Positions 1 to 64,000 of a stretch of 64,000 bases of DNA are shown here, piece after piece. This DNA comes from Halobacterium bonnevillei. Lineage in GTDB: Archaea; Halobacteriota; Halobacteria; Halobacteriales; Halobacteriaceae. The stretch covers positions 1-64,000 of the forward strand of contig NZ_WUUU01000003.1 in the NCBI RefSeq assembly GCF_009831555.1, read 5' to 3'. The notes under the pieces are model-generated. The model was not told the DNA's origin, did no database searches, and was given only the letters and a program-made list of their open reading frames with translations. How positions within the stretch are numbered: the first letter of the stretch is position 1; each line of letters begins with the position of its first letter. The position numbers and the translations under genes are program-made.

Positions 1-873
1 CTCGCGATGCCGGCGACCCGGCAACTCGCCCGGGAGGCCGGCGTCGACATCAACGACGTGCTGGCCAGCGAACAGCGCAGTGGCGAGGCGTACGTGACGC
101 CCGAGGACGTCCGCACGTACGTCGAATCCGGCGAGAAAGCCGCGGAGGCCGGGGGGAGCGAGGTCGCAGCAGGGCCGTCCTCGGGGGAGCGGGTCCCCTA
201 CCGCGGTATCCGCCGCGCCATCGGAGAGCAGATGGCGCGCTCGAAGTACACCGCGCCGCACGTCTCCCACCACGACGAGTTCGACGCCACTGACCTGGTC
301 GGCGTGCGCGAGGACCTCGCCGCGCCCGCGGAACAGGAGGGCGTCAACCTCACGTACCTCCCGTTCGTCGTGAAGGCGGTGACGCGAGCGCTCCAGGAGT
401 TCCCGTTCCTAAACGCCAGCCTGGACGAGGACGCCGGGGAGATCGTGCTCCACGACGAGTACAATATCGGCATCGCGGTCGCGACGGACGCGGGCCTGAT
501 GGTTCCCGTCGTGAAACACGCCGACCGGAAGAGCCTCGTGGACCTCGCCGCCGAAATCGACGACCTCGCTACGCGCGCTCGCAACCGCGACCTCTCCCGC
601 GAGGAGATGCAGGGCGGCACGTTCACCATCACGAACATCGGGGTCATCGGCGGAGAGTTCTCGTCGCCCATTATCAACCACCCCGAGGCCGCCATTCTCG
701 CGATGGGGCCCATCGCCAAGCGGCCGTGGGTCGTCGACGACGACGTGGTCGCCCGCGAGACGATGCGGCTGTCCATCTCCGTGGACCACCGACTCGTCGA
801 CGGCGCGGACGCCGCGCAGTTCACGAACCGCATCCAGGAACTGCTCGGACAGCCATCTCGCCTGCTGCTGTAA
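1..873 (+). CDS. 2-oxoacid dehydrogenase complex E2 (dihydrolipoamide acyltransferase), 5' partial
   Basis: This is the C-terminal part of an E2 acyltransferase, which moves an acyl group from the lipoyl arm to CoA in a 2-oxoacid dehydrogenase complex. The reading frame is open to the window edge, so the N-terminal lipoyl domain is outside. Visible are a peripheral subunit-binding domain (ATRQLAREAGVDINDV, about the first 40 residues), a short linker, and the catalytic domain ending in the hallmark DHRLVDGAD (His about 261 counted from the Met at nt 7). The E3 gene follows after 116 nt, as in haloarchaeal E1a-E1b-E2-E3 clusters. In haloarchaea these complexes often act on branched-chain or other non-pyruvate oxoacids; the substrate here is not determinable. 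Confidence 0.93.
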   Translation, partial: LAMPATRQLAREAGVDINDVLASEQRSGEAYVTPEDVRTYVESGEKAAEAGGSEVAAGPSSGERVPYRGIRRAIGEQMARSKYTAPHVSHHDEFDATDLVGVREDLAAPAEQEGVNLTYLPFVVKAVTRALQEFPFLNASLDEDAGEIVLHDEYNIGIAVATDAGLMVPVVKHADRKSLVDLAAEIDDLATRARNRDLSREEMQGGTFTITNIGVIGGEFSSPIINHPEAAILAMGPIAKRPWVVDDDVVARETMRLSISVDHRLVDGADAAQFTNRIQELLGQPSRLLL

Positions 874-989
874 CGACGATACAGGTCCGGAGGCGCGGCT
901 TGAACACTGTATGGCGGCATGTTCGCGGCCGCTCGCGAACGCTGGCCGGAATACGTGGACTTTTGCGAGCGGCCCGAGAAGCCAGTTCC

Positions 990-2414
990 ATGGTAATGGG
1001 TGACATAGCGACCGGCACTGACGTGCTCGTCATCGGGGGCGGTCCCGGTGGGTACGTCGCGGCGATTCGGGCGGCCCAACACGACCTCGACGTGACGCTC
1101 GTCGAGAAAGACGCCTACGGGGGGACCTGCCTGAACTACGGCTGTATTCCCTCGAAGGCGTTCATCACGGCGACGGACGTCGCCCACGACGCGGGCAACG
1201 GCGGGGTCATGGGCGTCGTAGCCGACCCCGACATCGACATGGCGGCGATGGCCGAGTGGAAGGACGGCGTCGTCGACCAGTTGACGGGCGGCGTCGAGCA
1301 GCTCTGCAAGGCCAACGGCGTGAACCTCGTCGAGGGGACGGCCGCGTTCGAGGACGAACACACCGCGCGCATCGCCCACGGCGGAAGCGGGCAGGGCATG
1401 GAGACCATCGAATTCGAGCACGCAATCGTCGCGACGGGCTCGCGCCCAATCCAGGTGCCCGGGTTCGAGTTCGAGACCGACCCCGTCTGGTCCTCGCGGG
1501 ACGCGCTCGCCACCGACTCCGTGCCCGACGAACTCGTCGTCGTCGGTGCCGGCTACATCGGCATGGAGCTCTCGACCACGTTCGCGAAAGCGGGTGCGGA
1601 CGTCACCGTCGTAGAGATGCTCGAGGACGCGTTGCCAGGCTACGGGAGCGACCTCACCGGGGTCGTCCAGGAGCGCGCGGCCGCCCTCGGCATCGACTTC
1701 GGGTTCGGGGAAGCCGCGGCCGAATGGGAGTCCACGGAGGATGGAATCGTCGTCACGACGGAGACGGAGGACGGCGCGGAGTCGACGTACGCCGCCGACA
1801 AAGTGCTCGTGGCGGTCGGGCGGGAACCGGTCACGGACACGCTCGAACTGGAAGCAACGGGTCTCGAGCCGACCGACGGGGGCTTCCTGGAAACGGACGG
1901 TCAGGCGCGCACGGACGTCGACCACATCTACGCTGTCGGCGACGTGGCCGGCGAACCGATGCTCGCACACACGGCCAGCCAGGAGGGCGTCGTCGCCGCC
2001 GAAGTCATCGCGGGCGAGCCCGCGGCACTGGACTATCAGGCCGTGCCCAGCGTGGTGTTCACTGACCCGGAGATCGCGACCGTCGGCATGACCGAGGTCG
2101 AAGCCGCGGACGCCGGATTCGACCCGGTGGTCGGTCAGATGCCGTTCCGCGCGAACGGCCGGTCGCTCACCACCGGCAACGACGACGGATTCGTCAGGCT
2201 CGTCGCTGACGGCGACGACGAGTTCGTGCTCGGCGCGCAGATTGTCGGACCGGACGCTTCCGAACTCGTCGCCGAGGTCACGCTCGCAATCGAACTCGGC
2301 GCGACCCTCGAGGACGTCGCCCGCACGATTCACACGCATCCGACGCTCTCGGAGGCGGTGATGGAGGCCGCGGAGAACGCTCGCGGACGGGCGATCCACA
2401 CGCTCAATCGATGA
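990..2414 (+). CDS. lpdA: Dihydrolipoamide dehydrogenase (E3)
   Basis: Flavoprotein disulfide reductase that reoxidises the dihydrolipoyl group of E2 with NAD+. It has an N-terminal FAD fold (GGGPGG, residues 16-21), the redox-active disulfide in CLNYGC (Cys47 and Cys52), a central NAD-binding motif (GAGYIGMEL), a second FAD contact (IYAVGDVAGEPMLAH) and the C-terminal dimer-interface base HPTLSE (His about 450, Glu about 455). The length of 474 residues is normal. The frame is open well upstream, but the ATG at 990 puts the FAD motif at the usual distance; the ATG at 996 is an alternative. It follows E2 and probably belongs to the same operon. Confidence 0.95.
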   Translation: MVMGDIATGTDVLVIGGGPGGYVAAIRAAQHDLDVTLVEKDAYGGTCLNYGCIPSKAFITATDVAHDAGNGGVMGVVADPDIDMAAMAEWKDGVVDQLTGGVEQLCKANGVNLVEGTAAFEDEHTARIAHGGSGQGMETIEFEHAIVATGSRPIQVPGFEFETDPVWSSRDALATDSVPDELVVVGAGYIGMELSTTFAKAGADVTVVEMLEDALPGYGSDLTGVVQERAAALGIDFGFGEAAAEWESTEDGIVVTTETEDGAESTYAADKVLVAVGREPVTDTLELEATGLEPTDGGFLETDGQARTDVDHIYAVGDVAGEPMLAHTASQEGVVAAEVIAGEPAALDYQAVPSVVFTDPEIATVGMTEVEAADAGFDPVVGQMPFRANGRSLTTGNDDGFVRLVADGDDEFVLGAQIVGPDASELVAEVTLAIELGATLEDVARTIHTHPTLSEAVMEAAENARGRAIHTLNR

Positions 2415-2475
2415 CCTCCCGGAGCCAATCGCTGCCCTGCCAAAGAGTTAGGCCCGCTCGCGCAGACGGTAGGGT

Positions 2476-3414
2476 ATGACAGTTCCAACGGCCGTCCAGC
2501 GACTGGCTATCGTGGCGTGGGGCGACCACCCGTGTCCGCCGACTCACCTCCGCGACCAACTCGGCGACCTCGACTGTGACGTCGTCGTCCGCGACGCGAC
2601 CGACCTCGACGACTGCGACGCCGCGGTCACGGTCTACCACCACGATGAGTTCCTCGGCAGCGTCGACTGGGTGCACACGATTCGCTCCGGCTACGACGAC
2701 TTCCCGCTGGACGCCTACGAGGAACGAGGAATCACGCTGACCAACAGCACGGGGATCGCTGGCGACCTCGTGGCGGAGACGGCGCTCGGCCTGATGCTCA
2801 CGCAGGCCAAGGGCCTCCACCGCTACCGGGACAAGCAGCGCGACGCTGACTGGGAGCGCATCCCGTGGCAGCGCCCGTTCGAACTCGGCAGCGAATCCGT
2901 CTGCGTGGTCGGTCTCGGCGCGCTCGGATCCAGCGTCGCGACGCGGGCAGCGGCGCTCGGAATGGACGTCTGGGGCGTGGACGTCCGTCCAGTGGCCGCG
3001 CTGGGTCTCGACCGGGTGTACGACGTCGGTCGCATCCAGGCGGCCGTGGAGAACGCGCGCTTCGTCGTCCTGACGACGCCACTGCTGGAGTCGACCCGGG
3101 GCCTCGTCGACGCGGAGGTGCTGGCCGCGATGCGCGAGGACGCCTACCTGGTGAACGTGAGCCGCGGCGGAATCGTCGACCAGCCGGCGCTCGAGGCCGC
3201 GCTACGGGGCGATGAGATCGCCGGTGCGGCACTGGACGTGTTCGCGACAGAACCACTCGCGGACGAGTCCCCGCTCTGGGAGATGGACAACGTCGTGGTG
3301 ACCCCGCACGCGGCAGCGCAGTCGAACAACTACGGCGAGAAGGTCGCGACGCTCGTCAGGACGAACGCTCGCATCCTCGGCAGCGACCGCGACCCCTGGA
3401 ACAGAATCGTCTGA
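2476..3414 (+). CDS. D-2-hydroxyacid dehydrogenase (NAD-dependent)
   Basis: Member of the D-isomer-specific 2-hydroxyacid dehydrogenase family, interconverting 2-oxoacids and D-2-hydroxyacids with NAD(P)H. The 312-residue protein has the Rossmann motif GLGALGSSVATRAA near residue 142, and the catalytic trio in the usual order: Arg in NVSRGGIVD, Glu in ALDVFATEPL and His in TPHAAAQS. The precise substrate (glycerate, lactate, hydroxyisocaproate-type) is not evident. The gene lies 61 nt after lpdA and just before an IclR regulator whose putative operator begins 5 nt after this stop codon. It is followed immediately by that regulator on the same strand. Confidence 0.9.
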   Translation: MTVPTAVQRLAIVAWGDHPCPPTHLRDQLGDLDCDVVVRDATDLDDCDAAVTVYHHDEFLGSVDWVHTIRSGYDDFPLDAYEERGITLTNSTGIAGDLVAETALGLMLTQAKGLHRYRDKQRDADWERIPWQRPFELGSESVCVVGLGALGSSVATRAAALGMDVWGVDVRPVAALGLDRVYDVGRIQAAVENARFVVLTTPLLESTRGLVDAEVLAAMREDAYLVNVSRGGIVDQPALEAALRGDEIAGAALDVFATEPLADESPLWEMDNVVVTPHAAAQSNNYGEKVATLVRTNARILGSDRDPWNRIV

Positions 3415-3419
3415 CCGAA

Positions 3420-3434
3420 TTCGGGAAATCCGAA
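3420..3434. promoter_or_regulatory. Putative IclR operator, site 1
   Basis: Inverted repeat TTCGG-GAAAT-CCGAA, 38-52 nt before the ATG of the IclR gene. It overlaps a second palindrome, CCGAATTCGG (3415-3424), and is followed by two direct CCGAACG copies (3435-3441, 3451-3457). The same 15-mer recurs with one mismatch at 4281-4295 and, inverted, at 4578-4592. Operator function is inferred from position and repetition. Confidence 0.55.
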
Positions 3435-3471
3435 CCGAACGTTTTTCTTCCCGAACGCTGTTTGTGAGGGT

Positions 3472-4242
3472 ATGACACAAAGCGACGCCGGGCCGAGGAC
3501 GCCGGTCAAGACGGCCGAACGGACCCTCGAACTCGTGGAGTTCCTGAAGGCTGCAGACGGTGCGACGCTCTCCGAGGCGACCGACGCGGTGGACCTCCCG
3601 AAGAGCAGCGTCCACAACTACCTCAAAACGCTCGTCCACCACGGCTACGTCGTCGAGAACGACGGTACCTACGAGGTCGGTCTGCGGTTCCTCGACCTCG
3701 GCGCGTACGCTCGGACCCGGGTGCCCCTGTACCCGGTCGCCGAACCGGAACTGGAGACGGTCGCCGAGGAGACCGGCGAACTCGCGAACCTCCTCGTCGA
3801 ACAGGACGGCCGCGGAACGTTCATCTACCGGAAGAAGGGCGAGAACGCCGTGAAAATCGACTCGTACAACGGTCAGCAGATCCTCCTCCACACAACCGCC
3901 ATCGGGAAGGCGCTCCTTGCGAATCTGCCCGAGGACCGGGTCGAGGCCATCCTCGACCGCTACGGCCTCCCCCAGAAGACCGAGAACACGATCACGGACC
4001 GCGAGGAGCTGTTCGCTGAACTCGACAGGATTCGCTCGGAGGGGTTCTCGTACGACGACGAGGAACGAATCTCCGGTCTCAACTGCGTCGCGACGCCGAT
4101 CCTCCAGGGCGACGACGTCGTCGGCGCAATCAGTGTCACCGGGCCGACGAGCCGGATGTCTCAGTCCCGCATCGACGACGAGATCAAGCAACAGCTCCGG
4201 AACGCGAAGAACATAATCGAGCTGAACCTCTCGCACGCCTGA
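3472..4242 (+). CDS. IclR-family transcriptional regulator
   Basis: 256 residues with the two-domain IclR layout. An N-terminal winged helix (about residues 10-75: VKTAERTLELVEFL, then LPKSSVHNYLKTLVHHGYV as the recognition helix and wing) is followed by a C-terminal effector-binding domain (about 85-250, with the conserved IGKALLANLPEDRVEAIL and GLNCVATPIL). IclR proteins bind a small carboxylate or aromatic effector and control catabolic genes. The putative operator copies on both sides suggest autoregulation; the preceding hydroxyacid dehydrogenase could be a target. A second IclR gene lies at the right end of the window. Confidence 0.93.
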   Translation: MTQSDAGPRTPVKTAERTLELVEFLKAADGATLSEATDAVDLPKSSVHNYLKTLVHHGYVVENDGTYEVGLRFLDLGAYARTRVPLYPVAEPELETVAEETGELANLLVEQDGRGTFIYRKKGENAVKIDSYNGQQILLHTTAIGKALLANLPEDRVEAILDRYGLPQKTENTITDREELFAELDRIRSEGFSYDDEERISGLNCVATPILQGDDVVGAISVTGPTSRMSQSRIDDEIKQQLRNAKNIIELNLSHA

Positions 4243-4280
4243 TTGCTCGCGGGGGACAGATCGCTCGAGGTGGACCGACA

Positions 4281-4295
4281 TTCTGGAAATCCGAA
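4281..4295. promoter_or_regulatory. Putative IclR operator, site 2
   Basis: TTCTGGAAATCCGAA, matching site 1 at 14 of 15 positions, 39 nt after the IclR stop codon. No gene start lies directly downstream, so its target is unclear. Confidence 0.45.
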
Positions 4296-4577
4296 CGCCT
4301 CCCCGCACGAACGATTATACTCTTGTTCGAAGTGTGCAAGATAGTGGGATGGCGGGGTTGACACGTGATGTCACACCAGTACTGATGCTCGTGTTCGTAT
4401 TTTACGAAGCACGGGGCGCAGGCGGGGCAGAATCGCGGAGCTATTTAAGTGTCGTCGCCCCAGGTCAGCGTTTATGTCGCCCTATCCAGGTACGGGATGG
4501 CCTGCCCATCCCTTCCATTCGGGTCACTGTACAGCGGTTCCTGGTCACCACGGGACGAGCACCGACCGAGACGAGCG

Positions 4578-4592
4578 TTCGCATTTCCCGAA
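4578..4592. promoter_or_regulatory. Putative IclR operator, site 3 (inverted)
   Basis: TTCGCATTTCCCGAA; its reverse complement TTCGGGAAATGCGAA matches site 1 at 14 of 15 positions. It lies within the 914-bp gene-free interval. Confidence 0.4.
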
Positions 4593-5156
4593 TCGACGCC
4601 CCGGAGAGCAGCACTAACTATAACAGGCGTACTTTCGTTATGCTAAGGCGGGCGCACCCGCGGCCCCCATTTAGAATAGAATTCTTATATTTTCGGCAAA
4701 TACTAAAATCTCTGCTAATTCCGACGCCCTCGCCGGTTTGAAACGCGTTCGTGGCACATTCTCAGCCTGTACGGCCTTACGGTGGAGGATTACTTTTTTC
4801 AGTTTCGCTCGACTGCCTGGGGATACTGTGTTCTACGATTGCTGTTGCGGACGTACTTACGGCAATTGACAGTCAGTAAGCGATCTCTACGGATATAGTT
4901 ATGATAAACTAACCAAAATTTTCTGTACTATCAGTAGATATGGGTATTTGTGGACGACTTCCGCGGTGGCGGAGCGCCGTCTCGAGGAGTGTTCACTGAC
5001 GTGGTATCCCAGTCACCAGTGCCGGGGCGTCGAGGAGACGCGCGCTCGTCGTCAGGGTTGCCGGAATGAGCCGTCAAGCGAGGGGCCCGGAGGAAGACGC
5101 GCTGTGGGATTTGAGGATCGGCTTCGAGTGCGCCAGGTGGGGCTGCGTGGCCGGGC

Positions 5157-6167
5157 CTAGAGGCCGGCGTACGGACCGTCCTTGGCTTCGGTGAGCCGCT
5201 GCACTTGCTCTTCGCTGAGGTCGATGGCCGCCGCGCCGAGGTTCTCCTCGAGCTGGTCGACGGTCCGCGCGCCGACGATTGGCGCGGTGACGCCGTCCCG
5301 GTGCACCAGCCACGCGAGCGCGGTTTGGGCCGGCGTCGCATCCACTTCGTCGGCGACGGCGTCCAGTTCGTCGTGCACGTCGAAGTTCTCGCCCGTGAGG
5401 TAGTTCTCCTCCCAGCGCGACGACTCGCTGGCTCGCGATTCGCCGGTGAGTCCCTCGGAGCGGTCGTACTTGCCGGTCAGGAAGCCCTGGGCGAGCGGAC
5501 TCCACGGGCACACCGCCAGCCCCTCGTCGCGCGCCATCTCGAGGTAGTCCCCCTCGACCTCACGGTCGACGAGGTTGTACCGCGGCTGGAGCACCGAGAA
5601 CGGCTCCCAGCCCTCGCTGCGCGCGAGTTCGTTCGCCCGCGCGACCTTCCACGCGTCCGGCCGGAGCGTCGAAGCGCCGAGGTAGTGGACTTTTCCGGCT
5701 TCGACGAGGCCGTTCAGCGTCCGCATCAGCTCCCGGGTCGGCGTCTTGTCGTCCCACCGGTGGATGTAGAGGACGTCTACGTAGTCGGTGCCGAGGCGCT
5801 CGAGGATGCCGTCGATGCGGTCCCGGACGTTCTTCCGGTTCGTGCCCCAGCTGTTCGGGTCGCCGTCGCGCGTCTGCCAGAAGATCTTCGACGCGATGGT
5901 GTAGCGCTCGCGGTCGCGGTCGGACAGCCAGTCGCCGATCCACTCCTCGCTCTTCCCGCCGCCGTAGACGTCCGCCGTGTCGATGTACCGGCCGCCCGCC
6001 TCGGCGTACGCGGTCAACAGCTCTTTCGCTCGCTGTTCGCCGATTTCGAGGTTGCCGGCCTCGTTCTCGCGGCCGAACCGCCACGTCCCGAACTGGAGTT
6101 CGCTGGTCTGGAGTCCCGTCTCACCGAACTGCACGAAGTCGAGGCCCTCGTCTGGTTCGTCACTCAT
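5157..6167 (-). CDS. Aldo/keto reductase
   Basis: NAD(P)H-dependent oxidoreductase of the AKR superfamily, cytosolic (beta/alpha)8 barrel. The conserved catalytic residues are visible: Asp and Tyr in YIDTADVYGGGKSE, Lys in YTIASKIFW and His in YIHRWDDK. The C-terminal half carries the cofactor-binding segment (PIVGARTVDQLEENL). It is closest in character to bacterial YajO/IolS-like reductases; the substrate is unknown. I chose the ATG at 6167 (MSDEPDEG), which leaves a 336-residue protein of normal family length and removes an uncharacteristic basic N-terminal extension. It converges on the IclR gene across a long gap. Confidence 0.92.
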   Translation of the reverse strand: MSDEPDEGLDFVQFGETGLQTSELQFGTWRFGRENEAGNLEIGEQRAKELLTAYAEAGGRYIDTADVYGGGKSEEWIGDWLSDRDRERYTIASKIFWQTRDGDPNSWGTNRKNVRDRIDGILERLGTDYVDVLYIHRWDDKTPTRELMRTLNGLVEAGKVHYLGASTLRPDAWKVARANELARSEGWEPFSVLQPRYNLVDREVEGDYLEMARDEGLAVCPWSPLAQGFLTGKYDRSEGLTGESRASESSRWEENYLTGENFDVHDELDAVADEVDATPAQTALAWLVHRDGVTAPIVGARTVDQLEENLGAAAIDLSEEQVQRLTEAKDGPYAGL

Positions 6168-6376
6168 AGTCGTTCGTGGGTTCGGTCCCCCCGCGAAAAA
6201 GGGTTCAACAACCGGCAATCCCGCGACCGACCGACTCGTTCGAACGTGGTGCGGCCAGTCGACCGCTCAGCAGCGTGTGCAGGGAGTTCGCCGCCCGTTC
6301 GAGAGACGGAGCGGTTTTACGGTCGCAGCGGGACGACCGCCGTGTCCCCGGAGGCGTCCCCTTTCGGCGCGAATAT

Positions 6377-6802
6377 CTATATGGTTTTCCGTCCCGTAAC
6401 GGACTCCATCTCGAGTTCGTACAGCGAGAATTCGACGGTCTCGGTCGATTCACCGAACAGGCGGAACGGGGGAAACCACTCGTTGAGCGTCTTCTCGTCG
6501 ACGTCCCCGTCCCACTCGGTGACCGGTCCACGAATGTGGATGCTCCAGGACTCGTCCGCTGACGCCGCGTAGCAGACGAACGTCGCGGTCTGAGTCGTCT
6601 CGAGGTACGCCACCTTCTCGCTGTCGTCGTGCTCGCTCACTCGGAGGAGAACGCGCTCGCCGTCGTAGTGATAGCTCAACGGGACCACGTACGCGTCGTC
6701 GCTGTCCGCCAACCCGAGGACGCCGTGGTTGCCGGCACGGAGCCGATTCTCGAGGTCGGACTCGCTCATTCCACTGGTGTAGACGTACTCGACGTGCTCC
6801 AT
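6377..6802 (-). CDS. Pyridoxamine 5'-phosphate oxidase-like flavin-binding protein
   Basis: About 141 residues with the split-barrel flavin-binding fold of the PNPOx-like family: an N-terminal segment with GVLGLADSDDAYVVPLSYHYDG, then a central strand pair ending in VCYAASADESWSIHIRGPV. Such small haloarchaeal proteins bind FMN or F420 or act as nitroreductase-type enzymes; true PNP oxidase activity is not implied. The ATG at 6802 gives the typical start (MEHVEYVY); an upstream in-frame start at 6829 is possible. It is divergent from the P-type ATPase gene, sharing a 155-bp intergenic region. Confidence 0.82.
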   Translation of the reverse strand: MEHVEYVYTSGMSESDLENRLRAGNHGVLGLADSDDAYVVPLSYHYDGERVLLRVSEHDDSEKVAYLETTQTATFVCYAASADESWSIHIRGPVTEWDGDVDEKTLNEWFPPFRLFGESTETVEFSLYELEMESVTGRKTI

Positions 6803-6957
6803 GCGTAGCGCTACGTAACCGAGACACATATAGGGTCCTCGACATTCGGGGTCGGTCCGCTGCCACGAAACTACCCGCCGAGTCCCGCACCGACGGACTG
6901 CTCGGACAACGTACCTCTACACTAACTTCCAAGAGGGCGGGAGCTGTCAGTTCGAAC

Positions 6958-9594
6958 GTGACAGAGGGTCCACATAGTCGGCCGGCCGACACGGTGCTGT
7001 CGGCCCAGGAAACGACCGCAGAGGGGTTGTCCGCCGAAGAGGCGGACCGACGGCTCGCCGAGCACGGCGAGAACGAAGTCGTCCGCGTGAGCGAACGCAC
7101 ACCGCTGGACATCTTCGTGGCGCAGTTCGACAGCGTCCTCATCTGGGTGCTGCTGGCCGCCGCTGCGATCTCGGTCTGGGCCGGCCACACGGTCGACGCC
7201 ATCCTCATTGCCGTCATCGTCGTCGCCAACGGCCTCTTCGGGTTCGTGCAGGATTACCGCGCCGAGCAGAGCCTCGAATCGCTCCGCGACCTGACGGCGC
7301 CGACGGCGACGGTGCGGCGGGACGGCAGCGCAGTCTCGGTCGACGCGAGTGAACTCGTCCCGGGGGACGTCATCGAACTGGAGAGCGGGGCCGTCGTCCC
7401 CGCGGACGCCCGACTGCTCGAGGAGACGGACCTCGAGGTCGACGAGGCGGCGCTCACGGGGGAGAGCGTGCCGGTGTCGAAGTCCCCGGAGCCGGTCGAC
7501 CCGGACGCACCGCTCGCGGAACACGCCAGTATGGTGTACAAGGGGACGAACGTGCTCCGCGGGCGGGCGACCGCCGTCGTGGCCGCGACGGGAATGGATA
7601 CTGAGGTCGGCGCAATCGCGGGGGAACTCGCGGCCGCAGCGGAGACACAGACGCCGCTCCAGCGAGAACTGGACCGCCTCGGCCGCCGACTGGGGTTCGG
7701 GGTACTGGCGCTTGCCGCACTGGTCGTGCCGCTCCTGTTGCTCCGTGATACGACGCCGCTCCAGGCCGCCTTGACTGCGGTGTCACTCGGCGTTGCTGCA
7801 GTTCCGGAGGGACTGCCGGCCGTCGTGACGCTGACGCTCGCGATCGGTGTGCGAGCCATGGCGGACGAGAACGCGCTCGTCCGTCGGCTGCCCGCCGTCG
7901 AGGCCCTGGGCTCCGTCGACGTCATCTGTACCGACAAGACCGGGACGCTCACCGAGGGACAGATGACCGTCAGCGAAGTGTGGGTGAACGACGACGTCGT
8001 GGACCTCGACGAGACGGCTGACGTCGCCACCGAGCGCTCACTCGACGAGCCCGCTGATGCGTCCGGCGAGCGCTCACTCGACGAACGCGTCGGGTTGTTG
8101 TTGCGGGCCGGCGCGCTCTGCAACGACGCGACGACCGACGAGGGCGACCCGACCGAGCAGGCGCTGGTCCGCGCGGCGACAGACCACGGATTCGACGTCC
8201 AGGCGCTCCGGGACCGCACCCCGCGAACTGACGAGATTCCCTTCTCGTCGGAATCGAAGTGGATGGCGACCGTCCACGACGACGTCGCGTACGTCAAGGG
8301 CGCACCGGAGGTCATTCTCTCGAAGGCATCGAAGATAGCGACGGCGGACGGGACGAGGGAACTCACGCCGGAGACCGCCGACCGCGTGCGTGACCAGGTC
8401 AACGCGTTCGCTGACGACGCCCTCCGCGTGCTGGCTGTCGGGTACGCCGAGGACGTCTCGGACGCCGACGACGTGGCAGACAACCTCGTGTTCGGCGGTC
8501 TGGTCGGACTGATCGACCCGCCGCGCAGGGAGGTCGCGGACGCGATCGCTGCGACCGGACGGGCCGGCATCGACGTGAAGATGGTCACCGGCGACAACGT
8601 CCGCACCGCCGCTGCGATTGCGGAGACGCTCGGGATGGGGCGGGCGGTGATGGAGGGCAACGACGTCGAACAGCTGGACGACGACGAACTCGGCGAGCGA
8701 GTCGAGTCCGTCGACGTTTTCGCTCGGACCGCGCCGGAACACAAGGTGCGAATCCTGCAGGCGCTCCAGGCGAACGGCCACGTGGTCGCGATGACCGGCG
8801 ACGGCGTCAACGACGCGCCGGCACTGAAGAACGCGGACATCGGCGTCGCAATGGGGGAACGCGGGACCGACGTCGCCCAGAACGCGAGCGACGTGGTGCT
8901 GCTTGACGACAACTACGCGACCATCGAGCGAGCCGTCGAGCGCGGCCGGGCCATCTTCGACAACGTCTGGAAGTTCGTCGCGTACCTGCTCAGCGCGAAC
9001 ATCGCGGAGGTCGCCATCGTGTTCCTGGCGTCGCTGTTCGGCTATCTCGTGTTGCCGGCGGTTCAGTTGCTGTGGATCAACCTACTCACGGACGGACTGC
9101 CCGCACTGGCGCTCGGAGCGGACCCGCAGAGCGGCGACGTGATGGACCGGCCGCCGCGAGACCCCGACCGCGGAATCGTCGACGGGCAGATGCTCGGCCT
9201 CATCGGGGGTGCGGGGAGCGTGTCGACGGTAGTCATGCTCGGGCTGTTGTTCTACACGCTCGACGGCTTGCCGGCCGTCACGCCGTACGTGATGACGATG
9301 GTGTTCACGGCGTTCGTCGCCCTCGAGTTCGAGAAGCTGTACGTGATCCGGTGGCTCCGGGAAACCCCGACGTTCTCGAATCCGTGGCTCGCGCTCTCGG
9401 TCGCCGGGTCGCTGCTGCTCCAGCTCGCCGTGCTGTACACGCCGCTGCGCCAGTACTTCGGGACGGTGTCGCTCGGGCTCGCGGACTGGGGGCTCGTCGC
9501 GGTCGTCCTCGCCGTCGCGCTACCGGGCTACGTGGCCGTCGTCGCCGCGATAAAGCGGTACCTCCCACGCGGCGGTAGTGGGGAAGCCAGTTGA
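6958..9594 (+). CDS. P2-type cation-transporting ATPase
   Basis: Membrane ATPase of 878 residues coupling ATP hydrolysis to cation transport. It has the N-terminal cation-ATPase domain, the actuator motif LTGESVPV, the phosphorylated Asp326 in CTDKTGTLT, a P-domain hinge [10 protein letters not shown], and the TM4 signature [10 protein letters not shown]6 reads [12 protein letters not shown], as in Ca2+- and Na+-ATPases of class P2A. The N-domain contains a short duplicated acidic insert ([18 protein letters not shown]). No heavy-metal-binding domain is present, so a P1B role is excluded. The start is a GTG. The exact ion (Ca2+, Mn2+, Na+) cannot be decided from sequence. Confidence 0.93.
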
Positions 9595-9692
9595 GGTCCG
9601 CACTTCGGGAGGGAGGGGACCGACTGGGGAGCAGGCGGAGACCAGTTACCATCGGCACATGTTTTTACTGCCCCCGGACGAGACATCGAACC

Positions 9693-9983
9693 ATGCCCCC
9701 AGTCCGACGCCTGGTCGTCGACGTACTGAAACCGCACGAACCGCCGCTCCTCGAGTTCACTACCAGCGTCGCCGAGACGGAGCACGTCGACGGCGTGACG
9801 TCGTCGCTCATCGAACTGGACCAGGAGGTCCAGAACGTCAAGCTGACCTTCGAGGGGACTGACCTCGACTTCGAGGCGGTCGAGGACGCCATCGAGAACC
9901 TCGGCGGGAGCGTTCACTCCGTCGACCAGGTGGCGTGTGGCGAGCAGGTCGTCACCGACCGCCGGACGCTCCAGGACGCCTGA
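9693..9983 (+). CDS. DUF211 family protein
   Basis: A 96-residue protein of the archaeal DUF211 family, starting MPPVRRLVVDVLKPHEPP. The family has a ferredoxin-like fold and a conserved start pattern; its biochemical role is not established. The ATG at 9693 was preferred over an upstream in-frame start because family members begin right at this motif. It lies 98 nt after the cation ATPase and only 5 nt before a VIT1-like membrane protein; DUF211 genes often sit next to such membrane proteins, suggesting a shared function. Confidence 0.88.
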   Translation: MPPVRRLVVDVLKPHEPPLLEFTTSVAETEHVDGVTSSLIELDQEVQNVKLTFEGTDLDFEAVEDAIENLGGSVHSVDQVACGEQVVTDRRTLQDA

Positions 9984-9988
9984 CAGCC

Positions 9989-10570
9989 GTGCCGTCGCTC
10001 CGCCAGCGCCTGACGCGGCTTCTCGGCCGGGAGGACGTCGTCGCGATTTCGCGGCGCTACTTCATCTCGAACGGCTTCGACGGGACGCTCACGAGTATCG
10101 GAATTGTCGTCGGCGCCGTGCTGTCGGGAGTGCCCGACGGAACCACGGTCATCAAGATCGGGGTCGGTGCGGCGGTCGGCCTCGGCACGTCCGCAGTGTG
10201 GAGCGTCTGGGAGATCGAACGCGCCGAAACCAGGGCCGAAATCCGGCGCATCGAGCGGGCGATGCTGACAGACCTCGACGACACCCGGATTCAGCGCGAG
10301 CAGAGCGGTGCCCGACTCCTGCACGCCACGCTCAGCGGACTCGGGCCGCTGATCGGAATCCTCGTGCCACTGCTTCCGTTCGCCTTCGAAGGCGCGTTCG
10401 TGACGATGCAGGAGGCCGCCCTGATCGCGGTCGGCCTGGGCGTGGGCGTACTGGGGGTGTTCGGCGCGTACATGGGTTCGATTTCCGGCCAGCGGTGGTA
10501 CGTCGCCGCGGCCAGAATGGGACTCGCCGGACTGGTCGTCGCCGCCATCAACGTCGTCCTCCCCGGGTGA
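9989..10570 (+). CDS. VIT1/CCC1-like integral membrane protein
   Basis: 193 residues, GTG start 5 nt after the DUF211 stop codon. The N-terminus (RRYFISNGFDGTLTSIGIVVGAV) matches the first helix region of the VIT1/CCC1 family of iron/manganese transporters, with an Asp in the first membrane segment. About five hydrophobic segments follow, interrupted by a charged cytoplasmic stretch (EIERAETRAEIRRIERAM). The family moves Fe2+ or Mn2+ across membranes; here the metal is unknown. The tight pairing with DUF211 suggests one transcription unit. Confidence 0.8.
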   Translation: MPSLRQRLTRLLGREDVVAISRRYFISNGFDGTLTSIGIVVGAVLSGVPDGTTVIKIGVGAAVGLGTSAVWSVWEIERAETRAEIRRIERAMLTDLDDTRIQREQSGARLLHATLSGLGPLIGILVPLLPFAFEGAFVTMQEAALIAVGLGVGVLGVFGAYMGSISGQRWYVAAARMGLAGLVVAAINVVLPG

Positions 10571-10639
10571 ACACAGGAGTAGCCGGCCCCGCGCCTGCAA
10601 ACAGTGAAGAGCGTGCGGTCGGAATTTCAGGACAGGAGT

Positions 10640-11536
10640 ATGTACGAGCGGGTCCTCATCGCCGTCGACGGAAGTGACGAAGCGAAACACGCCGCGAGGC
10701 GTGGCCTCGAACTCGCGGCGAGGTTCGACGCCGCCGTGGACGTCCTCCACGTCGTCCCGGAATCCGCGCTCGGTCTCACGCGGACGGCCGACGAGCGGGC
10801 CGAACTCAGGGACCGCGGCGAATCGCTCCTGGACGAAATCGAAGCGCTCGCGTCGGAGGCCGGTCAGTCAGTCAGTACGACGCTCCTTGACGGGAAGCCA
10901 GCGCCCGCGATCTGCGAGAACGTCGCCGAACGGGATGCGGACCTGGTGGTGCTCGGACGACAGGGAATGACCGGCCTCGGGAAGCGACTGCTGGGCGGGG
11001 TCACCGAACGGGTGCTCCACCAGAGTCCCGCGCCCGTGCTGGTCGTCCCGGCGGAAGCCGAACTGACGGGCGACGACACCGAGTACTCCCGCATCCTCGT
11101 CCCGACAGACGGCAGCGAGAACGCGGAGCGAGCGACGCCTCACGCCATCGCGCTCGCGGAGACACACGACGCGAGGATTCACGCGCTGCACGTCGTCGAC
11201 CTGCAGGCGGCGGGCGGCGTGTTCGACGCCGGCGGACTCGAACCGGAGTTCGTCGAACGACTCGAGGCGAGAGGACGAGCGGCCGTTTCCAGCGTCGCCG
11301 GCGACGTCGACGAATCCGGCGCCGGCGTCGACGTCGAGACAGCGGTGGAGCGCGCGACGTCGTACGACGGGACGGCTGGCGGCATCCGCTCGTACGTCGA
11401 CAGCGAGGACGTCGACCTCGTCGTCATGGGCTCACACGGCCGGTCGAATCTACAGCGCCAGCTGCTGGGAAGTGTCGCTTCGACCGTGCTCAGGACCGTC
11501 GACGTTCCGGTGCTCGTCGTCGCGCGGGCACAGTGA
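10640..11536 (+). CDS. Tandem UspA universal stress protein
   Basis: 298 residues containing two complete UspA domains. Domain 1 (about residues 1-140) begins MYERVLIAVDGSDEA and contains GRQGMTGLGKRLLGGVTERVL, the ATP-binding G-2X-G-9X-G-type loop. Domain 2 (about 150-298) begins ILVPTDGSENAE and repeats the loop as GSHGRSNLQRQLLGSVASTVL. Tandem UspA proteins are common in haloarchaea and respond to stress. A ribosome-binding-like GGAG lies just before the ATG at 10640. The gene follows the DUF211/VIT-like pair on the same strand. Confidence 0.92.
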   Translation: MYERVLIAVDGSDEAKHAARRGLELAARFDAAVDVLHVVPESALGLTRTADERAELRDRGESLLDEIEALASEAGQSVSTTLLDGKPAPAICENVAERDADLVVLGRQGMTGLGKRLLGGVTERVLHQSPAPVLVVPAEAELTGDDTEYSRILVPTDGSENAERATPHAIALAETHDARIHALHVVDLQAAGGVFDAGGLEPEFVERLEARGRAAVSSVAGDVDESGAGVDVETAVERATSYDGTAGGIRSYVDSEDVDLVVMGSHGRSNLQRQLLGSVASTVLRTVDVPVLVVARAQ

Positions 11537-11563
11537 CGGGGCGGCGGTCGTCTCGCCGATCGC

Positions 11564-12004
11564 TCAGTGCGCCGTCGAGCCCTGCTGTGGCTGGTCACCG
11601 GGGCCGCTCCGGTACGCGAGGTACCCGACTACGACTGCCGAGAGCACGCCGACCGGGACGCCCGCGAACAGCATCGCCGACGCGAGCCCCACGGCCTGCG
11701 TCCAGACGACCGCTACGGCGAGCCCGCCACCGCCGGCGAAGCCGACTGTCGCACCGGCCAGCGTCCGGAGCCGGCGCCGCGTCTTCTCTGAGGCCTGTCC
11801 CGTCTCGCGGCGCTCACCCCAGTACGTCAGACCGAGATACGTGAGCGGCAGCGCGACTGCTCCGGCGACGAGCCCGGCCGGCACTCCGAGCATCAGGGAC
11901 GGCCAGACGTACGGCGAGAGCGCTTCGGTCACGGCGACCCCGACGACGACGAAAGCGAGTATCCCGACGAGGAGACTCGCGATTGATTTCACTAATTTGT
12001 TCAT
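11564..12004 (-). CDS. Haloarchaeal membrane protein, four TM segments
   Basis: 146 residues with four predicted membrane helices: residues about 8-30, 36-60, 85-105 and 112-132. A charged loop (YWGERRETGQASEKTRRRLR) lies between the second and third. No functional domain is recognised. It is convergent with the preceding UspA gene (28-nt gap). Confidence 0.7.
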   Translation of the reverse strand: MNKLVKSIASLLVGILAFVVVGVAVTEALSPYVWPSLMLGVPAGLVAGAVALPLTYLGLTYWGERRETGQASEKTRRRLRTLAGATVGFAGGGGLAVAVVWTQAVGLASAMLFAGVPVGVLSAVVVGYLAYRSGPGDQPQQGSTAH

Positions 12005-12126
12005 ATATGTTCTTCGACAGCAACGAACGTAGCACCGGTCGTTGGTTCTACATTCTTGGGAACGACGGACGTGGCGTGGTACTCGACGCGACGGTCACGC
12101 CGGGAGTACTCGACGATTCGCCGGGA

Positions 12127-12408
12127 CTACTCTGCGGCGATTTCGTCAGCCGTTCGTTCTTCGATCTCGACAGACTCCGGGTCCGCCCGGCGCGCCCGTC
12201 GAACGGCCGCGAGGCCGGCCAGAAGCCCCGCCGCGAGCGCCCCGAGGACGAATACGGCTCGGCCTGCGGAGGGACCTCGTGACCCCTCAGCGTCTACCGC
12301 TTTGTCGTCCGGTTCCGCGGACTCGCTGGCGGCTTCACTGTCCATCACGGACGGGCCGAACTGTGCGTCGTCGAAGTGCGGTTCGAATATCGTTATCTTT
12401 GACACCAT
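12127..12408 (-). CDS. Small single-pass membrane protein
   Basis: 93 residues: an acidic N-terminal half, one membrane segment (GRAVFVLGALAAGLLAGLAA, about residues 48-68), then a basic patch RRARR and an acidic tail. This pattern predicts an extracellular N-terminus with the tail inside. No family was recognised. It is transcribed leftward ahead of the four-TM protein with a 122-nt gap. Confidence 0.6.
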   Translation of the reverse strand: MVSKITIFEPHFDDAQFGPSVMDSEAASESAEPDDKAVDAEGSRGPSAGRAVFVLGALAAGLLAGLAAVRRARRADPESVEIEERTADEIAAE

Positions 12409-12737
12409 ACCTCAGAGAGGCGCTCTGAGGAGATATACTAGCAGGGGGGTTCTCGTCGCCGGAGACTGCTCGAGGGGAATTGGAATCCCACGTGTGGGGG
12501 ATACACAGCGGGCTGAGAGACTCGTTGAGTATGATCGGACATCGATATGAACGCACACCAGTAAGCGAAAACGTATTTCTATGCCTATTATTGAACGAGT
12601 GAGTAATCAGGGTACGTACCATTCACTGCGGTGGGTCGAGCGTAGCGGGGGGCGCGACTGCGCGTACGGGCGGATTACTCGTTGTAACCAGGTTATAACT
12701 GGTAACTATTAAGCGGCTGGCGGAAACATGCTACCAC
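12409..12737. other. Intergenic region with divergent promoters
   Basis: A 329-bp interval between a leftward small membrane protein gene and the rightward HxlR gene. It contains the inverted repeat over the HxlR TATA box. No short gene is supported. Confidence 0.6.
12687..12703. promoter_or_regulatory. Inverted repeat over the HxlR TATA box
   Basis: ACCAG-GTTATAA-CTGGT, extended imperfectly to GTAACCAG/CTGGTAAC. The spacer holds the TATA-like TTATAA, about 40 nt before the HxlR ATG. An HxlR dimer bound here would block TBP, so autorepression is inferred. Confidence 0.5.
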
Positions 12738-13127
12738 ATGACTTCCGAAGAAGCGGAAGACGTCGTGGGCCAACTGGAAGTGTGGTGCGTCGGGGAGGAC
12801 TGGTGCCCGGTCACGACCACGTCCTCGCTCATCGGGAAGAAGTGGCATCCCGTCATCATCCATCGCCTCCTCGAGAACGGCGAGTCCGGCTTCAACGAAC
12901 TCAAAGCCGACGTCGACGGCATCTCCAGCAAGGTCCTCTCTGACAGCCTCGACGACCTCGAAGACAAGCAACTGGTGGAACGCAAGGTCATCAGCGAGAA
13001 ACCCGTCCGCGTGCAGTACTCGCTCACCCAGCACGGCCAGTCACTCGAACCCGTCATCATCGCGATGCGGGACTGGGGTCTCGAGAACCTCGCCGAGCCC
13101 TCGGACCCGGAGTCTGCGGACGTCTAA
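12738..13127 (+). CDS. HxlR-family winged-helix regulator
   Basis: 129 residues. The HxlR domain spans about residues 23-110: the N-terminal CPVTTTSSLIGKKW helix, the recognition part FNELKADVDGISSKVLSDSL, and the wing ending in YSLTQHGQSLEPVI. Cys17 and Cys23 lie just before the domain, as in redox-sensing HxlR proteins, though sensing is only inferred. HxlR regulators respond to aldehydes, quinones or redox stress. A palindrome over its own promoter suggests autoregulation. The following copper-protein gene is a possible target. Confidence 0.92.
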   Translation: MTSEEAEDVVGQLEVWCVGEDWCPVTTTSSLIGKKWHPVIIHRLLENGESGFNELKADVDGISSKVLSDSLDDLEDKQLVERKVISEKPVRVQYSLTQHGQSLEPVIIAMRDWGLENLAEPSDPESADV

Positions 13128-13338
13128 CGAAAAAGTTCCCTGACCGGGGTTGATCGAGCGCTCGGCTGCAGCGGTCCCTAACAGCGATAACTCGAGTCTC
13201 GGGGCGGCCCGTGTGCGATCGCGCGGGTGGCGAAGGCTCATCGACTAACCTTGGGCTCACCACGTAACTGCGGCCGTACCCAGTGAGTTCGGGGTTCGCT
13301 GAAGGTGATTAGGTCGGGTCGCGATACCCCTCGTAGGC

Positions 13339-15492
13339 ATGCAACGGAGTGATATCAATCGTCGAACTCTCCTCAACGTTAGCGCCGCGGCCCTTCTCAG
13401 CGCGCTGGCTGGCTGTAACAGCCCCCAGAGCGCCGATGGGGAGACCACCGACGGGCAGACGACGGCCGAGGCACAGCCGACCACGCAGCAGCCGACGCAG
13501 GCGAGCGACTCGGAGTCGGTCCCCGGGGCCGACCAGCTCGGCGGTCCCGACGACCTGCAGGGGTCAGTGACCGTCGACGCGACGGTCCTCTCCTCTGACG
13601 AGGGTGCGGGGCAGAACGTCTTCACGCCCGCCGTGGTGTGGGTCGAACAGGGCGCGATCGTCACGTGGAACATCGCGGAGGGGAGTCACTCGGCGACGGC
13701 GTACCACCCCGACCACGACAAGTCGCAGCGCGTCCCCGAGGACGCCTCGCCGTTCGACTCCAAGACGCTCACCGCCGGTAACGCGTTCGAACACGCCTTC
13801 GAGACGCCGGGCGTCTACAACTACTACTGCCGGCCTCACGAGGGACTGGGCATGGTCGGACTCGTCGTCGTCGACGGCCCCCGGGGTGGGCCAGGGACGA
13901 CCGCACCCGACGACGTCGAACGGAGCGCCGCCAGCGAGCAACTCGCGCACCTCCTCGACGTGGCGGGTATCGGCGACGGCGATGGCGACGGTGGGGAGGC
14001 GTCGTACGCGTGGCGCGACGCCACCTGGGACTCCTACTGGTACTCGCTGTACAACATGAGCACGAACATCGCGATGAGCGGCAACGGCGTGCGCTTCCCC
14101 CACAACGAGGACCAACAGGCGGCCTTCGACCAGCGGGTGCCGGCGATGCTCGAGGGCGCCGCCGTCGACAAGCCGCCGATCCGGAACCCGAACCTGAACA
14201 TGGCAGCGTTCACGGAGGGCGACCCGCACTTCACGGAGCAACCCGTCTTCGACGCGGGCGACGGCCGCCCGGACGCGTCCACGCTCACGTGGGACGTGGA
14301 ACAGTCCTCGAAGGTCGTGAGTCCGTCCTCGCTGGCGTGGACGCACCTCAAGGGCGTGACGTGGGCGAAGAACTTCCAGGAGCACTTCGAGACGCTGCCC
14401 CCGGAACTCGCCGCGAAGTTCCGCGCGCAGATACTTTCGACGCTCGCACAGATCGGCGTGAACGCGACGCTCATCGCGGGCGGGCCCGAGGGGAACGGCG
14501 CCCTAACGAAGGGCGAGTCGCTGGAACTCGTCTCGGAGTTCCGGCCCGGCGACGGCACTGTCGTCGACGACACTGCGCGGCCGAACCACCATTCGGCGAT
14601 GCTGTGGTTCCTCTCGGGGCTCACAAGTCTCGCGCAGAACGACTGGTTCGGTTACGTCAACCCCGAGCCGCTGATTCCCGCGAACGAAATCCAGCAGTTG
14701 ACAGACGGACTCGGGCAGGCGACGATGGCCCTGTTCGACCCGGCGGACGTCGTCGAGATGGGGTCGACGCGGGACCTCGGGCAGATGCTCGCTGCGGTCG
14801 GCTGGTTCGGCACGCAGGCCGGCAGCGAAGACCTGCAGTCCGCCGCCGTGGACTACGCGAATGCACTCGCCAGCGCGGTCGAATCCGACGTCGAATCCAG
14901 CGGCCGGATGGCCGGCGCCGGCGAGAACCAGGCCGCCGCCCAGGGCGCGGTCGTCCAGGGACTCCTGTGGGCGTCCGAACTCGACGGCGTCGACCACGCG
15001 AGTCTCGCCGAGGACACCCTCGACTACATGCTGGGCGAACTGTGGGACGACGAGGCCGGCACGTTCGCGTCCGACGTCGACGACTCCACCTATCGCATCA
15101 CGTCCCGGGACGCCGGTGACGTCACCGGCGGCATCAACGCTGCGGACGTCCTGCTGGACCGCGACGTCCAGTCCACGTACGCGCGGTACTTCGACCAGAC
15201 GTTCAACCGCGGCCGGCTCCAGCGCGCCGAACGGCCGCCGAGTCGCGACGAGAGCGCGGAGTTCACGCTGCCGTTGCCGCCCGCTGCGGGCGGCGAACAC
15301 GGGCAGGCCGCAGTCTACAGCGACGCCGTCGAGTACGACACCGACAGCGACGAATGGTCGGTCGTCGACGACACGTTCACGACGGCGTGGGCGCTGTACA
15401 CGGCGAACCAGGACATCTGGATCGGGAGCTGGGCCGGCGACTTCTACCGGGGGCGCGGCGTTCCCGGGCAGACCGACGATCCGCCGCAGTAA
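13339..15492 (+). CDS. Tat-exported lipoprotein: blue copper (halocyanin) domain fused to a large unknown domain
   Basis: 717 residues. The N-terminus has a twin-Arg motif (NRRTLLNV) and lipobox LAGC with Cys26, predicting Tat export and lipid anchoring. A Thr/Gln-rich linker precedes a plastocyanin-like domain (about residues 75-180) with all four type 1 copper ligands: His117, Cys164 (YYCRPHEGLGM), His167 and Met172. Beyond residue 185 comes a region of about 530 residues that I do not recognise; it is mostly helical in character with Trp-rich and Asn/Gly stretches and could be an alpha/alpha-barrel-like extracellular domain. Halocyanins are normally small electron carriers, so this fusion is unusual. 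Confidence 0.85.
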   Translation: MQRSDINRRTLLNVSAAALLSALAGCNSPQSADGETTDGQTTAEAQPTTQQPTQASDSESVPGADQLGGPDDLQGSVTVDATVLSSDEGAGQNVFTPAVVWVEQGAIVTWNIAEGSHSATAYHPDHDKSQRVPEDASPFDSKTLTAGNAFEHAFETPGVYNYYCRPHEGLGMVGLVVVDGPRGGPGTTAPDDVERSAASEQLAHLLDVAGIGDGDGDGGEASYAWRDATWDSYWYSLYNMSTNIAMSGNGVRFPHNEDQQAAFDQRVPAMLEGAAVDKPPIRNPNLNMAAFTEGDPHFTEQPVFDAGDGRPDASTLTWDVEQSSKVVSPSSLAWTHLKGVTWAKNFQEHFETLPPELAAKFRAQILSTLAQIGVNATLIAGGPEGNGALTKGESLELVSEFRPGDGTVVDDTARPNHHSAMLWFLSGLTSLAQNDWFGYVNPEPLIPANEIQQLTDGLGQATMALFDPADVVEMGSTRDLGQMLAAVGWFGTQAGSEDLQSAAVDYANALASAVESDVESSGRMAGAGENQAAAQGAVVQGLLWASELDGVDHASLAEDTLDYMLGELWDDEAGTFASDVDDSTYRITSRDAGDVTGGINAADVLLDRDVQSTYARYFDQTFNRGRLQRAERPPSRDESAEFTLPLPPAAGGEHGQAAVYSDAVEYDTDSDEWSVVDDTFTTAWALYTANQDIWIGSWAGDFYRGRGVPGQTDDPPQ

Positions 15493-15678
15493 CGCTCACT
15501 GCGTCTGGTCGGGCTGGCTTGCTGTTCGTTCGCGGGTCTCGCGGCAGACGCAGTACCCGGCTGTGTCGGCCCGCCCTCTCACTGTCCGGTTACGTGGTTT
15601 CGGCGTGGTTGCCATACGTTTACGTGCACCAGGGGCGCAGTAGTTTCTGTAGGTTAGCGACTCACGGTGGGAAACCCA

Positions 15679-15999
15679 ATGGCCGACGGAACAACCACCG
15701 CACCCGAGTCCGAACTCGAGTTCTCGCTCGCCGAGCAGTGGGCCCTCCACAGTGCCGTTCTCGACTCCCTCGAATGCGCACTGGATGCCGAAACAGGCCC
15801 GGAGCCGGCCGTCGCTCTCGCCATTCTCGAGAAGGCCGAGAGCGACGCGTTCCGGTTCACTGCCTTCGAGTACGAGCGTATCTGCGTCCGTCTCGACGAC
15901 TACGCCTCCAGCGACGATACCCCGAACGTCGACCGCGAGCCCGCCGCCGCAATCGTCGAAAGGCTCGCCCGGCAGTGTCCCTCGGATTGCCCCCGCTGA
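15679..15999 (+). CDS. Small conserved haloarchaeal protein
   Basis: 106 residues from the ATG at 15679 (MADGTTTAPESEL); a GTG four codons upstream is an alternative. It is acidic and predicted helical (LAEQWALHSAVLDSLECALD, then FTAFEYERICVRLDDYA). It resembles small haloarchaeal proteins of unknown function found across the class. There are no membrane segments and no metal-binding Cys pattern. It stands alone after the copper protein. Confidence 0.7.
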   Translation: MADGTTTAPESELEFSLAEQWALHSAVLDSLECALDAETGPEPAVALAILEKAESDAFRFTAFEYERICVRLDDYASSDDTPNVDREPAAAIVERLARQCPSDCPR

Positions 16000-16095
16000 C
16001 CGCGGTAATGCCTCCGCTCTCTTCTCTCCCCCCTCCCCACGGAACTTATCGGGTCGCGCACCCAGTCGTCGTCGTACCGCACCCGCGGGCGCTCG

Positions 16096-16522
16096 ATGTC
16101 CGGCATCGGCACCGTGCACTACCACGGCAGCATCGAGATGATCGTCGACGGCGACCGCGTGGACTTCAGTCGGGACCGCTATCGACTCCAGGCGGACCCG
16201 CTTCACTTCGTGAACGCGGGCGGAACCCGATGGCACCTCCGCGCAAAGGACGTTTCGCTGGACTACGCGATGACGACGTCGGGCTTCGACGTCTCGGCCG
16301 ACTCGGTGACCGACCATAGCACGACCTACCGGGACAGCGACCAGGGAACGTCAGCGACTGTCGCTGTGAACGGCGAAGCGGTCACGCCCAGCGAGTACGT
16401 CCTGCAAGACGGTGATCGGGTCCGGATTGCCGTCGACGGGGAGCGCGCCGGGACTTCCCACTCACTTCGAGCCCCACACGTACCAAACCCGCCACGCGCC
16501 CACCGAAACCTTAGTGTTGTGA
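16096..16522 (+). CDS. Conserved haloarchaeal protein, probable frameshift near its 3' end
   Basis: The N-terminal about 115 residues ([19 protein letters not shown] through [20 protein letters not shown]) look like a genuine haloarchaeal beta-rich protein with a ubiquitin-like MoaD/ThiS-type second half. From about nt 16440 the frame gives low-quality basic sequence and has no stop until the end of folA, 1 kb later. A shift of one base near 16450-16460 would give a short tail ([16 protein letters not shown]) ending at TGA 16520-16522. I gave that end, but the true 3' end is uncertain: sequencing error, real mutation, or misjudged family end. Confidence 0.5.
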
Positions 16523-16540
16523 GGGCTTCGCTGTCCGCGT

Positions 16541-16987
16541 GTGCAACGCTTCGACCGCCCGCTCGTCCACTGGCTGCTGGTCGCTGCCCTCGCGCAACTG
16601 TCCGTCCGAGCACTCGCTGGCGGCGTCGCACTTGTTGTCGACCCCTCGGGCGGGCTCGTCGGGCTCTCGACGGGCACGCTGAACGGCACCCCGTTCGCGG
16701 ACTTCCTGGTTCCGGGCGTCGTGCTCGCTGTGGCGTTCTGGTTCCCTCCAGTCGTCGCGTGCTACGCCCTCCACACGGGGCGCTGGTGGGGATGGCTCGC
16801 GGCCGCGGGCGTGGCCGTCGCGCTCGTCGTGTGGGTGCTCGTGGAGGTCGCGGTCGGATTCGCTCGACCAACGGTTTACCTGAATCTCGGAACCGCCGCC
16901 GCTGTTCTCCTACTCGCCGCGCATCCGGCCGTTCGACGAGACGGACGCGGTTGTCAGTTGAGTCGGCAACCGAACGCGCGGGATTGA
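16541..16987 (+). CDS. Small integral membrane protein
   Basis: 148 residues starting at GTG ([19 protein letters not shown]). Four hydrophobic segments are visible, about residues 10-32, 50-72, 80-102 and 108-125, with Trp-rich turns ([11 protein letters not shown]). No family is recognised. Its hydrophobic, codon-position-consistent pattern makes it the real gene here rather than the other open frame crossing the same bases. The next gene, folA, starts 29 nt later. Confidence 0.65.
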
Positions 16988-17016
16988 AGGTGGCCCGGGT
17001 CGTTCCGTTCGACACC

Positions 17017-17499
17017 ATGGATCTCGTCTCTGTCGCCGCGGTCGCTGACAACGGCGTCATCGGCCGGGACGGCGAACTCCCCTGGCCGAGCGTCGAGGCG
17101 GACAAACGACAGTACCGCGAGCGCATCGCGGACGCGCCAGTGATTCTCGGGCGCGTCACGTTCGAGTCGATGCGCGAGAACCTTCCGGGGAACGCCCAGA
17201 TCGTGTTGAGCCGCTCGCAGTCCGACTTCGGGGTCGAGTCGGCCCACCACGCGTCCGGTGTTGACGACGCGGTCGCCACGGCAGACGCGCTCGGAGCGAA
17301 TCGGGCGTACGTCATCGGCGGCGCCGGCATCTACGAGCTCTTCCAGCCGCACGTCGACCGGATGGCGCTCAGCCGGATTCCGGGCGAGTACGAGGGCGAC
17401 GCGTACTTCCCGGAGTGGGACCGCGACGAATGGCGGCTGACCGACCGCGAGGAATACGAAGCGTTTGTCCTCGAAGAGTGGGTCCGAGACGAGACCTGA
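17017..17499 (+). CDS. folA: Dihydrofolate reductase
   Basis: 160 residues with the DHFR fold. It reduces dihydrofolate to tetrahydrofolate with NADPH. Diagnostic features are [21 protein letters not shown] at the N-terminus (folate and cofactor contacts), [11 protein letters not shown], and the cofactor loop [13 protein letters not shown]. The C-terminus (YEAFVLEEW) is typical. The ATG at 17017 sits at the canonical start although the frame is open far upstream. Haloarchaea use tetrahydrofolate, so this enzyme supports the folate chemistry predicted at 56-60 kb, but there is no operon link. Confidence 0.94.
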
Positions 17500-17746
17500 A
17501 GTCTTCACGAACGCCGGTGGGGGACGACGGGAGCGCGACCGGAGCACTCCTGCGGGCACTCCGCCGGAGTTTGCGCACGTTTCCCCGGTACATGTACCGG
17601 AACGTTCGGAACTAACCGGGGCGAGCCTGACTCCCCCCATCCACTCGGGATCCGTCCGCGGACTCGGTGTTGTCACCGCTCTCACCGCGGCCGCGCTGCC
17701 CGACTCTCTGAAACTTGGCGCGTCGAAGAATGGAGCGATAGAGCCG

Positions 17747-19135
17747 TCAGTCGGCGGGCTCGATGTTCTGGTTCACGTGGAAGACGTTCTCGGGATCGTA
17801 TTTCGATTTCACTTGCCGCAATCGTTCGTAGTTGTCGCCGTACGAGGCGCGAACCCGGTCTTCGCCCTCGTCCATCATGAAGTTGACATACGAGCCCGCG
17901 GCCGAATGCGGATGCACCGCCTCCCAGTACTCCGTGGCCCAGTCGGTAATCTCTTCGACGTTTGCCGGGTCCGGGTCGACGCCCGCAATGACCATCGACC
18001 AGGTCGCGTCGCGATAGCTCCATGCTGTCTCCTCCCTGTCGACACGGTGGACAGCCCCGTCGATTGGATAGAGGTGCATCGTCGACTTCGGGGTCGGCAC
18101 TTCGGCAAAGCGCCGGTGTGCCGCGATGACCTCGTCGGTCAGGTCGTGCACGAAGTCACCGTTCCAGTACCACTGATCGCCCGGCGGATAGAGGTCGTCG
18201 AACATGCTCTGCAGCGCCGGATACGGCATCGGGTTGATGTGTTCGAACAGTGGTTCGGCGACGTCGCGGGCCGGCTGAAACGCAGCTTCGGCGTCATCCT
18301 CCGATCCCAAGTGGCACCACATGAGTCCGCAGACCTTCTCTCCGTGGATTGCCTCGGGGAAGGGGTCGCCGGGGACTTCGGCGACCATGTAGAACGCGTA
18401 CACGTCCTCGGGAGCCTGTGGCAGCCACTGTCGATACCAGCGCATCGTGGGCTCGAGCTCGTCGATCGACCACAACATCGGCCCGGCGACCACCGTCTCC
18501 ACTGGATGCAGCTCGTACTCGAAGGACGTGACCACACCGAAGTTGCCGCCGCCACCCCGCAGCGCCCAGAACAGGTCCGGATTCGCGTCCTCGCTCGCGT
18601 GAACCAATTGCCCGTCGGCCAACACGACGTCAGCGCTCACCAGATTGTCGATTGTCAGGCCGTATTTGCGCGTTAGATAGCCGTGGCCGCCGCCCAGAGT
18701 CAGGCCGCTGACACCAGTCGTTGAGATGACGCCACTGGGGGTCGCCAGCCCGAACGCGTGGGTCGCGTGGTCCACGTCGCCCCAGGTGCATCCGGGTTCG
18801 ACTCGCGCGGTCTGCGCATCGGGGTCGACCCGGATGCCTGTCATCTCGGAGAGGTCGACGACGAGCCCGTCGTCGACCAGTGCCAGACCCGGACCATTGT
18901 GGCCACCGCCACGGATCGCTACCTCGAGATTCTGCTCGCGGCCGAAGTTCACGGCCGCGATCACGTCCGCAACAGTGGCGCACTGGGCGATGAGCCGCGG
19001 ATACCTGTCGATCATCGCGTTGTAGATCGTCCGCTCGTCGTCGTACTCTGAATCCTCGGGGCGGAACAGTTGCCCTCGAAGCCCCTCCTGAAACTGTTCG
19101 ATAGCCGGATCGTCGACATTACTTGCGGTTGACAT
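17747..19135 (-). CDS. FAD-linked oxidase, berberine bridge enzyme (BBE) type
   Basis: 462 residues of the VAO/PCMH flavoprotein class. The N-terminal FAD domain (about 35-210) has AIRGGGHNGPGLAL, whose His probably carries the 8-alpha covalent FAD bond, and TTGVSGLTLGGGHGYL. The Cys that gives bicovalent flavinylation in plant BBE enzymes is absent. The C-terminal BBE motif (YGDNYERLRQVKSKYDPENVF) closes the protein. These enzymes oxidise sugars, alcohols or amines with O2; the substrate is unknown. No signal peptide is seen. Its divergent neighbour is a DNA-binding regulator that probably controls it. Confidence 0.92.
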   Translation of the reverse strand: MSTASNVDDPAIEQFQEGLRGQLFRPEDSEYDDERTIYNAMIDRYPRLIAQCATVADVIAAVNFGREQNLEVAIRGGGHNGPGLALVDDGLVVDLSEMTGIRVDPDAQTARVEPGCTWGDVDHATHAFGLATPSGVISTTGVSGLTLGGGHGYLTRKYGLTIDNLVSADVVLADGQLVHASEDANPDLFWALRGGGGNFGVVTSFEYELHPVETVVAGPMLWSIDELEPTMRWYRQWLPQAPEDVYAFYMVAEVPGDPFPEAIHGEKVCGLMWCHLGSEDDAEAAFQPARDVAEPLFEHINPMPYPALQSMFDDLYPPGDQWYWNGDFVHDLTDEVIAAHRRFAEVPTPKSTMHLYPIDGAVHRVDREETAWSYRDATWSMVIAGVDPDPANVEEITDWATEYWEAVHPHSAAGSYVNFMMDEGEDRVRASYGDNYERLRQVKSKYDPENVFHVNQNIEPAD

Positions 19136-19205
19136 TAGGTCTACCTCTCCGTTGACGCCTCAGCCAGCAATTCTTTCGTTTGCCACCTCAGCATCACGAG
19201 GCGCG

Positions 19206-19284
19206 TTAGCATGTGCGACGTGAATTAGCATGATTTCACTGGACGTACGCCGTTCACAGAATCTTCGCTGTTCACAGGGTGAAC
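19206..19284. promoter_or_regulatory. Repeat-rich divergent promoter region
   Basis: Between the FAD oxidase and regulator genes lie two TTAGCATG copies (19206-19213, 19225-19232), two GTTCACAG copies (19252-19259, 19270-19277) and a perfect palindrome GTTCAC-AGG-GTGAAC (19270-19284). The spacings of 18-19 bp suggest regulator binding on successive helical turns. The function is inferred. Confidence 0.45.
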
Positions 19285-19394
19285 ACGCCGAAGCCGAGAG
19301 CGACTTCGGCTAGATACCCCCGGTTCTTGATCACCATCTGGGCAATACGTTTCTACGCCATAGATTCGTATGGTGGTCCGGGCTATCGCTTGAC

Positions 19395-20186
19395 ATGGAT
19401 GCCGCACTCGACGACGTTGCGTTTCTCGCGAACTCGGAGAACCGCGTCGCGGTCTTCGAGCTACTCGTCGAGGCGCCGCGAAGTCGTAATAAAATCAACG
19501 AGCAGGTCGATGCGTCGCGGGTCACCATCGCTCGGATCCTCGACGAGCTTGAAGCGCGCGAGTGGATCAGGCGCTCGGGACAGGAGTACCGAGCGACGCC
19601 GCTCGGCACCTGGGTGTACGACGAGTTTTCTGGCTTGGTGGCCGAGATAGCGGCCGAGCAAAGGCTACGAGGCCCCCTGCAACATTTTCCGTCCGATCTG
19701 CTGACGTTCGACGTCCGATGTCTCCGCGACGCAGAGATACTCTGTCCCGATGGGAGTGATGCGACGGCCATCGTACGACGGATCGTCGAATTTCATCGCT
19801 CTGGCGACCGGATTCGGGGTGTCGCACGCACGGTTGCGCCTGTATTCATCGAAAACCAGCGGGAGTTAACCGTGCAAGGCGACACCAGCCTCGAACTGGT
19901 CATCACCCCCGATATCCTGGATACGATCCGGGGCCATCCACCCTCAATGCGGCGCTTCCGGGACATGGTCGAGGCGGAGACCACGAGCTGGTTCGTCCAC
20001 GAGGATATCCCGATTTCGGTGGGGATCGTCGACGGTGCCGTGGGAATGAACCTCACCGACGAGGACGGCGTTCTCAAAGGGGGGTTGCTGACCGATGACG
20101 ACACTGTCCACTCGTGGGCAGTCGATCTCTTCGAGAGCTGTCGCGAACAAGCGAGGCCAGTGGATCCTGACGCAATCACGGCGTGA
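19395..20186 (+). CDS. Winged-helix transcriptional regulator (haloarchaeal, FilR1-like output domain)
   Basis: 263 residues. An N-terminal winged helix (about 5-80: FLANSENRVAVFELL, recognition helix VDASRVTIARILDELEARE) is followed by a C-terminal alpha/beta domain (about 130-260) like that of archaeal regulators with a methanogen-output (DUF1724) domain: VFIENQRELTVQG, LELVITPDILDTI, VGIVDGAVGMNL. It has no membrane segment. It is divergently paired with the FAD oxidase, and the shared intergenic region is rich in repeats, so local control of that gene is likely. Confidence 0.85.
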   Translation: MDAALDDVAFLANSENRVAVFELLVEAPRSRNKINEQVDASRVTIARILDELEAREWIRRSGQEYRATPLGTWVYDEFSGLVAEIAAEQRLRGPLQHFPSDLLTFDVRCLRDAEILCPDGSDATAIVRRIVEFHRSGDRIRGVARTVAPVFIENQRELTVQGDTSLELVITPDILDTIRGHPPSMRRFRDMVEAETTSWFVHEDIPISVGIVDGAVGMNLTDEDGVLKGGLLTDDDTVHSWAVDLFESCREQARPVDPDAITA

Positions 20187-21147
20187 CCACAGTCTGCTCC
20201 GTCGTCGAAGACTACTCCAGTTTCGAGGTCGGTGATTCGGTCTGAGCAACCGGTACGCTCCTTATGATTACGTAACTATGCCTGTAATGATATGTGGCGA
20301 CGAGCGGACGTTTCTCGACCGACGGTGCCGTCTCCGCTCCGGCGTCACGAAACAGCCAAAATTTATCAGACAAAAACAGTATGTGCTGGAATGACTATTA
20401 TCGGGGCTCCTGTACGACGTCAGGTCACGCGCAATCGTAGGCACGTCTCGAAATCGACGGAGGAGACTCTGTCCCCACACCGAAGTGAGAATGACTGACC
20501 GTTCGCAACAGCGCCGAATCGGCGCGATACTCCCCGAATTGAACACGGGATTTCTACGTCAGAATACCTCTAGCACGGATTCCGGGGCTCTGCCACCTCA
20601 TTCACGCTGAAACCACGTTTGAAGCCCCATCGCCGGTCCACGTTGCCTTCGCTCGGCCTGTCTCTCCGTGGCTTCGTACCCCAATCGCAGCGGGACGGAT
20701 CCGCGGGGGACGGGATCGATCCCGCCCGATACTATTTATCTGATTAGTTATGTTATTCGCTAATGTTCGATTTCCGTATATCTTGGACCGCTCCTGGACA
20801 CCACCGACAACGAACTCACGCTCCCATTTCATCGTGATGTACCGCTCTACCTGGGTCCCCGAGAGCGGTCTCTCACTGCCGTCCTCGTTCAGTGCCCCAC
20901 TTGGTACCGCCCGAGGTCTGGTTTGCGTGCTCGTAACTTCGTGGACCGACGCGACCGTTTGAGCGAAGGCGCGACGATTCGCACTCTGGTCGTCGTTTCG
21001 GGGCCGTGGATGCTCGCCGTGCGCGTTCGATGGGGGTGCGTCTCGCTGCAGACGTGAAGGTAGCCGGTGACCCACGTGCGCTACTTGCGCTGGGCGTAGC
21101 GGTCCCTGTCGTCGTTCACGAGCCCCGTTCCTGTGGACGGACGAGCG
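20187..21147. other. Intergenic region, 961 bp, no convincing gene
   Basis: No frame has a recognisable domain or acidic haloarchaeal composition. An AT-rich patch near 20731-20765 (TATTTATCTGATTAG) resembles a promoter, but the short frame after it encodes nothing recognisable. This may be a decayed gene. Confidence 0.5.
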
Positions 21148-21807
21148 TCACTCGCTGCACTGCGGTGTCTGGGCGCCGCCGCTCTCTAAATAGCCGGCGA
21201 CTTCTTCGACAGGTCTGACGTCCCCGTATTTGGCGTTGATGTCGAAGAGATTCGCCTCGTGGGGGTCGACGGCGCGGTCGCCGACCGCGTCCTCCGGAAC
21301 GATGGTGTAATACCCGTGTGAGCAGGCGTCAACGACGGACGCACGGATGCAGCCGCTGGTCGTACACCCTGTGACGACGACGGTGTCGGCCCGGAAGTAC
21401 GCGAGCATCGAGTTCAGTTCGGTTTCGTGGAACGCGCTGGCCTGCTGTTTGTCGAGCACGTGGTCTTCCTCGCGGACGTCGAGTCGCGGGTCGACGTCGA
21501 CCCACTCGCCGTCCGCGTGCAGCGTCTCCAGGCTCGGTATCTTCTCGCCCCAGACGCCGAGGTCCCGCATGTCGTCGTGTTTCGTGACGATGCGCGTGAA
21601 TACGACCGGGACGTCGCCGTCGCGGGCGGCGCCGACGAGCCGATCAGTTCGCGCAACGACGTCGGTCAGGTCGCCGCCCAGTGGGTTCTCGGGGTCGGTG
21701 AAGCCTGTCTGGAGGTCGACGACCAGCAACACCGGCTCGTCGCCGTACCCGACGCGGTTGTCCATCGATGCGCGCTCGTAGATCGCCTGTTTGTCGTTCT
21801 CGGCCAT
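21148..21807 (-). CDS. Isochorismatase-family cysteine hydrolase (N-carbamoylsarcosine amidase-like)
   Basis: 219 residues of the cysteine-hydrolase superfamily. The catalytic triad is visible: Asp in LLVVDLQTGFTDP, Lys in HVLDKQQASAF and Cys in VTGCTTSGCIRASV. The cis-peptide TGCTTSGC pattern and the insert ILHADGEWVD-like region fit the amidase branch (N-carbamoylsarcosine amidase, ureidoacrylate or nicotinamidase-like) rather than isochorismatase itself. I chose the ATG at 21807 (MAENDKQAIYERA). If it is an N-carbamoyl amidase it could act downstream of the hydantoinase-type genes at 32-46 kb; that link is speculative because the loci are 11 kb apart. Confidence 0.88.
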   Translation of the reverse strand: MAENDKQAIYERASMDNRVGYGDEPVLLVVDLQTGFTDPENPLGGDLTDVVARTDRLVGAARDGDVPVVFTRIVTKHDDMRDLGVWGEKIPSLETLHADGEWVDVDPRLDVREEDHVLDKQQASAFHETELNSMLAYFRADTVVVTGCTTSGCIRASVVDACSHGYYTIVPEDAVGDRAVDPHEANLFDINAKYGDVRPVEEVAGYLESGGAQTPQCSE

Positions 21808-22005
21808 GTCCTGACGTCCGGGCGGAATTGATTCCCCGGGACGGAACGCCCCGGTTTGTTCGCCGCAGTGAATTTCGGTGGGTTTCACTACGACACTGAC
21901 CGACTTGATGGTGTGGGTGGACGTGACTCGGAGCCACCGACGGAACGCTATCCGACCGCATTCGCGGGGCTGATTGCAAGCCCGAGAACGGATCGTGAGA
22001 ATCGG

Positions 22006-22791
22006 TCAGATGTCTCGGTGGACGAACCACGCCTGGCTCGCGAAGAGGAGGACCGCGGTCATCCCGACGAGTACGGCCGCGCCTGCGAGGTCGTACGTTC
22101 CGTCGAGCAGGACCGCGTTCGGATCGAAGTACCGCATCGGTGCGAGCGCTCCCACCGACTCGTACTCCGTCCCCCGAAGCAGTGATTCGACGAGGTAGAG
22201 CGCGAACGTGACGCCGAGTGCGACGCGCTGGGCGATGCTCGCGCGGTCGAAGGTGACGGACGCGAGCAACCCGATGCCCGCACAGGCGAACAAGTACGGG
22301 ACCGACAGCAGGTGGAGCGCGACGACGTCGGCGGCGGACAGTGACTCGCCGATGAGCCGGGCGGAGACGAGCACCACGACAGGTGTGACGACGTTCACCA
22401 GGAGTATCGGAACACCGAGGGCGGCGAACCGCTCGGTGGCGAGTCGCTGCCGGGATACCGGCATCGATAGGAGGGTGTCCATCCGGCCGCGGTCGATGTC
22501 GTCGGCTACGATACTCGCGGCGCTGTACGCGAGGTACAACCCAAGGAGGATGATCCAGCCGAACATGTACAGCTCGACGGAGAGGAATCCCTCGAGGGAG
22601 GCCATCGTCTCGATGTTGAACGCCCGGATCATCGGCTCGGGGAACGCGTCGCGGAGTTGGTTCATGTCCATCGCTTCGCTGTAGGACGGGTACGCCCACA
22701 CTGCGAAGGCGGCCAGCAGCGACATCCCGATTGAGAGGTACACGCTGCCCCGGACTCGCTTGCGAGCGTCGTACCGCGCGAACTCAAACAT
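22006..22791 (-). CDS. ABC-2 type transporter permease
   Basis: 261 residues with six predicted membrane helices, beginning MFEFARYDARKRVRGSVYLS. The long first extracellular loop and the cytoplasmic DDIDRGRMDTLLSMPVSRQRL segment are hallmarks of ABC-2 permeases in this two-gene exporter type. Its start codon overlaps the end of the ATPase gene by 8 nt, indicating translational coupling. The transported compound is unknown; haloarchaeal homologues are often annotated as drug or copper-processing (NosY-like) exporters. Confidence 0.9.
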   Translation of the reverse strand: MFEFARYDARKRVRGSVYLSIGMSLLAAFAVWAYPSYSEAMDMNQLRDAFPEPMIRAFNIETMASLEGFLSVELYMFGWIILLGLYLAYSAASIVADDIDRGRMDTLLSMPVSRQRLATERFAALGVPILLVNVVTPVVVLVSARLIGESLSAADVVALHLLSVPYLFACAGIGLLASVTFDRASIAQRVALGVTFALYLVESLLRGTEYESVGALAPMRYFDPNAVLLDGTYDLAGAAVLVGMTAVLLFASQAWFVHRDI

Positions 22792-23707
22792 CCTCGCCAC
22801 CCCCGTAGAACCGCAGGAAGACGTCTTCGAGCGGCGCTTCCTCGATCGAGACGTCGACCATCTCGTGGTCCGGTAGCCGAGCGAGCAGCGCGTTGATGTC
22901 ACCGGTGAAGGTGAACGTGCACTCGGTGAACTCGGTCTCCGGGTCAGCCGTTTCGTCGTCCGGGACGCTGGTTTCGAGGTCGTGGACGCCCTCGAGGTCC
23001 ACGAACGCAATCGGAATCGGGTCGGCGCTGTTGATGCGGACGACTTTCCCGCTCCGCGTCAGGAACGACTCGATCGGGTCGACGGTGACGAGTCGACCGT
23101 CCCGGATAATACCGACGCGGTCGCAGAGCCGGCGGACCTCACTCAGGATGTGCGAGGACAGGAACACGGTCACCCCGCGGTCGCGTTCCGCGCGGAGGAA
23201 CTCGGCGAACTGGTGTTTGATGAGGGGGTCGAGCCCACCGGTCGGTTCGTCGAGGATGACGAGGTCCGGGTCGTGCATGAACGCGGTCACCAGCCCTAAT
23301 TTCTGGACGTTCCCGCTGGAGTACTCGCGGACTCGCCGGTCGAGTGGCGGTTCGAACATCTCCAGGAGTTCCTCCCGCCGGTCGTCGCCTTTCACCGCGG
23401 CGTGCAGGTCGAGAATCTCGGCGCCCGTCGCCTGCTCGTCGAACGCCTGGTCGTCCGAGAGGTGACCGATCCGGCGTTTTGCGTCGATGAGCGCCTTCTG
23501 GTCCCGGATGTCGTTGCCGAGCACGCGAGCCGTTCCGGCTGTCGGTCTGATGAACCCGAGGAGCATCCGGATCGTCGTCGTCTTCCCCGCTCCGTTCGGA
23601 CCGAGGTACCCGAAGATCTCCCCCGTTTCGACGGAGAACGTGAGGTCTTCGGCAGCGAGGACCTCCCCGTAGTCCTTCGTCAACCCGTCGAGTTCGATTG
23701 CGCCCAT
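22784..23707 (-). CDS. ABC transporter ATP-binding protein (ABC-2 exporter)
   Basis: 307 residues. Walker A (GPNGAGKTTT, about residue 37), Q-loop, signature YSSGNVQKLGL (a variant of LSGGQ), Walker B (LVILDEPTGGLDP) and H-loop (LSSHILSEV) are all present. A C-terminal extension of about 90 residues follows the nucleotide-binding domain and may contact the permease. It energises the overlapping ABC-2 permease. The signature SSGN in place of SGGQ is a noteworthy variant, seen in some CcmA/NatA-like ATPases. Confidence 0.93.
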   Translation of the reverse strand: MGAIELDGLTKDYGEVLAAEDLTFSVETGEIFGYLGPNGAGKTTTIRMLLGFIRPTAGTARVLGNDIRDQKALIDAKRRIGHLSDDQAFDEQATGAEILDLHAAVKGDDRREELLEMFEPPLDRRVREYSSGNVQKLGLVTAFMHDPDLVILDEPTGGLDPLIKHQFAEFLRAERDRGVTVFLSSHILSEVRRLCDRVGIIRDGRLVTVDPIESFLTRSGKVVRINSADPIPIAFVDLEGVHDLETSVPDDETADPETEFTECTFTFTGDINALLARLPDHEMVDVSIEEAPLEDVFLRFYGGGEDV

Positions 23708-23804
23708 ACGACTTCCTTCTCGACGTGCCCATGTTGTTGTATCGGTATTCTGAACGCTACAGCGGACCCGACCGAACCGGGCGGACGCTCCGGGTCCCCG
23801 ACTG

Positions 23805-24401
23805 TCAGGCGGGCGGCTGCTCGCCGGCGGGGGCTGCGAGGAAGAAACCGCCGAATGCGGTCACCCACAGGAGGCCGAGGTACGCCACCCAGCGTTCGAG
23901 CCCGCCGATTCCCAGCGGCGTCCCGTCCCCGAGTGCGACGAAGAGGACGAACGCGACCAGTTCGAGGCCGCCGAGCGCGACGGAGACGTACCGAAACGGC
24001 GCCCGGAGGACCGACCCCGCGACGAGGGCTGTGACGCCGATGCCCCCGAACGCGACGAACGCCGCGACGAAGTGCGGCGCCCCCGTGTGGGCGGGGAACA
24101 CGCCGACGCCGGCGACCCCGACGCCAGTGACGGCTGTGACGCCCGTGAACGCGCGGCTGTCGAAGAGCCGGTGAAGGGCTGCGGCGACGCCGACGAGCAG
24201 GACGCCGCCGAGAATCATCGCGGCGTTGAACACGGCCTGCGATGCCCCCGGGGCGTCCTCGGCGCCGAGCGCACTGATCGTCTGGTCGGCGGCGCTGTAC
24301 CCCGGGTAGAGCACTTCCGCTGTGACGAACCCGAGTACCGTACAGGCGCCTCCCGCAATCAGCGCGACCCCGGCGAGCGTCCTCGTCCGTTCGCTGTCCA
24401 T
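23805..24401 (-). CDS. DUF998 family membrane protein
   Basis: 198 residues with six hydrophobic segments. The first and second helices surround the family motif YPGYSAADQTISALGA, and the motif FPAHTGAPHFVAAFVAFGG follows in the middle. DUF998 proteins are polytopic membrane proteins of unknown function. It is transcribed leftward after the small membrane protein gene with a 55-nt gap and may share its transcript. Confidence 0.85.
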   Translation of the reverse strand: MDSERTRTLAGVALIAGGACTVLGFVTAEVLYPGYSAADQTISALGAEDAPGASQAVFNAAMILGGVLLVGVAAALHRLFDSRAFTGVTAVTGVGVAGVGVFPAHTGAPHFVAAFVAFGGIGVTALVAGSVLRAPFRYVSVALGGLELVAFVLFVALGDGTPLGIGGLERWVAYLGLLWVTAFGGFFLAAPAGEQPPA

Positions 24402-24456
24402 CGTGTCCGATTCCTCACACGCCGTTGGTAATAGTGCTGGCGTCCCGGCGAGTCAC

Positions 24457-24708
24457 TCAGCCCTCGTTCTGGTATCGGTGGCCGACGACGAGCGCGAGGA
24501 CGTTCGACGCGAGGAGCGCGACGAGCACTGGCGGTTGGAGGGCGACGTGGTCGGGGAACGCTGCTGCAACGAGGAACGCACCCGGGTAGACGAGCGGGAA
24601 GAGGACAGTCGCCCAGAACGCCGCCGCTTCGGCGCTGCCCGCGACCGTCCGGACGCCCGCGCCGAGCACGCTCGACAGACGTCCCCGGGTGGACGAGACT
24701 CGGCTCAT
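24457..24708 (-). CDS. Small two-TM membrane protein
   Basis: 83 residues from ATG 24708 (MSRVSSTRGRL). Two hydrophobic segments (AAAFWATVLFPLVYPGAFLV and PPVLVALLASNVLALVVG) are joined by a short loop. No family was recognised; the TM content and acidic-free termini support a real membrane protein. An upstream in-frame start at 24735 is also possible. Confidence 0.6.
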   Translation of the reverse strand: MSRVSSTRGRLSSVLGAGVRTVAGSAEAAAFWATVLFPLVYPGAFLVAAAFPDHVALQPPVLVALLASNVLALVVGHRYQNEG

Positions 24709-25023
24709 ACATCCGACCAATACAGCCAGCCGCAATAGGGTGGCGTAGATTCAAACGGCTCTTTGAGTGTGTGCAGTGACGAATCGCCGGGAGTTTGGTA
24801 CGACGAGGACGCTCTCTGGCGGGCGGCGGCCACCGGGATCCGCTGCCGGCCAGCGCCGCAGCGCCGACACACCCCTCGAGTACACGCTCGGAGAGCACAC
24901 GCGCCACCCGTACTGTTCCCTCACTGATCGCGACGTCGCTCCCTGCAGTCGCTCGCAAACGCACCGGGCTCCCCGTCGTTCCGAGATGAAAGTGGTTATC
25001 GGTGCGCCCGCCCTTACCCACGT
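24709..25023. other. Intergenic region, 315 bp
   Basis: Separates the leftward small membrane protein gene from the rightward FKBP gene. It should hold both promoters. No gene or strong palindrome is visible. Confidence 0.5.
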
Positions 25024-25494
25024 ATGACGATCGCTACCGGCGATTCTGTGACCTTCGAGTACACCGGACGACTAGACGACGGCACGGTCTTCGACACCTC
25101 GCGGCTCGACGTCGCCGAGGACGCTGGCCTCGCCGACGCGCAGCCCGACCGCGACTACACGCCGCTGACGGTCGACGTCGGCGCCGAACAGGTCATCGAG
25201 GGCATGGAGGACGGCCTGGTCGGTCTCGAGGAAGGCGAGTCCACGACCATCGAGATTCCGCCCGAGAAGGCGTACGGCGAGTGGAGCGAACAGCAGGTCC
25301 AGGAGTACGAGACCGACGAACTCCGCGAGATGCTCGGCGGCGAGACCCCCGAGGAGGGCGCGTACCTCGAAGCCCAGAACGGGCAGGTCGGCGAGGTCGT
25401 TCACGCCGACGAGGACACCGTCCGCGTCGACCTCAACCACGAACTCGCCGGGAAGACGCTCGCGTTCGACGTCGAAATCGTGGACGTCAACTGA
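25024..25494 (+). CDS. FKBP-type peptidyl-prolyl isomerase (SlyD-like)
   Basis: 156 residues. The FKBP domain is split: the N-terminal part has FEYTGRLDDGTVFDTS and VDVGAEQVIEGMEDGLVGLEEGE, and the C-terminal strand LAGKTLAFDVEIVDVN closes it. Between them is an insert-in-flap chaperone domain (about residues 80-135, EMLGGETPEEGAYLEAQNGQ). It accelerates proline isomerisation during protein folding in the cytoplasm. It lacks the His-rich metal-binding tail of bacterial SlyD. It is a single gene with its own promoter region. Confidence 0.93.
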   Translation: MTIATGDSVTFEYTGRLDDGTVFDTSRLDVAEDAGLADAQPDRDYTPLTVDVGAEQVIEGMEDGLVGLEEGESTTIEIPPEKAYGEWSEQQVQEYETDELREMLGGETPEEGAYLEAQNGQVGEVVHADEDTVRVDLNHELAGKTLAFDVEIVDVN

Positions 25495-25835
25495 CCCCAG
25501 CAGCCCCGAGAGCCGCGCGCGCAGTTTCACACACCTCGTGTTGCTGTTCGAAATTCGTGGGCTCCGCGTTGCGTCCTGCTGTCTACGCGGGTCCGCGCGG
25601 CGTCCGCCCGTCTTCGCGCCTCCGCGTCGCGTCTGGCTGTCCCCGTTACGTTCCCCATCTGTCGCCCCCACACAGCAGTGGTATCGGACGCCGAGAACGT
25701 GAGTCGCGTACTTCCGTCGGGAGACGATATCGGGTCTGACCGCGCTGGGACGGGTCGCGTACCGAGAGCCGGATAGGCCGAGACTGGCAGTCGACCGCTG
25801 TCCCAGACACTGGCCGTCGCTTCGGGAGCGTCGGC
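25495..25835. other. Convergent intergenic region, 341 bp
   Basis: Lies between the ends of the FKBP and cyclodeaminase-like genes, which face each other. No gene or repeat array was found. Confidence 0.5.
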
Positions 25836-26426
25836 CTACGCCCGCTCTTCGACGTTCCGTATCGCTCGTTCGGACGCTTCGTCCGCGCGCTTCTCGAGCT
25901 CTGCGACGTCCCGTTCGACGTCCTCGACGAACGCCGAATCAGACACCTGGTCGACGTTGTGCCGGACTGTGAAGACCGCGGCGCGGAGCGCCGAGCGAGC
26001 GAGAATGACGCCGGTAGCGGCGTCAGCGACCGCGTTCCGGTTGCCAGTCTCGGTGACGTCCGTCGCCAGTTCGAGGACGTTCAGGCACGCGTCGGCTATC
26101 GTGAGCGGAACGCCGATCGACCGTTTGACGTCGGACTGGTCCACGACGCCGCTATCCGCGCCGAAGAGCTCGTCGACCACTCTCCCGTCGGTGTCGGCGA
26201 GCTCCAGGAGGTGACCTCGCTGTCTGTGGAGGTCGTCGCGGACGTCCGCCAGTCCTGTCGCCGCCCCTCCGCTGGCTCCGCCATCGACGGTGTGGATACA
26301 GACCATCTCGCAGAGAGCCGCCCCGAGCGCGCCGACGACTGCCGTCGCGGTCCCGCCGGCAGGCGCGACGCGATTCGAGGCGACCCCGGAGAGGAACCCG
26401 TCGAGCGACTGGTCTCTGTAGTGCAT
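25836..26426 (-). CDS. Formiminotetrahydrofolate cyclodeaminase-like protein
   Basis: 196 residues of the FTCD_C/cyclodeaminase-cyclohydrolase fold. The family motif APAGGTATAVVGALGAALCEMV lies near residue 21, and helices with ADACLNVLELA and AVADAATGVILARSALRAA follow. The family converts formimino-THF to methenyl-THF (histidine degradation) or acts as methenyl-THF cyclohydrolase in bacteria lacking FolD. It is isolated here, not in a hut operon. It would connect with a THF-dependent C1 pathway, though the substrate is unproven. Confidence 0.85.
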   Translation of the reverse strand: MHYRDQSLDGFLSGVASNRVAPAGGTATAVVGALGAALCEMVCIHTVDGGASGGAATGLADVRDDLHRQRGHLLELADTDGRVVDELFGADSGVVDQSDVKRSIGVPLTIADACLNVLELATDVTETGNRNAVADAATGVILARSALRAAVFTVRHNVDQVSDSAFVEDVERDVAELEKRADEASERAIRNVEERA

Positions 26427-26664
26427 CAGTTTCGACCGGGTCCACGGGGAGCAGACAGATACCTTTTCCTGGGAGATCGGGTCGATTCTTCGCAGATGGG
26501 GGCTGCGAACGTGGTCGGAGCGCCCGAACAGTGGCGAGTCGACCTCGAGGATTCGGGCGACTGTCGGTCGTTTCCATGGCTATCGTTGACATTCCGTCTG
26601 AAATATCGGCACAGAGGCCGGTAAAATCGGTTCTTGTTTCTACACCAATGGGAATGCTCTGACA

Positions 26665-26672
26665 TTTATATG
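26665..26672 (+). promoter_or_regulatory. TATA box of the AhpD-like gene
   Basis: TTTATATG about 30 nt before the ATG at 26699 and 40 nt before that at 26708. The spacing does not distinguish these two starts. Confidence 0.45.
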
Positions 26673-26707
26673 GGGTGCCGGCCGTTGGTTCTACTGGGAT
26701 GATTTCA

Positions 26708-27043
26708 ATGGCTAACAGTACCCAAGAGCTCGAGGCCTTCAAGGCGAACCTGGGCGAATTCTCGGAGCAAGCACCGGAGATCGAGAACTTCCTCGGCTTC
26801 GTCGAGTCGGCCGAAGCGACCGAGACGCTCGACCGGAAGACCAAGGAGTTGATGTCACTCGCAATCGGGGTCGCCGTCAGATGTGAACCGTGCATCCTCT
26901 GGCACACGGACGCCGCACTCGACGCGGGCGCGAGCCCCGAGGAGGTCGACGACGCGCTGAAAGTCGCCGTCGCCATGGGCGGCGGTCCGGCGCTGGCGTA
27001 CGCGACCAAAGCTCACCAGGTCCTTCAAGAGCTATCGGAGTAG
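26708..27043 (+). CDS. Carboxymuconolactone decarboxylase family (AhpD-like) protein
   Basis: 111 residues of the AhpD-like fold. The peroxidatic motif CEPCILWHTDAALDAG contains the Cys-X2-Cys pair and the His used in peroxidase or disulfide reductase members. The helix KTKELMSLAIGVAVR precedes it. The family includes alkylhydroperoxidase D and gamma-carboxymuconolactone decarboxylase; the CxxC favours a redox role. The ATG at 26699, three codons upstream, is an alternative. It is convergent with aconitase. Confidence 0.88.
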   Translation: MANSTQELEAFKANLGEFSEQAPEIENFLGFVESAEATETLDRKTKELMSLAIGVAVRCEPCILWHTDAALDAGASPEEVDDALKVAVAMGGGPALAYATKAHQVLQELSE

Positions 27044-27120
27044 GGCACTCCGTTTCGCGTTCGGCGCCCCGGTTTCAGATTCGACTCTCCTCCGTTTTCA
27101 GACACGCCTCGCCGACGTTT

Positions 27121-29994
27121 TCACGCGGTGAGGAGTTGTCTGAGGACGTACTGCAGTATGCCTCCGTGCTCGACGTACGTCACGGCGGCCGGCGTGCCGA
27201 CCTGTGCGGTCACCGGGAACTCGACGGTCGAACCGTCCGCGCGTTCGGCGACGACGGCGAGTTCGTCCATCACGTCGAGGCCGTCGTCGAGTCCGCGAAT
27301 CGTGAACACCTCCGACCCGTCCAGTCCCAGCGACTGCCACGAGTCGCCGTCCTGGAACTGCAGGGGTAGCACACCCATCCCGACGAGGTTGTCGCGGTAG
27401 ATGCGCTCGTAGCTCTCGGCGATGGTCGCGCGGACGCCCAGCAGGTCAGTCCCCTTCGCCGCCCAGTCCCGGCTGGACCCGGTGCCGAACTCCTCGCCGG
27501 CCATCACGACGAGCGGTGTCCCGTCCTCGCGGTAGCGACGACTGGCTTCGAACACCGTCGTCTGCTCGCCAGTCGACTGGTGGACCGTGTACCCGCCCTC
27601 GACGTCGTCGAGCATCTCGTTCTCGATGCGGACGTTCGCGAACGTCCCACGCATCATCACCTCGTGGTTGCCGCGGCGGGCGCCGTACGTGTTGAATTCG
27701 TGAGGTTCGACGCCGTGGTCGAGCAACCACTGGCCCGCGGGGAGGTCGGGGCCGAACGGGCCGGCCGGACTGATGTGGTCCGTGGTGACGGTGTCACCGA
27801 GCGTCAACAGACAGCGCGCGTCCTCGACGTCCTCGACACCCGGCGTCTCCAGCGGGAAGTCCTGGAAGAACGGCGGTTCGCGGATGTACGTCGACTCGTC
27901 GTCCCACTCGTAGGTTGCACCGGTCGGCGCGTCGAGCGCGGCCCAGCGCTCGTCGCCCTCGAACACGGACGCGTACTTCTCCTCGAACAGCTCCGGGGAG
28001 ACATTCTCGTGGATCGCGGCCTGCACTTCCGCCGCGTCGGGCCAGATGTCCGCCAGATAGACCGGCTCGCCGTCCGCGTCGGTCCCCAGCGGCTCCGTTT
28101 CGAGGTCGACGTCCATCCGTCCGGCGAGGCCGTACGCGACGACCAGCGGCGGACTCGCGAGGTAGTTCGCGCGGATCTTCGGGTGGATGCGCGCCTCGAA
28201 GTTCCGGTTCCCGGAGAGGACGCTGGTCGTCCAGAGGTCGTGGTCGTCGATCGCCTGCTCGACCGAGTCGGGCAGCGGGCCGGCGTTCCCGATGCAGGTC
28301 GTACAGCCGTAGCCGACGACGGCGTACCCGAGGTCTTCCAGATACGGGAGGAGGCCGGACTCCTCGAGGTACTGCGTGACGACGCGGCTCCCTGGCGCGA
28401 GGCTCGTCTTGACGTACGACGGCACGTCGAGCCCCTTCTCCACGGCGTTCCGCGCGAGCAGCCCGGCGGCGATCATCACCGACGGGTTCGACGTGTTCGT
28501 ACAGCTCGTGATCGCGCTGACGAGGACGTCGCCGTGCCCGATCTCGACCGTTTCGTCGCCCAGGTCGACCTCGACGTTCTTCGTCAGCGGCCCCAGTTCC
28601 GGCTCGGATTCGACCTGGACGCCGCCGTCGGATTGCGGGTCCGAGGTGGCATCGTTCGCTCCGCTCACGCTGCCGCCGTCCGTCTCCGCACCGGCCGCAC
28701 CGGACGCGCCGCCCTCGCCGAGCCACCGCTGGAGCACGTCCTCGTCGACGTCGTCGAGGTCCTCGCCGAACTCGCCGTGGAGGAGGTCCCGGAAGCTCTG
28801 CTTCACGTCCCCCATCGGAATCCGGTCCTGGGGGCGCTTGTGGCCAGCGAGACTCGGTTCGACCGTGGAGAGGTCGAACTCGACGACCTCGGTGTACTCT
28901 GGCTCCTGTTCACCGAACAGTCCCTGTGCCTCGAGGTACTCGCGGACGAGGTCGACGTGGTCGGGGTCGCGGCCGGTGAGTTCGAGATAGTCGAGCGTTC
29001 GCTCGTCGGCCGGGAACATGCTGATCGTCGACCCCTGCTCGGGCGCCATGTTCGCAATCGTCGCCCGGTCGGGCACCGTGAGGTTCTCCACGCCGGGCCC
29101 GTAGAACTCGACGAACCGGTCGACGACGCCGACCTCGCGGAGCCGTTCAGTGATGTGGAGGACGAGGTCCGTCGCAGTCGCGCCCTCGGGCAGTTCGCCC
29201 TCGAGGCGGACGCCGACGACCTCGGGGAGTTTCATCGTGACCGGCTGGCCGAGCATCGCCGCTTCGGCTTCGATGCCGCCGACGCCCCACCCGACGACGC
29301 CGATGCCACCGATCATCGGGGTGTGGCTGTCCGTGCCGACCAGCGTGTCCGGCAGGAGCCACTCCTCGCCGTCCCGTTCGCGAGCGTGGACGACGCGGCC
29401 GAGGTGTTCGAGGTTCACCTGGTGGACGATGCCGGTGCCCGGCGGGACGACGTTGAAGTTCTCGAAGGCGTTCTGCGCCCACTTGATCGCGCGATACCGC
29501 TCGCTGTTGCGCTCGTACTCCAGTTCGACGTTCTTCTCGTAGGCGTCCTCGGAGTCGAAGTAGTCGACCTGGACGCTGTGGTCGATGACGAGGTCGATGG
29601 GGATCTCCGGCTCGACGAGCGCCGGGTCGCGGTCCTTGCGCTCGACTTCCGAGCGGAGCGCAGCCAGGTCGACGACAGCCGGCACGCCCGTGAGGTCCTG
29701 GAGGACGACGCGAGACGGCGAGAACGGGACCTCCGCGTCGGGGACGTCGGGCTCCCAGCCAGCCGCATTCCGGACGTCCGCTTCGGTAATCGCCTCCCCG
29801 TCGGCGTTCCGGAGCACCGACTCCAGGAGGACCCGGATGCTCACCGGGAGCGAGTCCAGGTCGCACAGTCCCTCCTCTTCGAGCACCTGCAGGTCGGCCA
29901 TCTTGTACGTCGTGCCGTCGACTTCCAGTTCACGGACGGCATCGAATGGCAGTCTCTCAGTCACAATAGTTCGAACTTTGGTAAGAACCCCCAT
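27121..29994 (-). CDS. acnA: Aconitate hydratase A
   Basis: Iron-sulfur isomerase of the TCA cycle, citrate to isocitrate. The protein has 957 residues. The three cluster cysteines are present, one in SCTNTSNPSV (about residue 497) and two in GYGCTTCIGNAGPL (about 563-566). Other family blocks are DSHTPMIGGIGVVGWGVGG and the C-terminal swivel domain with GEEFGTGSSRDWAAKG. An acidic, Gly-rich linker around residues 435-470 is a haloarchaeal feature. ATG 29994 was chosen; a few codons upstream in frame are possible. A long antisense open frame is an artefact of GC bias. Confidence 0.95.
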   Translation of the reverse strand: MGVLTKVRTIVTERLPFDAVRELEVDGTTYKMADLQVLEEEGLCDLDSLPVSIRVLLESVLRNADGEAITEADVRNAAGWEPDVPDAEVPFSPSRVVLQDLTGVPAVVDLAALRSEVERKDRDPALVEPEIPIDLVIDHSVQVDYFDSEDAYEKNVELEYERNSERYRAIKWAQNAFENFNVVPPGTGIVHQVNLEHLGRVVHARERDGEEWLLPDTLVGTDSHTPMIGGIGVVGWGVGGIEAEAAMLGQPVTMKLPEVVGVRLEGELPEGATATDLVLHITERLREVGVVDRFVEFYGPGVENLTVPDRATIANMAPEQGSTISMFPADERTLDYLELTGRDPDHVDLVREYLEAQGLFGEQEPEYTEVVEFDLSTVEPSLAGHKRPQDRIPMGDVKQSFRDLLHGEFGEDLDDVDEDVLQRWLGEGGASGAAGAETDGGSVSGANDATSDPQSDGGVQVESEPELGPLTKNVEVDLGDETVEIGHGDVLVSAITSCTNTSNPSVMIAAGLLARNAVEKGLDVPSYVKTSLAPGSRVVTQYLEESGLLPYLEDLGYAVVGYGCTTCIGNAGPLPDSVEQAIDDHDLWTTSVLSGNRNFEARIHPKIRANYLASPPLVVAYGLAGRMDVDLETEPLGTDADGEPVYLADIWPDAAEVQAAIHENVSPELFEEKYASVFEGDERWAALDAPTGATYEWDDESTYIREPPFFQDFPLETPGVEDVEDARCLLTLGDTVTTDHISPAGPFGPDLPAGQWLLDHGVEPHEFNTYGARRGNHEVMMRGTFANVRIENEMLDDVEGGYTVHQSTGEQTTVFEASRRYREDGTPLVVMAGEEFGTGSSRDWAAKGTDLLGVRATIAESYERIYRDNLVGMGVLPLQFQDGDSWQSLGLDGSEVFTIRGLDDGLDVMDELAVVAERADGSTVEFPVTAQVGTPAAVTYVEHGGILQYVLRQLLTA

Positions 29995-30251
29995 CAATCT
30001 CACCCCGAATCCCACCCACTAAGAACCGGAATCCCACTGACGGACAGGGGATCAGCGAGTATGCCCCGGGAGGTTCGTCCGGGCACTGCGACGTGAGGCC
30101 GGCGTGGGCCGCAATCTGTACCGGTCCGCAGACGCAAGCGCCGACGAACTCGGCATACACCCGCCTGAGCTGTCCCCGTGTTTCGACAGACGGCAGGAAC
30201 GCCCGGACACAGATTCGCGGCGGGTCCAGCGACAGACTGCGAAGGTCCGGC

Positions 30252-31355
30252 CTACAGGCGCCAGTCTCTACAGGTGTCGTTCAATCGTTCACACCCGTCG
30301 GCAGTGACGACGACGACGTCCTCGATGCGGACGCCGAACTCGCCGTCCACGTAGACGCCGGGTTCGACGGAGAACACCATCCCCTCCCGCAGGGTCTGGT
30401 CGTTCCCGCTGACCACGTACGGCTCTTCGTGGACTTCCAGTCCGAGACCGTGCCCGGTCCGGTGGATGAACTCGTCCCCGTAGCCTGCGTCCGCGATGAC
30501 GTCCCGGGCGGCGGCGTCGACGGCTTCGGCCGGAATCCCCGGCTGGACAGTCTCGCAGGCGGCTTGCTGTGCCTCGGCGACCACCTCGTGGACCCGCTCG
30601 AACGCCGCTGGCGGGTCGCCCGCGAACACGACCGTCCGCGTCTGGTCGCTGGGATACCCGTCGACCCGAGTCCCGAAGTCGAAGACGACGGGGTCGCCGC
30701 GCGTGATTTCCCGGTCTCCGTGCCGGTGATGGGGTTTCGCTCCGTTCGGCCCGCTTCCCACGATCGGGTCGAACGAGGGTCCGGTTCCGCCGTGTGCAGC
30801 GAGTCGCTCCTCGACGTAGCCCGCGAGCTCCGCTTCCGTCATCCCGATCGCGTCGGAGCCGAGGGCGCGGACGTCCTCCATGGCAGCGTCGGCGGCGGCG
30901 CCGGCGCGCCGCAGGGCGTCGACCTCTCGACTGTCTTTTTGCATCCGGAGCGGAGCGAGCACTTCGCTCGCCAACCCGACGTCGGCGTCGGGGAGCGCCC
31001 CGCGGAGGTCGAGCGTGAACTGCGCCCACATTCGGTCGTCGACGAGAACGCGGCCGTCCTGGATGCCGAGCTCGGCCGAGACGTCGGCGACGAGAGCGAG
31101 CGGATCGCCACCGTCGCCGTAGGTTCGGATGTCCGCGACCCACGAGTCGTCCGCGATGTGGGACTCGTACAGCTCGGGTGCGACGAAGACCGGCTCGTCG
31201 TCCTGGGCCACGAACAGGAACAGGTGGCGCTCCATCGGTTCGTCGGTGAACCCGGAGAGGTACTCCATGTCCACGCTCGGGAACAGCACGAGCGCGTCCG
31301 CGTCGCCGCCTGCCAGGTGTTCCTGACAGGACGCGACACGCTCCCGGTAGTTCAC
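30252..31355 (-). CDS. M24-family metallopeptidase (Xaa-Pro dipeptidase/creatinase-like)
   Basis: 367 residues with the pita-bread fold. The N-terminal domain (about 1-130) is creatinase-like, and the C-terminal catalytic domain has the metal ligands: two Asp in VVFDFGTRVDGYPSDQTRT, His in HRTGHGLGLEVHE, Glu in SVEPGVYV and Glu in GVRIEDVVV. It therefore looks like an active metallo-aminopeptidase, either cleaving Xaa-Pro dipeptides or acting on a related C-N bond. Creatinase itself lacks metal, so this is not a creatinase proper. The GTG start overlaps the racemase stop (GTGA), making it the last gene of the hyuA operon. Confidence 0.92.
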   Translation of the reverse strand: MNYRERVASCQEHLAGGDADALVLFPSVDMEYLSGFTDEPMERHLFLFVAQDDEPVFVAPELYESHIADDSWVADIRTYGDGGDPLALVADVSAELGIQDGRVLVDDRMWAQFTLDLRGALPDADVGLASEVLAPLRMQKDSREVDALRRAGAAADAAMEDVRALGSDAIGMTEAELAGYVEERLAAHGGTGPSFDPIVGSGPNGAKPHHRHGDREITRGDPVVFDFGTRVDGYPSDQTRTVVFAGDPPAAFERVHEVVAEAQQAACETVQPGIPAEAVDAAARDVIADAGYGDEFIHRTGHGLGLEVHEEPYVVSGNDQTLREGMVFSVEPGVYVDGEFGVRIEDVVVVTADGCERLNDTCRDWRL

Positions 31356-32134
31356 TCGCTGCCACCCCGCGTCCAGACGTCGGCGGTATCGTAGTCGGCT
31401 TCGATGCCCCACTCGGCGATCTCGCCGACCGGCGGGGATTCGTAGCCGCCGGCCTTGCTGTGCGTCCAGCCGAATCCAGCGAGGTCCGCGAGCAACTCGG
31501 CGAACTTGAACGGCGCGGTCACTGCATCCAGGACCGGTACGCCCAGTTCCGCCTGCAGGTCCTCGTAGAAGCCGTACTCCGCCGTGCAGCCCAGAATCAC
31601 GACCTCGGCGTCGTCCTGCTCGACGGCCTTCGTGGCGGCCGCCCGGAGCCGTTGTTCGGTCCTCTCGGGGTCGGCCTGGAAGTCCAGCACGCCGAGGTCC
31701 GCGGTCCGGAAGGACGCCAACTGGTCGCCGAACCCGTACTTGCGGACGCGGTCCCGCATCTGGGGGACCCACTTCTGCCGCCCGACCACGACCGAGAATG
31801 AGTCCCCGAGCGTCGTGGCGAGGTGTGTGGTCGCTTCCGCCGGGGCCGCGATCGGCATGGACTCGCTGACTTCGCGGGCTTCCTCCAGTGCGAGGTCGTA
31901 GAAACACCCGACGACGACGGCGTCGTACCCGTTGTTCTCGGCGCGCTTGACCTCGTGGAGGACGTCCGGCGTGACGAGCGCCTCGTAGTAGTGGTACTCG
32001 ACGTGGTGCGGGCCACGGTCGAGGGCCGTGACGTCGACGGTCGTCCCGGGGCGCGCAGCAGACTGCAGGATGTCCTGGATGTCCCCCGAGAAGTCGTCGT
32101 GGGCGACCGGGTCGATCCAGCGGACGTCCGTCAT
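31352..32134 (-). CDS. Asp/Glu/hydantoin racemase-family protein
   Basis: 260 residues of the Asp/Glu racemase superfamily. The two catalytic cysteines appear as VVVGCFYDLALEEAR (about residue 80) and VVILGCTAEYGFYEDL (about residue 190), as expected for a two-base racemase. Family members racemise hydantoins, allantoin or aspartate/glutamate. The start codon overlaps the hyuB stop by ATGA, so the genes are co-translated. Together with HyuA/HyuB, it would interconvert the stereoisomers of the cyclic amide before ring opening. Confidence 0.9.
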   Translation of the reverse strand: MTDVRWIDPVAHDDFSGDIQDILQSAARPGTTVDVTALDRGPHHVEYHYYEALVTPDVLHEVKRAENNGYDAVVVGCFYDLALEEAREVSESMPIAAPAEATTHLATTLGDSFSVVVGRQKWVPQMRDRVRKYGFGDQLASFRTADLGVLDFQADPERTEQRLRAAATKAVEQDDAEVVILGCTAEYGFYEDLQAELGVPVLDAVTAPFKFAELLADLAGFGWTHSKAGGYESPPVGEIAEWGIEADYDTADVWTRGGSE

Positions 32135-33906
32135 CTGTCCGCTCGCAGGTCGGCGGTCTCCTCGTCGTCGACGCGTCCGTCCTCGGTGATGGCGACCCCG
32201 TACTGTTCGCGGGCGGCCGCACGGGACACGTAGCCGTCCTCGTAGTCTTCGAGAACGAGCTCGGGGTCGCGGTCGAACGGGTCGCCGTAGCCCCCACCGC
32301 CAGCGGTGCGGTTCGAGATGGTTTCACCGGGCACGAAGTTGCCGCGGAACATCCCGACGTGCTTGCCGTCCCCGTCGTGGAGGTGGTCGTTGTCGACGAG
32401 TACTTCGACGCGGTCCTGGAAGTCCGCCCGGTCGGAGTCGAGGACGACGACGTTCTTCTTGCCGGGTTGACCGCCGTCGAGCCCCCAGTTCTCGGTCCGG
32501 GTCTTCTGGATGATCGAGAGCGCGCCGACCGGCTCGAGCACGCGGAAGTCACGCCGGATACCGAGGCCGCCGCGGTGCTCGCCCGGCCCACCGGAGTCTT
32601 CGCGCAGCGAGAGCTGGTCGAAGCGAATCGGCGCCTTGTTCTCGAACACCTCGATGGGGATGTTTCGGACCATCGTCTCGCTGATGTGCATGAGCGCGTT
32701 TTCGCCGTCGTGACCGACACCGGCCCCCCAGCCGACGCCCTCGTTGTTCGCCTCGACGAACGGCCGGCCGGTCTCGGGGTTCTCGCCGTACAGCATGATG
32801 TCCGCGAGGTCGCCGCCGGAACTCGCGGGCACGCGGTCGGGCATCCCCTTCGCCAGCGCCTTGAAAACGACGTCGATGCCGACGATGCCCGTCCAGACAG
32901 TGAACGTCGGGGCCGGATAGCTCGCGTTGAAGATGTTGTCCTCGGGCACCTCCATGCTGAGCGGCTCGTACTGGCCGCCGTTGGAGTCCTCCTCGGGGGT
33001 CGTCAGCGTCTTGAACGTGAGCTTGCAGATGGTCTCGCTCATCCCCGGCGGGATGTTCAGCGGTTCGTCGACTTCGCCGGAGGACCCCGAGAAGTCGACC
33101 GTGAACTCGTCCCCGTCGATGGTCACCTCCGCTCGGAGTTTGATGAGGTCGTCGTCCTCGCGGTGGACGCCGTCGGCGTACCCGGTCGCGGACCACGTGC
33201 CGTCCGGGAGGTCCTCGACGGCTTCGCGCGCGGTCTGCTCGCCGTGGTCGAGGATCTTGTCGACGGCGGTTTCGACAGTGGCGTCGCCGTACTTCTCGTA
33301 GAGTTCCTGGAGGCGCTGCTCGCCCGTTCGGACGGCCGCGACCTGGGCGTTCAGGTCGCCGATGACTTTCTCCGGCATCCGGGAGTTGAACCGGATGATG
33401 TCCAGGATCTCCTCGTCGGGTTCGCCGTCCTTGTACACCTTCGTTCCCGGGAACAGGACTCCCTCCTGGTGGACGTCCGTCGAGTCCAGGACGTACCCGG
33501 AGTCTTTCGCGCCGAGGTCCAGCCAGTGAGCGCGGCAGGTGGTGTACCCGATGAGTTCCTCGTCGTGGAACACGGGCGCGAACAGCAACACGTCGAGCGT
33601 GTGCGTGCCGCTCCAGTACGGGTAGTTCATGATGAACACGTCCCCGGGGTTCATGTTCTCCTCGCCGACGTGTTCGACGGCCTTCTCGATGCCGTAGTCG
33701 TTCGCGCCGAGGAACAGCGCCAACCCGGGGGAGTCGGCGATGAGGTTCAGGTCCCGGTCGAAAATGGAGATGCCGAAGTCCAGAATCTCGTAGATGATGG
33801 TGTTGTACGCGGTCCTGATGAGCGTGCGCTGCATCTCGGTTGCGGCGGACGTGAGGTAGTTCCGGACGACCTCGACCGTCGCCGCGTCGATCTCCTGGGT
33901 GCTCAT
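32131..33906 (-). CDS. hyuB: Hydantoinase B/oxoprolinase subunit (HyuB), first copy
   Basis: 591 residues, beginning MSTQEIDAATVEVVRNYLTSA. HyuB is the partner subunit of ATP-dependent N-methylhydantoinase and 5-oxoprolinase; related pairs include acetone/acetophenone carboxylases. Characteristic blocks are EILDFGISIFDRDLNLIAD, PGDVFIMNYPYWSGTHTLDV, GGPGEHRGGLGIRRDFRV and GGGGYGDPFDRDPELV near the C-terminus. Its start overlaps the HyuA stop (ATGA). A second HyuA/HyuB pair lies at 42.2-46.1 kb, so the substrate may differ between the copies. Confidence 0.93.
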   Translation of the reverse strand: MSTQEIDAATVEVVRNYLTSAATEMQRTLIRTAYNTIIYEILDFGISIFDRDLNLIADSPGLALFLGANDYGIEKAVEHVGEENMNPGDVFIMNYPYWSGTHTLDVLLFAPVFHDEELIGYTTCRAHWLDLGAKDSGYVLDSTDVHQEGVLFPGTKVYKDGEPDEEILDIIRFNSRMPEKVIGDLNAQVAAVRTGEQRLQELYEKYGDATVETAVDKILDHGEQTAREAVEDLPDGTWSATGYADGVHREDDDLIKLRAEVTIDGDEFTVDFSGSSGEVDEPLNIPPGMSETICKLTFKTLTTPEEDSNGGQYEPLSMEVPEDNIFNASYPAPTFTVWTGIVGIDVVFKALAKGMPDRVPASSGGDLADIMLYGENPETGRPFVEANNEGVGWGAGVGHDGENALMHISETMVRNIPIEVFENKAPIRFDQLSLREDSGGPGEHRGGLGIRRDFRVLEPVGALSIIQKTRTENWGLDGGQPGKKNVVVLDSDRADFQDRVEVLVDNDHLHDGDGKHVGMFRGNFVPGETISNRTAGGGGYGDPFDRDPELVLEDYEDGYVSRAAAREQYGVAITEDGRVDDEETADLRADR

Positions 33907-35951
33907 TGTTCGTCCTCCGTGGAAATGATGATGTGACCGTACTCGTCGACGGTCGCGGACTGGTCGCCGTGGAAGACCAGCGAGGTGGTTGGTTCCGTGA
34001 CGACCGCGGGGCCGTCGAGTTCGTCGCCGGGCGCGAGCGTCCCGCGTTCGTATTCGTCGAAGTCGCGGAACTCCCCGCTCGCGAAGCAGTACGCCTCGCG
34101 AGTCCCGGACGGTTCGGGGGTGCCGTCGCTCCGTTCGCGGCGTTCGAGGCTGGGTTTGTCGTTCTCGCCGATGGCGCGGACCCTGAGGTGGACGACCTGG
34201 ACGGGGTCGTCCATCGTGTGCCCGTAGCGCGTCTCGTGCTGGGCTTCGAAGCGGTCGGCGAGCTCGTCGAGGTCGTCGATTCCGTCCGCGTTCACTTCGA
34301 CGGTGTGCTCCTGGCCGAAGTACCGCATCTCGACCGTGCGTTCGAGCTCCTGGCGGTCCTCGCTGATGCCCTCCGCGGAGAGCGTTTCCCGTCCCTCGGC
34401 TTCCAGTTCGTCGAAGGCTTCGTCGAGGCCCGCGAGTTCGACGTCGTCGAGCACTGCGATGTGGGTCTGGGAGAAGTCGTAGACGACGTCGGCCATCAAC
34501 ATCCCCCACGCGGAGAAGACGGACGGCGCCTGCGGGACCAGTACTTCGTCGACCCCGAGTTCGCGGGCGACCAGCGGGACGAACATCGGTCCCGCGCCCC
34601 CGTACGCGACCATCGAGAAGTCGCGGGGGTCTAACCCCTTCTCGACGGTGATCTCCCGGATCGCGCCGACCGTGTTCGCGAGCGCGACGTCGAAGACGCC
34701 GCGGCTGGCGTCCTCGACTGTCGTTTCCAGGGGGTCGGCGAGTTTCGAGCGAATCCCGTCGATGGCTGCCTGTTCGGCGGTGTCCATGTCACCGCCGAGG
34801 AAGTCCGCGGGGTCGAGGTAGCCGAGTGCGAGTCCCGCGTCAGTGACCGTGGGCTCTGTGCCCCCGTTGTTGTAACAGATCGGCCCGGGTTCGGCGCCCG
34901 CGCTCTCGGGGCCGACCTTGAGGAGGTCGCCGTCCAGCCAGGCGATGGACCCGCCACCAGCACCGATCGTGCGGATGTCGTAGACGGGTATGAGCATCGG
35001 CTGGTGTTCGAGCGTGGAGTCGTACTTGACGACGGGCGACCCGTCCTCGATGACGGCCGCGTCGAGGCTGGTGCCGCCCATGTCGACAGTGATGAGGTTG
35101 TCGCGGCCCGCAACGTCACCGACCTGGGAGGCGCCGATGAGGCCGCCGGCGGGGCCGGAGAGGATGGTGTGCACCGGTGCGGTTTTTGCGCTGTCGGCTG
35201 TGAGAGTGCCGCCGCCCGAGCGCGTTATGAAAAACGATCCGTCGAATCCGTCCTCCGAGAGCGCGCCGTCGAGGGTGTCGACGTAGTTCTCGAAAATCGG
35301 CTTGATGTAGCTGTCGAGGACGGCGGTGCTGGTGCGTTCGTATTCGCGGTATTCGCCCGTGATGTCGCTGGAGACGGAGACGCTGACGTCCGGGCAGGCC
35401 TCCCGGACGACGGCTGCGGCTGCCTGTTCGTGCTGGTCGTTCTGGTAGGCGTGGAGGAAGCAGATTGCGATCGAGTCGACGTCGTGTTCTTCGACGAGCT
35501 CGATGGCTGCCTCCCGCACGGCCGCCTCGTCGAGCTCCTCGACGACGGCGCCGTCGGCGTCGAGTCGACCGGGGACGCCGAGGCGGCGCCGACGGGGCAC
35601 CATCGATTCCGGCTTCTCGTAGTTGATGTCGTACATCGCGTCGCGTTCGAGGTTCGTTCGCGCGATCTCGTAGACGTCGGTGAACCCCTCGTTCGTGATG
35701 ATGCCCGTGCGGGCGCCGTCCCGTTCGAGGACTGCGTTGAGGCCGAGGGTCGTGCCGTGGACGAACGCGTCCGTGTTGGCGAGGTCGGCGCCGACCTTGT
35801 CGACGGAGTTGCGGACGCCGTCGCTGGGTTGATCGGGAGTCGTCGCTGCTTTTTCGAGGTCGACTTCGCCGGTTTCGCGGTCGAAGGTGATCGCATCGAC
35901 GAACGTACCGCCGATGTCGACCGCGACCCGGTGTTTGTTGTCTTGTCTCAC
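33903..35951 (-). CDS. hyuA: Hydantoinase A/oxoprolinase subunit (HyuA), first copy
   Basis: 682 residues, the ATP-binding subunit of the hydantoinase/oxoprolinase complex. It has the N-terminal phosphate-binding motif VAVDIGGTFVDAIT, the second phosphate motif TVDMGGTSLDAAVI, the core block IGAGGGSIAWLDGDLLKVGP, and the C-terminal EHTVEVNADGI domain. The start was set at the GTG at 35951 (VRQDNKHRVAVDIGG), because the TATA box at 35973-35981 lies 26 nt before it, giving a leaderless mRNA; the longer frame from 36017 would include the promoter. It is the first gene of a four-gene leftward operon and divergent from the peptide-importer operon. Confidence 0.92.
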   Translation of the reverse strand: MRQDNKHRVAVDIGGTFVDAITFDRETGEVDLEKAATTPDQPSDGVRNSVDKVGADLANTDAFVHGTTLGLNAVLERDGARTGIITNEGFTDVYEIARTNLERDAMYDINYEKPESMVPRRRRLGVPGRLDADGAVVEELDEAAVREAAIELVEEHDVDSIAICFLHAYQNDQHEQAAAAVVREACPDVSVSVSSDITGEYREYERTSTAVLDSYIKPIFENYVDTLDGALSEDGFDGSFFITRSGGGTLTADSAKTAPVHTILSGPAGGLIGASQVGDVAGRDNLITVDMGGTSLDAAVIEDGSPVVKYDSTLEHQPMLIPVYDIRTIGAGGGSIAWLDGDLLKVGPESAGAEPGPICYNNGGTEPTVTDAGLALGYLDPADFLGGDMDTAEQAAIDGIRSKLADPLETTVEDASRGVFDVALANTVGAIREITVEKGLDPRDFSMVAYGGAGPMFVPLVARELGVDEVLVPQAPSVFSAWGMLMADVVYDFSQTHIAVLDDVELAGLDEAFDELEAEGRETLSAEGISEDRQELERTVEMRYFGQEHTVEVNADGIDDLDELADRFEAQHETRYGHTMDDPVQVVHLRVRAIGENDKPSLERRERSDGTPEPSGTREAYCFASGEFRDFDEYERGTLAPGDELDGPAVVTEPTTSLVFHGDQSATVDEYGHIIISTEDEQ

Positions 35952-35972
35952 GTCATAGCCGTTTCGTGCAAT

Positions 35973-35981
35973 ACTATATAT
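35973..35981 (-). promoter_or_regulatory. TATA box of the hyuA operon
   Basis: On the minus strand ATATATAGT, centred 26 nt before the GTG at 35951. It decides that start and implies a leaderless transcript. The region between the two divergent operons is about 180 bp. Confidence 0.7.
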
Positions 35982-36129
35982 CGCTTTCCCCGGTTGGTTC
36001 TGGTTCGTGTCTTCCAACGCCCGTTTCGTGTGGTTTCTGGATAGTTATGGACCGATTAGTAATTTTTACCGTTTGTTTTGGGGAATTTTTACAGTAGAAC
36101 TAAGTTCCCTGGTGTTGCAGTTGGGTAGC

Positions 36130-37836
36130 ATGGGTACCAGTATCAATGACCATGTTGACCGCCGCACGTTCCTGAAATACGGCGGCGCAGCCAGTATCAG
36201 TGCCATCTTCGCGGGCTGTACCGACAACCAGTCGACGGACGAGACGACGAACGAATCGGGAACAGATTCACCCGATTCGACAGAAAGCGACGGCGGCTCC
36301 ACGTCGAACGGCGACGACGAAGCCACTGAATTCAACTACGTCACCACTGTCACCCCGAGTTCCATCGACCCGATGAAGGGGTCGGACAACCTCGAGACGC
36401 TGCTCCTCCACAACGTCTACGACCCGCTGCTGTACTACACTGACGGCACGCCGCCCGAACTCCAATCCTGGCTGGCTACGAACTACTCCGTCTCCGACGA
36501 CGGCCAGACGTACACGTTCGAACTCCGGTCGGATGCGACCTTCCACAACGGCGACCAGGTCACGGCGTCGGACGTGAAATACTCCGTCCAGCGCATGATG
36601 GACATGCAGAACGGGTTCTCCTGGATGTGGGAGGGCGTCCTCTCCCCGGAGAACGTCGAGGTCGTCGACGAGAAGACCGTCAGAATGACGACGAACGACG
36701 TCTACGCGCCGTTCCTCTACACGCTGCCGTTCCTCTACATCGTCAACCAGGACCAGGTCGAAGCGAACGCGAACAGCGACGGACAGTTCGGGGAGCACGG
36801 CGACTACGGCACCGAGTGGCTCGAAGCGAACGACGCCGGGAGCGGTCCGTACCAACTCGCGTCCCGCGAACGCAAACGCGAGATCGTCCTCGAGAAGAAC
36901 GACGACTGGTGGCGGGAGTTCCCCCACGGACAGGACGGCTACGAAGTCGTCAGCGCAGAAATGGTCCAGGAGTCCGCGACTGCCGCGGGCCGCATGCGGG
37001 AGGGCGCGGAAATGGCCGACCAGTGGCTCCCGCTCCAGACGTACAACGACCTCGCGAACGAGGACGGCGTCCGGGTGCACGCGAAGGCGACGTTCAACCC
37101 GTTCTACGTCTACATGCACACGCAGCGCGAGCCGCTCGACGACGTCCACGTGCGGCGCGCTATCTCGTACGCGTTCGACTACGACGCCGCGCTGACCGAC
37201 GTCATGTCGGGCGACTCGGACCACCTCCAGGGGCCGCTCCCTGGCGCGATGTGGAGCCACACCGACGACCTCGAGACCTACGGCCAGGACCTCGAACAGG
37301 CCCAGGCCGAACTCGAGCAGTCGGAGTACACCGCCAGCGACATCGACCTGGAGTACACGTACGTCTCCGGGCTGACGGTCGAACAGAACATGGGGCTGTT
37401 GCTCCAGTCGAACATCCAGGAACTGGGCGGGTCGCTTTCGGTCAACAAAGCACCGTGGTCGAACATCACCGAGATGACGACGAGCAAGGAGTCCACGCCG
37501 GACATGCTCGCCGTCTACCTCTCGTTCAGCTACGCCGACCCGGACACCTTCCTCTACCCGGCCTGGCACAGTAACTCCCACGGCTCCTGGACGAGCGCGT
37601 CCTGGTACCAGAACGACGAGGTCGACGACCTCCTCACGGAAGCCCGGCGCACCGTCTCCCAGGAGGACCGCGTCCCGATCTACGAACAAGCCCAGCGGAT
37701 CATCGCCGAGGACGCCCCCGCGCTGTTCGTGATGAACCAGGCGACGCGCAATGCGCTCTCGACGGACGTGCAGGGGTTCAAGGACAACGGCATCACCGGC
37801 TACCGGCAGACGTTCCACCGCTACTACCAGGGCTAA
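36130..37836 (+). CDS. ABC transporter substrate-binding lipoprotein (peptide/nickel family, SBP_bac_5)
   Basis: 568 residues. The N-terminus has a Tat motif (DRRTFLKYGG) and lipobox FAGC (Cys near residue 30), so the protein is exported folded and anchored to the membrane. A Ser/Thr/Asp-rich tether follows, then the SBP family 5 domain from about residue 66 (FNYVTTVTPSSIDPMKGSDN), with DPLLYYTDGTPPELQSWLAT and FHNGDQVTASDVKYSVQRM. It captures the ligand for the downstream permeases and ATPases. The ligand may be a peptide or the cyclic amide handled by HyuA/HyuB. Confidence 0.93.
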   Translation: MGTSINDHVDRRTFLKYGGAASISAIFAGCTDNQSTDETTNESGTDSPDSTESDGGSTSNGDDEATEFNYVTTVTPSSIDPMKGSDNLETLLLHNVYDPLLYYTDGTPPELQSWLATNYSVSDDGQTYTFELRSDATFHNGDQVTASDVKYSVQRMMDMQNGFSWMWEGVLSPENVEVVDEKTVRMTTNDVYAPFLYTLPFLYIVNQDQVEANANSDGQFGEHGDYGTEWLEANDAGSGPYQLASRERKREIVLEKNDDWWREFPHGQDGYEVVSAEMVQESATAAGRMREGAEMADQWLPLQTYNDLANEDGVRVHAKATFNPFYVYMHTQREPLDDVHVRRAISYAFDYDAALTDVMSGDSDHLQGPLPGAMWSHTDDLETYGQDLEQAQAELEQSEYTASDIDLEYTYVSGLTVEQNMGLLLQSNIQELGGSLSVNKAPWSNITEMTTSKESTPDMLAVYLSFSYADPDTFLYPAWHSNSHGSWTSASWYQNDEVDDLLTEARRTVSQEDRVPIYEQAQRIIAEDAPALFVMNQATRNALSTDVQGFKDNGITGYRQTFHRYYQG

Positions 37837-37845
37837 GCAACCAAC

Positions 37846-38871
37846 ATGGGTTACAGAGATTATCTGATCAAACGCGGGCTGTCGACGATCCCGATGTTCC
37901 TGGGGTTGTCGGTGCTCATCTTCACGCTCGCCCGCGTCATTCCCGGTCGGCCGGCGCGGCTCGCGCTCGGTCCCCGTGCGACCGACGAGGCGGTCCAGCA
38001 GCTCCGCCGACAGATGGGGTTGAACGACCCGATCTGGCAGCAGTACGTCGAGTACATGGCTGGCCTCCTGCAGGGGGACCTCGGTCAGTCCCTGATCTCG
38101 GAGCGGAACGTCGCGACTGACCTGGTGGAGTACTTCCCGGCGACCTTCGAGTTGACGACGCTCGCGATGCTCATCGCGATCTTCGTCGGCGTCCCGCTGG
38201 GCGTCGTCGCCGGGCAGCACAAGGACAAGTGGCCGGACAACGCAAGTCGACTGTTCTCGTTCTTCAACGTCTCGCTCCCGCCGTTCTGGGCGGGCATCCT
38301 GCTCCAGTTGCTCGTCGCGTTCCAACTGGGCTGGCTCCCCTCGACGGGACGGATCGGTGACGTCAGTCCGATGCCCGTCGAAACGACGGGGGTACTGCTC
38401 GTGGACAGCCTCTTGGCGGCGAACGGTGCGGCGTTCGTGAGTGCCGCACAGCACCTCATTCTACCAGCAATCACGCTCTCGCTGGCGCCGATGGCGGACA
38501 TCGCCCGGATGACGCGGTCGAGCTTCATCGAGGAGTACGACAAGGACTACGTCGAGGGGTTGCGCACGCACGGGATTCCGAACCGGCTGATCGCCTACAA
38601 GTACGTCCTCCGGAAGTCGTTCGCGTCCACGCTCACCATCATCGGGCTGGACTACGGCTTCCTCCTGGGGTCGGCGTTCGTCGTCGAGATCGTCTTCTCG
38701 TGGCCCGGGATGGCGTCCTACGGCGTCGAGGCGATTCTCCAGAAGGACATGAACGCGATGGTCGGGGTGACGCTCGTCGTCGGCGCTTCGTTCCTCCTCG
38801 TGAACTTCGTCGTCGACGTTCTCTACGGGTTCTTCGACCCGCGAGTCTGGCACGAGGGTGAGAGTGAATGA
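37846..38871 (+). CDS. ABC transporter permease, DppB/OppB type
   Basis: 341 residues with six predicted membrane helices. The N-terminal helix (RGLSTIPMFLGLSVLIFTLARVIPG) is characteristic of DppB proteins, and the EAA-like loop DYVEGLRTHGIPNRLIAYKYVLRKS couples to the ATPases. The protein ends with the typical FFDPRVWH. It begins 10 nt after the SBP gene, and its end overlaps the DppC gene (ATGA), so the operon is tightly coupled. Confidence 0.93.
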   Translation: MGYRDYLIKRGLSTIPMFLGLSVLIFTLARVIPGRPARLALGPRATDEAVQQLRRQMGLNDPIWQQYVEYMAGLLQGDLGQSLISERNVATDLVEYFPATFELTTLAMLIAIFVGVPLGVVAGQHKDKWPDNASRLFSFFNVSLPPFWAGILLQLLVAFQLGWLPSTGRIGDVSPMPVETTGVLLVDSLLAANGAAFVSAAQHLILPAITLSLAPMADIARMTRSSFIEEYDKDYVEGLRTHGIPNRLIAYKYVLRKSFASTLTIIGLDYGFLLGSAFVVEIVFSWPGMASYGVEAILQKDMNAMVGVTLVVGASFLLVNFVVDVLYGFFDPRVWHEGESE

Positions 38872-39782
38872 GTGACACTGAACCAACCGTCGACGACTCT
38901 ACTGATAGCGCGCTGGCGCGACGCATCGACGACCTCAACCGCATCGTGTACCGGTTCCGCCAGAACCCGATGTCCGTCGTCGGGCTCGCCATCATCCTGT
39001 CGTTCGTCCTGATCGCCGTGTTCGCCCCCTGGATCGCGCCGTATCCCAGCGACGCGGGCCACGGTGGCGAGCCCGCCGTCCACTTCGACCAGAAGTTCGA
39101 ATCGCCCAGCGCCGACCACCTGTTCGGGACCGACCAGGCGGGACGCGACATCTTCAGTCGCGTCCTGTTCGGCACGCGGCTGTCGCTGAAGATCGGGGTG
39201 GTCGTCCTCGCGGCCGCGGTCTCCATCGGCGTTCCGGTCGGACTCGTGGCGGGGTACGTCGGCGGCGGGGTCGGCATGACGCTGATGCGCATCACGGACG
39301 TGTTCCTGTCAGTTCCGCCGCTGGTCCTCGCGTTGTCCGTCAGCGTCGCGCTGGACTCGAGTCTGACCAACGCGATGCTCGCTATCGCGGCCGTCTGGTG
39401 GCCGTGGTACGCGAGGTTGACGTTCGGCGAAGTGCTGTCGGTCAAGAAGGAGACGTACGTGGAAGCCAGCCGCGGCATCGGGGCTACCTCGTTCCGCACC
39501 ATCTTCCGGGACATCCTCCCGAACGTGCTCGCGCCGATTACGGTGAAGATGAGCCTCGACATGGGGTACGCCATCCTCGTGGCCGCGGCCCTCGGCTTCC
39601 TCGGCCTGGGTGCCCAGCCGCCGACCCCCGAGTGGGGAACGATGGTGAGCCAGGGCCGCGATTACCTGCCCGGTCAGTGGTGGTACTCGACGTTCCCCGG
39701 CCTCGCCATCTTCCTCATCGTGCTCGGGTTCAACTTCCTCGGTGACGGACTCCGCGACATGTTCGACGTGGAGGTACAGTAA
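38868..39782 (+). CDS. ABC transporter permease, DppC/OppC type
   Basis: 304 residues. It has the N-terminal DppC-type helix (NPMSVVGLAIILSFVLIAVFAPW), HLFGTDQAGRDIFSRVLFGTR, and the EAA loop VKKETYVEASRGIGATSFRTIFRDILPN. It ends with the sequence GDGLRDMFDVEVQ usual for the family. It is the second permease of the importer and forms a heterodimer with the preceding gene product. Confidence 0.94.
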   Translation: MSDTEPTVDDSTDSALARRIDDLNRIVYRFRQNPMSVVGLAIILSFVLIAVFAPWIAPYPSDAGHGGEPAVHFDQKFESPSADHLFGTDQAGRDIFSRVLFGTRLSLKIGVVVLAAAVSIGVPVGLVAGYVGGGVGMTLMRITDVFLSVPPLVLALSVSVALDSSLTNAMLAIAAVWWPWYARLTFGEVLSVKKETYVEASRGIGATSFRTIFRDILPNVLAPITVKMSLDMGYAILVAAALGFLGLGAQPPTPEWGTMVSQGRDYLPGQWWYSTFPGLAIFLIVLGFNFLGDGLRDMFDVEVQ

Positions 39783-40894
39783 TGACAGGCTCACTACTCG
39801 ACGTTCACGACCTCTCGGTATCGTTCGACACCTACGAAGGCCGCCACGACGTCCTCGACGGCGTCGACCTCACGGTCAACGAGGGCGAAACCGTCGCGCT
39901 GGTCGGCGAAACTGGCTGCGGGAAGTCCGTCACTGCACGCTCGATAATGGGGACGCTGCCCCGCCCCCCGGGCGACATCACGAGCGGCGAAATCCGCTAC
40001 GACGGGGCGGACCTCCTCGCCGACGAGGCGGCCCACGAGCGCGTCAAAGGCGACGAGATGAGCATGATCTTCCAGGACCCCATGACGTACCTCTCGCCGG
40101 TGTACCCCGTCGGGTCGATGATGGCCGACGTCGCAACCTACAGCGGCGGCAGAGACGCCTCCTGGTGGGAGATACTCAAGAACCTCCTCGGCCACCGGGC
40201 GGACAGAGAGGCGATTCGCGAACGGAGCGTCGAACTCCTCGACCGGATGCGGATTCCCGACCCGGAAGGGACCCTCGACCGGTACCCGGTGGAGCTCTCC
40301 GGCGGGATGCGGCAGCGCGTCATCATCGCGATGGCGCTCATCAACGAACCCGACTTCCTCATCGCGGACGAACCCACGACCGCCCTCGACGTCACGGTCC
40401 AGAACCAGATTCTGGACCTGCTGCGCGAGCGCGTCGAGGAGCGCGACCTCTCGATGCTGTACATCACGCACAACCTCGGTGTCGCACGGGAGATTGCCGA
40501 CCGGATCTGCATCATGTACGCCGGCGAGATCGTGGAGGTCGGACGCACCGAGGACATCTTCGACGCGCCGCTCCACCCCTACACCCGCGGGCTCCTGGAG
40601 AGCATCCCGAAGCTCACCGGGTTCGAGGGAACGGGGATCGACGGCCAGATTCCCGACTACACCGACCCGCCGTCCGGGTGTCGGTTCCACCCGCGGTGCC
40701 CGGCCGCCATGGAGGGCACCTGCGACGTCGAGCCCGTCGAGGAGTACGCGGTCGGCGACGACCGGACCGTGGCCTGCCACCTCTACGAGGACGGCATGGA
40801 CTTCGAGGACGCAGCTGCAATCGCCGCCGACGAGGCGACGTACCGCGGCGAGGACGCCCAGCCGGCGGAGGCCGGTGTTGGTGGTGAACGATGA
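39782..40894 (+). CDS. ABC transporter ATPase, DppD/OppD type
   Basis: 370 residues. Walker A (GETGCGKSVTARS, about residue 42), signature ELSGGMRQRVIIAMAL, Walker B (FLIADEPTTALDVT) and the C-terminal oligopeptide-transporter tail with a Cys pattern (GCRFHPRCPAAMEGTC). That tail holds an iron-sulfur cluster in some DppD proteins. The start codon shares one base with the DppC stop. An acidic extension after the tail is a haloarchaeal feature. Confidence 0.94.
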   Translation: MTGSLLDVHDLSVSFDTYEGRHDVLDGVDLTVNEGETVALVGETGCGKSVTARSIMGTLPRPPGDITSGEIRYDGADLLADEAAHERVKGDEMSMIFQDPMTYLSPVYPVGSMMADVATYSGGRDASWWEILKNLLGHRADREAIRERSVELLDRMRIPDPEGTLDRYPVELSGGMRQRVIIAMALINEPDFLIADEPTTALDVTVQNQILDLLRERVEERDLSMLYITHNLGVAREIADRICIMYAGEIVEVGRTEDIFDAPLHPYTRGLLESIPKLTGFEGTGIDGQIPDYTDPPSGCRFHPRCPAAMEGTCDVEPVEEYAVGDDRTVACHLYEDGMDFEDAAAIAADEATYRGEDAQPAEAGVGGER

Positions 40895-42030
40895 GTGCTG
40901 ATTCACCCGAGCCTCCGGACGCCGGCAGTTCGTCGACCGAGTCCCGGACGGCGATCCACCGGGCGGAAGACCGAGCGGGAGACCCGCTCGTCTCGGTCCG
41001 CGACCTCAAGAAGCACTATCCGGTCAGCGACGGCTTGCTCAACCGCTCGAAGTCGTACGTGAAGGCCGTCGACGGCGTGAGTTTCGACATCTTCCCGGGG
41101 GAGACGTTCGCGGTCGTCGGCGAATCAGGGTGCGGGAAGACGACACTGGGGAAGACGGTCGCTCGGCTCTACGGGGCGACCGACGGCACCTTGACGTTCG
41201 ACGGCCGCGACGTCACCGAACTCGAGGGGAAGCAGTTACGCCGACTCCGCCGCGACGTCCAGGTGGTCTACCAGGACCCGTCGTCGTCGCTGAATCCGCG
41301 GCGCCGCATCGGGAACATCATCCGCGAGCCGCTGGACGTCCACGACGTCGGGACGAAGGCACAGCGCCGCGACCGCGTCGCGGAGCTCTTGCGCATGGTC
41401 GATCTGCCGGTCGAGTTCCGGCATCGGTATCCCAACGCGCTGTCGGGCGGCCAGAAGCAGCGCGTCGCCATCGCGCGAGCGATCGCCGTCGAGCCGAAGT
41501 TCGTGGTGTTAGACGAGCCGACGAGCGCACTCGACGTGTCGGTGCAGGCGAAGGTGATCTCGCTCCTGGACGACCTGCAGGACGAACTCGGGCTGACGTA
41601 TCTGCTGATCAGCCACGACCTCAGCCTGGTGAAGAACGTCGCGGACCGGATCGGGGTGATGTACCTCGGGAACTTCATGGAGGTCGCGGACAGTCGAGCG
41701 CTGTTCCGCAACCCACTGAATCCGTACACGGAGCAGCTACTGTCGGCGATTCCGGTGATCGAGAGCCACGAGCAGTCGTTGAAGCCGACCGCCGTGGAGG
41801 TGCAGGGTGAAACCCCGGACCCGCAGAATCCGCCGAGCGGGTGTCCGTTCAATCCGCGGTGTCATCGGCGGTTCGATGCCTGCGACGCTGTGGAGCCCGA
41901 ACTGGTCGAGGTGGAACCCGGCCATCTGACTCGGTGTCTCCACACGCCGGGCGAGAAGCGCGAGGAGGTGAGAAAGGCGCTCCCCGACGGTGTATCCTTC
42001 GAGGAACGGGACGGAACGCTGACTGACTGA
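40891..42030 (+). CDS. ABC transporter ATPase, DppF/OppF type
   Basis: 379 residues. It has Walker A (GESGCGKTTLGKT), signature ALSGGQKQRVAIARAIA, Walker B (FVVLDEPTSALDVS), H-loop (LISHDLSLV) and the C-terminal tail with GCPFNPRCHRRFDAC. It pairs with DppD to power the importer. The N-terminus has an acidic extension of about 25 residues. The ATGA overlap with dppD completes a five-gene operon (SBP, B, C, D, F). Confidence 0.94.
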   Translation: MSADSPEPPDAGSSSTESRTAIHRAEDRAGDPLVSVRDLKKHYPVSDGLLNRSKSYVKAVDGVSFDIFPGETFAVVGESGCGKTTLGKTVARLYGATDGTLTFDGRDVTELEGKQLRRLRRDVQVVYQDPSSSLNPRRRIGNIIREPLDVHDVGTKAQRRDRVAELLRMVDLPVEFRHRYPNALSGGQKQRVAIARAIAVEPKFVVLDEPTSALDVSVQAKVISLLDDLQDELGLTYLLISHDLSLVKNVADRIGVMYLGNFMEVADSRALFRNPLNPYTEQLLSAIPVIESHEQSLKPTAVEVQGETPDPQNPPSGCPFNPRCHRRFDACDAVEPELVEVEPGHLTRCLHTPGEKREEVRKALPDGVSFEERDGTLTD

Positions 42031-42210
42031 GCGCGGTGCTCGGCTGGCGTGGCTGCAGTCAGTGTCTGTCCATCCAATCGGCCACGCCACCCATTCTCTC
42101 GTTTCGTAATCCGAACCACTACTTTTGCCACGCAACCGCCACTGCTGTAGACGAATAGTCTGGCAGAGATTTCTTTTCGGTTAGAAATAAGGGTATCAGT
42201 ACACGATAAG

Positions 42211-42217
42211 TTTATAG
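42211..42217 (+). promoter_or_regulatory. TATA box of the second hyuA gene
   Basis: TTTATAG, centred 27 nt before ATG 42241. It indicates a leaderless transcript separate from the importer operon and supports the ATG at 42241 over the earlier GTG at 42229. Confidence 0.65.
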
Positions 42218-42240
42218 ACCGCCACGTTTTGGTGTGCGGT

Positions 42241-44286
42241 ATGGCAGAGGATACCAGTCGGGTCGCCGTCGACATCGGGGGCACGTTCACTGACCTCGTC
42301 GCAGTCGACGACGGCGCACTCGCACTCGAGAAAGCGTCGACCACGCCGTCGAACTTCGCGGACGGCGTCATCGACGCCCTCGAGAAGTGCGAACTCGACC
42401 CCGGAATCATCGACCAGTTCGTCCACGGCACGACCGTCGTCATCAACGCGATAACCGAGCGGAACGGCGACGACACCGCCCTCCTCACCACGGAGGGCTT
42501 CCGCGACGTCCTGGACATCACGCGGGCGAACCGCCCGGACATGTTCAACTTCCAGTACCAGAAACCGGAGCCGTTCGTCCCCCGGCGCCACCGCTGGGAA
42601 GTCCCCGAACGCGTCGACCAGTCCGGAGACGTTCTCACGCCACTCGACGAAGACGCCGTCCGCGAGGCCGCCCGAGAAATACGGGACGCCGGCTTCGACA
42701 CCATCGCCGTCAGCCTCCTCCACAGCTACCAGAACCCGGCCCACGAACAGCGAGTTCGGGACCTCGTCGCCGACGTCCACCCGGACGCGTACGTCACTCT
42801 CTCGCACGAACTGACGAAGGAATACCGCGAGTACGAACGCACGAACACCGCCGTCCTGAACTCTTACGTTCGACCCATCGCCGATACGTACCTCGACTCG
42901 CTCGAGGGGCGTCTCCACGACCACGCCGTCGACGGGAACACGTACGCGATGAAGTCGAACGCTGGCACGACGAGCTTCGAGCAGGCCCGCCGTCGCCCCG
43001 TCGAAATGGTGGAGAGCGGGCCGGTCGGTGGCGTCTACGGGGCGGCCAGAGTCGGCGAACAGATCGGCGACCCCGACGTCGTCAGCTTCGACATGGGCGG
43101 AACCACCGCGAAGACGTCCCTCGTCCAGGACGGGGACGTGACCATCGACACGGACTACTGGCTGGAGTCGTCGCAACGGGACGAGGGCTACCCGCTCAAA
43201 ATCCCGGTGGTCGACATCGTCGAGATCGGCGCCGGCGGCGGTTCGATCGCCTGGGTCGACCAGGGCGGCTCGATCAACGTCGGCCCGCAGTCCTCCGGCG
43301 CAGACCCAGGTCCGGCCTGTTACGGCCGCGGCGGGACAGACCCGACGGTCACCGACGCGAACCTCCTCACCGGTCGCCTCAACCCCGACTACTTCCTCGG
43401 CGGCGAGATGGCACTCGATACGGACGCCGCCCGCGACGCCCTAGAACCGCTCGCCGACGAATTCGGCACGAGCGTGCGTGAAGCCGCCCACGGCGTCCTC
43501 CGCGTCGTCAACTCCAACATGGCGAACGCGCTGAAACAGGTCAGCCTCCGGCGCGGCCACGACCCGCGGGACTTCGTCATGGTCGCGAGCGGCGGCGCGG
43601 GGCCGCTCCACGCGGCGACCCTCGGCCGCGAACTCGGCGTCAAGGAGACGGTTGTCCCGCGCGCTCCCGGGCAGTTCTCCGCGTGGGGGATGCTGTTGAC
43701 CGACCTCCGGAAGGACTTCGCACGGACCAACGTCGGGTCCTTCGACGCCGACACCGCAGCCGAAATCGACGGCATCTTCGCGGACATGGAGACCGAAGCG
43801 CGCGACGCGTACGCCCGGGAAGACGTCTCGCTGGACGACCTCAATCTCGAGCGGACCGTCGACCTCCGGTACGCCGGCCAGGAGCACACCGTCAACACGC
43901 CCGTTCAGGCCGAGACCGTCGACGCGTCCGTCGTCGGGGAGACCATCGAGCGGTTCCACGACAGGCACGAACAGACCTACAACTTCCGCATGGACGACGC
44001 GGTCGAGGTCGTCAACCTCAGGCTCACGGCGTACGCACCGATGCCGAAGCCGGAGGTCTCCCCGGTCGAAACCGACGCCTCACCCGCGGCTGCCGTCAAA
44101 TCGACCAGGTCCGTCGACTTCGGGACAGAGGGCGTCCACGACACTCGCGTGTTCGAACGCGACGCCCTCCCGACGACCGAGCCAATCGAGGGCCCGGCAG
44201 TGATCGAAGAACCGGCCTGTACGACGCTCGTCCACCCCGACCAGACTGTCGACGTGGACGCGCTCGGCAACCTCCACATCTCGTAA
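42241..44286 (+). CDS. hyuA: Hydantoinase A/oxoprolinase subunit (HyuA), second copy
   Basis: 681 residues, with the same architecture as the first copy: VAVDIGGTFTDLVAV at the N-terminus, FDMGGTTAKTSLVQDG as the second phosphate motif, IGAGGGSIAWVDQGGS, and RDFVMVASGGAGPLHA. It hydrolyses ATP to activate the amide for ring opening by HyuB. The position 9 kb from the first copy, on the opposite strand and beyond the importer, gives a symmetrical arrangement. The two HyuA proteins differ in many positions, so they are old paralogues rather than a recent duplication. Confidence 0.93.
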   Translation: MAEDTSRVAVDIGGTFTDLVAVDDGALALEKASTTPSNFADGVIDALEKCELDPGIIDQFVHGTTVVINAITERNGDDTALLTTEGFRDVLDITRANRPDMFNFQYQKPEPFVPRRHRWEVPERVDQSGDVLTPLDEDAVREAAREIRDAGFDTIAVSLLHSYQNPAHEQRVRDLVADVHPDAYVTLSHELTKEYREYERTNTAVLNSYVRPIADTYLDSLEGRLHDHAVDGNTYAMKSNAGTTSFEQARRRPVEMVESGPVGGVYGAARVGEQIGDPDVVSFDMGGTTAKTSLVQDGDVTIDTDYWLESSQRDEGYPLKIPVVDIVEIGAGGGSIAWVDQGGSINVGPQSSGADPGPACYGRGGTDPTVTDANLLTGRLNPDYFLGGEMALDTDAARDALEPLADEFGTSVREAAHGVLRVVNSNMANALKQVSLRRGHDPRDFVMVASGGAGPLHAATLGRELGVKETVVPRAPGQFSAWGMLLTDLRKDFARTNVGSFDADTAAEIDGIFADMETEARDAYAREDVSLDDLNLERTVDLRYAGQEHTVNTPVQAETVDASVVGETIERFHDRHEQTYNFRMDDAVEVVNLRLTAYAPMPKPEVSPVETDASPAAAVKSTRSVDFGTEGVHDTRVFERDALPTTEPIEGPAVIEEPACTTLVHPDQTVDVDALGNLHIS

Positions 44287-44292
44287 CCACCA

Positions 44293-46095
44293 ATGCAATC
44301 TGAAACTGACACGCAAGCGCAGACCGCAAGCGTCGACCCCTTCACGCGAGAAGTCGTCACGAACGCGTTACAGAGTGCGGCCGAGGAGATGTTCCTGAAC
44401 CTCGGCCGCACCGCGAAATCGAGTGTCATCTACGAGACGCTCGATTACGCGTGCGGCATCACCGACGCGGAGGCGAACGTCGTCGCACAGGCGAACGGCG
44501 TCCCGGGATTCCTCGGGACGCTCAAATTCTGCGTCGCGGACGCCATCGAGAAGTTCGGACGGGACGGCTTCGACCCCGGTGACGTCGTCCTCCTGAACGA
44601 CTACCACGGCGGCACTCACCTCAACGACGTCGCGATGGTCGCGCCGATCTTCGTCGACGACGAACTGGTCGGATTCACCGCGTCGAAAGCCCACTGGACG
44701 GACGTGGGCGGTAAAGACCCCGGGTCGTGGACGACTGACGCGACCAGCGTCTTCCAGGAAGGCATCCAGTACCCGATGGTGAAACTCTACGAGGGCGGCG
44801 ACCGGAACGACGCGGTCTACGACATCGTCGTCGCCAACACCCGGATGCCGGACGTCACCCGCGGCGACATGCAGGCCCAGAAATCCTCGATGGACGTCGG
44901 CGCCGAACGCGTCGTCGACGTCTTCAATCGCTACGGCACGGACACCGTCCGGCAGGCCGTCGCGGACGAGTTCGACGCCGGCGAACAGCTCGTGCGCGAG
45001 GAGATCCAGACGCTCCCGAACGGCACGTACACCGCAGAAGACTACCTCGACGACGACGGCGTCACTGACGACCCCGTCCACGTCGAAGTCGAAGTCACCA
45101 TTCGAGACGAGACGATCGAACTCGACTACACCGGGACCGACCCAGCGACTGACGGCCCCATCAACTCCCCGTACGCGGCTTCAGTCAGCGACATCCGTGC
45201 GTTCTTCCAGGCAATCACGCTCCCGGAGGCGGAAACCAACGAGGGGTTCTTCCGCCCGCTCGAAATCACGATTCCCGAAGGAACGGTGTTGAACGCCACG
45301 AAGCCGGCGCCCATCGGGACCGACTGGGAGGGGTCCGCCATGGCCGCCGACCTCCCGTGGCAGGCGCTCGCACCGCACCTGCCCGACCGATTGTCTGCCG
45401 GTCACTTCCTGAGCGTCTGTGCGACCATCGTCGGCGGCCACGACGAGCGCCGCGACGAGGACTTCCTCGTCGTCGAGCCCCAGCCCGGCGGCTGGGGTGC
45501 CAGCCCCGGCAAGGACGGCGCGGACGTCCTCGTCTGTTCGGGGGACGGTGACACACTCGAGATGCCCGTCGAAGTGATGGAAACCCGCTTCCCGTTGCTG
45601 TTCGACCAGTTTGCGCTCGACACGCCCCAGGAGGCCGGCCACGGCGAATTCCGGGGCGGAACGGGGCTCGTCCAGGACTACCGAATGTACAACGCGTCCG
45701 GCGGCTTCATCACCGCCGGATTCGGCCGCTCGAAGTTCCCGCCCTGGGGCGTCGAGGGCGGCCGGGACGGCGACGGCAACTACATCGAGATCGTCCGCGA
45801 CGGCGACGGGAGCGTCGAGCGACACAGCAACCTCACGAACCACGAACTCGGCGAGGACGACGTCGCGCGCCTCGTGACGAGCGCCGGTGGCGGGTGGGGC
45901 GACCCCTTCGACCGCGACCCCGAGCGCGTCCTCGAGGACTACCGCGACGACTACATCACGCGACAGACGGCACGTGAGGAGTACGGCGTCGCCATCACGG
46001 AGGCCGGCGAACTCGACGCGGCCGCGACCAGTTCGCTCCGCGAGGCCGGCGCGACACCGACTGACGGCGAGCCGAACCGGGGTGAGACCCAGTGA
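44293..46095 (+). CDS. hyuB: Hydantoinase B/oxoprolinase subunit (HyuB), second copy
   Basis: 600 residues, beginning 6 nt after its HyuA. Family blocks are PGDVVLLNDYHGGTHLNDVAMV, PVEVMETRFPLLFDQ, GHGEFRGGTGLVQDY and the C-terminal SAGGGWGDPFDRDPERVL. It forms the second ATP-dependent amidase complex. Compared with copy 1 the substrate-facing block reads NDYHGGTHLND instead of NYPYWSGTHTLD; such differences support distinct substrates. It overlaps the cupin gene by 4 nt. Confidence 0.93.
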   Translation: MQSETDTQAQTASVDPFTREVVTNALQSAAEEMFLNLGRTAKSSVIYETLDYACGITDAEANVVAQANGVPGFLGTLKFCVADAIEKFGRDGFDPGDVVLLNDYHGGTHLNDVAMVAPIFVDDELVGFTASKAHWTDVGGKDPGSWTTDATSVFQEGIQYPMVKLYEGGDRNDAVYDIVVANTRMPDVTRGDMQAQKSSMDVGAERVVDVFNRYGTDTVRQAVADEFDAGEQLVREEIQTLPNGTYTAEDYLDDDGVTDDPVHVEVEVTIRDETIELDYTGTDPATDGPINSPYAASVSDIRAFFQAITLPEAETNEGFFRPLEITIPEGTVLNATKPAPIGTDWEGSAMAADLPWQALAPHLPDRLSAGHFLSVCATIVGGHDERRDEDFLVVEPQPGGWGASPGKDGADVLVCSGDGDTLEMPVEVMETRFPLLFDQFALDTPQEAGHGEFRGGTGLVQDYRMYNASGGFITAGFGRSKFPPWGVEGGRDGDGNYIEIVRDGDGSVERHSNLTNHELGEDDVARLVTSAGGGWGDPFDRDPERVLEDYRDDYITRQTAREEYGVAITEAGELDAAATSSLREAGATPTDGEPNRGETQ

Positions 46096-46430
46096 GCGAC
46101 GACGCCGTCGAACTGACCGACCTCGAGTCGGTCTGGGAGGACAGCACCGGGAGCCCGTTGACGCTGTTCGAATCCGAGGACCCCGAATCCGAGACGGGGT
46201 CGTACGTCATCCAGCCGGGGGAGCGCGTGCCCGAGGACGGGTGGACGAGTCACGGGGGCGACGAGGTGTCCGTCGTCCTGGAGGGCGAAGTCACACTCGT
46301 CACGCCCAGCGGCGAGTACAGCGTGTCGGCCGGAACGCTGTCGGTGATTCCCGCCGGCGTCGAACACTACAGCGTCAACGACACCGACTCCCCGACGAAA
46401 CTCGTGTACACCGCCATCGGCGGCCTCTGA
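46092..46430 (+). CDS. Cupin-domain protein
   Basis: 112 residues from a GTG start overlapping the hyuB stop (GTGA). A single cupin barrel is visible: G-rich motif 1 around WTSHGGDEVSVVLEGEVTLV and motif 2 around LSVIPAGVEHYSVND. Motif 1 has only one His instead of the usual two plus Glu, so metal binding is uncertain. It may be a sensor, isomerase or accessory protein in amide catabolism. The coupling with hyuB is strong evidence for a shared function. Confidence 0.87.
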   Translation: MSDDAVELTDLESVWEDSTGSPLTLFESEDPESETGSYVIQPGERVPEDGWTSHGGDEVSVVLEGEVTLVTPSGEYSVSAGTLSVIPAGVEHYSVNDTDSPTKLVYTAIGGL

Positions 46431-46464
46431 CCCGTTCGAGGCCGCTGTCCGCCCGTGGACGCCC

Positions 46465-46998
46465 CTAGTCCGTCTCTTCGTCGAGCGTCTTGTGCCACGC
46501 CTTGTGGGTCTTCGTGACCGGGATCGTCTCGTAGTTCTCGACGGCGTCGTCGTCCTGGAGTAGCGACCGCAGGTAGGTCTTCACGTCCGACAGCGAGGCG
46601 TGCCAGACGCGGAGCAGGAGGTCGTACCTGCCCATGTACTCCTCGATCTCGTAGATGAGCTCTTCGCCCTTGACCGCGTCCAGGAACGAGTCGAGTTCCG
46701 CACTGCCGACGCCGGAGTCCAGGGTGACGAAGACGTCGGCGTACGCGAGGTCCGCTTCCTGGAGGACGAGCACGCCGAGGACGTCGACGAGTCCCTCGTC
46801 CTGTAGCTTCTTCCGCCGCCGTCGCGCAGCGGTTCTGGAGAGCCCGACGCGTTCCCCGATCTCCGTGTCGGACATTCGGCCGTCCTCGTTCAGGGCTTTG
46901 TAGATGCGGTAGTCGGTCTCGTCGAGGTGCTCTTTCAGGATCTGCTTGACTTTGTCGTTGTCCAGCCACTCGTCAGCGGGGGTCGCCTGTGGAGCCAT
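46465..46998 (-). CDS. Lrp/AsnC-family transcriptional regulator
   Basis: 177 residues. The N-terminal helix-turn-helix (about 25-75: MSDTEIGERVGLSRTAARRR) is followed by the RAM effector-binding domain (about 85-165: YADVFVTLDSGVGSAEL, MGRYDLLLRVWHASL). Proteins of this class sense amino acids. It is convergent with the hyuA-hyuB-cupin operon and could control that set or the aminotransferase next door; neither is proven. Confidence 0.92.
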   Translation of the reverse strand: MAPQATPADEWLDNDKVKQILKEHLDETDYRIYKALNEDGRMSDTEIGERVGLSRTAARRRRKKLQDEGLVDVLGVLVLQEADLAYADVFVTLDSGVGSAELDSFLDAVKGEELIYEIEEYMGRYDLLLRVWHASLSDVKTYLRSLLQDDDAVENYETIPVTKTHKAWHKTLDEETD

Positions 46999-47210
46999 TA
47001 GTTGCGTGTTCTCCCCCCGGGGAAGTGTAGTTATCGGTCAATCTGTCACGGGGGACGTTCCGAATCGGGCTCGAAATCCGGTTTCACCTCGCAAAAAATC
47101 TGTCACCGGTCCTATGAATTCGATTTTGACAGGCAATTCCACCGGCCACAGGTCCCACGGCGCATCGCGTCTTTCGGGTCGTTTTTCCCACGCACCCGAC
47201 ACGCGTCCGT

Positions 47211-47525
47211 ATGGTCACCCTCGGCACGAAACTCGTCCAGATGGACGCCGTTCCCGCCACCCTTCACTACGCCGACGGCGGCCAGGACGGGCCCCTGGAA
47301 CTCCAGCACGTCCAGGTGGACGACGACACCGTATCGGCAGTCATCTACGTGCAGTCGGGCGGCACGCGGTCGCTCGCTCGCCTCACCGGTCGCCTCGACG
47401 ACGACGAACTCGAACTCCAGATCTCCACCGAACGAGCTGATTTCGACTCCCTCGAGGCGTTCCTCGACGCCGACGACATCTTCGAGACCGCCAGAACCGT
47501 CACGGACATCCAGACCCACGTCTAA
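47211..47525 (+). CDS. Hypothetical acidic protein
   Basis: 104 residues, very acidic, with a repeated beta-strand pattern (MDAVPATLHYADGGQDG, VSAVIYVQSGG, ELELQISTERADFDS). No family was recognised and there are no membrane segments. Its haloarchaeal amino-acid bias supports it as a real gene. It lies between the Lrp regulator and the convergent aminotransferase. Confidence 0.6.
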   Translation: MVTLGTKLVQMDAVPATLHYADGGQDGPLELQHVQVDDDTVSAVIYVQSGGTRSLARLTGRLDDDELELQISTERADFDSLEAFLDADDIFETARTVTDIQTHV

Positions 47526-47526
47526 T

Positions 47527-47570
47527 ACAACTTCGCGCCGCCGAACCGACCACAACTTCGCGCCGCCGAA
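47527..47570. repeat. Tandem repeat, 25-bp period
   Basis: ACAACTTCGCGCCGCCGAA occurs at 47527-47545 and 47552-47570, just after the hypothetical gene's stop codon. The two copies are separated by 6 bp. They sit immediately before the 33-bp repeat. Confidence 0.75.
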
Positions 47571-47589
47571 TCGCCCCACCGCTTCAGTC

Positions 47590-47655
47590 GCGAACTGCCC
47601 CTACAGTCCGGCGACGTCTTCGGCGAACTGCCCCTACAGTCCGGCGACGTCTTCG
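47590..47655. repeat. 33-bp perfect tandem duplication across an aminotransferase stop codon
   Basis: Two identical 33-bp units, 47590-47622 and 47623-47655, without a gap. The right copy contains the aminotransferase stop codon (47634-47636), so the left copy is a duplicated 3' end left downstream of the gene. The period is a multiple of three and the protein is unaffected. Confidence 0.85.
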
Positions 47656-48746
47656 ATGGCGTCGGTCAACGCTTCGATGCTCTCGACGGTGTGCTCGCCC
47701 ATGTGCCCGATGCGGAACGTCCGCCCGCCGAGCGTCGACCCGTAGCCGTTCGAGAACGCCATGTCGTACTCCTCGGAGACGTCCTCGATTACAGCAGCGA
47801 CGTCCAGGCCCGGTGTATTCTCGATGCAGCTCACGGTCTGTGACTCGTAGCCCGCCTCCGGGAACACGTCGAAGTGCTCGCGCGCCCAGTCCCGCGTGTA
47901 CTCGGCCATCTCTCGGTGGCGCTGGTCGCGCGCCTGGTGCCCCTCCTCGAGCATGTGCTTCATCTGCTTGCGGTACGCGAGCATGATCGGAATCGCGGGC
48001 GTGGAGTGGGTCTGCCCCTTCCGGTCGTAGTAGTCCAGCGACCGCTGGAACCCGCCGTACCAGGACGCCGACTCCGACTCGACCTCCCGCTCGTAGGCGT
48101 CGTCGCTGACGACACACACCGCCAACCCGGGCGGCATCGCGAACGCCTTCTGCACCGACGTGAAGATGACGTCGATGTCGTGCTCGTCGATGTCGACGTA
48201 GTCGCCGCCGAGCGCCGAGACGGCGTCGACGACGAACAGCGTCTCCGGGTAGTCGGCGACGACGTCCCCGATCTCCTCGATCGGGTTGCGGACGCCGGTC
48301 GAACTCTCGTTCATCACGCACGTCACCACGTCGTAGTCCGTCTCGCTCGCCTCGAGGGCGTCCCGCACGTCGCCGGGTTTGACCGCCTGCCCCCACTCGT
48401 ATTCGAGCGTGTCGACGGTCTTCCCGAGGCGCTCGGCGACGTTCGCCTGGCGCTCGCTGAAACTCCCGCACGTCGTCACGAGGACGTCCTCGTCGACGAG
48501 GTTGAGGATTGCGCTCTCCATGAACTCCGTCCCCGAGGCGGTCAACACGATGACGTCGTTGTCGGTCCCGAGGAACGTCTTCGTGTCCTCGACGACGGTC
48601 GTGTAGAGGTCCGTCATCTGGTCCATGCGATGCCCGAACATCGGCTCGCACATCGCGTCGAGAACGTCGTCGCGGACTTCGGTCGGCCCCGGAATGTACA
48701 GCGTCTGCTCCGCGTACTCGCCGGTGTACTCGCGTTTCTCAGTCAT
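47634..48746 (-). CDS. Class V aminotransferase (alanine-glyoxylate/serine-pyruvate type)
   Basis: 370-residue pyridoxal-phosphate enzyme of the alanine-glyoxylate/serine-pyruvate aminotransferase branch. Visible are LYIPGPTEVRDDVLDAM, VVDAVSALGGDYVDIDEH and the PLP-binding Lys in IFTSVQKAFAMPPG (about residue 190). Related enzymes include ureidoglycine-glyoxylate aminotransferase (PucG) of purine breakdown and serine-glyoxylate aminotransferase. The substrate cannot be fixed; the neighbouring amide-catabolism genes make ureide or amino-acid substrates plausible. The 3' end lies within a tandem repeat. It is transcribed leftward. Confidence 0.9.
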   Translation of the reverse strand: MTEKREYTGEYAEQTLYIPGPTEVRDDVLDAMCEPMFGHRMDQMTDLYTTVVEDTKTFLGTDNDVIVLTASGTEFMESAILNLVDEDVLVTTCGSFSERQANVAERLGKTVDTLEYEWGQAVKPGDVRDALEASETDYDVVTCVMNESSTGVRNPIEEIGDVVADYPETLFVVDAVSALGGDYVDIDEHDIDVIFTSVQKAFAMPPGLAVCVVSDDAYEREVESESASWYGGFQRSLDYYDRKGQTHSTPAIPIMLAYRKQMKHMLEEGHQARDQRHREMAEYTRDWAREHFDVFPEAGYESQTVSCIENTPGLDVAAVIEDVSEEYDMAFSNGYGSTLGGRTFRIGHMGEHTVESIEALTDAIEDVAGL

Positions 48747-49017
48747 AGGGACTCCTGGATACGACTAGGTTCACAGCAGGACAGGATGTGTGTTGTGATG
48801 GCGCGAACACTGGCCGCAGCACACGCCCGCCGAGGTGGAGCCCACCGTTTGCCGCGGTCGCATTGCTCGCGCGTCTCCCGGGCGGGCGGTCCCGTTGGCA
48901 CTCCCCGGCCTGATACGTTTGTCAACAGGTACTTTGGAGTTGGTGTGCAATGGTCGGAGAGAGGCTGACTACGATGGGTACCGGCACCGGAGTACCGGCT
49001 GACACCGACGATTACTG

Positions 49018-51414
49018 ATGGCACCAGACCTGACTGTCGTTACGACTGCCGTCGCGGTTCCCTTCGTCGCTGCGGTCCTCGCACCGCTGCTGTATCGGGT
49101 CCTCGGTGAACGGACTGGCTACGCGGGGGCCGCCGTCGCGGCGGCGAGTTTCGGACTGCTCGCGACGCAAGTCGGCAGTCACGGCACCGTCAGGAGTCCG
49201 TGGATCCCCGCGCTCGAGGTGGGCCTCCAGTTCACTATCGATGGGTGGGGACTCCTGTTCGCGCTCCTGGCCAGCGGCATCGGCGTCCTCGTGTTCGTCT
49301 ACTCGGCGCGGTACATGCACGGCGAGAGCGGCCTCGCGCGCTACTACGCGGCGCTACTGGCGTTCATGGGCTCGATACTCGGCGTCGCGCTCGCGTCGGA
49401 CCTCGTGTTCATCTTCGTGTTCTGGGAGCTGACGAGCCTCAGTTCGTTCGTGCTCATCGGCCACTACACCGAGGACGCCGAGTCGCGGTACTCGGCTCGG
49501 ATGGCGATGGTCGTGACCGTCGGCGGCGGCCTGTGCCTGCTCGCTGGCCTGCTCGTGCTCGCGGTGGCAGCGCGCGGGGCTCTCGGCGGCGTGACGTTCG
49601 ACCTGGCGGCGATGCTCGCGAACGACGAGGCGATGCGTGCCTCGCTGCGCGAGTCGGGGCTGTTCGTGCCGGCGCTCGCCCTGGTCGTCACGGCCGCGGC
49701 GGCCAAGTCCGCGCAGGTCCCGCTACACTTCTGGCTGCCGAACGCGATGGTGGCGCCGACGCCCGTCTCCGCGTTCCTCCATTCCGCGACGATGGTCAAG
49801 GTCGGCGTCTACTTCCTCGGACGCGTTCGACCACTGATGATGAGTCCGGAGTGGGTGTTGCTCGTCGCGACGCTGGGCCTGCTGACGATGACCGTCGGGG
49901 CGCTGCTGGCTGTGGCCGCGACCGACACCAAGGAGTTGCTCGCATACTCGACGGCGAGCCACCTCGGGCTGATGGTCGCGGGCTTCGGCTTCGACGTCGT
50001 GTACGGCGGCGAGGCCGGGACGTTCCACCTGCTCAATCACGCCCTGTTCAAGGCGCCGCTGTTCCTCGTCGCGGGAATCGTCGCCCACGAGGCCGGCACG
50101 CGTAATCTCGACAATCTCGGGGGACTGTGGCGGGAGCTCCCGATAACGGCTGCTATCACTGGGGTCGCCGCGTTGAGCATGGCCGGCATCCCGCCGTTCA
50201 ATGGCTTCTACTCGAAGGAACTGCTGTTCGAGGCGACCTACGAGGTTGCTCACGAGGCAGGCGGGCTCGCCTGGCTGTATCCGGGCGTGGCGACGGTCGC
50301 GAGCGTGTTCACCGTCGTGTACTCGGTGAAGTTCCTCGCGATGTTCGTCGGCGAGCGCCGAGCGCCAATCGCTGACATCCACCGGCCACCGCTGGCGCTC
50401 GTCGGACCCCCCGCCGCGCTGGCCACCGCAGCGGCCGTGGTCAGCGTCGCCCCCCAACTGGCCGTCGACGCCATCGTCCAGGGGGCCGTCGAAGCAACCG
50501 CCACCGGCAAAGCACACCTCGAAGTTGGGCTGCCGACGCACTTTTCGCCCCCTGTCGGGATGTCCGCCGTTGCAATCGTCGGCGGGCTCGCGACGTATCC
50601 GTTTACGGAGCGCCTCGCGGCGGGCATCGGACGGGGCGTCGATGCCCCGATTCCCGTGCGGCCCAGCGGATGGTACGACTGTGCCGTCTCGACGGCAACG
50701 ACGACCAGCGCCCGGTTCGGCCCGCTGGTCCACAACGGCCTCCTGCGGACGTACGTGTTCTGGGTGGCGGCGGCTGGGAGCGTTCTCGCGCTCGCTGGCT
50801 TCGCCGCTACCGCGGGGGTCCCAGAACTGGACGTAGTCGGCGTGCCGCTGGCCGTCACTGTCGTCCTTGTTGTCGCTGTCCTCGCCGGACTGGCGGTTGT
50901 GACTGCGTCGTCGCACGTTGCCGGCGTCCTGACGCTGGCGATTCTGGGCTTCATGATTGCCATCTTCTTCATCCTCGCGAGCGCGCCGGACCTGGCGCTC
51001 ACGCAACTGGTCGTCGAGACGCTCGTGCTCCTGTTGTTCCTGCTGGTCCTCCAGCGGTTGCCGTCGTTCTACGCGGACGTCCGACCGCTCGTGCTCGCCC
51101 GCGACGCGGTTCTGTCGATTCTGGTGGGCGCGATGGCGTTCGCGTCAGTCCTCCTGACGACACCCGGACCCGATGCCGACCCGTCGAGCGTCGCCGAGTA
51201 TTACACGGCGCAGGCGGTCCCGGGTGGTGGCGGGTCGAACGTCGTCAACGTCGTCCTCGTGGATTTCCGGGCGTTCGACACGCTGGGCGAGCTGCTGGTG
51301 GTCACGGTCGCCGCGATCGCCATCCTCGTGCTCGTGACCATGCGGATTCGTGGCGAGGAGGCCGTGACCGAGGGCGAGGAGGAACCGGTTTCCGACGGGG
51401 GTGACCTGCCGTGA
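49018..51414 (+). CDS. mnhA: Na+/H+ antiporter subunit A (MnhA/MrpA)
   Basis: 798 residues, the largest subunit of the multi-subunit Mrp antiporter. It has many membrane helices. The central NADH-quinone-oxidoreductase-like proton channel domain (about residues 120-410) contains WELTSLSSFVLIGHY and KSAQVPLHFWLPNAM, with a buried Lys. The C-terminal part (about 620-780) has the MrpA/MbhE domain DLALTQLVVETLVLLLF and VVNVVLVDFRAFDTLGE. The first gene of a seven-gene operon; start ATG at 49018. Confidence 0.94.
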   Translation: MAPDLTVVTTAVAVPFVAAVLAPLLYRVLGERTGYAGAAVAAASFGLLATQVGSHGTVRSPWIPALEVGLQFTIDGWGLLFALLASGIGVLVFVYSARYMHGESGLARYYAALLAFMGSILGVALASDLVFIFVFWELTSLSSFVLIGHYTEDAESRYSARMAMVVTVGGGLCLLAGLLVLAVAARGALGGVTFDLAAMLANDEAMRASLRESGLFVPALALVVTAAAAKSAQVPLHFWLPNAMVAPTPVSAFLHSATMVKVGVYFLGRVRPLMMSPEWVLLVATLGLLTMTVGALLAVAATDTKELLAYSTASHLGLMVAGFGFDVVYGGEAGTFHLLNHALFKAPLFLVAGIVAHEAGTRNLDNLGGLWRELPITAAITGVAALSMAGIPPFNGFYSKELLFEATYEVAHEAGGLAWLYPGVATVASVFTVVYSVKFLAMFVGERRAPIADIHRPPLALVGPPAALATAAAVVSVAPQLAVDAIVQGAVEATATGKAHLEVGLPTHFSPPVGMSAVAIVGGLATYPFTERLAAGIGRGVDAPIPVRPSGWYDCAVSTATTTSARFGPLVHNGLLRTYVFWVAAAGSVLALAGFAATAGVPELDVVGVPLAVTVVLVVAVLAGLAVVTASSHVAGVLTLAILGFMIAIFFILASAPDLALTQLVVETLVLLLFLLVLQRLPSFYADVRPLVLARDAVLSILVGAMAFASVLLTTPGPDADPSSVAEYYTAQAVPGGGGSNVVNVVLVDFRAFDTLGELLVVTVAAIAILVLVTMRIRGEEAVTEGEEEPVSDGGDLP

Positions 51415-51875
51415 CGACGACGATCATGCGGACGACGGCACGGGTGACCGTCCCCATCGTCCTCGTCCTCTCGATTTCGCTGTTCCTGCAGGGCCACAAC
51501 CTACCCGGCGGCGGGTTCATCGGCGGCGTCCTCACCACGGCCGCGCTGGTGCTCATCTACGTCGCCTACGACCTCGACTACCTCGAGTCGGGGGTGCTCG
51601 GCCAGGAGGTCGAGTCCGGCACCAGTATTTTCGAGCACCGCACGGTCCTCGCCTACCGCCGGACGCTACTGTTGGGTCTGCTGGTCGTCTTCGGTAGCGG
51701 GGTCGCCGGGTTCCTGGTCGGCGACCCGTTCCTGACCCAGACGTACGTCCACCTCGAGGGCGTCCCGATCTATCACGAGGTCGAGCTCGCGAGCGCGCTC
51801 GTGTTCGACCTGGGCGTGTTCCTCGTCGTGGTCGGTAGCCTCCTGACGATCGTTTCGGTGGTGAGCGCCGAATGA
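51411..51875 (+). CDS. mnhB: Na+/H+ antiporter subunit B (MnhB/MrpB)
   Basis: 154 residues; GTG start overlapping the mnhA stop. Four membrane helices and the family motif LFLQGHNLPGGGFIGGVL are present. In some organisms this domain is fused to subunit A; here it is separate. It is part of the membrane arm of the Mrp complex. Confidence 0.92.
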   Translation: MTTTIMRTTARVTVPIVLVLSISLFLQGHNLPGGGFIGGVLTTAALVLIYVAYDLDYLESGVLGQEVESGTSIFEHRTVLAYRRTLLLGLLVVFGSGVAGFLVGDPFLTQTYVHLEGVPIYHEVELASALVFDLGVFLVVVGSLLTIVSVVSAE

Positions 51876-51921
51876 CTCGGCGCACAGAGTCGTCGGCTTT
51901 CCGAAGTGGGGCTGGTACCCG

Positions 51922-52266
51922 ATGAGCGTCGCCCTTGCAGTCGCCGTCGGCGGGTTGTTCGCCGTCGGGACCTTCCTGCTGTTGCGGCGGGACCTGGTAC
52001 GGGTCGTCTTCGGGCTCGCTGTCGTGTCGCAGGCGACGTTCGTCTACCTGATCGCGATGGGCGGCGTCGCGGAGGGCGCCCGGGAACTCGTGCCCGTCCT
52101 CGACACGCACGGCGGCGGGGTTCCCGAGATCGCCGACCCAGTGGTGCAGGCACTCGTCCTGACGGCTATCGTCATCAGCTTCGGGACGACCGCGCTGGCG
52201 CTGGTCCTGTCGTATCGCGCCTACGAGGAGAACGAGACCATCGACGTCACGGAGTGGGTTCGATGA
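51922..52266 (+). CDS. mnhC: Na+/H+ antiporter subunit C (MnhC/MrpC)
   Basis: 114 residues, homologous to NuoK of complex I, with three membrane helices. It shows RRDLVRVVFGLAVVSQATFVYLIAMG and DPVVQALVLTAIVISFGTTALAL, including the helix carrying the conserved acidic and polar residues. The stop overlaps the mnhD start. Confidence 0.92.
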   Translation: MSVALAVAVGGLFAVGTFLLLRRDLVRVVFGLAVVSQATFVYLIAMGGVAEGARELVPVLDTHGGGVPEIADPVVQALVLTAIVISFGTTALALVLSYRAYEENETIDVTEWVR

Positions 52267-53870
52267 GCCGGCTCGTCATCGCGCCGCTGCTAGTCGTGCT
52301 CGGGACCGCCGTGCTCACGCTGGCGCTCGGCCGGCGGCCACAGCTACAGCGCGCGACGAGCGTGGCCGGCGTCGTCGGCTACGTCGCGGCTGTGTCCGTT
52401 GCCGTCTGGACGTTCGTCCTCGCGCCAGCGGCGCCCGGCGCGGCGACCTACCAGGTGGGTGACTGGCCCGCCCCCTTCGGAATCACACTCGTGCTCGACG
52501 GGCTGTCGGCGTTCATGCTGACCATCGCCGCGGCCGTCGGGCTCGCTTCGATGCTGTTCGCGGTCCGGTACGTCACCCCCGAGAACCAGCGCGTCTACTA
52601 CCACCCGCTGTTCCACCTGCTCCTGGTGGGCGTGACGGGCGCGTTCCTCACCGGCGACCTGTTCAATTTGTTCGTCTGGTTCGAAGTGATGTTGATCGTC
52701 AGTTACGTGTTCGTCGCGTTCTACGGCACCGACTACGCCACTGCGGCGTCGTTCCGGTACCTGGTGTTGAACCTGTTCGGGAGCGCGCTCATGCTCGTGG
52801 CCGTCGGCGGCCTGTACGCCACCACAGGCACGCTGAACATGGCGGACATGGCTCGGCGGCTGGCCAATCCCGCCGCGTACGGCGTCGACCCAGCACCCGT
52901 CGTCGGGCTGTCGGCTCTGCTGCTTGCGGTGTTCGCGCTGAAGGCCGGGCTCGTCCCGTTCCAGTTCTGGGTGCCCGCCGCCTACACCGCCGCGCCGCCG
53001 CCGATCACTGCGATGTTCGCGGGCGTCACGAAGAAGGTCGGCATGTACGCCGTCGTCCGCCTCTACTTCACGGTCTTCGCGGGCGTGCCAGTCTCCGTCG
53101 ACCTGGCCGGCTCCCTCGGTGCTTCGCCGCTGGCCTTCCTCGCACCGGTGTTGGCAGCGATGGGAATCGCGAGCATACTCGTCGGCGGGTTCGGCGCAGT
53201 CGGCCAGGACCGACTCGAGGGCGTGTTCGCGTACTCGAGCGTCGGCCAGGTCGGCTTCATCGCCCTCCCCATCGCCGTCGCCGCGGCGGCCGACCCAACG
53301 GGGTCGCTGCGCGGCGTCGCCATCGCTGCTGCCCTGGTGTTCGCGCTCCACCACGCGCTCGTGAAGGGGCTGCTCTTCCTGTCGTCGGCCGCGGTCCAGG
53401 ACGCGACCGGGACGGACAGCCTGCGAGACCTCGGCGGCGTCGCTGGTCACTCGCCAGTGCTCTCGGGAGCGGTCTTCGTCGCCCTCCTCTCGCTGATCGG
53501 GCTCCCGCCGTTGACTGGATTCTTCGGGAAGTTCCTCGCGTTCGACACGGCGGTCCGGGGACTCGCGGTCGACCTCGGCGTGCTGTCGACACTCGCGTTG
53601 GTCGCGTTGCTCCTCGGCGCCGTACTCACGATTCTGTACGCGACGCGGGTGTGGGTCGACGGCTTCTGGGGGCCCGAGACGCCGGCGGTCGAGACCTCGA
53701 CTGTCGACCAGGGACAGGTCGCAGTCCTCGTCGCGCTCGCGGCCGCCGTCGTGCTCGTTGGCGTCGGATTCGACCCGGTGTACCGGTTCGCCGAGACGGC
53801 CGCGAGCGCGGCCATCGACACCGAAGCATACGTCGACGTCGTGGGCCTCGACGGGGGTGGCGGCGCGTGA
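52263..53870 (+). CDS. mnhD: Na+/H+ antiporter subunit D (MnhD/MrpD)
   Basis: 535 residues, a NuoN/NuoL-like membrane protein with about 14 helices and the proton-channel domain: WFEVMLIVSYVFVAFYG, KAGLVPFQFWVPAAYTAAPP and HHALVKGLLFLSSAAVQDATG, including two conserved Lys. ATG 52263 overlaps mnhC (ATGA). It is the second antiporter-like subunit of the Mrp complex. Confidence 0.94.
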   Translation: MSRLVIAPLLVVLGTAVLTLALGRRPQLQRATSVAGVVGYVAAVSVAVWTFVLAPAAPGAATYQVGDWPAPFGITLVLDGLSAFMLTIAAAVGLASMLFAVRYVTPENQRVYYHPLFHLLLVGVTGAFLTGDLFNLFVWFEVMLIVSYVFVAFYGTDYATAASFRYLVLNLFGSALMLVAVGGLYATTGTLNMADMARRLANPAAYGVDPAPVVGLSALLLAVFALKAGLVPFQFWVPAAYTAAPPPITAMFAGVTKKVGMYAVVRLYFTVFAGVPVSVDLAGSLGASPLAFLAPVLAAMGIASILVGGFGAVGQDRLEGVFAYSSVGQVGFIALPIAVAAAADPTGSLRGVAIAAALVFALHHALVKGLLFLSSAAVQDATGTDSLRDLGGVAGHSPVLSGAVFVALLSLIGLPPLTGFFGKFLAFDTAVRGLAVDLGVLSTLALVALLLGAVLTILYATRVWVDGFWGPETPAVETSTVDQGQVAVLVALAAAVVLVGVGFDPVYRFAETAASAAIDTEAYVDVVGLDGGGGA

Positions 53871-54562
53871 CCCGGAGTTGGCCGGTCGCGGGCGTCGTCT
53901 TCGGCGTCACCTGGGTGTTCGTCCACGGGCCACCGCTCAGCCCCGCCCCGCTCGCCGGGTCGCTGCTGCTCGGATTCGCGGTCGGCTTCCCCATGGCCTA
54001 CGTCTTCCGACGCCTCTACGGGGATACCGTCGACCTCGGCCGTTCGGTTCGCGGCGTCCCCTACATGGTGCTGTACACGCTGGCGTTCGTCCGCGAGGCA
54101 GTCGTCGCCAGTCTCGACGTCACGTACCGCGTGCTCGCGCCCTCCGGCCCGGTCGAACCCGAGGTAATTCTCATTCCACTGCGGGTGCAGTCGGACCTCG
54201 GCGTGACCACCATCGCCAACAGCATCACCATGACGCCCGGCTCGCTCACACTCGACTACGACTCCGAGGAGAACGCACTGTACGTCCACGTCATCGACGG
54301 GAGCGACCCGGTGGACATCGTCGACCCGATCCGCGTCTGGGAGAACTACGCGCTCGTCATCTTCGACGAGGAACTGTCGCCGGACGACCCCGCGCCGGAC
54401 TTCGCAGTCTACCCGCCAGACCAGACCCATCCCGTGCTCGAGCAGGCCGCACCTGACAGCGAGACAGCGGGAGAGACGGATTCGGAGGCACCGGTGGAGT
54501 CGGAGGCCGAGACTGGACCGCCGACCGAGGAGTCGAGTGGGGGTGACGGCGATGGCCGTTGA
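53867..54562 (+). CDS. mnhE: Na+/H+ antiporter subunit E (MnhE/MrpE)
   Basis: 231 residues from a GTG overlapping the mnhD stop (GTGA). It has an N-terminal pair of hydrophobic helices and the motif ITMTPGSLTLDYDSEENALYVHVIDG that defines MrpE. A C-terminal extension of about 60 residues is highly acidic (Glu/Asp/Pro/Ser/Thr) and not found in bacterial MrpE, a haloarchaeal addition facing the cytoplasm. Confidence 0.92.
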   Translation: MTRSWPVAGVVFGVTWVFVHGPPLSPAPLAGSLLLGFAVGFPMAYVFRRLYGDTVDLGRSVRGVPYMVLYTLAFVREAVVASLDVTYRVLAPSGPVEPEVILIPLRVQSDLGVTTIANSITMTPGSLTLDYDSEENALYVHVIDGSDPVDIVDPIRVWENYALVIFDEELSPDDPAPDFAVYPPDQTHPVLEQAAPDSETAGETDSEAPVESEAETGPPTEESSGGDGDGR

Positions 54563-54845
54563 GGGGACGGTCGCGCTGGTCGTCGACGCCGCGATCGTCC
54601 TCGTGGCCCTGCTGAATCTGCTGTGCGGGTACCGCGTGGTCCGTGGACCGACGGTTCCCGACCGGGTGGTCGCGCTGGACGCAATCGCGACGAACGTCGT
54701 CGCCATCGCCGTCCTGTTCGCGATCAAGACCGACCGAGGCCTCTTCGTGACCGTCAGCCTCGTCCTCGCCATCATCGCGTTCCTCTCGACGGTCGCGGTC
54801 GCCAAGTTCGTCACCGAAGGCGACATCATCGTCACACAGGACTGA
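54552..54845 (+). CDS. mnhF: Na+/H+ antiporter subunit F (MnhF/MrpF)
   Basis: 97 residues, three membrane helices. The MrpF block YRVVRGPTVPDRVVALDAIATN is followed by FLSTVAVAKFVTEGD. ATG 54552 overlaps the end of mnhE by 11 nt; an upstream GTG at 54537 is possible. Confidence 0.92.
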   Translation: MAVEGTVALVVDAAIVLVALLNLLCGYRVVRGPTVPDRVVALDAIATNVVAIAVLFAIKTDRGLFVTVSLVLAIIAFLSTVAVAKFVTEGDIIVTQD

Positions 54846-54917
54846 ACCCAGCATGTATCACGAACACTCACGACAGGCCGTGCGCGCGAGTCGACGGAAC
54901 AGGGGAGGTGGCCGCTG

Positions 54918-55259
54918 ATGGCCGACCTGGAAGCGCTCCGGACCGTACTTGTCGTCGGCTTCGTCGTCGTCGGAGCGTTCTTCCTCACGGTCGGGACAAT
55001 CGGCCTGCTGCGACTGCCGAACGTGTACAACCGCATGCACGCGACGAGCAAGCCGGCGACCATCGGCACAGTCTCGGTCTTCCTCGCCGGGTTCGCGTAC
55101 TTCGGGCCCGGTGGCGCCGGCCTCCCGTCCCTGATCGGGATCGTGTTCCTGTTCCTGACGGTGCCGACCGGCGCGCACATGATCTCGCGAGCAGCAGAAC
55201 GGACCGGCGTCCCGTTCCTGGGGTCAGTGACGTGGCCGGGCAAGTCCGACGACGAGTAG
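54918..55259 (+). CDS. mnhG: Na+/H+ antiporter subunit G (MnhG/MrpG)
   Basis: 113 residues, three membrane helices. The MrpG signature LLRLPNVYNRMHATSKPATIG is intact. It is the last gene of the Mrp operon, 72 nt after mnhF. With all seven subunits present, a functional Na+(or K+)/H+ antiporter that helps the cell keep a low internal Na+ is expected. Confidence 0.93.
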   Translation: MADLEALRTVLVVGFVVVGAFFLTVGTIGLLRLPNVYNRMHATSKPATIGTVSVFLAGFAYFGPGGAGLPSLIGIVFLFLTVPTGAHMISRAAERTGVPFLGSVTWPGKSDDE

Positions 55260-56286
55260 CACAACAGCTGTTACGGCGCCGTATCGAGGTGGCCGAACCA
55301 CCACTCCAGATGGGTGAGCCAAAACGGCGTCAGCACTGGGCGGCTCGTCCGAATACTTCGCTTCGAGTCCCGCTGTGTCGCGCACGCCCCGCACGTTTCC
55401 TGTATCAAGCGGACGACCTCGGTCGTGGTCGTTGAATCGGCCTTGTGTTCTACCAACATTGTTCTCCAAATTCGCCAGCTGAGCGACCCCCACCGCCACG
55501 ATTCGAATCCGCTCCACTCGGGCTGCTGTGGAACGTGATGCGCGGACCCGAATCGGGAACGCGGGATGCGTTTGGCGGTGCGTGCTCGGCACCGATTCTG
55601 ATTGGTCGACCCCGTCACAGAGAGCTTCGAACGCTTCGGCCGTTCTACGCGTCCGTCAGTGAGCGTGGGGTCTGGTCCCCGTGTCTCGGACACGAAAGCA
55701 TCCCGAGCCCGGTGACACCTCCAGTGGACCCATTACCAGTTGCATAAACAATATAAATAATTTATATTTTGACCCTCTCTCGGTGGGGACACCGTCCACG
55801 ACCGGGCCCGAAATCCGGCTCCAAACCACGCCTGGGAAGAACTCGCATCACGTCGCTGTCGATGACACCACGAACCAACTCGACGACGATCGATCCTGGC
55901 TGTACGTAGGCCTCAAGCTACGAGTCCAACGAACTCCCAGTTCTAGCGGTCTATCTCCACGACTAGTCGCCGTGCTAAAGCGGTTCCCAGTTGCTTCGCA
56001 GTCTATTCCCCGTCAACGGGCCTGCTTTTATCGCGACCGCCCTCTTCAGCCGGCCGAACTCCGGGAGTTACGTCCGAACCTAGATTCGTCTCACCTACCC
56101 GATGGGGCACTAATTCGACGCGCTGTCCACGCCTGTCGCCGGTGCCACTCGAACCCACTCTACGAATTATACGAAAATTGAGGGTAAGCCCAACAACCCA
56201 GTTCACGTATGTATCTCGGTGGCTCGTTTTCGCACGGGTCATTCCTGACCCGACACCGCGGTGCCCCGTTGAGCACGAACCCCGCG
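55260..56286. other. Intergenic region, 1027 bp, no convincing gene
   Basis: Gap between the Mrp operon and the ligM-like cluster. The open frames here have no recognised domain. It holds the AT-rich palindrome at 55750-55768. Composition is close to genome average in the left part and mixed in the right part; a remnant of a decayed gene cannot be excluded. Confidence 0.5.
55750..55768. repeat. AT-rich palindrome
   Basis: AATATAAA-TAA-TTTATATT, a perfect 8-bp inverted repeat with a 3-bp spacer in an otherwise GC-rich genome. It could be a bidirectional promoter element or a DNA-binding site; there is no gene adjacent. Confidence 0.5.
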
Positions 56287-57666
56287 TTACACTGCAGAGT
56301 AATCTGCCGTTTTCCGCTTGTCCTCGAAGTACGGTGCCGGACCGACCGTTGCGCGGATCTCGGTCTGCGAATGTGGTTCGACTCTCGGATTCCTGGACTC
56401 CCCGGACTCCCCCCATACGATGGTAACCTCCGTCCCGGGGTCGCTGTACGCTGGGTCGATACTACAGAGCGAGAACATGCGCCGCTCGAAGTAGAGGTAC
56501 CTGGTGTTGTTCGCAACTCCCACGTCCTCGCCGTCTTTCCGCACCCGGTCGTTCTGTGTCAACGACCACTCCGGAACGGGCAGGTTCGTGTACCGCTTCG
56601 GCTCCGCGTCCTCGAACAGGTGTCCGACGAGGGCGTTCGTGTCTGCCCGATTCCAGACGAGCGTTACCTTGGTTCCGGGCGGATCGTCGGCTTGGGCTTC
56701 GAGCGCGTCCCGTCCGACGAACTCGTGGTCGAACTCGATGAACCGGTCGTGACCGGCACCGAACGGCGTCAGATAGTGCTCTGTGACGTCCGTCGGTTCG
56801 ACGCTTCCAGCGACGGTGAGCGCGCCTTCGAAGCTGTCCGCGTCGAGCCACTCCCGGTACGCTCGCATCTCGTCGCCGAAAATCGCTGGAAGGGGAACCG
56901 ACATCCAGGCGGCGGGAATGACGCCGCCGGCGTACGCTTTCCGTCCGACGCGAGTGATTCCGTGGTCCTCGCCGGCGTCCATGAGTGCGCCAAGGACGGC
57001 GTCAGCGTGCTCCCACGGACCGAACAGCTCGAACCCTGGCTCGTTTATCATCCCGTGGCGGAGCGCGTTGACCTCGCAGCCAGCAACCGAGACCGGTTCG
57101 AAATTGAAGAACGAGATGTCCGGGAGGGGTTCGTCGAGGGCGCGTCGGATAACGGCGAGCGCGCTGGGGCCCTGTACCTGGTATCTGAAGTCTCTGGGGT
57201 CCCCGTCACGAACTCCGCTGTGCTCGTTGCGCGTCGTGGTCACGTCGTAGTCCCCGGTCTCCGCGTTGTACTGGATCCAGTTGATGGGCCCGTATCCGAC
57301 GAGGTTGAACGCGTTCTCGGCGAGGCGAAACAGAATGCCGTCACCGATGAGGTAGCCGTTCGGGTTGCAGGCGACGAACTGCTTGGCCTCGCCCCGCTGG
57401 AATCCCTCGAAGTCGTTGGCGCCGAAGTCCTCGAAGAGGTCGAGCGCGTCGGGGCCTTCCACCCGGAGGTCAGTCATGTGATGGGACAGGTCCGAGACCG
57501 CACAGCTGTCGACCCACGCTGACTGTTCTTCCCGCCAGTTCGTGAATTCGGGTGGGACGTCCTCGAACAGCCGGAGGTGGCCGGAATCCGCGTGCGGCCC
57601 GACGGTCTGGAGGAACTCGAGTGGCGATTCGTACTCCCGTAGCACGTCTTGAAGGCTCTGTGTCAT
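56287..57666 (-). CDS. LigM-like GcvT-superfamily protein (putative THF-dependent O-demethylase), copy 1
   Basis: 459 residues of the GcvT/DmdA/LigM superfamily, which transfer a methyl group to tetrahydrofolate. The arrangement is closer to LigM (vanillate/3-O-methylgallate demethylase) than to GcvT: PPEFTNWREEQSAWVDSC, SHHMTDLRVEGPDALDLF, GYLIGDGILF, RYQVQGPSALAVIRRAL, FFNFEPVSVAG and LRHGMINEPGFELFGPWE, with the C-terminal beta-barrel (about 320-450: FIEFDHEFVGRDALEA, YLYFERRMFSLCSID). The comparison is from memory of LigM. It is predicted to make 5-methyl-THF from a methyl ether or related methyl donor. It lies 119 nt after the MetF-like gene on the same strand. Confidence 0.75.
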   Translation of the reverse strand: MTQSLQDVLREYESPLEFLQTVGPHADSGHLRLFEDVPPEFTNWREEQSAWVDSCAVSDLSHHMTDLRVEGPDALDLFEDFGANDFEGFQRGEAKQFVACNPNGYLIGDGILFRLAENAFNLVGYGPINWIQYNAETGDYDVTTTRNEHSGVRDGDPRDFRYQVQGPSALAVIRRALDEPLPDISFFNFEPVSVAGCEVNALRHGMINEPGFELFGPWEHADAVLGALMDAGEDHGITRVGRKAYAGGVIPAAWMSVPLPAIFGDEMRAYREWLDADSFEGALTVAGSVEPTDVTEHYLTPFGAGHDRFIEFDHEFVGRDALEAQADDPPGTKVTLVWNRADTNALVGHLFEDAEPKRYTNLPVPEWSLTQNDRVRKDGEDVGVANNTRYLYFERRMFSLCSIDPAYSDPGTEVTIVWGESGESRNPRVEPHSQTEIRATVGPAPYFEDKRKTADYSAV

Positions 57667-57785
57667 TGTGGCTGCGTACCCCGCTCACAGACAGAGGGGG
57701 AAACTACTTAGTTCTAGTTCGGGACTGCTGCAAGCGTCGTTCTGACCGTCACGCAGTCGGTGTCGACGGTCTGTGACGGGGCGTA

Positions 57786-58649
57786 TCAGACTGACCGAAG
57801 TCGCTGACGGCGCCAGGATTCTGTATCCGGGACCTGATTGAACGTGTAGATGTGGAGGCCCGCGAACCCGTACTCGGGGTCGTTCACGTACGGTGCGAGC
57901 CCGTCGACGAGATCGTCCGGTTCGTACTTGCCGCGCGAGCCGACGAACTGCTTGATGAACCCCAGGATCCCACTCGTTTTCTTCAAGAAGCGAACGGAGT
58001 CCCCCACGCCGACTTTTTGCGAGATGCCGATCAGTTTCTGGTATTTCATCACTCCGGGAATTCCGACCTCGATGGGGAGTTCGATTCCACGATTGCGAAT
58101 CGTCTCAGTCCACTCGACGATTGCGTCCGGGTCGTAGCACAGCTGGGTCGAGATGTACGTGGCGTGTGGGGCCTTCTTCGCCATCGATTCGGCGAGCGTC
58201 TCGTCGGAGAGAAAGCCGTGCCCCTCGGGATACCCCGTGATTCCGACGTCCTGGAAGTCGTACTCGAGTTCGTCGAGTGCCCGCAGGAGCTGGTAGGCCG
58301 AGTCGAACTTCCCGACTGGTTCTTCGAGGTCACCCCCCGGAACGAAGATGTCGGTGACGCCGACGCCGCGGAGCCGCTCGGAGATCGACGCGAGGTGTTG
58401 CTCGTCTTCCACGTACCGAGCGGCGATGTGCGGGACGACCTCGTAGCCCCGTTCCGCTGCCCGTTCGGCCCAGTCGATGGTCGCATCGAGGTCGAGCGTG
58501 GGCGACGCCGTGATGGTGATTGTAGCACCGTCGGGCAGGTGGTCGAGCTGGTCGCCGAAGCTGTCGAACGGCATCAGCTCGTAGCGGGGATTGTCGAGTA
58601 GTGCCGATTCAGCATCCGATTTCGTCGCCGAGCGTGCTGTCGTTAACAT
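57786..58649 (-). CDS. Methylenetetrahydrofolate reductase-like protein (MetF)
   Basis: 287 residues of the MTHFR (beta/alpha)8 barrel family, shorter than MetF plus accessory domains but normal for the catalytic barrel. Matches include VVPHIAARYVEDEQHL, FVPGGDLEEP (the Asp equivalent of the GD in RGD), VGITGYPEGHGFL, THATYISTQLCYD-like TQ region, and a C-terminal HIYTFNQVPDTESWR. The FEFFPP block of E. coli MetF, which holds the catalytic Glu28, is replaced by ITITASPTLDLD, so the mechanism or direction may differ. It lies between the two LigM-like genes, and its role is probably to turn the 5-methyl-THF they make into methylene-THF. Confidence 0.8.
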   Translation of the reverse strand: MLTTARSATKSDAESALLDNPRYELMPFDSFGDQLDHLPDGATITITASPTLDLDATIDWAERAAERGYEVVPHIAARYVEDEQHLASISERLRGVGVTDIFVPGGDLEEPVGKFDSAYQLLRALDELEYDFQDVGITGYPEGHGFLSDETLAESMAKKAPHATYISTQLCYDPDAIVEWTETIRNRGIELPIEVGIPGVMKYQKLIGISQKVGVGDSVRFLKKTSGILGFIKQFVGSRGKYEPDDLVDGLAPYVNDPEYGFAGLHIYTFNQVPDTESWRRQRLRSV

Positions 58650-58762
58650 TGGTCTGGGCGGTCGTTTTGGCGGTCAGTGGACTGGCGCTATGTCCCGTCC
58701 GCGCGTTCCGTCCGGGCCCGGTCCGAAGCGATGGGTCCGGGTTCGAAGACGGACAGTAGTTG

Positions 58763-58774
58763 TATATATTTTGG
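58763..58774 (-). promoter_or_regulatory. BRE/TATA promoter of the MetF-like gene
   Basis: On the minus strand CCAAAATATATA, about 115 nt before the MetF ATG. The transcript would have a leader of about 90 nt. The sequence matches the promoter of the second LigM-like gene. Confidence 0.5.
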
Positions 58775-58913
58775 CCCGGCGAGCCAGCCGGACCGGCCGG
58801 AGTACACAACGCCAGACACGAGTGCAATGCTACCGTGGCGAATCGAACCGCGGCGCTACTACGGGGCGATTCGCGTTCCCGAGGCCCGGCCGTACCTACC
58901 GTTGGCCGTCGGA

Positions 58914-60269
58914 TTACCGCTTGTCCTTGCTGTAGGGTGCATTCGCCACAGTGGCCGTGATCTCCGTCTGTACGTGGCGTTCGACCTGCGGGTTCTCCGT
59001 GTCCTCAGGATCGCCCCACGTGAGTGTGACTTCCGTGCCCGGTTCGCTGTACTCGGTGTCGATTACGGCGAGCGAGAGCAGCTCTCGCTTGTTGTAGATG
59101 TAGCTCTTGTCCGTCGAGACGCCGATCGTCTCCCCGTCCTTCGAAACCTCGTCGTAGTGACACGCGGCAGAACGGGGGTGGGGCAGGTCCATGAACTGGT
59201 ACGTGTCGCCGTCCGTGAACAGTGAGGCGAACACGTCGACGACGTCTTCGCCGTCCCACACGAGCGTGACTTTTTCACGCTCGGCGTCGCCGAGTTCGTC
59301 CTTCAGTGGTTCGCTGCCGACGAAATCGTGCTCGAAGTCGATGATGTGACCGTATCCCAGCTCCGGCGGCGTGAAGTAGTAGTCCGTGATGTCGTCGGAG
59401 TCGTAACTCCCGCCGATCGAGAGCAGTCCCTGCCCGACGTTCAGCCACTCGCGGTAGTCCGTCATGCCCTCGTCGTAGATGGCCGGCACGACGAGCGGAA
59501 TCCAGCCGAGAATCGCGTTCGGGGTCTGGTAGCTCTCGCCGCCGAGGCGCGTGATGCCGTAGTCTTCGCCGGCCTCCAGAACGGCCGTTCGAACTGCCTC
59601 GCCTTCCTCGTAGGGGCCCCAGAACTCGAATCCGGGTTCGCCGGCCATCCCGTGACGAAGCAGATTGACTTCGTGGCCATCGATGGAGACCGCATCGAAG
59701 TTGAAGAAGCCGAGGTCTGGGAGTGGCCCGTCAGTCGCGTCCTCCATGATTTTGATTGCTTCGGGGCCCTGGACCTGGAAGCGGAAGTTGTTCGGGTCCT
59801 CGCCGGTCTGGACCGGGCGACTCTGGATCTCGCCGGAGACGTCGTAGTCCCCCGTCTCGATGTTGTACTGGAGCCAGTTGTGTGCGGCGGCACCGCCGAC
59901 GCTCAGGAATTCGTCGTCGCCGAGGTGGAACCAGATCGCGTCACCGATGAAGTATCCGTTCGGATTCGCGACGACGAGCTGTTTCGCCGTGCCTGGCTCC
60001 GAGTTCTCGAAGTTGTTGACCGCGTGGTCCTTGTAGAGTTCGAGCGCGTCCGGTCCCTCGACGTAATGGTCCGTCATGTGGTAGGACTGGTCGGCGAACG
60101 CGCAGTTCTCCCGCCAGGAGCGCTGCTCCTCGATCCAGTGCGTGAACTCGTCGGGAACCTTCGTGAACTCGCCAACCCCGAGGTCGCGCATCAATTCGAC
60201 TGGGTCTCCCGCCGCGTTCACCGCCTCCTCCATACTGTCGCTGAAAGACCAGGCTCTATCGCTACTCAT
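58914..60269 (-). CDS. LigM-like GcvT-superfamily protein (putative THF-dependent O-demethylase), copy 2
   Basis: 451 residues, a paralogue of copy 1 with the same blocks: PDEFTHWIEEQRSWRENC, SYHMTDHYVEGPDALELY, GYFIGDAIWFHLG, FRFQVQGPEAIKIM, FFNFDAVSIDG, LRHGMAGEPGFEFWGPYEEG and the C-terminal FEHDFVGSEPL. It has RHGMAGEPG, closer to LigM than copy 1's RHGMINEPG. I chose ATG 60269 because the TATA box at 60303-60310 lies about 37 nt before it, while the upstream ATG 60296 would be almost inside the promoter. It precedes the MetF-like gene by 264 bp, and each has its own promoter. Confidence 0.78.
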   Translation of the reverse strand: MSSDRAWSFSDSMEEAVNAAGDPVELMRDLGVGEFTKVPDEFTHWIEEQRSWRENCAFADQSYHMTDHYVEGPDALELYKDHAVNNFENSEPGTAKQLVVANPNGYFIGDAIWFHLGDDEFLSVGGAAAHNWLQYNIETGDYDVSGEIQSRPVQTGEDPNNFRFQVQGPEAIKIMEDATDGPLPDLGFFNFDAVSIDGHEVNLLRHGMAGEPGFEFWGPYEEGEAVRTAVLEAGEDYGITRLGGESYQTPNAILGWIPLVVPAIYDEGMTDYREWLNVGQGLLSIGGSYDSDDITDYYFTPPELGYGHIIDFEHDFVGSEPLKDELGDAEREKVTLVWDGEDVVDVFASLFTDGDTYQFMDLPHPRSAACHYDEVSKDGETIGVSTDKSYIYNKRELLSLAVIDTEYSEPGTEVTLTWGDPEDTENPQVERHVQTEITATVANAPYSKDKR

Positions 60270-60302
60270 TATTGGATTGCATTGGTACCTGTTCACGTGC
60301 CG

Positions 60303-60317
60303 TATATATAATTTTGG
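60303..60317 (-). promoter_or_regulatory. BRE/TATA promoter of the second LigM-like gene
   Basis: On the minus strand CCAAAATTATATATA, about 37 nt before ATG 60269. It shares the CCAAAAT-TATATA arrangement with the MetF promoter, suggesting a common regulator or strong basal promoters. Confidence 0.6.
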
Positions 60318-60480
60318 ATAGGCTGGGGGATAGACCGGTTACCGGCCGAACAGCACCGGCTACGCGGCCCCAGAGTGGATTCGCAGCGACGTCTCCGCCT
60401 CCCGGCGGAACAACACCGACTCCTCTCGGTGAACGCTGATTCGTAGCCGCGAACTTCTGGATGCCTGTCGGTGGCCGCTG

Positions 60481-60882
60481 TTAGTCAGTTGATGCCTCGA
60501 TGGCGTCACGGATTTCCTCCGGGAGCGATTGGCTCTCCGTCTCGGCTTTTGAGACGCAGACGTGCTGTTCGCGGCCAGTGAACGCGGTTCCGCCGTCCTC
60601 GTGCGTCGCGACGAACTCCAATCCCAGGCTCTTGGTCCCGACGTCAGGGTCGACGGAGATGGTCAGTTCGTCCTCGACCTCGACGGGACGTTCGAACTCC
60701 AGGTCGACTGCGACCAGGGGCAGGTGGATTCCGAACTCGTCTGGGATGTCCCAGTACGCGTGCCCGACTGAGACCATGTATTCTTCGCCAGCGCGGTGCA
60801 TTGCGTCCACGAGTCGCGGATAGTACGCGATGCCCTGCGGGTCTGCGTGACCCCAAGCGCACTTCCAGGTGTACTCGAACAT
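60481..60882 (-). CDS. Acyl-CoA thioesterase (4HBT-type hotdog fold)
   Basis: 133 residues of the hotdog-fold family. The catalytic Asp appears in GHADPQGIAYYPRLVDAMHRA, the pattern of 4-hydroxybenzoyl-CoA thioesterase and YbgC. Later blocks are VDLEFERPVEVEDELTI and VATHEDGGTAFTGREQHVCV. It hydrolyses acyl- or aroyl-CoA to the acid and CoA. The ATG at 60882 follows GGGAGGGACG, one of the clearest Shine-Dalgarno sequences in the window. It is divergent from the acyl-CoA ligase. Confidence 0.87.
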   Translation of the reverse strand: MFEYTWKCAWGHADPQGIAYYPRLVDAMHRAGEEYMVSVGHAYWDIPDEFGIHLPLVAVDLEFERPVEVEDELTISVDPDVGTKSLGLEFVATHEDGGTAFTGREQHVCVSKAETESQSLPEEIRDAIEASTD

Positions 60883-61074
60883 CGTCCCTCCCGTTCTCGT
60901 GCGCTCGTAAGTAGTTTCGGTCCGGTTCGGCGCGCGTGCGTCGTCGAACGGGATGGAAGCGACGGGACCGACCCCGGCGCAGGGAGGACTGAACGGACCT
61001 ACAGCGAGTCCCAAATCAAGCGCAAACCGGGGTGGGTCCGTGCGACGTTCAGGTCGATTTGGCGAGGCGGCCCG

Positions 61075-61087
61075 TCCGAAGTTATAA
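61075..61087 (+). promoter_or_regulatory. Promoter of the acyl-CoA ligase gene
   Basis: TATA-like TTATAA (61082-61087), about 29 nt before ATG 61114, indicates a nearly leaderless transcript. Just before it is TCCGAA (61075-61080), matching a half-site of the IclR-associated palindrome. Confidence 0.5.
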
Positions 61088-61113
61088 GATACACAATTGC
61101 AACCACACCACGT

Positions 61114-62670
61114 ATGCACTCGAGTTCAACCGTTGAGGTCCCGTCCCTGCGGGAGCTATCGAGTATCGCTGCGAACAACACCCCGGACAAAGTCGCGTTC
61201 GGGGAGGGGGTGGACGGCCCGACAGTCACGTGGGCGGAGTTCGACGAGCAGAGCGTCCAGGCGGCGAACGCGTTCGGAGACTCGATCGGATTGGGCGACC
61301 GGGTCGTCTTCCTCTGCGAGAACTCCATCGAACACACGACGCTGTGGAACGGCGCACTCAAAGCGGGCTGCGTCGTGTCGAATCTCCACGTGCGGGCGGC
61401 GCCAAACACGATCGCGCATTGCATCGACGCCTGCAAACCCCGCGCACTCGTCGTCGACGAATCGACCAGTGAACTGTTCGAAGACCGAGTGGCAGACAAA
61501 CTCTCGACGACGCTGGACGTCGTCGTCAACACCGGTGCGACGCAAACACGACGGCAGCAATCCTTCGAGACGTTCGTCGACGGTCATTCGACGACACCCC
61601 CCGACGTCCGGACGATGGAGGACGACACGGCCGCGATCATGTGGACGTCGGGGACGACGGGCGAGCCGAAGGGGTGGTGTTTCACGAACCGAGGGCTCTA
61701 TCTGCGGGCGAGCACGCTCGTCGACGTGCTGGAAGTGAACAGGACGACCCGACAGCCGCACGTGTTCACTCCCTCGTTTGCGGCGTGGTACTCCGTGATG
61801 CTGCCCGCCCTTCTGACGGGCGCCACGACGTACTTCCTCGACACCTGGGACCCCGGAGAGTATCTCCAGATGATCGAGACGCACGAACTCACGACGGCGC
61901 TGCTCGTGCCGACGATGTGGCGGGAGATTCTCAACATGGGTTCGTTCGACGAGTACGACCTCGATTCGTTGCAGGCGATCACGTCCGCCGGGGAGGTCCT
62001 CGACGCGACCACGCTGGAACGACTGCGGGAGAGCGTCTGCGGGGTCGTGAAGAATTCCTACGCAGCGACCGAGGCCTACTCGACGGTGATGAACAACGCC
62101 GAGTTGGAGGCGGGTCGCATCGACAGCGTCGGAAAGCCGGTCCCGGGGGTCCAGATCCGGATCGTCGACCCGGGTGGGACCTACGAGGACGTCCGGGACG
62201 TCGGGGAAGTCGGCGAGATCGCGGTTCGTGCACCGGACGCGCCGGTGTGGGCCTGGGGCCGGACGGAGAAGACCGAGCAGTCGTTCGAGGATGGCTGGTG
62301 GTACTCCGGCGACCTCGGGTATCGCGACGAGGACGACTTCATCTACCTGGAGGGGCGAAGCGACTTTCAGATCATGTCGAAGGGAATCAAGGTGTACCCA
62401 ACCCCGATCGAGGAGCGACTCAACGCCCACCCCGACGTCGAGGAGTCCGCCGTCGTCGGCGTGGAAGACGACGAATACGGTGAGAAAGTTACGGCGTACG
62501 TCTACGCGCCGGATTCGGACGTGAGCGCGGACACGCTGGACGAGTGGTGTCTGGAAAGCGACGACCTCGCTCGCATGGAGCGACCCCGCTCCTACCACTT
62601 CGTCGAGGACCCGCTGCCGCGGACGGCGACTGGGAAACTGGACCGTATGAGCGCGAAGGGCGACGAATAG
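61114..62670 (+). CDS. AMP-dependent acyl-CoA synthetase/ligase
   Basis: 518 residues of the ANL superfamily. ATP-binding P-loop MWTSGTTGEPKG (Thr near 178), WYSGDLGYRDEDDFIYLEGR with the conserved hinge Asp, SDFQIMSKGIKVYPTPIEERL and the catalytic Lys in PRTATGKLDRM are present. It activates a carboxylic acid to its CoA thioester; fatty, aromatic or benzoate-type substrates cannot be separated by sequence. ATG 61114 was chosen from the TATA position. It is divergent from the thioesterase and probably belongs to the same pathway as the LigM-like proteins. Confidence 0.93.
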   Translation: MHSSSTVEVPSLRELSSIAANNTPDKVAFGEGVDGPTVTWAEFDEQSVQAANAFGDSIGLGDRVVFLCENSIEHTTLWNGALKAGCVVSNLHVRAAPNTIAHCIDACKPRALVVDESTSELFEDRVADKLSTTLDVVVNTGATQTRRQQSFETFVDGHSTTPPDVRTMEDDTAAIMWTSGTTGEPKGWCFTNRGLYLRASTLVDVLEVNRTTRQPHVFTPSFAAWYSVMLPALLTGATTYFLDTWDPGEYLQMIETHELTTALLVPTMWREILNMGSFDEYDLDSLQAITSAGEVLDATTLERLRESVCGVVKNSYAATEAYSTVMNNAELEAGRIDSVGKPVPGVQIRIVDPGGTYEDVRDVGEVGEIAVRAPDAPVWAWGRTEKTEQSFEDGWWYSGDLGYRDEDDFIYLEGRSDFQIMSKGIKVYPTPIEERLNAHPDVEESAVVGVEDDEYGEKVTAYVYAPDSDVSADTLDEWCLESDDLARMERPRSYHFVEDPLPRTATGKLDRMSAKGDE

Positions 62671-62851
62671 ACGCTTCCCGAGAGCGGACGGACCTGCAAG
62701 CGACTTCTCAGCTGTCTCCGCCGGAGACGGAACATCGCCACTCCTAGCAAGTGGGTGCCCGGAGCGTTCTACTGGCGCACTGCCCGCTTGGTCTCGAATC
62801 AGTTGTCCGGTCTTGGGACGACGCGGGACTTCGAGCCCCACGACAACACTA

Positions 62852-62868
62852 ATCCGATATATTCGGAT
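62852..62868. promoter_or_regulatory. Putative IclR operator, site 1 (right cluster)
   Basis: ATCCGA-TATAT-TCGGAT, a perfect palindrome with a 5-bp spacer. It matches sites at 63081-63097 and 63911-63927. Confidence 0.5.
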
Positions 62869-62906
62869 ACAGGGCCGCGGGGGGTCTGCGGCACATCGGC
62901 AAGTCC

Positions 62907-62926
62907 TTACAAATATATGCTTGTAA
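62907..62926. promoter_or_regulatory. AT-rich inverted repeat, possible promoter
   Basis: TTACAA-ATATATGC-TTGTAA, with a TATA-like spacer, 39 bp after the palindrome at 62852. It could be a promoter or operator for an unrecognised transcript in this convergent region. Confidence 0.45.
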
Positions 62927-63080
62927 TATTCGTGTGCATAGCGTCTTGGGAAGGGGAGCAACGTTGTCGCGGGGAGCGCCCGAATTACAGGTGTATAGAT
63001 GTAATGGTGTCGCGCAGTCAATTCGGAGCGCTGAACGGGAACGATTCAGTGGACCGCAATCCGCTCAGTTCGACCAACTC

Positions 63081-63097
63081 GTCCGAACGTTTCGGAT
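63081..63097. promoter_or_regulatory. Putative IclR operator, site 2 (right cluster)
   Basis: G-TCCGA-ACGTT-TCGGA-T; the 5-bp arms are perfect. It lies 27 bp beyond the IclR stop codon in the convergent region. Confidence 0.45.
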
Positions 63098-63123
63098 ACG
63101 TTCCGTACTCGGGGGCAGGGGAC

Positions 63124-63897
63124 TCACTGGCCGTACTGGTAGTTGACAGTGATAGTGTTCTGGACCTCCTGGAGCTGGTCGAGGAGGTCAGCTTGATACG
63201 CTTCGTCCTGGATGCGTTTCGTTGGGACGACGATCCCAATCGAACCGAGCACCTCCGCTTCGACCGTAATTGGAACGGCAATCATTCCCATGCCGATTAC
63301 CTGTTCGTCCCAGTCCACGGCGTATCCGTCCGCCCGGATTTCGGCGAGTTCGGCTTTCAACCGCCCTGGGTCAGTTATCGTGTGCTGGGTTCTGGCTTCG
63401 AGCCCCCGCTGGTCGAGGATCTCGTCGATGCGGTCTTCCGAGAGTTTCGCGAGAATCGCTTTCCCCGTCGCGACGGTGTGTAGCGGCGTCGACGCTCCCG
63501 GATAGGTGCCGAGGCTGAGCGCCTGGTCACCACCTTCCTGGTGGAGAATCACTCCGACTCCTCCCATTTCGACCGTCAGGCCGATCAGCTCGCCAGTGTT
63601 CTCCGAGAGGCGCCGCATCTCGGGTTGTGCAAGCTGGAACAGCCGATTTCTGTACCGCATCCGCCCCGCAATCGTGAGGAAGTAGGCGCTGATGGTGTAC
63701 TCGCCTTTCTCCTTGTTGACGAACTTCGTGTCCGTGAGCGATTCCAGATAGTCGTACACCGTGCTGTTGGGCACGTCGAGCTCCGCAGCAATTTCAGTCG
63801 GGCCAGCCCCGTCGAGTTTCCACAGCAGGTCCAGGATCTCGAAGGCGCGCGTGACGGTGGTGAGTGACGTCATGATTTGGGTGACAGTACCAGCCAT
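63124..63897 (-). CDS. IclR-family transcriptional regulator
   Basis: 257 residues. An N-terminal winged helix (about 10-75: TRAFEILDLLWKLDGAG, recognition helix LDVPNSTVYDYLESLTD) is followed by the effector domain (about 90-250: YRNRLFQLAQPEMRRLSENTG, TPLHTVATGKAILAKLSEDRI, GMGMIAVPITVEAEVLG). It is the likely regulator of the acyl-CoA ligase, thioesterase and LigM/MetF genes. The palindrome at 63911-63927 lies 14-30 nt before the start, suggesting autoregulation. ATG 63897 was chosen; ATG 63873 (MTSLTTV) is the alternative. Confidence 0.93.
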   Translation of the reverse strand: MAGTVTQIMTSLTTVTRAFEILDLLWKLDGAGPTEIAAELDVPNSTVYDYLESLTDTKFVNKEKGEYTISAYFLTIAGRMRYRNRLFQLAQPEMRRLSENTGELIGLTVEMGGVGVILHQEGGDQALSLGTYPGASTPLHTVATGKAILAKLSEDRIDEILDQRGLEARTQHTITDPGRLKAELAEIRADGYAVDWDEQVIGMGMIAVPITVEAEVLGSIGIVVPTKRIQDEAYQADLLDQLQEVQNTITVNYQYGQ

Positions 63898-63910
63898 GCG
63901 GTAATGTAAT

Positions 63911-63927
63911 TTCCGATTAATTCGGAT
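63911..63927. promoter_or_regulatory. Putative IclR operator, site 3 (right cluster)
   Basis: T-TCCGA-TTAAT-TCGGA-T, overlapping the promoter region of the IclR gene (start 63897). Together with the other two sites it defines NTCCGA-N4-TTCGGAT. Confidence 0.55.
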
Positions 63928-64000
63928 GCGTCTGCGGGCGAGGGTCCGACAGGGATGTCGGCCGCTAGCGAACATCCCCCATAGCGATCGCGGACCGGAA

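Follow-up and report, generated by a model that had tools for sequence, protein, structure and literature searches.

We describe a haloarchaeal gene cluster that probably serves the catabolism of methoxylated aromatic acids, and the window, the 64,000-nucleotide stretch of Halobacterium bonnevillei DNA that we analysed, appears to hold its demethylation and CoA-activation end. Judging from sequence comparisons, this salt-loving archaeon very probably breaks down methoxyaromatics in a folate-dependent manner, with the methyl group stripped and burned and the ring opened, and the cluster is, by the same comparisons, an archaeal variant of chemistry known from bacteria. The central genes are the following:

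56287..57666, minus strand: LigM-B, 459 aa, putative tetrahydrofolate (THF)-dependent O-demethylase of the LigM/DesA family
57786..58649, minus strand: MetF-like flavoprotein, 287 aa, MTHFR family
58914..60269, minus strand: LigM-A, 451 aa, putative THF-dependent O-demethylase of the LigM/DesA family
60481..60882, minus strand: 4HBT-fold thioesterase (Pfam 4HBT_2)
61114..62670, plus strand: AMP-forming acyl/aryl-CoA ligase (AMP-binding, E 1e-64)
63124..63897, minus strand: IclR-family regulator (IclR_C, E 4e-33)
contig C3, 72456-73223, beyond the window: HpaI-type aldolase
contig C3, 73365-74297, beyond the window: type I extradiol-type dioxygenase (C23O/HPCD family)

The open reading frames of LigM-B, the MetF-like protein, and LigM-A are intact at these coordinates, in the LigM-MetF-LigM order and with the LigM-type motifs that an earlier note on this DNA had pointed out, and the thioesterase, acyl-CoA ligase, and IclR neighbors were found at the expected positions. 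The nearest NCBIfam models to the IclR regulator were BhcR and then PcaR/PcaU/PobR. The functional unit is cut by the window end and continues on the 83.4-kb contig as far as about 77 kb; beyond the window we found a third LigM gene (LigM-C, 1.3 kb past the window end), a Liv-type transporter, an aldehyde dehydrogenase, and PurU together with the dioxygenase and aldolase. Both paralogues on which the earlier note built are present in the window, but the genome, assembled in 362 contigs, holds five LigM-like copies, the other two being one on contig C86 and a divergent one on C44. Other genes of the GcvT superfamily encode two DmdA-like proteins (C3 and C12) and one DMGDH-like protein. A true GcvT and GcvH pair lies on contig C15, separate from the LigM locus, and the genome also encodes formyl-THF synthetase.

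LigM-A and LigM-B group with vanillate/syringate O-demethylases, apart from GcvT, DmdA, and the dimethylglycine enzymes. The two proteins matched the NCBIfam DesA profile at E=4.8e-141 and 9.5e-139 and the LigM profile at E=1.3e-116 and 9.9e-123, with far weaker matches to GcvT (about 1e-21), DmdA (1e-9 to 1e-11), and sarcosine oxidase (1e-9 to 1e-13). Neither reached the equivalog cut-off for DesA (NF047633; 470 bits for LigM-B and 463 for LigM-A, of 800) or for LigM (NF047885; 390/410 of 580 bits). Searching the PDB by sequence returned LigM at E=6e-105, followed by GcvT at 7.5e-13, and LigM 5x1i was the best fold match (E 5.5e-44) to a predicted LigM-A model of moderate quality (pLDDT 68.7, with residues 247-266 below 50). 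In a tree with a GcvT/DmdA outgroup, the LigM rows separated from the GcvT and DmdA-like rows of the same genome with an SH-aLRT of 99, which answers the phylogenetic check proposed earlier; DMGDH was compared by profile and fold and was absent from this tree. Profile, tree, and fold thus ruled out glycine-cleavage, DMSP, and dimethylglycine identities. LigM-A and LigM-B proved to be old paralogues in different clades, LigM-B falling with copies from Halobellus captivus and Halobellus clavatus. This placement rules out a recent duplication between them, the recent paralogue of LigM-A being the C86 copy. It also makes separate substrates likelier than a fixed two-step pair, so that the first of the two arrangements offered in the earlier note is favored and the second has become less likely.

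We surveyed 392 haloarchaeal genomes, calling C23O orthologs at 61% identity or above and the CoA ligase at E<=1e-150. The LigM-A clade, the CoA ligase, and the C23O dioxygenase occurred in exactly the same 10 genomes, clustered together, across six genera and five families; the chance of one such matching pair is about 5e-20, or about 1e-9 at the genus level. LigM-A, MetF, the CoA ligase, C23O, and the HpaI aldolase are common to all 10 clusters, most of which also contain a thioesterase (called in 9), IclR (8), PurU (7), a small VOC protein, a Liv ABC transporter, and the folate-synthesis genes pabA/pabB. Carriers of the module include Halobellus clavatus, Halarchaeum rubridurum, and Halostagnicola sp. 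A-GB9-2. A second locus in Halobellus rufus places LigM-C orthologs beside C23O, ALDH, UbiD, and an alpha/beta hydrolase. Because the co-occurrence with a catechol 2,3-dioxygenase family enzyme is perfect, the methyl donor is probably an aryl methyl ether. An aromatic methoxy acid would be by far the likeliest substrate, which speaks against DMSP and betaine.

The positions aligned with LigM Tyr247, Glu215, His60, and Trp256, the last three of which we take to be folate and active-site positions, are kept in LigM-A (His60 listed as His64), LigM-B, and LigM-C. Tyr247, the methyl-transferring tyrosine of LigM (PMC9296663), is found in 110 and Glu215 in all of the 112 family rows of our alignment, across which the His60 and Trp256 positions are near-invariant. 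The putative folate-binding residues, whose absence would have spoken against a LigM function, are in place. The substrate pocket of LigM-A and LigM-B, as read from the alignment, is different from that of SYK-6 LigM. At the position of Arg122, presumably the carboxylate contact in LigM, the bacterial relatives that we checked have Arg or His; the LigM-A clade has Gly, Ala, or Ser there (Gly in the window), LigM-B has Tyr, and LigM-C has Lys. LigM-B also has Leu at the Gln57 position. The changes at the Arg122 position point to another substrate, and we do not claim the name vanillate/syringate demethylase for these proteins. The module dioxygenase keeps the H/H/E iron ligands, Tyr257, and His248, and the catalytic His200/199 of HPCD/XylE-type enzymes is Ile in all ten orthologs. 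Since LigM-A lacks Arg122 and the dioxygenase lacks its usual catalytic His, free vanillate should not be assumed to be the substrate.

One alternative is that the substrate of LigM-A is not the free acid but its aryl-CoA thioester, or else an acid with a longer side chain; the CoA ligase would then act first and the thioesterase would free the catechol acid afterward. The loss of Arg122, if its presumed role is correct, would drop a carboxylate contact and widen the pocket, and the CoA ligase is a strict partner (10 of 10) whose gene, in most clusters, immediately precedes LigM-A in the same orientation. However, LigM-A retains Arg147, the ligase gene is oriented divergently from LigM-A in the window, and both the ligase and the thioesterase may act elsewhere in the pathway. 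We know of no LigM that acts on a CoA ester and consider this alternative unlikely. The same tentative standing applies to a wider CoA-dependent route, in which LigM-A would accept an aryl-CoA thioester, or an acid lacking a bound ring carboxylate, and the extradiol-family dioxygenase without His200 would cleave the catechol in a nonstandard way; if true, it would be unlike any bacterial LigM pathway.

The MetF-like protein matched Pfam MTHFR (E=4.6e-13) and, in the PDB, 7xg9/7xlf (E=1.9e-36; next match 1.6e-9), with only about 32% identity to the 7xg9 sequence; it scored 55.6 bits against the 293.7-bit cut-off of the canonical MetF equivalog TIGR00676. We take 7xg9/7xlf to be the SYK-6 MTHFR that partners LigM and converts 5-methyl-THF to 5,10-methylene-THF. 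The archaeal MetF proteins formed a clade (100/100) nearest to actinobacterial MetF adjoining LigM, and MetF lies within the LigM cluster in all 10 module genomes. A MetF specific to LigM was ruled out, as 99 of the 392 genomes carry one; its presence in 83 of the 375 genomes without a LigM match indicates further roles. SYK-6 MTHFR is reported to oxidize 5-methyl-THF jointly with LigM (PMC12585457; PMC13001107), and we propose the same direction for the MetF-like protein, which resembles this LigM-linked reverse type (S6MTHFR).

In the pathway that we infer, from its substrate and step order to each catalytic activity, an ortho-methoxyphenol-type acid, as in vanillate, homovanillate, or ferulate, would be imported by the Liv-type ABC transporter. 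LigM-A, with LigM-B and LigM-C for related substrates, would transfer the O-methyl group to THF, yielding a catechol and 5-methyl-THF, which MetF would convert to 5,10-methylene-THF. FolD and PurU could then release formate for oxidation to CO2 by formate dehydrogenase, or the C1 unit could enter biosynthesis. At some point along this route, the CoA ligase would activate the acid and the thioesterase would release it. The extradiol-type dioxygenase would open the ring, aldehyde dehydrogenase and the HpaI-type aldolase would lead the product to central metabolites, and IclR regulators would control expression. The earlier proposal of archaeal THF-dependent demethylation paired with MetF, with the acid activated to CoA, is supported.

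It is improbable that LigM and MetF serve chiefly to supply C1 units for biosynthesis, with ring catabolism secondary. Folate-synthesis genes within the clusters and the precedent of SYK-6, an organism without glycine cleavage (PMC12585457), fit such a role, but GcvT, GcvH, and formyl-THF synthetase should make an extra C1 source unnecessary here, and PurU, along with formate dehydrogenase genes near some clusters, favors dissimilation. Demethylation of DMSP, betaine, sarcosine, or another S- or N-methyl compound would suit the shared GcvT superfamily and the additional DmdA-like and DMGDH-like proteins. Yet those proteins are themselves the candidates for such compounds, the DmdA-like ones lie outside the LigM clade, DmdA and SoxA profiles score just about 35-50 bits on LigM-A and LigM-B, and LigM-A is perfectly tied to the ring-cleavage dioxygenase and CoA ligase, making a nonaromatic donor a distinctly remote prospect. 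Although Pfam assigns both proteins a GCV_T domain only, there is next to no chance that we are dealing with common T-proteins of glycine cleavage or with degenerate relics, given the separate GcvT with GcvH, the agreement of tree, profile, and fold on LigM, and the catalytic residues and synteny kept across families.

The proposed methoxyaromatic pathway shares features with homoprotocatechuate/catechol meta-cleavage (HpaD, XylE, HpaE, HpaI), including the iron ligands, the distal Tyr/His, and ALDH and HpaI-type aldolase genes beside the dioxygenase. It differs in the Ile for His200/199 and in a core module in which we found no HpaG/HpaH-type steps and in which neither an oxalocrotonate tautomerase nor a hydratase or decarboxylase was evident. 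A close parallel exists with LigM/DesA and S6MTHFR of Sphingobium SYK-6: the same family, a Tyr247-type active site, an expected THF acceptor, and metF paired with ligM, feeding, as we propose, aromatic ring cleavage. Unlike SYK-6, which opens the ring with LigAB/DesZ, the host is archaeal, identity to LigM is about 40%, Arg122 is absent, a type I (VOC) extradiol-type enzyme would open the ring, and the cluster has a CoA ligase and a thioesterase of its own, along with PurU, folate-synthesis genes, and regulators of the IclR family. Actinobacterial LigM-MetF-PurU-FolD tandems of Amycolatopsis, Nocardia, and Saccharopolyspora (loci L099, L106, and L095) share the C1 module, with MetF 38-43% identical and two LigM copies per locus, but their LigM proteins (47-49% identical) form a separate bacterial clade, and the archaeal-type CoA ligase, C23O, and aldolase were not detected at these LigM loci.

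The literature that we searched contained no description of haloarchaeal THF-dependent O-demethylation, as the earlier note had supposed, and only anaerobic corrinoid chemistry for archaeal methyl removal from lignin-type aromatics. O-demethylation in Methermicoccus, Archaeoglobus (Mto), and Bathyarchaeia is corrinoid based (PMC8630106; see also PMC8359953 and PMC10989822). If our reading is correct, aerobic lignin-monomer catabolism would take place in a second domain of life and in saturated brine as well, and a role is suggested for the MetF found in about one-quarter of haloarchaeal genomes; as cultivated type strains have the module, the hypothesis can be tested now. The haloarchaeal cluster would share with the corrinoid systems methyl removal from methoxyaromatics by archaea, whereas those systems are anaerobic and multicomponent, use a corrinoid protein in place of the LigM family, and pass the methyl group to H4MPT/CoM.

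All three genes proposed to form the cassette are present and intact: LigM-A (58914..60269) and LigM-B (56287..57666) flank a MetF-like gene (57786..58649). In NCBIfam profile searches, both flanking proteins matched the syringate O-demethylase model at about E=1e-140 and the LigM model at E=1e-116 to 1e-123, but the GcvT model at only 1e-21, with DmdA and sarcosine oxidase weaker still. For LigM-A, the sole strong relative in a PDB sequence search was LigM (E=6e-105), followed by GcvT at 7.5e-13. A fold search with its AlphaFold model (pLDDT 68.7) likewise placed LigM structures at the top (E=5.5e-44, TM 0.79), ahead of GcvT (5.5e-29) and then DMGDH and DmdA (5.9e-23). An 89-row tree that included the genome's own GcvT and DmdA-like proteins separated the LigM/DesA rows, LigM-A and LigM-B among them, from these relatives (SH-aLRT 99). 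Together with the profiles, this phylogeny upholds the LigM-type identity that the earlier note had assigned to both proteins.

All bacterial rows, including SYK-6 LigM, formed a single group (support 98), and the archaeal copies formed several old clades, among which the root is unsure because a quick tree method was used and some branches are long. LigM-A clustered with the copy on contig C86 and with orthologs from other haloarchaeal families rather than with that of its family mate Halarchaeum, a placement that suggests transfer among haloarchaea. LigM-B grouped with Halobellus captivus and clavatus copies, and LigM-C, encoded just past the window, with a Halobellus rufus copy.

The published check for such enzymes is a conserved methyl-transferring tyrosine (PMC9296663). 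Equivalents of Tyr247, Glu215, His60, and Trp256 (SYK-6 LigM numbering) were present in LigM-A, LigM-B, and LigM-C and near-invariant across 112 aligned rows. The bacterial rows that were checked carry Arg or His at position 122; LigM-A has Gly/Ala/Ser there, LigM-B has Tyr, and LigM-C has Lys. By these residues, the three proteins appear to retain the function class with a different substrate end of the pocket. Among bacterial LigM rows, Arg122 tended to pair with Arg147 and His122 with Asn147, possibly a substrate-specificity switch. LigM-E (contig C44, L014:8157-9485) lacks Tyr247, His60, and Trp256, as does its ortholog in genome G073 (L067:9480-10808), and an FAA-hydrolase-family gene adjoins this gene type; the function of both proteins is therefore likely altered.

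The genome encodes nine GcvT-superfamily proteins: one true GcvT (with GcvH), one DMGDH-like, two DmdA-like, and five LigM-like. Of the last, A and B are encoded in the window and C shortly beyond it, whereas D and E are on contigs C86 and C44, respectively. Glycine cleavage, DMSP-type, and dimethylglycine-type roles thus already have other candidates.

The cluster continues beyond the window end at 64,000 on its contig, C3 (83,404 bases):

second IclR gene, past the window end
65255-66607, LigM-C
66768-70425, LivG/F/H/M
70505-70879, small VOC protein
71071-72318, substrate-binding protein
72456-73223, HpaI-type aldolase
73365-74297 (L011:11366-12298), C23O-family dioxygenase (248 bits to catechol 2,3-dioxygenase, 201 bits to HpaD)
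74393-75898, aldehyde dehydrogenase
PurU, ending at 77052
80470-81837 (L011:18471-19838), DmdA-like protein

This DmdA-like protein scored 230 bits against the DMSP demethylase model (cut-off 410), and a bacterio-opsin-activator-like regulator lies nearby. GC content at 55-80 kb was 0.55-0.65, below that upstream (mostly 0.65-0.68), in line with island acquisition. Directly upstream of the island, an Mrp/Mnh-type multisubunit cation antiporter operon was read from sequence alone at 49018-55259.

The LigM-A clade (67-100% identity) occurred in 10 of 392 genomes of the order (G000, the present genome, and G093, G117, G129, G165, G253, G317, G351, G354, and G380). Exactly these ten carried a dioxygenase ortholog of at least 61% identity (all other matches, at most 48%) and a CoA ligase at E<=1e-150. 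One such exact match would arise by chance at about 5e-20, or about 1e-9 with whole genera as units, at cut-offs chosen in this analysis and with scoring limited to the few best candidates in each genome. Genome G215 encodes a LigM at 66% that belongs to a sister clade, and the module genes are absent; no LigM was found in 12 other sampled members of the present genome's genus. All ten clusters shared LigM-A, CoA ligase, MetF, dioxygenase, and HpaI aldolase. The small VOC protein and thioesterase each occurred in nine, and IclR in eight. Seven clusters each had the Liv transporter, PurU, and a 2-hydroxyacid dehydrogenase, and five to six had genes for aminodeoxychorismate synthase, which makes a folate precursor.

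The MetF-like protein fell far under the canonical MTHFR equivalog cut-off (NCBIfam). Its nearest solved relative was 7xg9/7xlf (E=1.9e-36; runner-up, 1.6e-9), which we take to be SYK-6 MTHFR. The SYK-6 enzyme is reported to work in reverse, oxidizing LigM-made 5-methyl-THF (PMC12585457; PMC13001107). Archaeal MetFs formed one clade (100/100) closest to actinobacterial MetFs adjoining LigM, in loci where the order LigM-MetF-PurU-FolD recurs. We found MetF in 99 of 392 haloarchaeal genomes, including 16 of 17 with LigM (Fisher P=1.4e-9) and many without it. At contig C12, 3518-6970 (L015), this genome has a second MetF-like gene, with FolD and one of the DmdA-like genes close by. Elsewhere on C12 are genes for Fhs, a FolC-FolP fusion, formate dehydrogenase, and the DMGDH-like protein; haloarchaeal MetF may also serve other THF methyltransferases.

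We propose a model where a methoxyaromatic acid would be imported and LigM would transfer its methyl group to THF, yielding a catechol and 5-methyl-THF. MetF would oxidize the latter to methylene-THF, FolD and PurU would convert this to formate, and formate dehydrogenase would produce CO2. The dioxygenase would open the ring, with aldehyde dehydrogenase and aldolase processing the product. Given the strict partnership with the CoA ligase and the loss of Arg122 from LigM-A, it is a real, if rather unlikely, possibility that LigM-A demethylates a CoA ester. All ten module dioxygenases retain the iron ligands but have Ile at the catalytic His200/199 position (HPCD/XylE-type numbering), and the product is therefore not to be assumed; paralogues in two module genomes retain His (L213:5874-6836, L216:2733-3689).

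An independent Halobellus rufus locus (L086, NZ_BBJO01000038.1) contains two LigM genes, with LigM-C orthologs adjoining C23O, aldehyde dehydrogenase, UbiD decarboxylase, and alpha/beta hydrolase genes, along with Amidohydro_2 and IclR. Its gene set is of the kind expected for a vanillate-like acid, marking it as a putative second haloarchaeal methoxyaromatic-type locus.

Bacteria are already known to have both this enzyme family and the LigM-MetF pairing. In the open-access literature searched, archaeal O-demethylation is corrinoid-based (PMC8630106; see also PMC8359953, PMC10989822), and no relevant work turned up on LigM, vanillate, or O-demethylation in haloarchaea.
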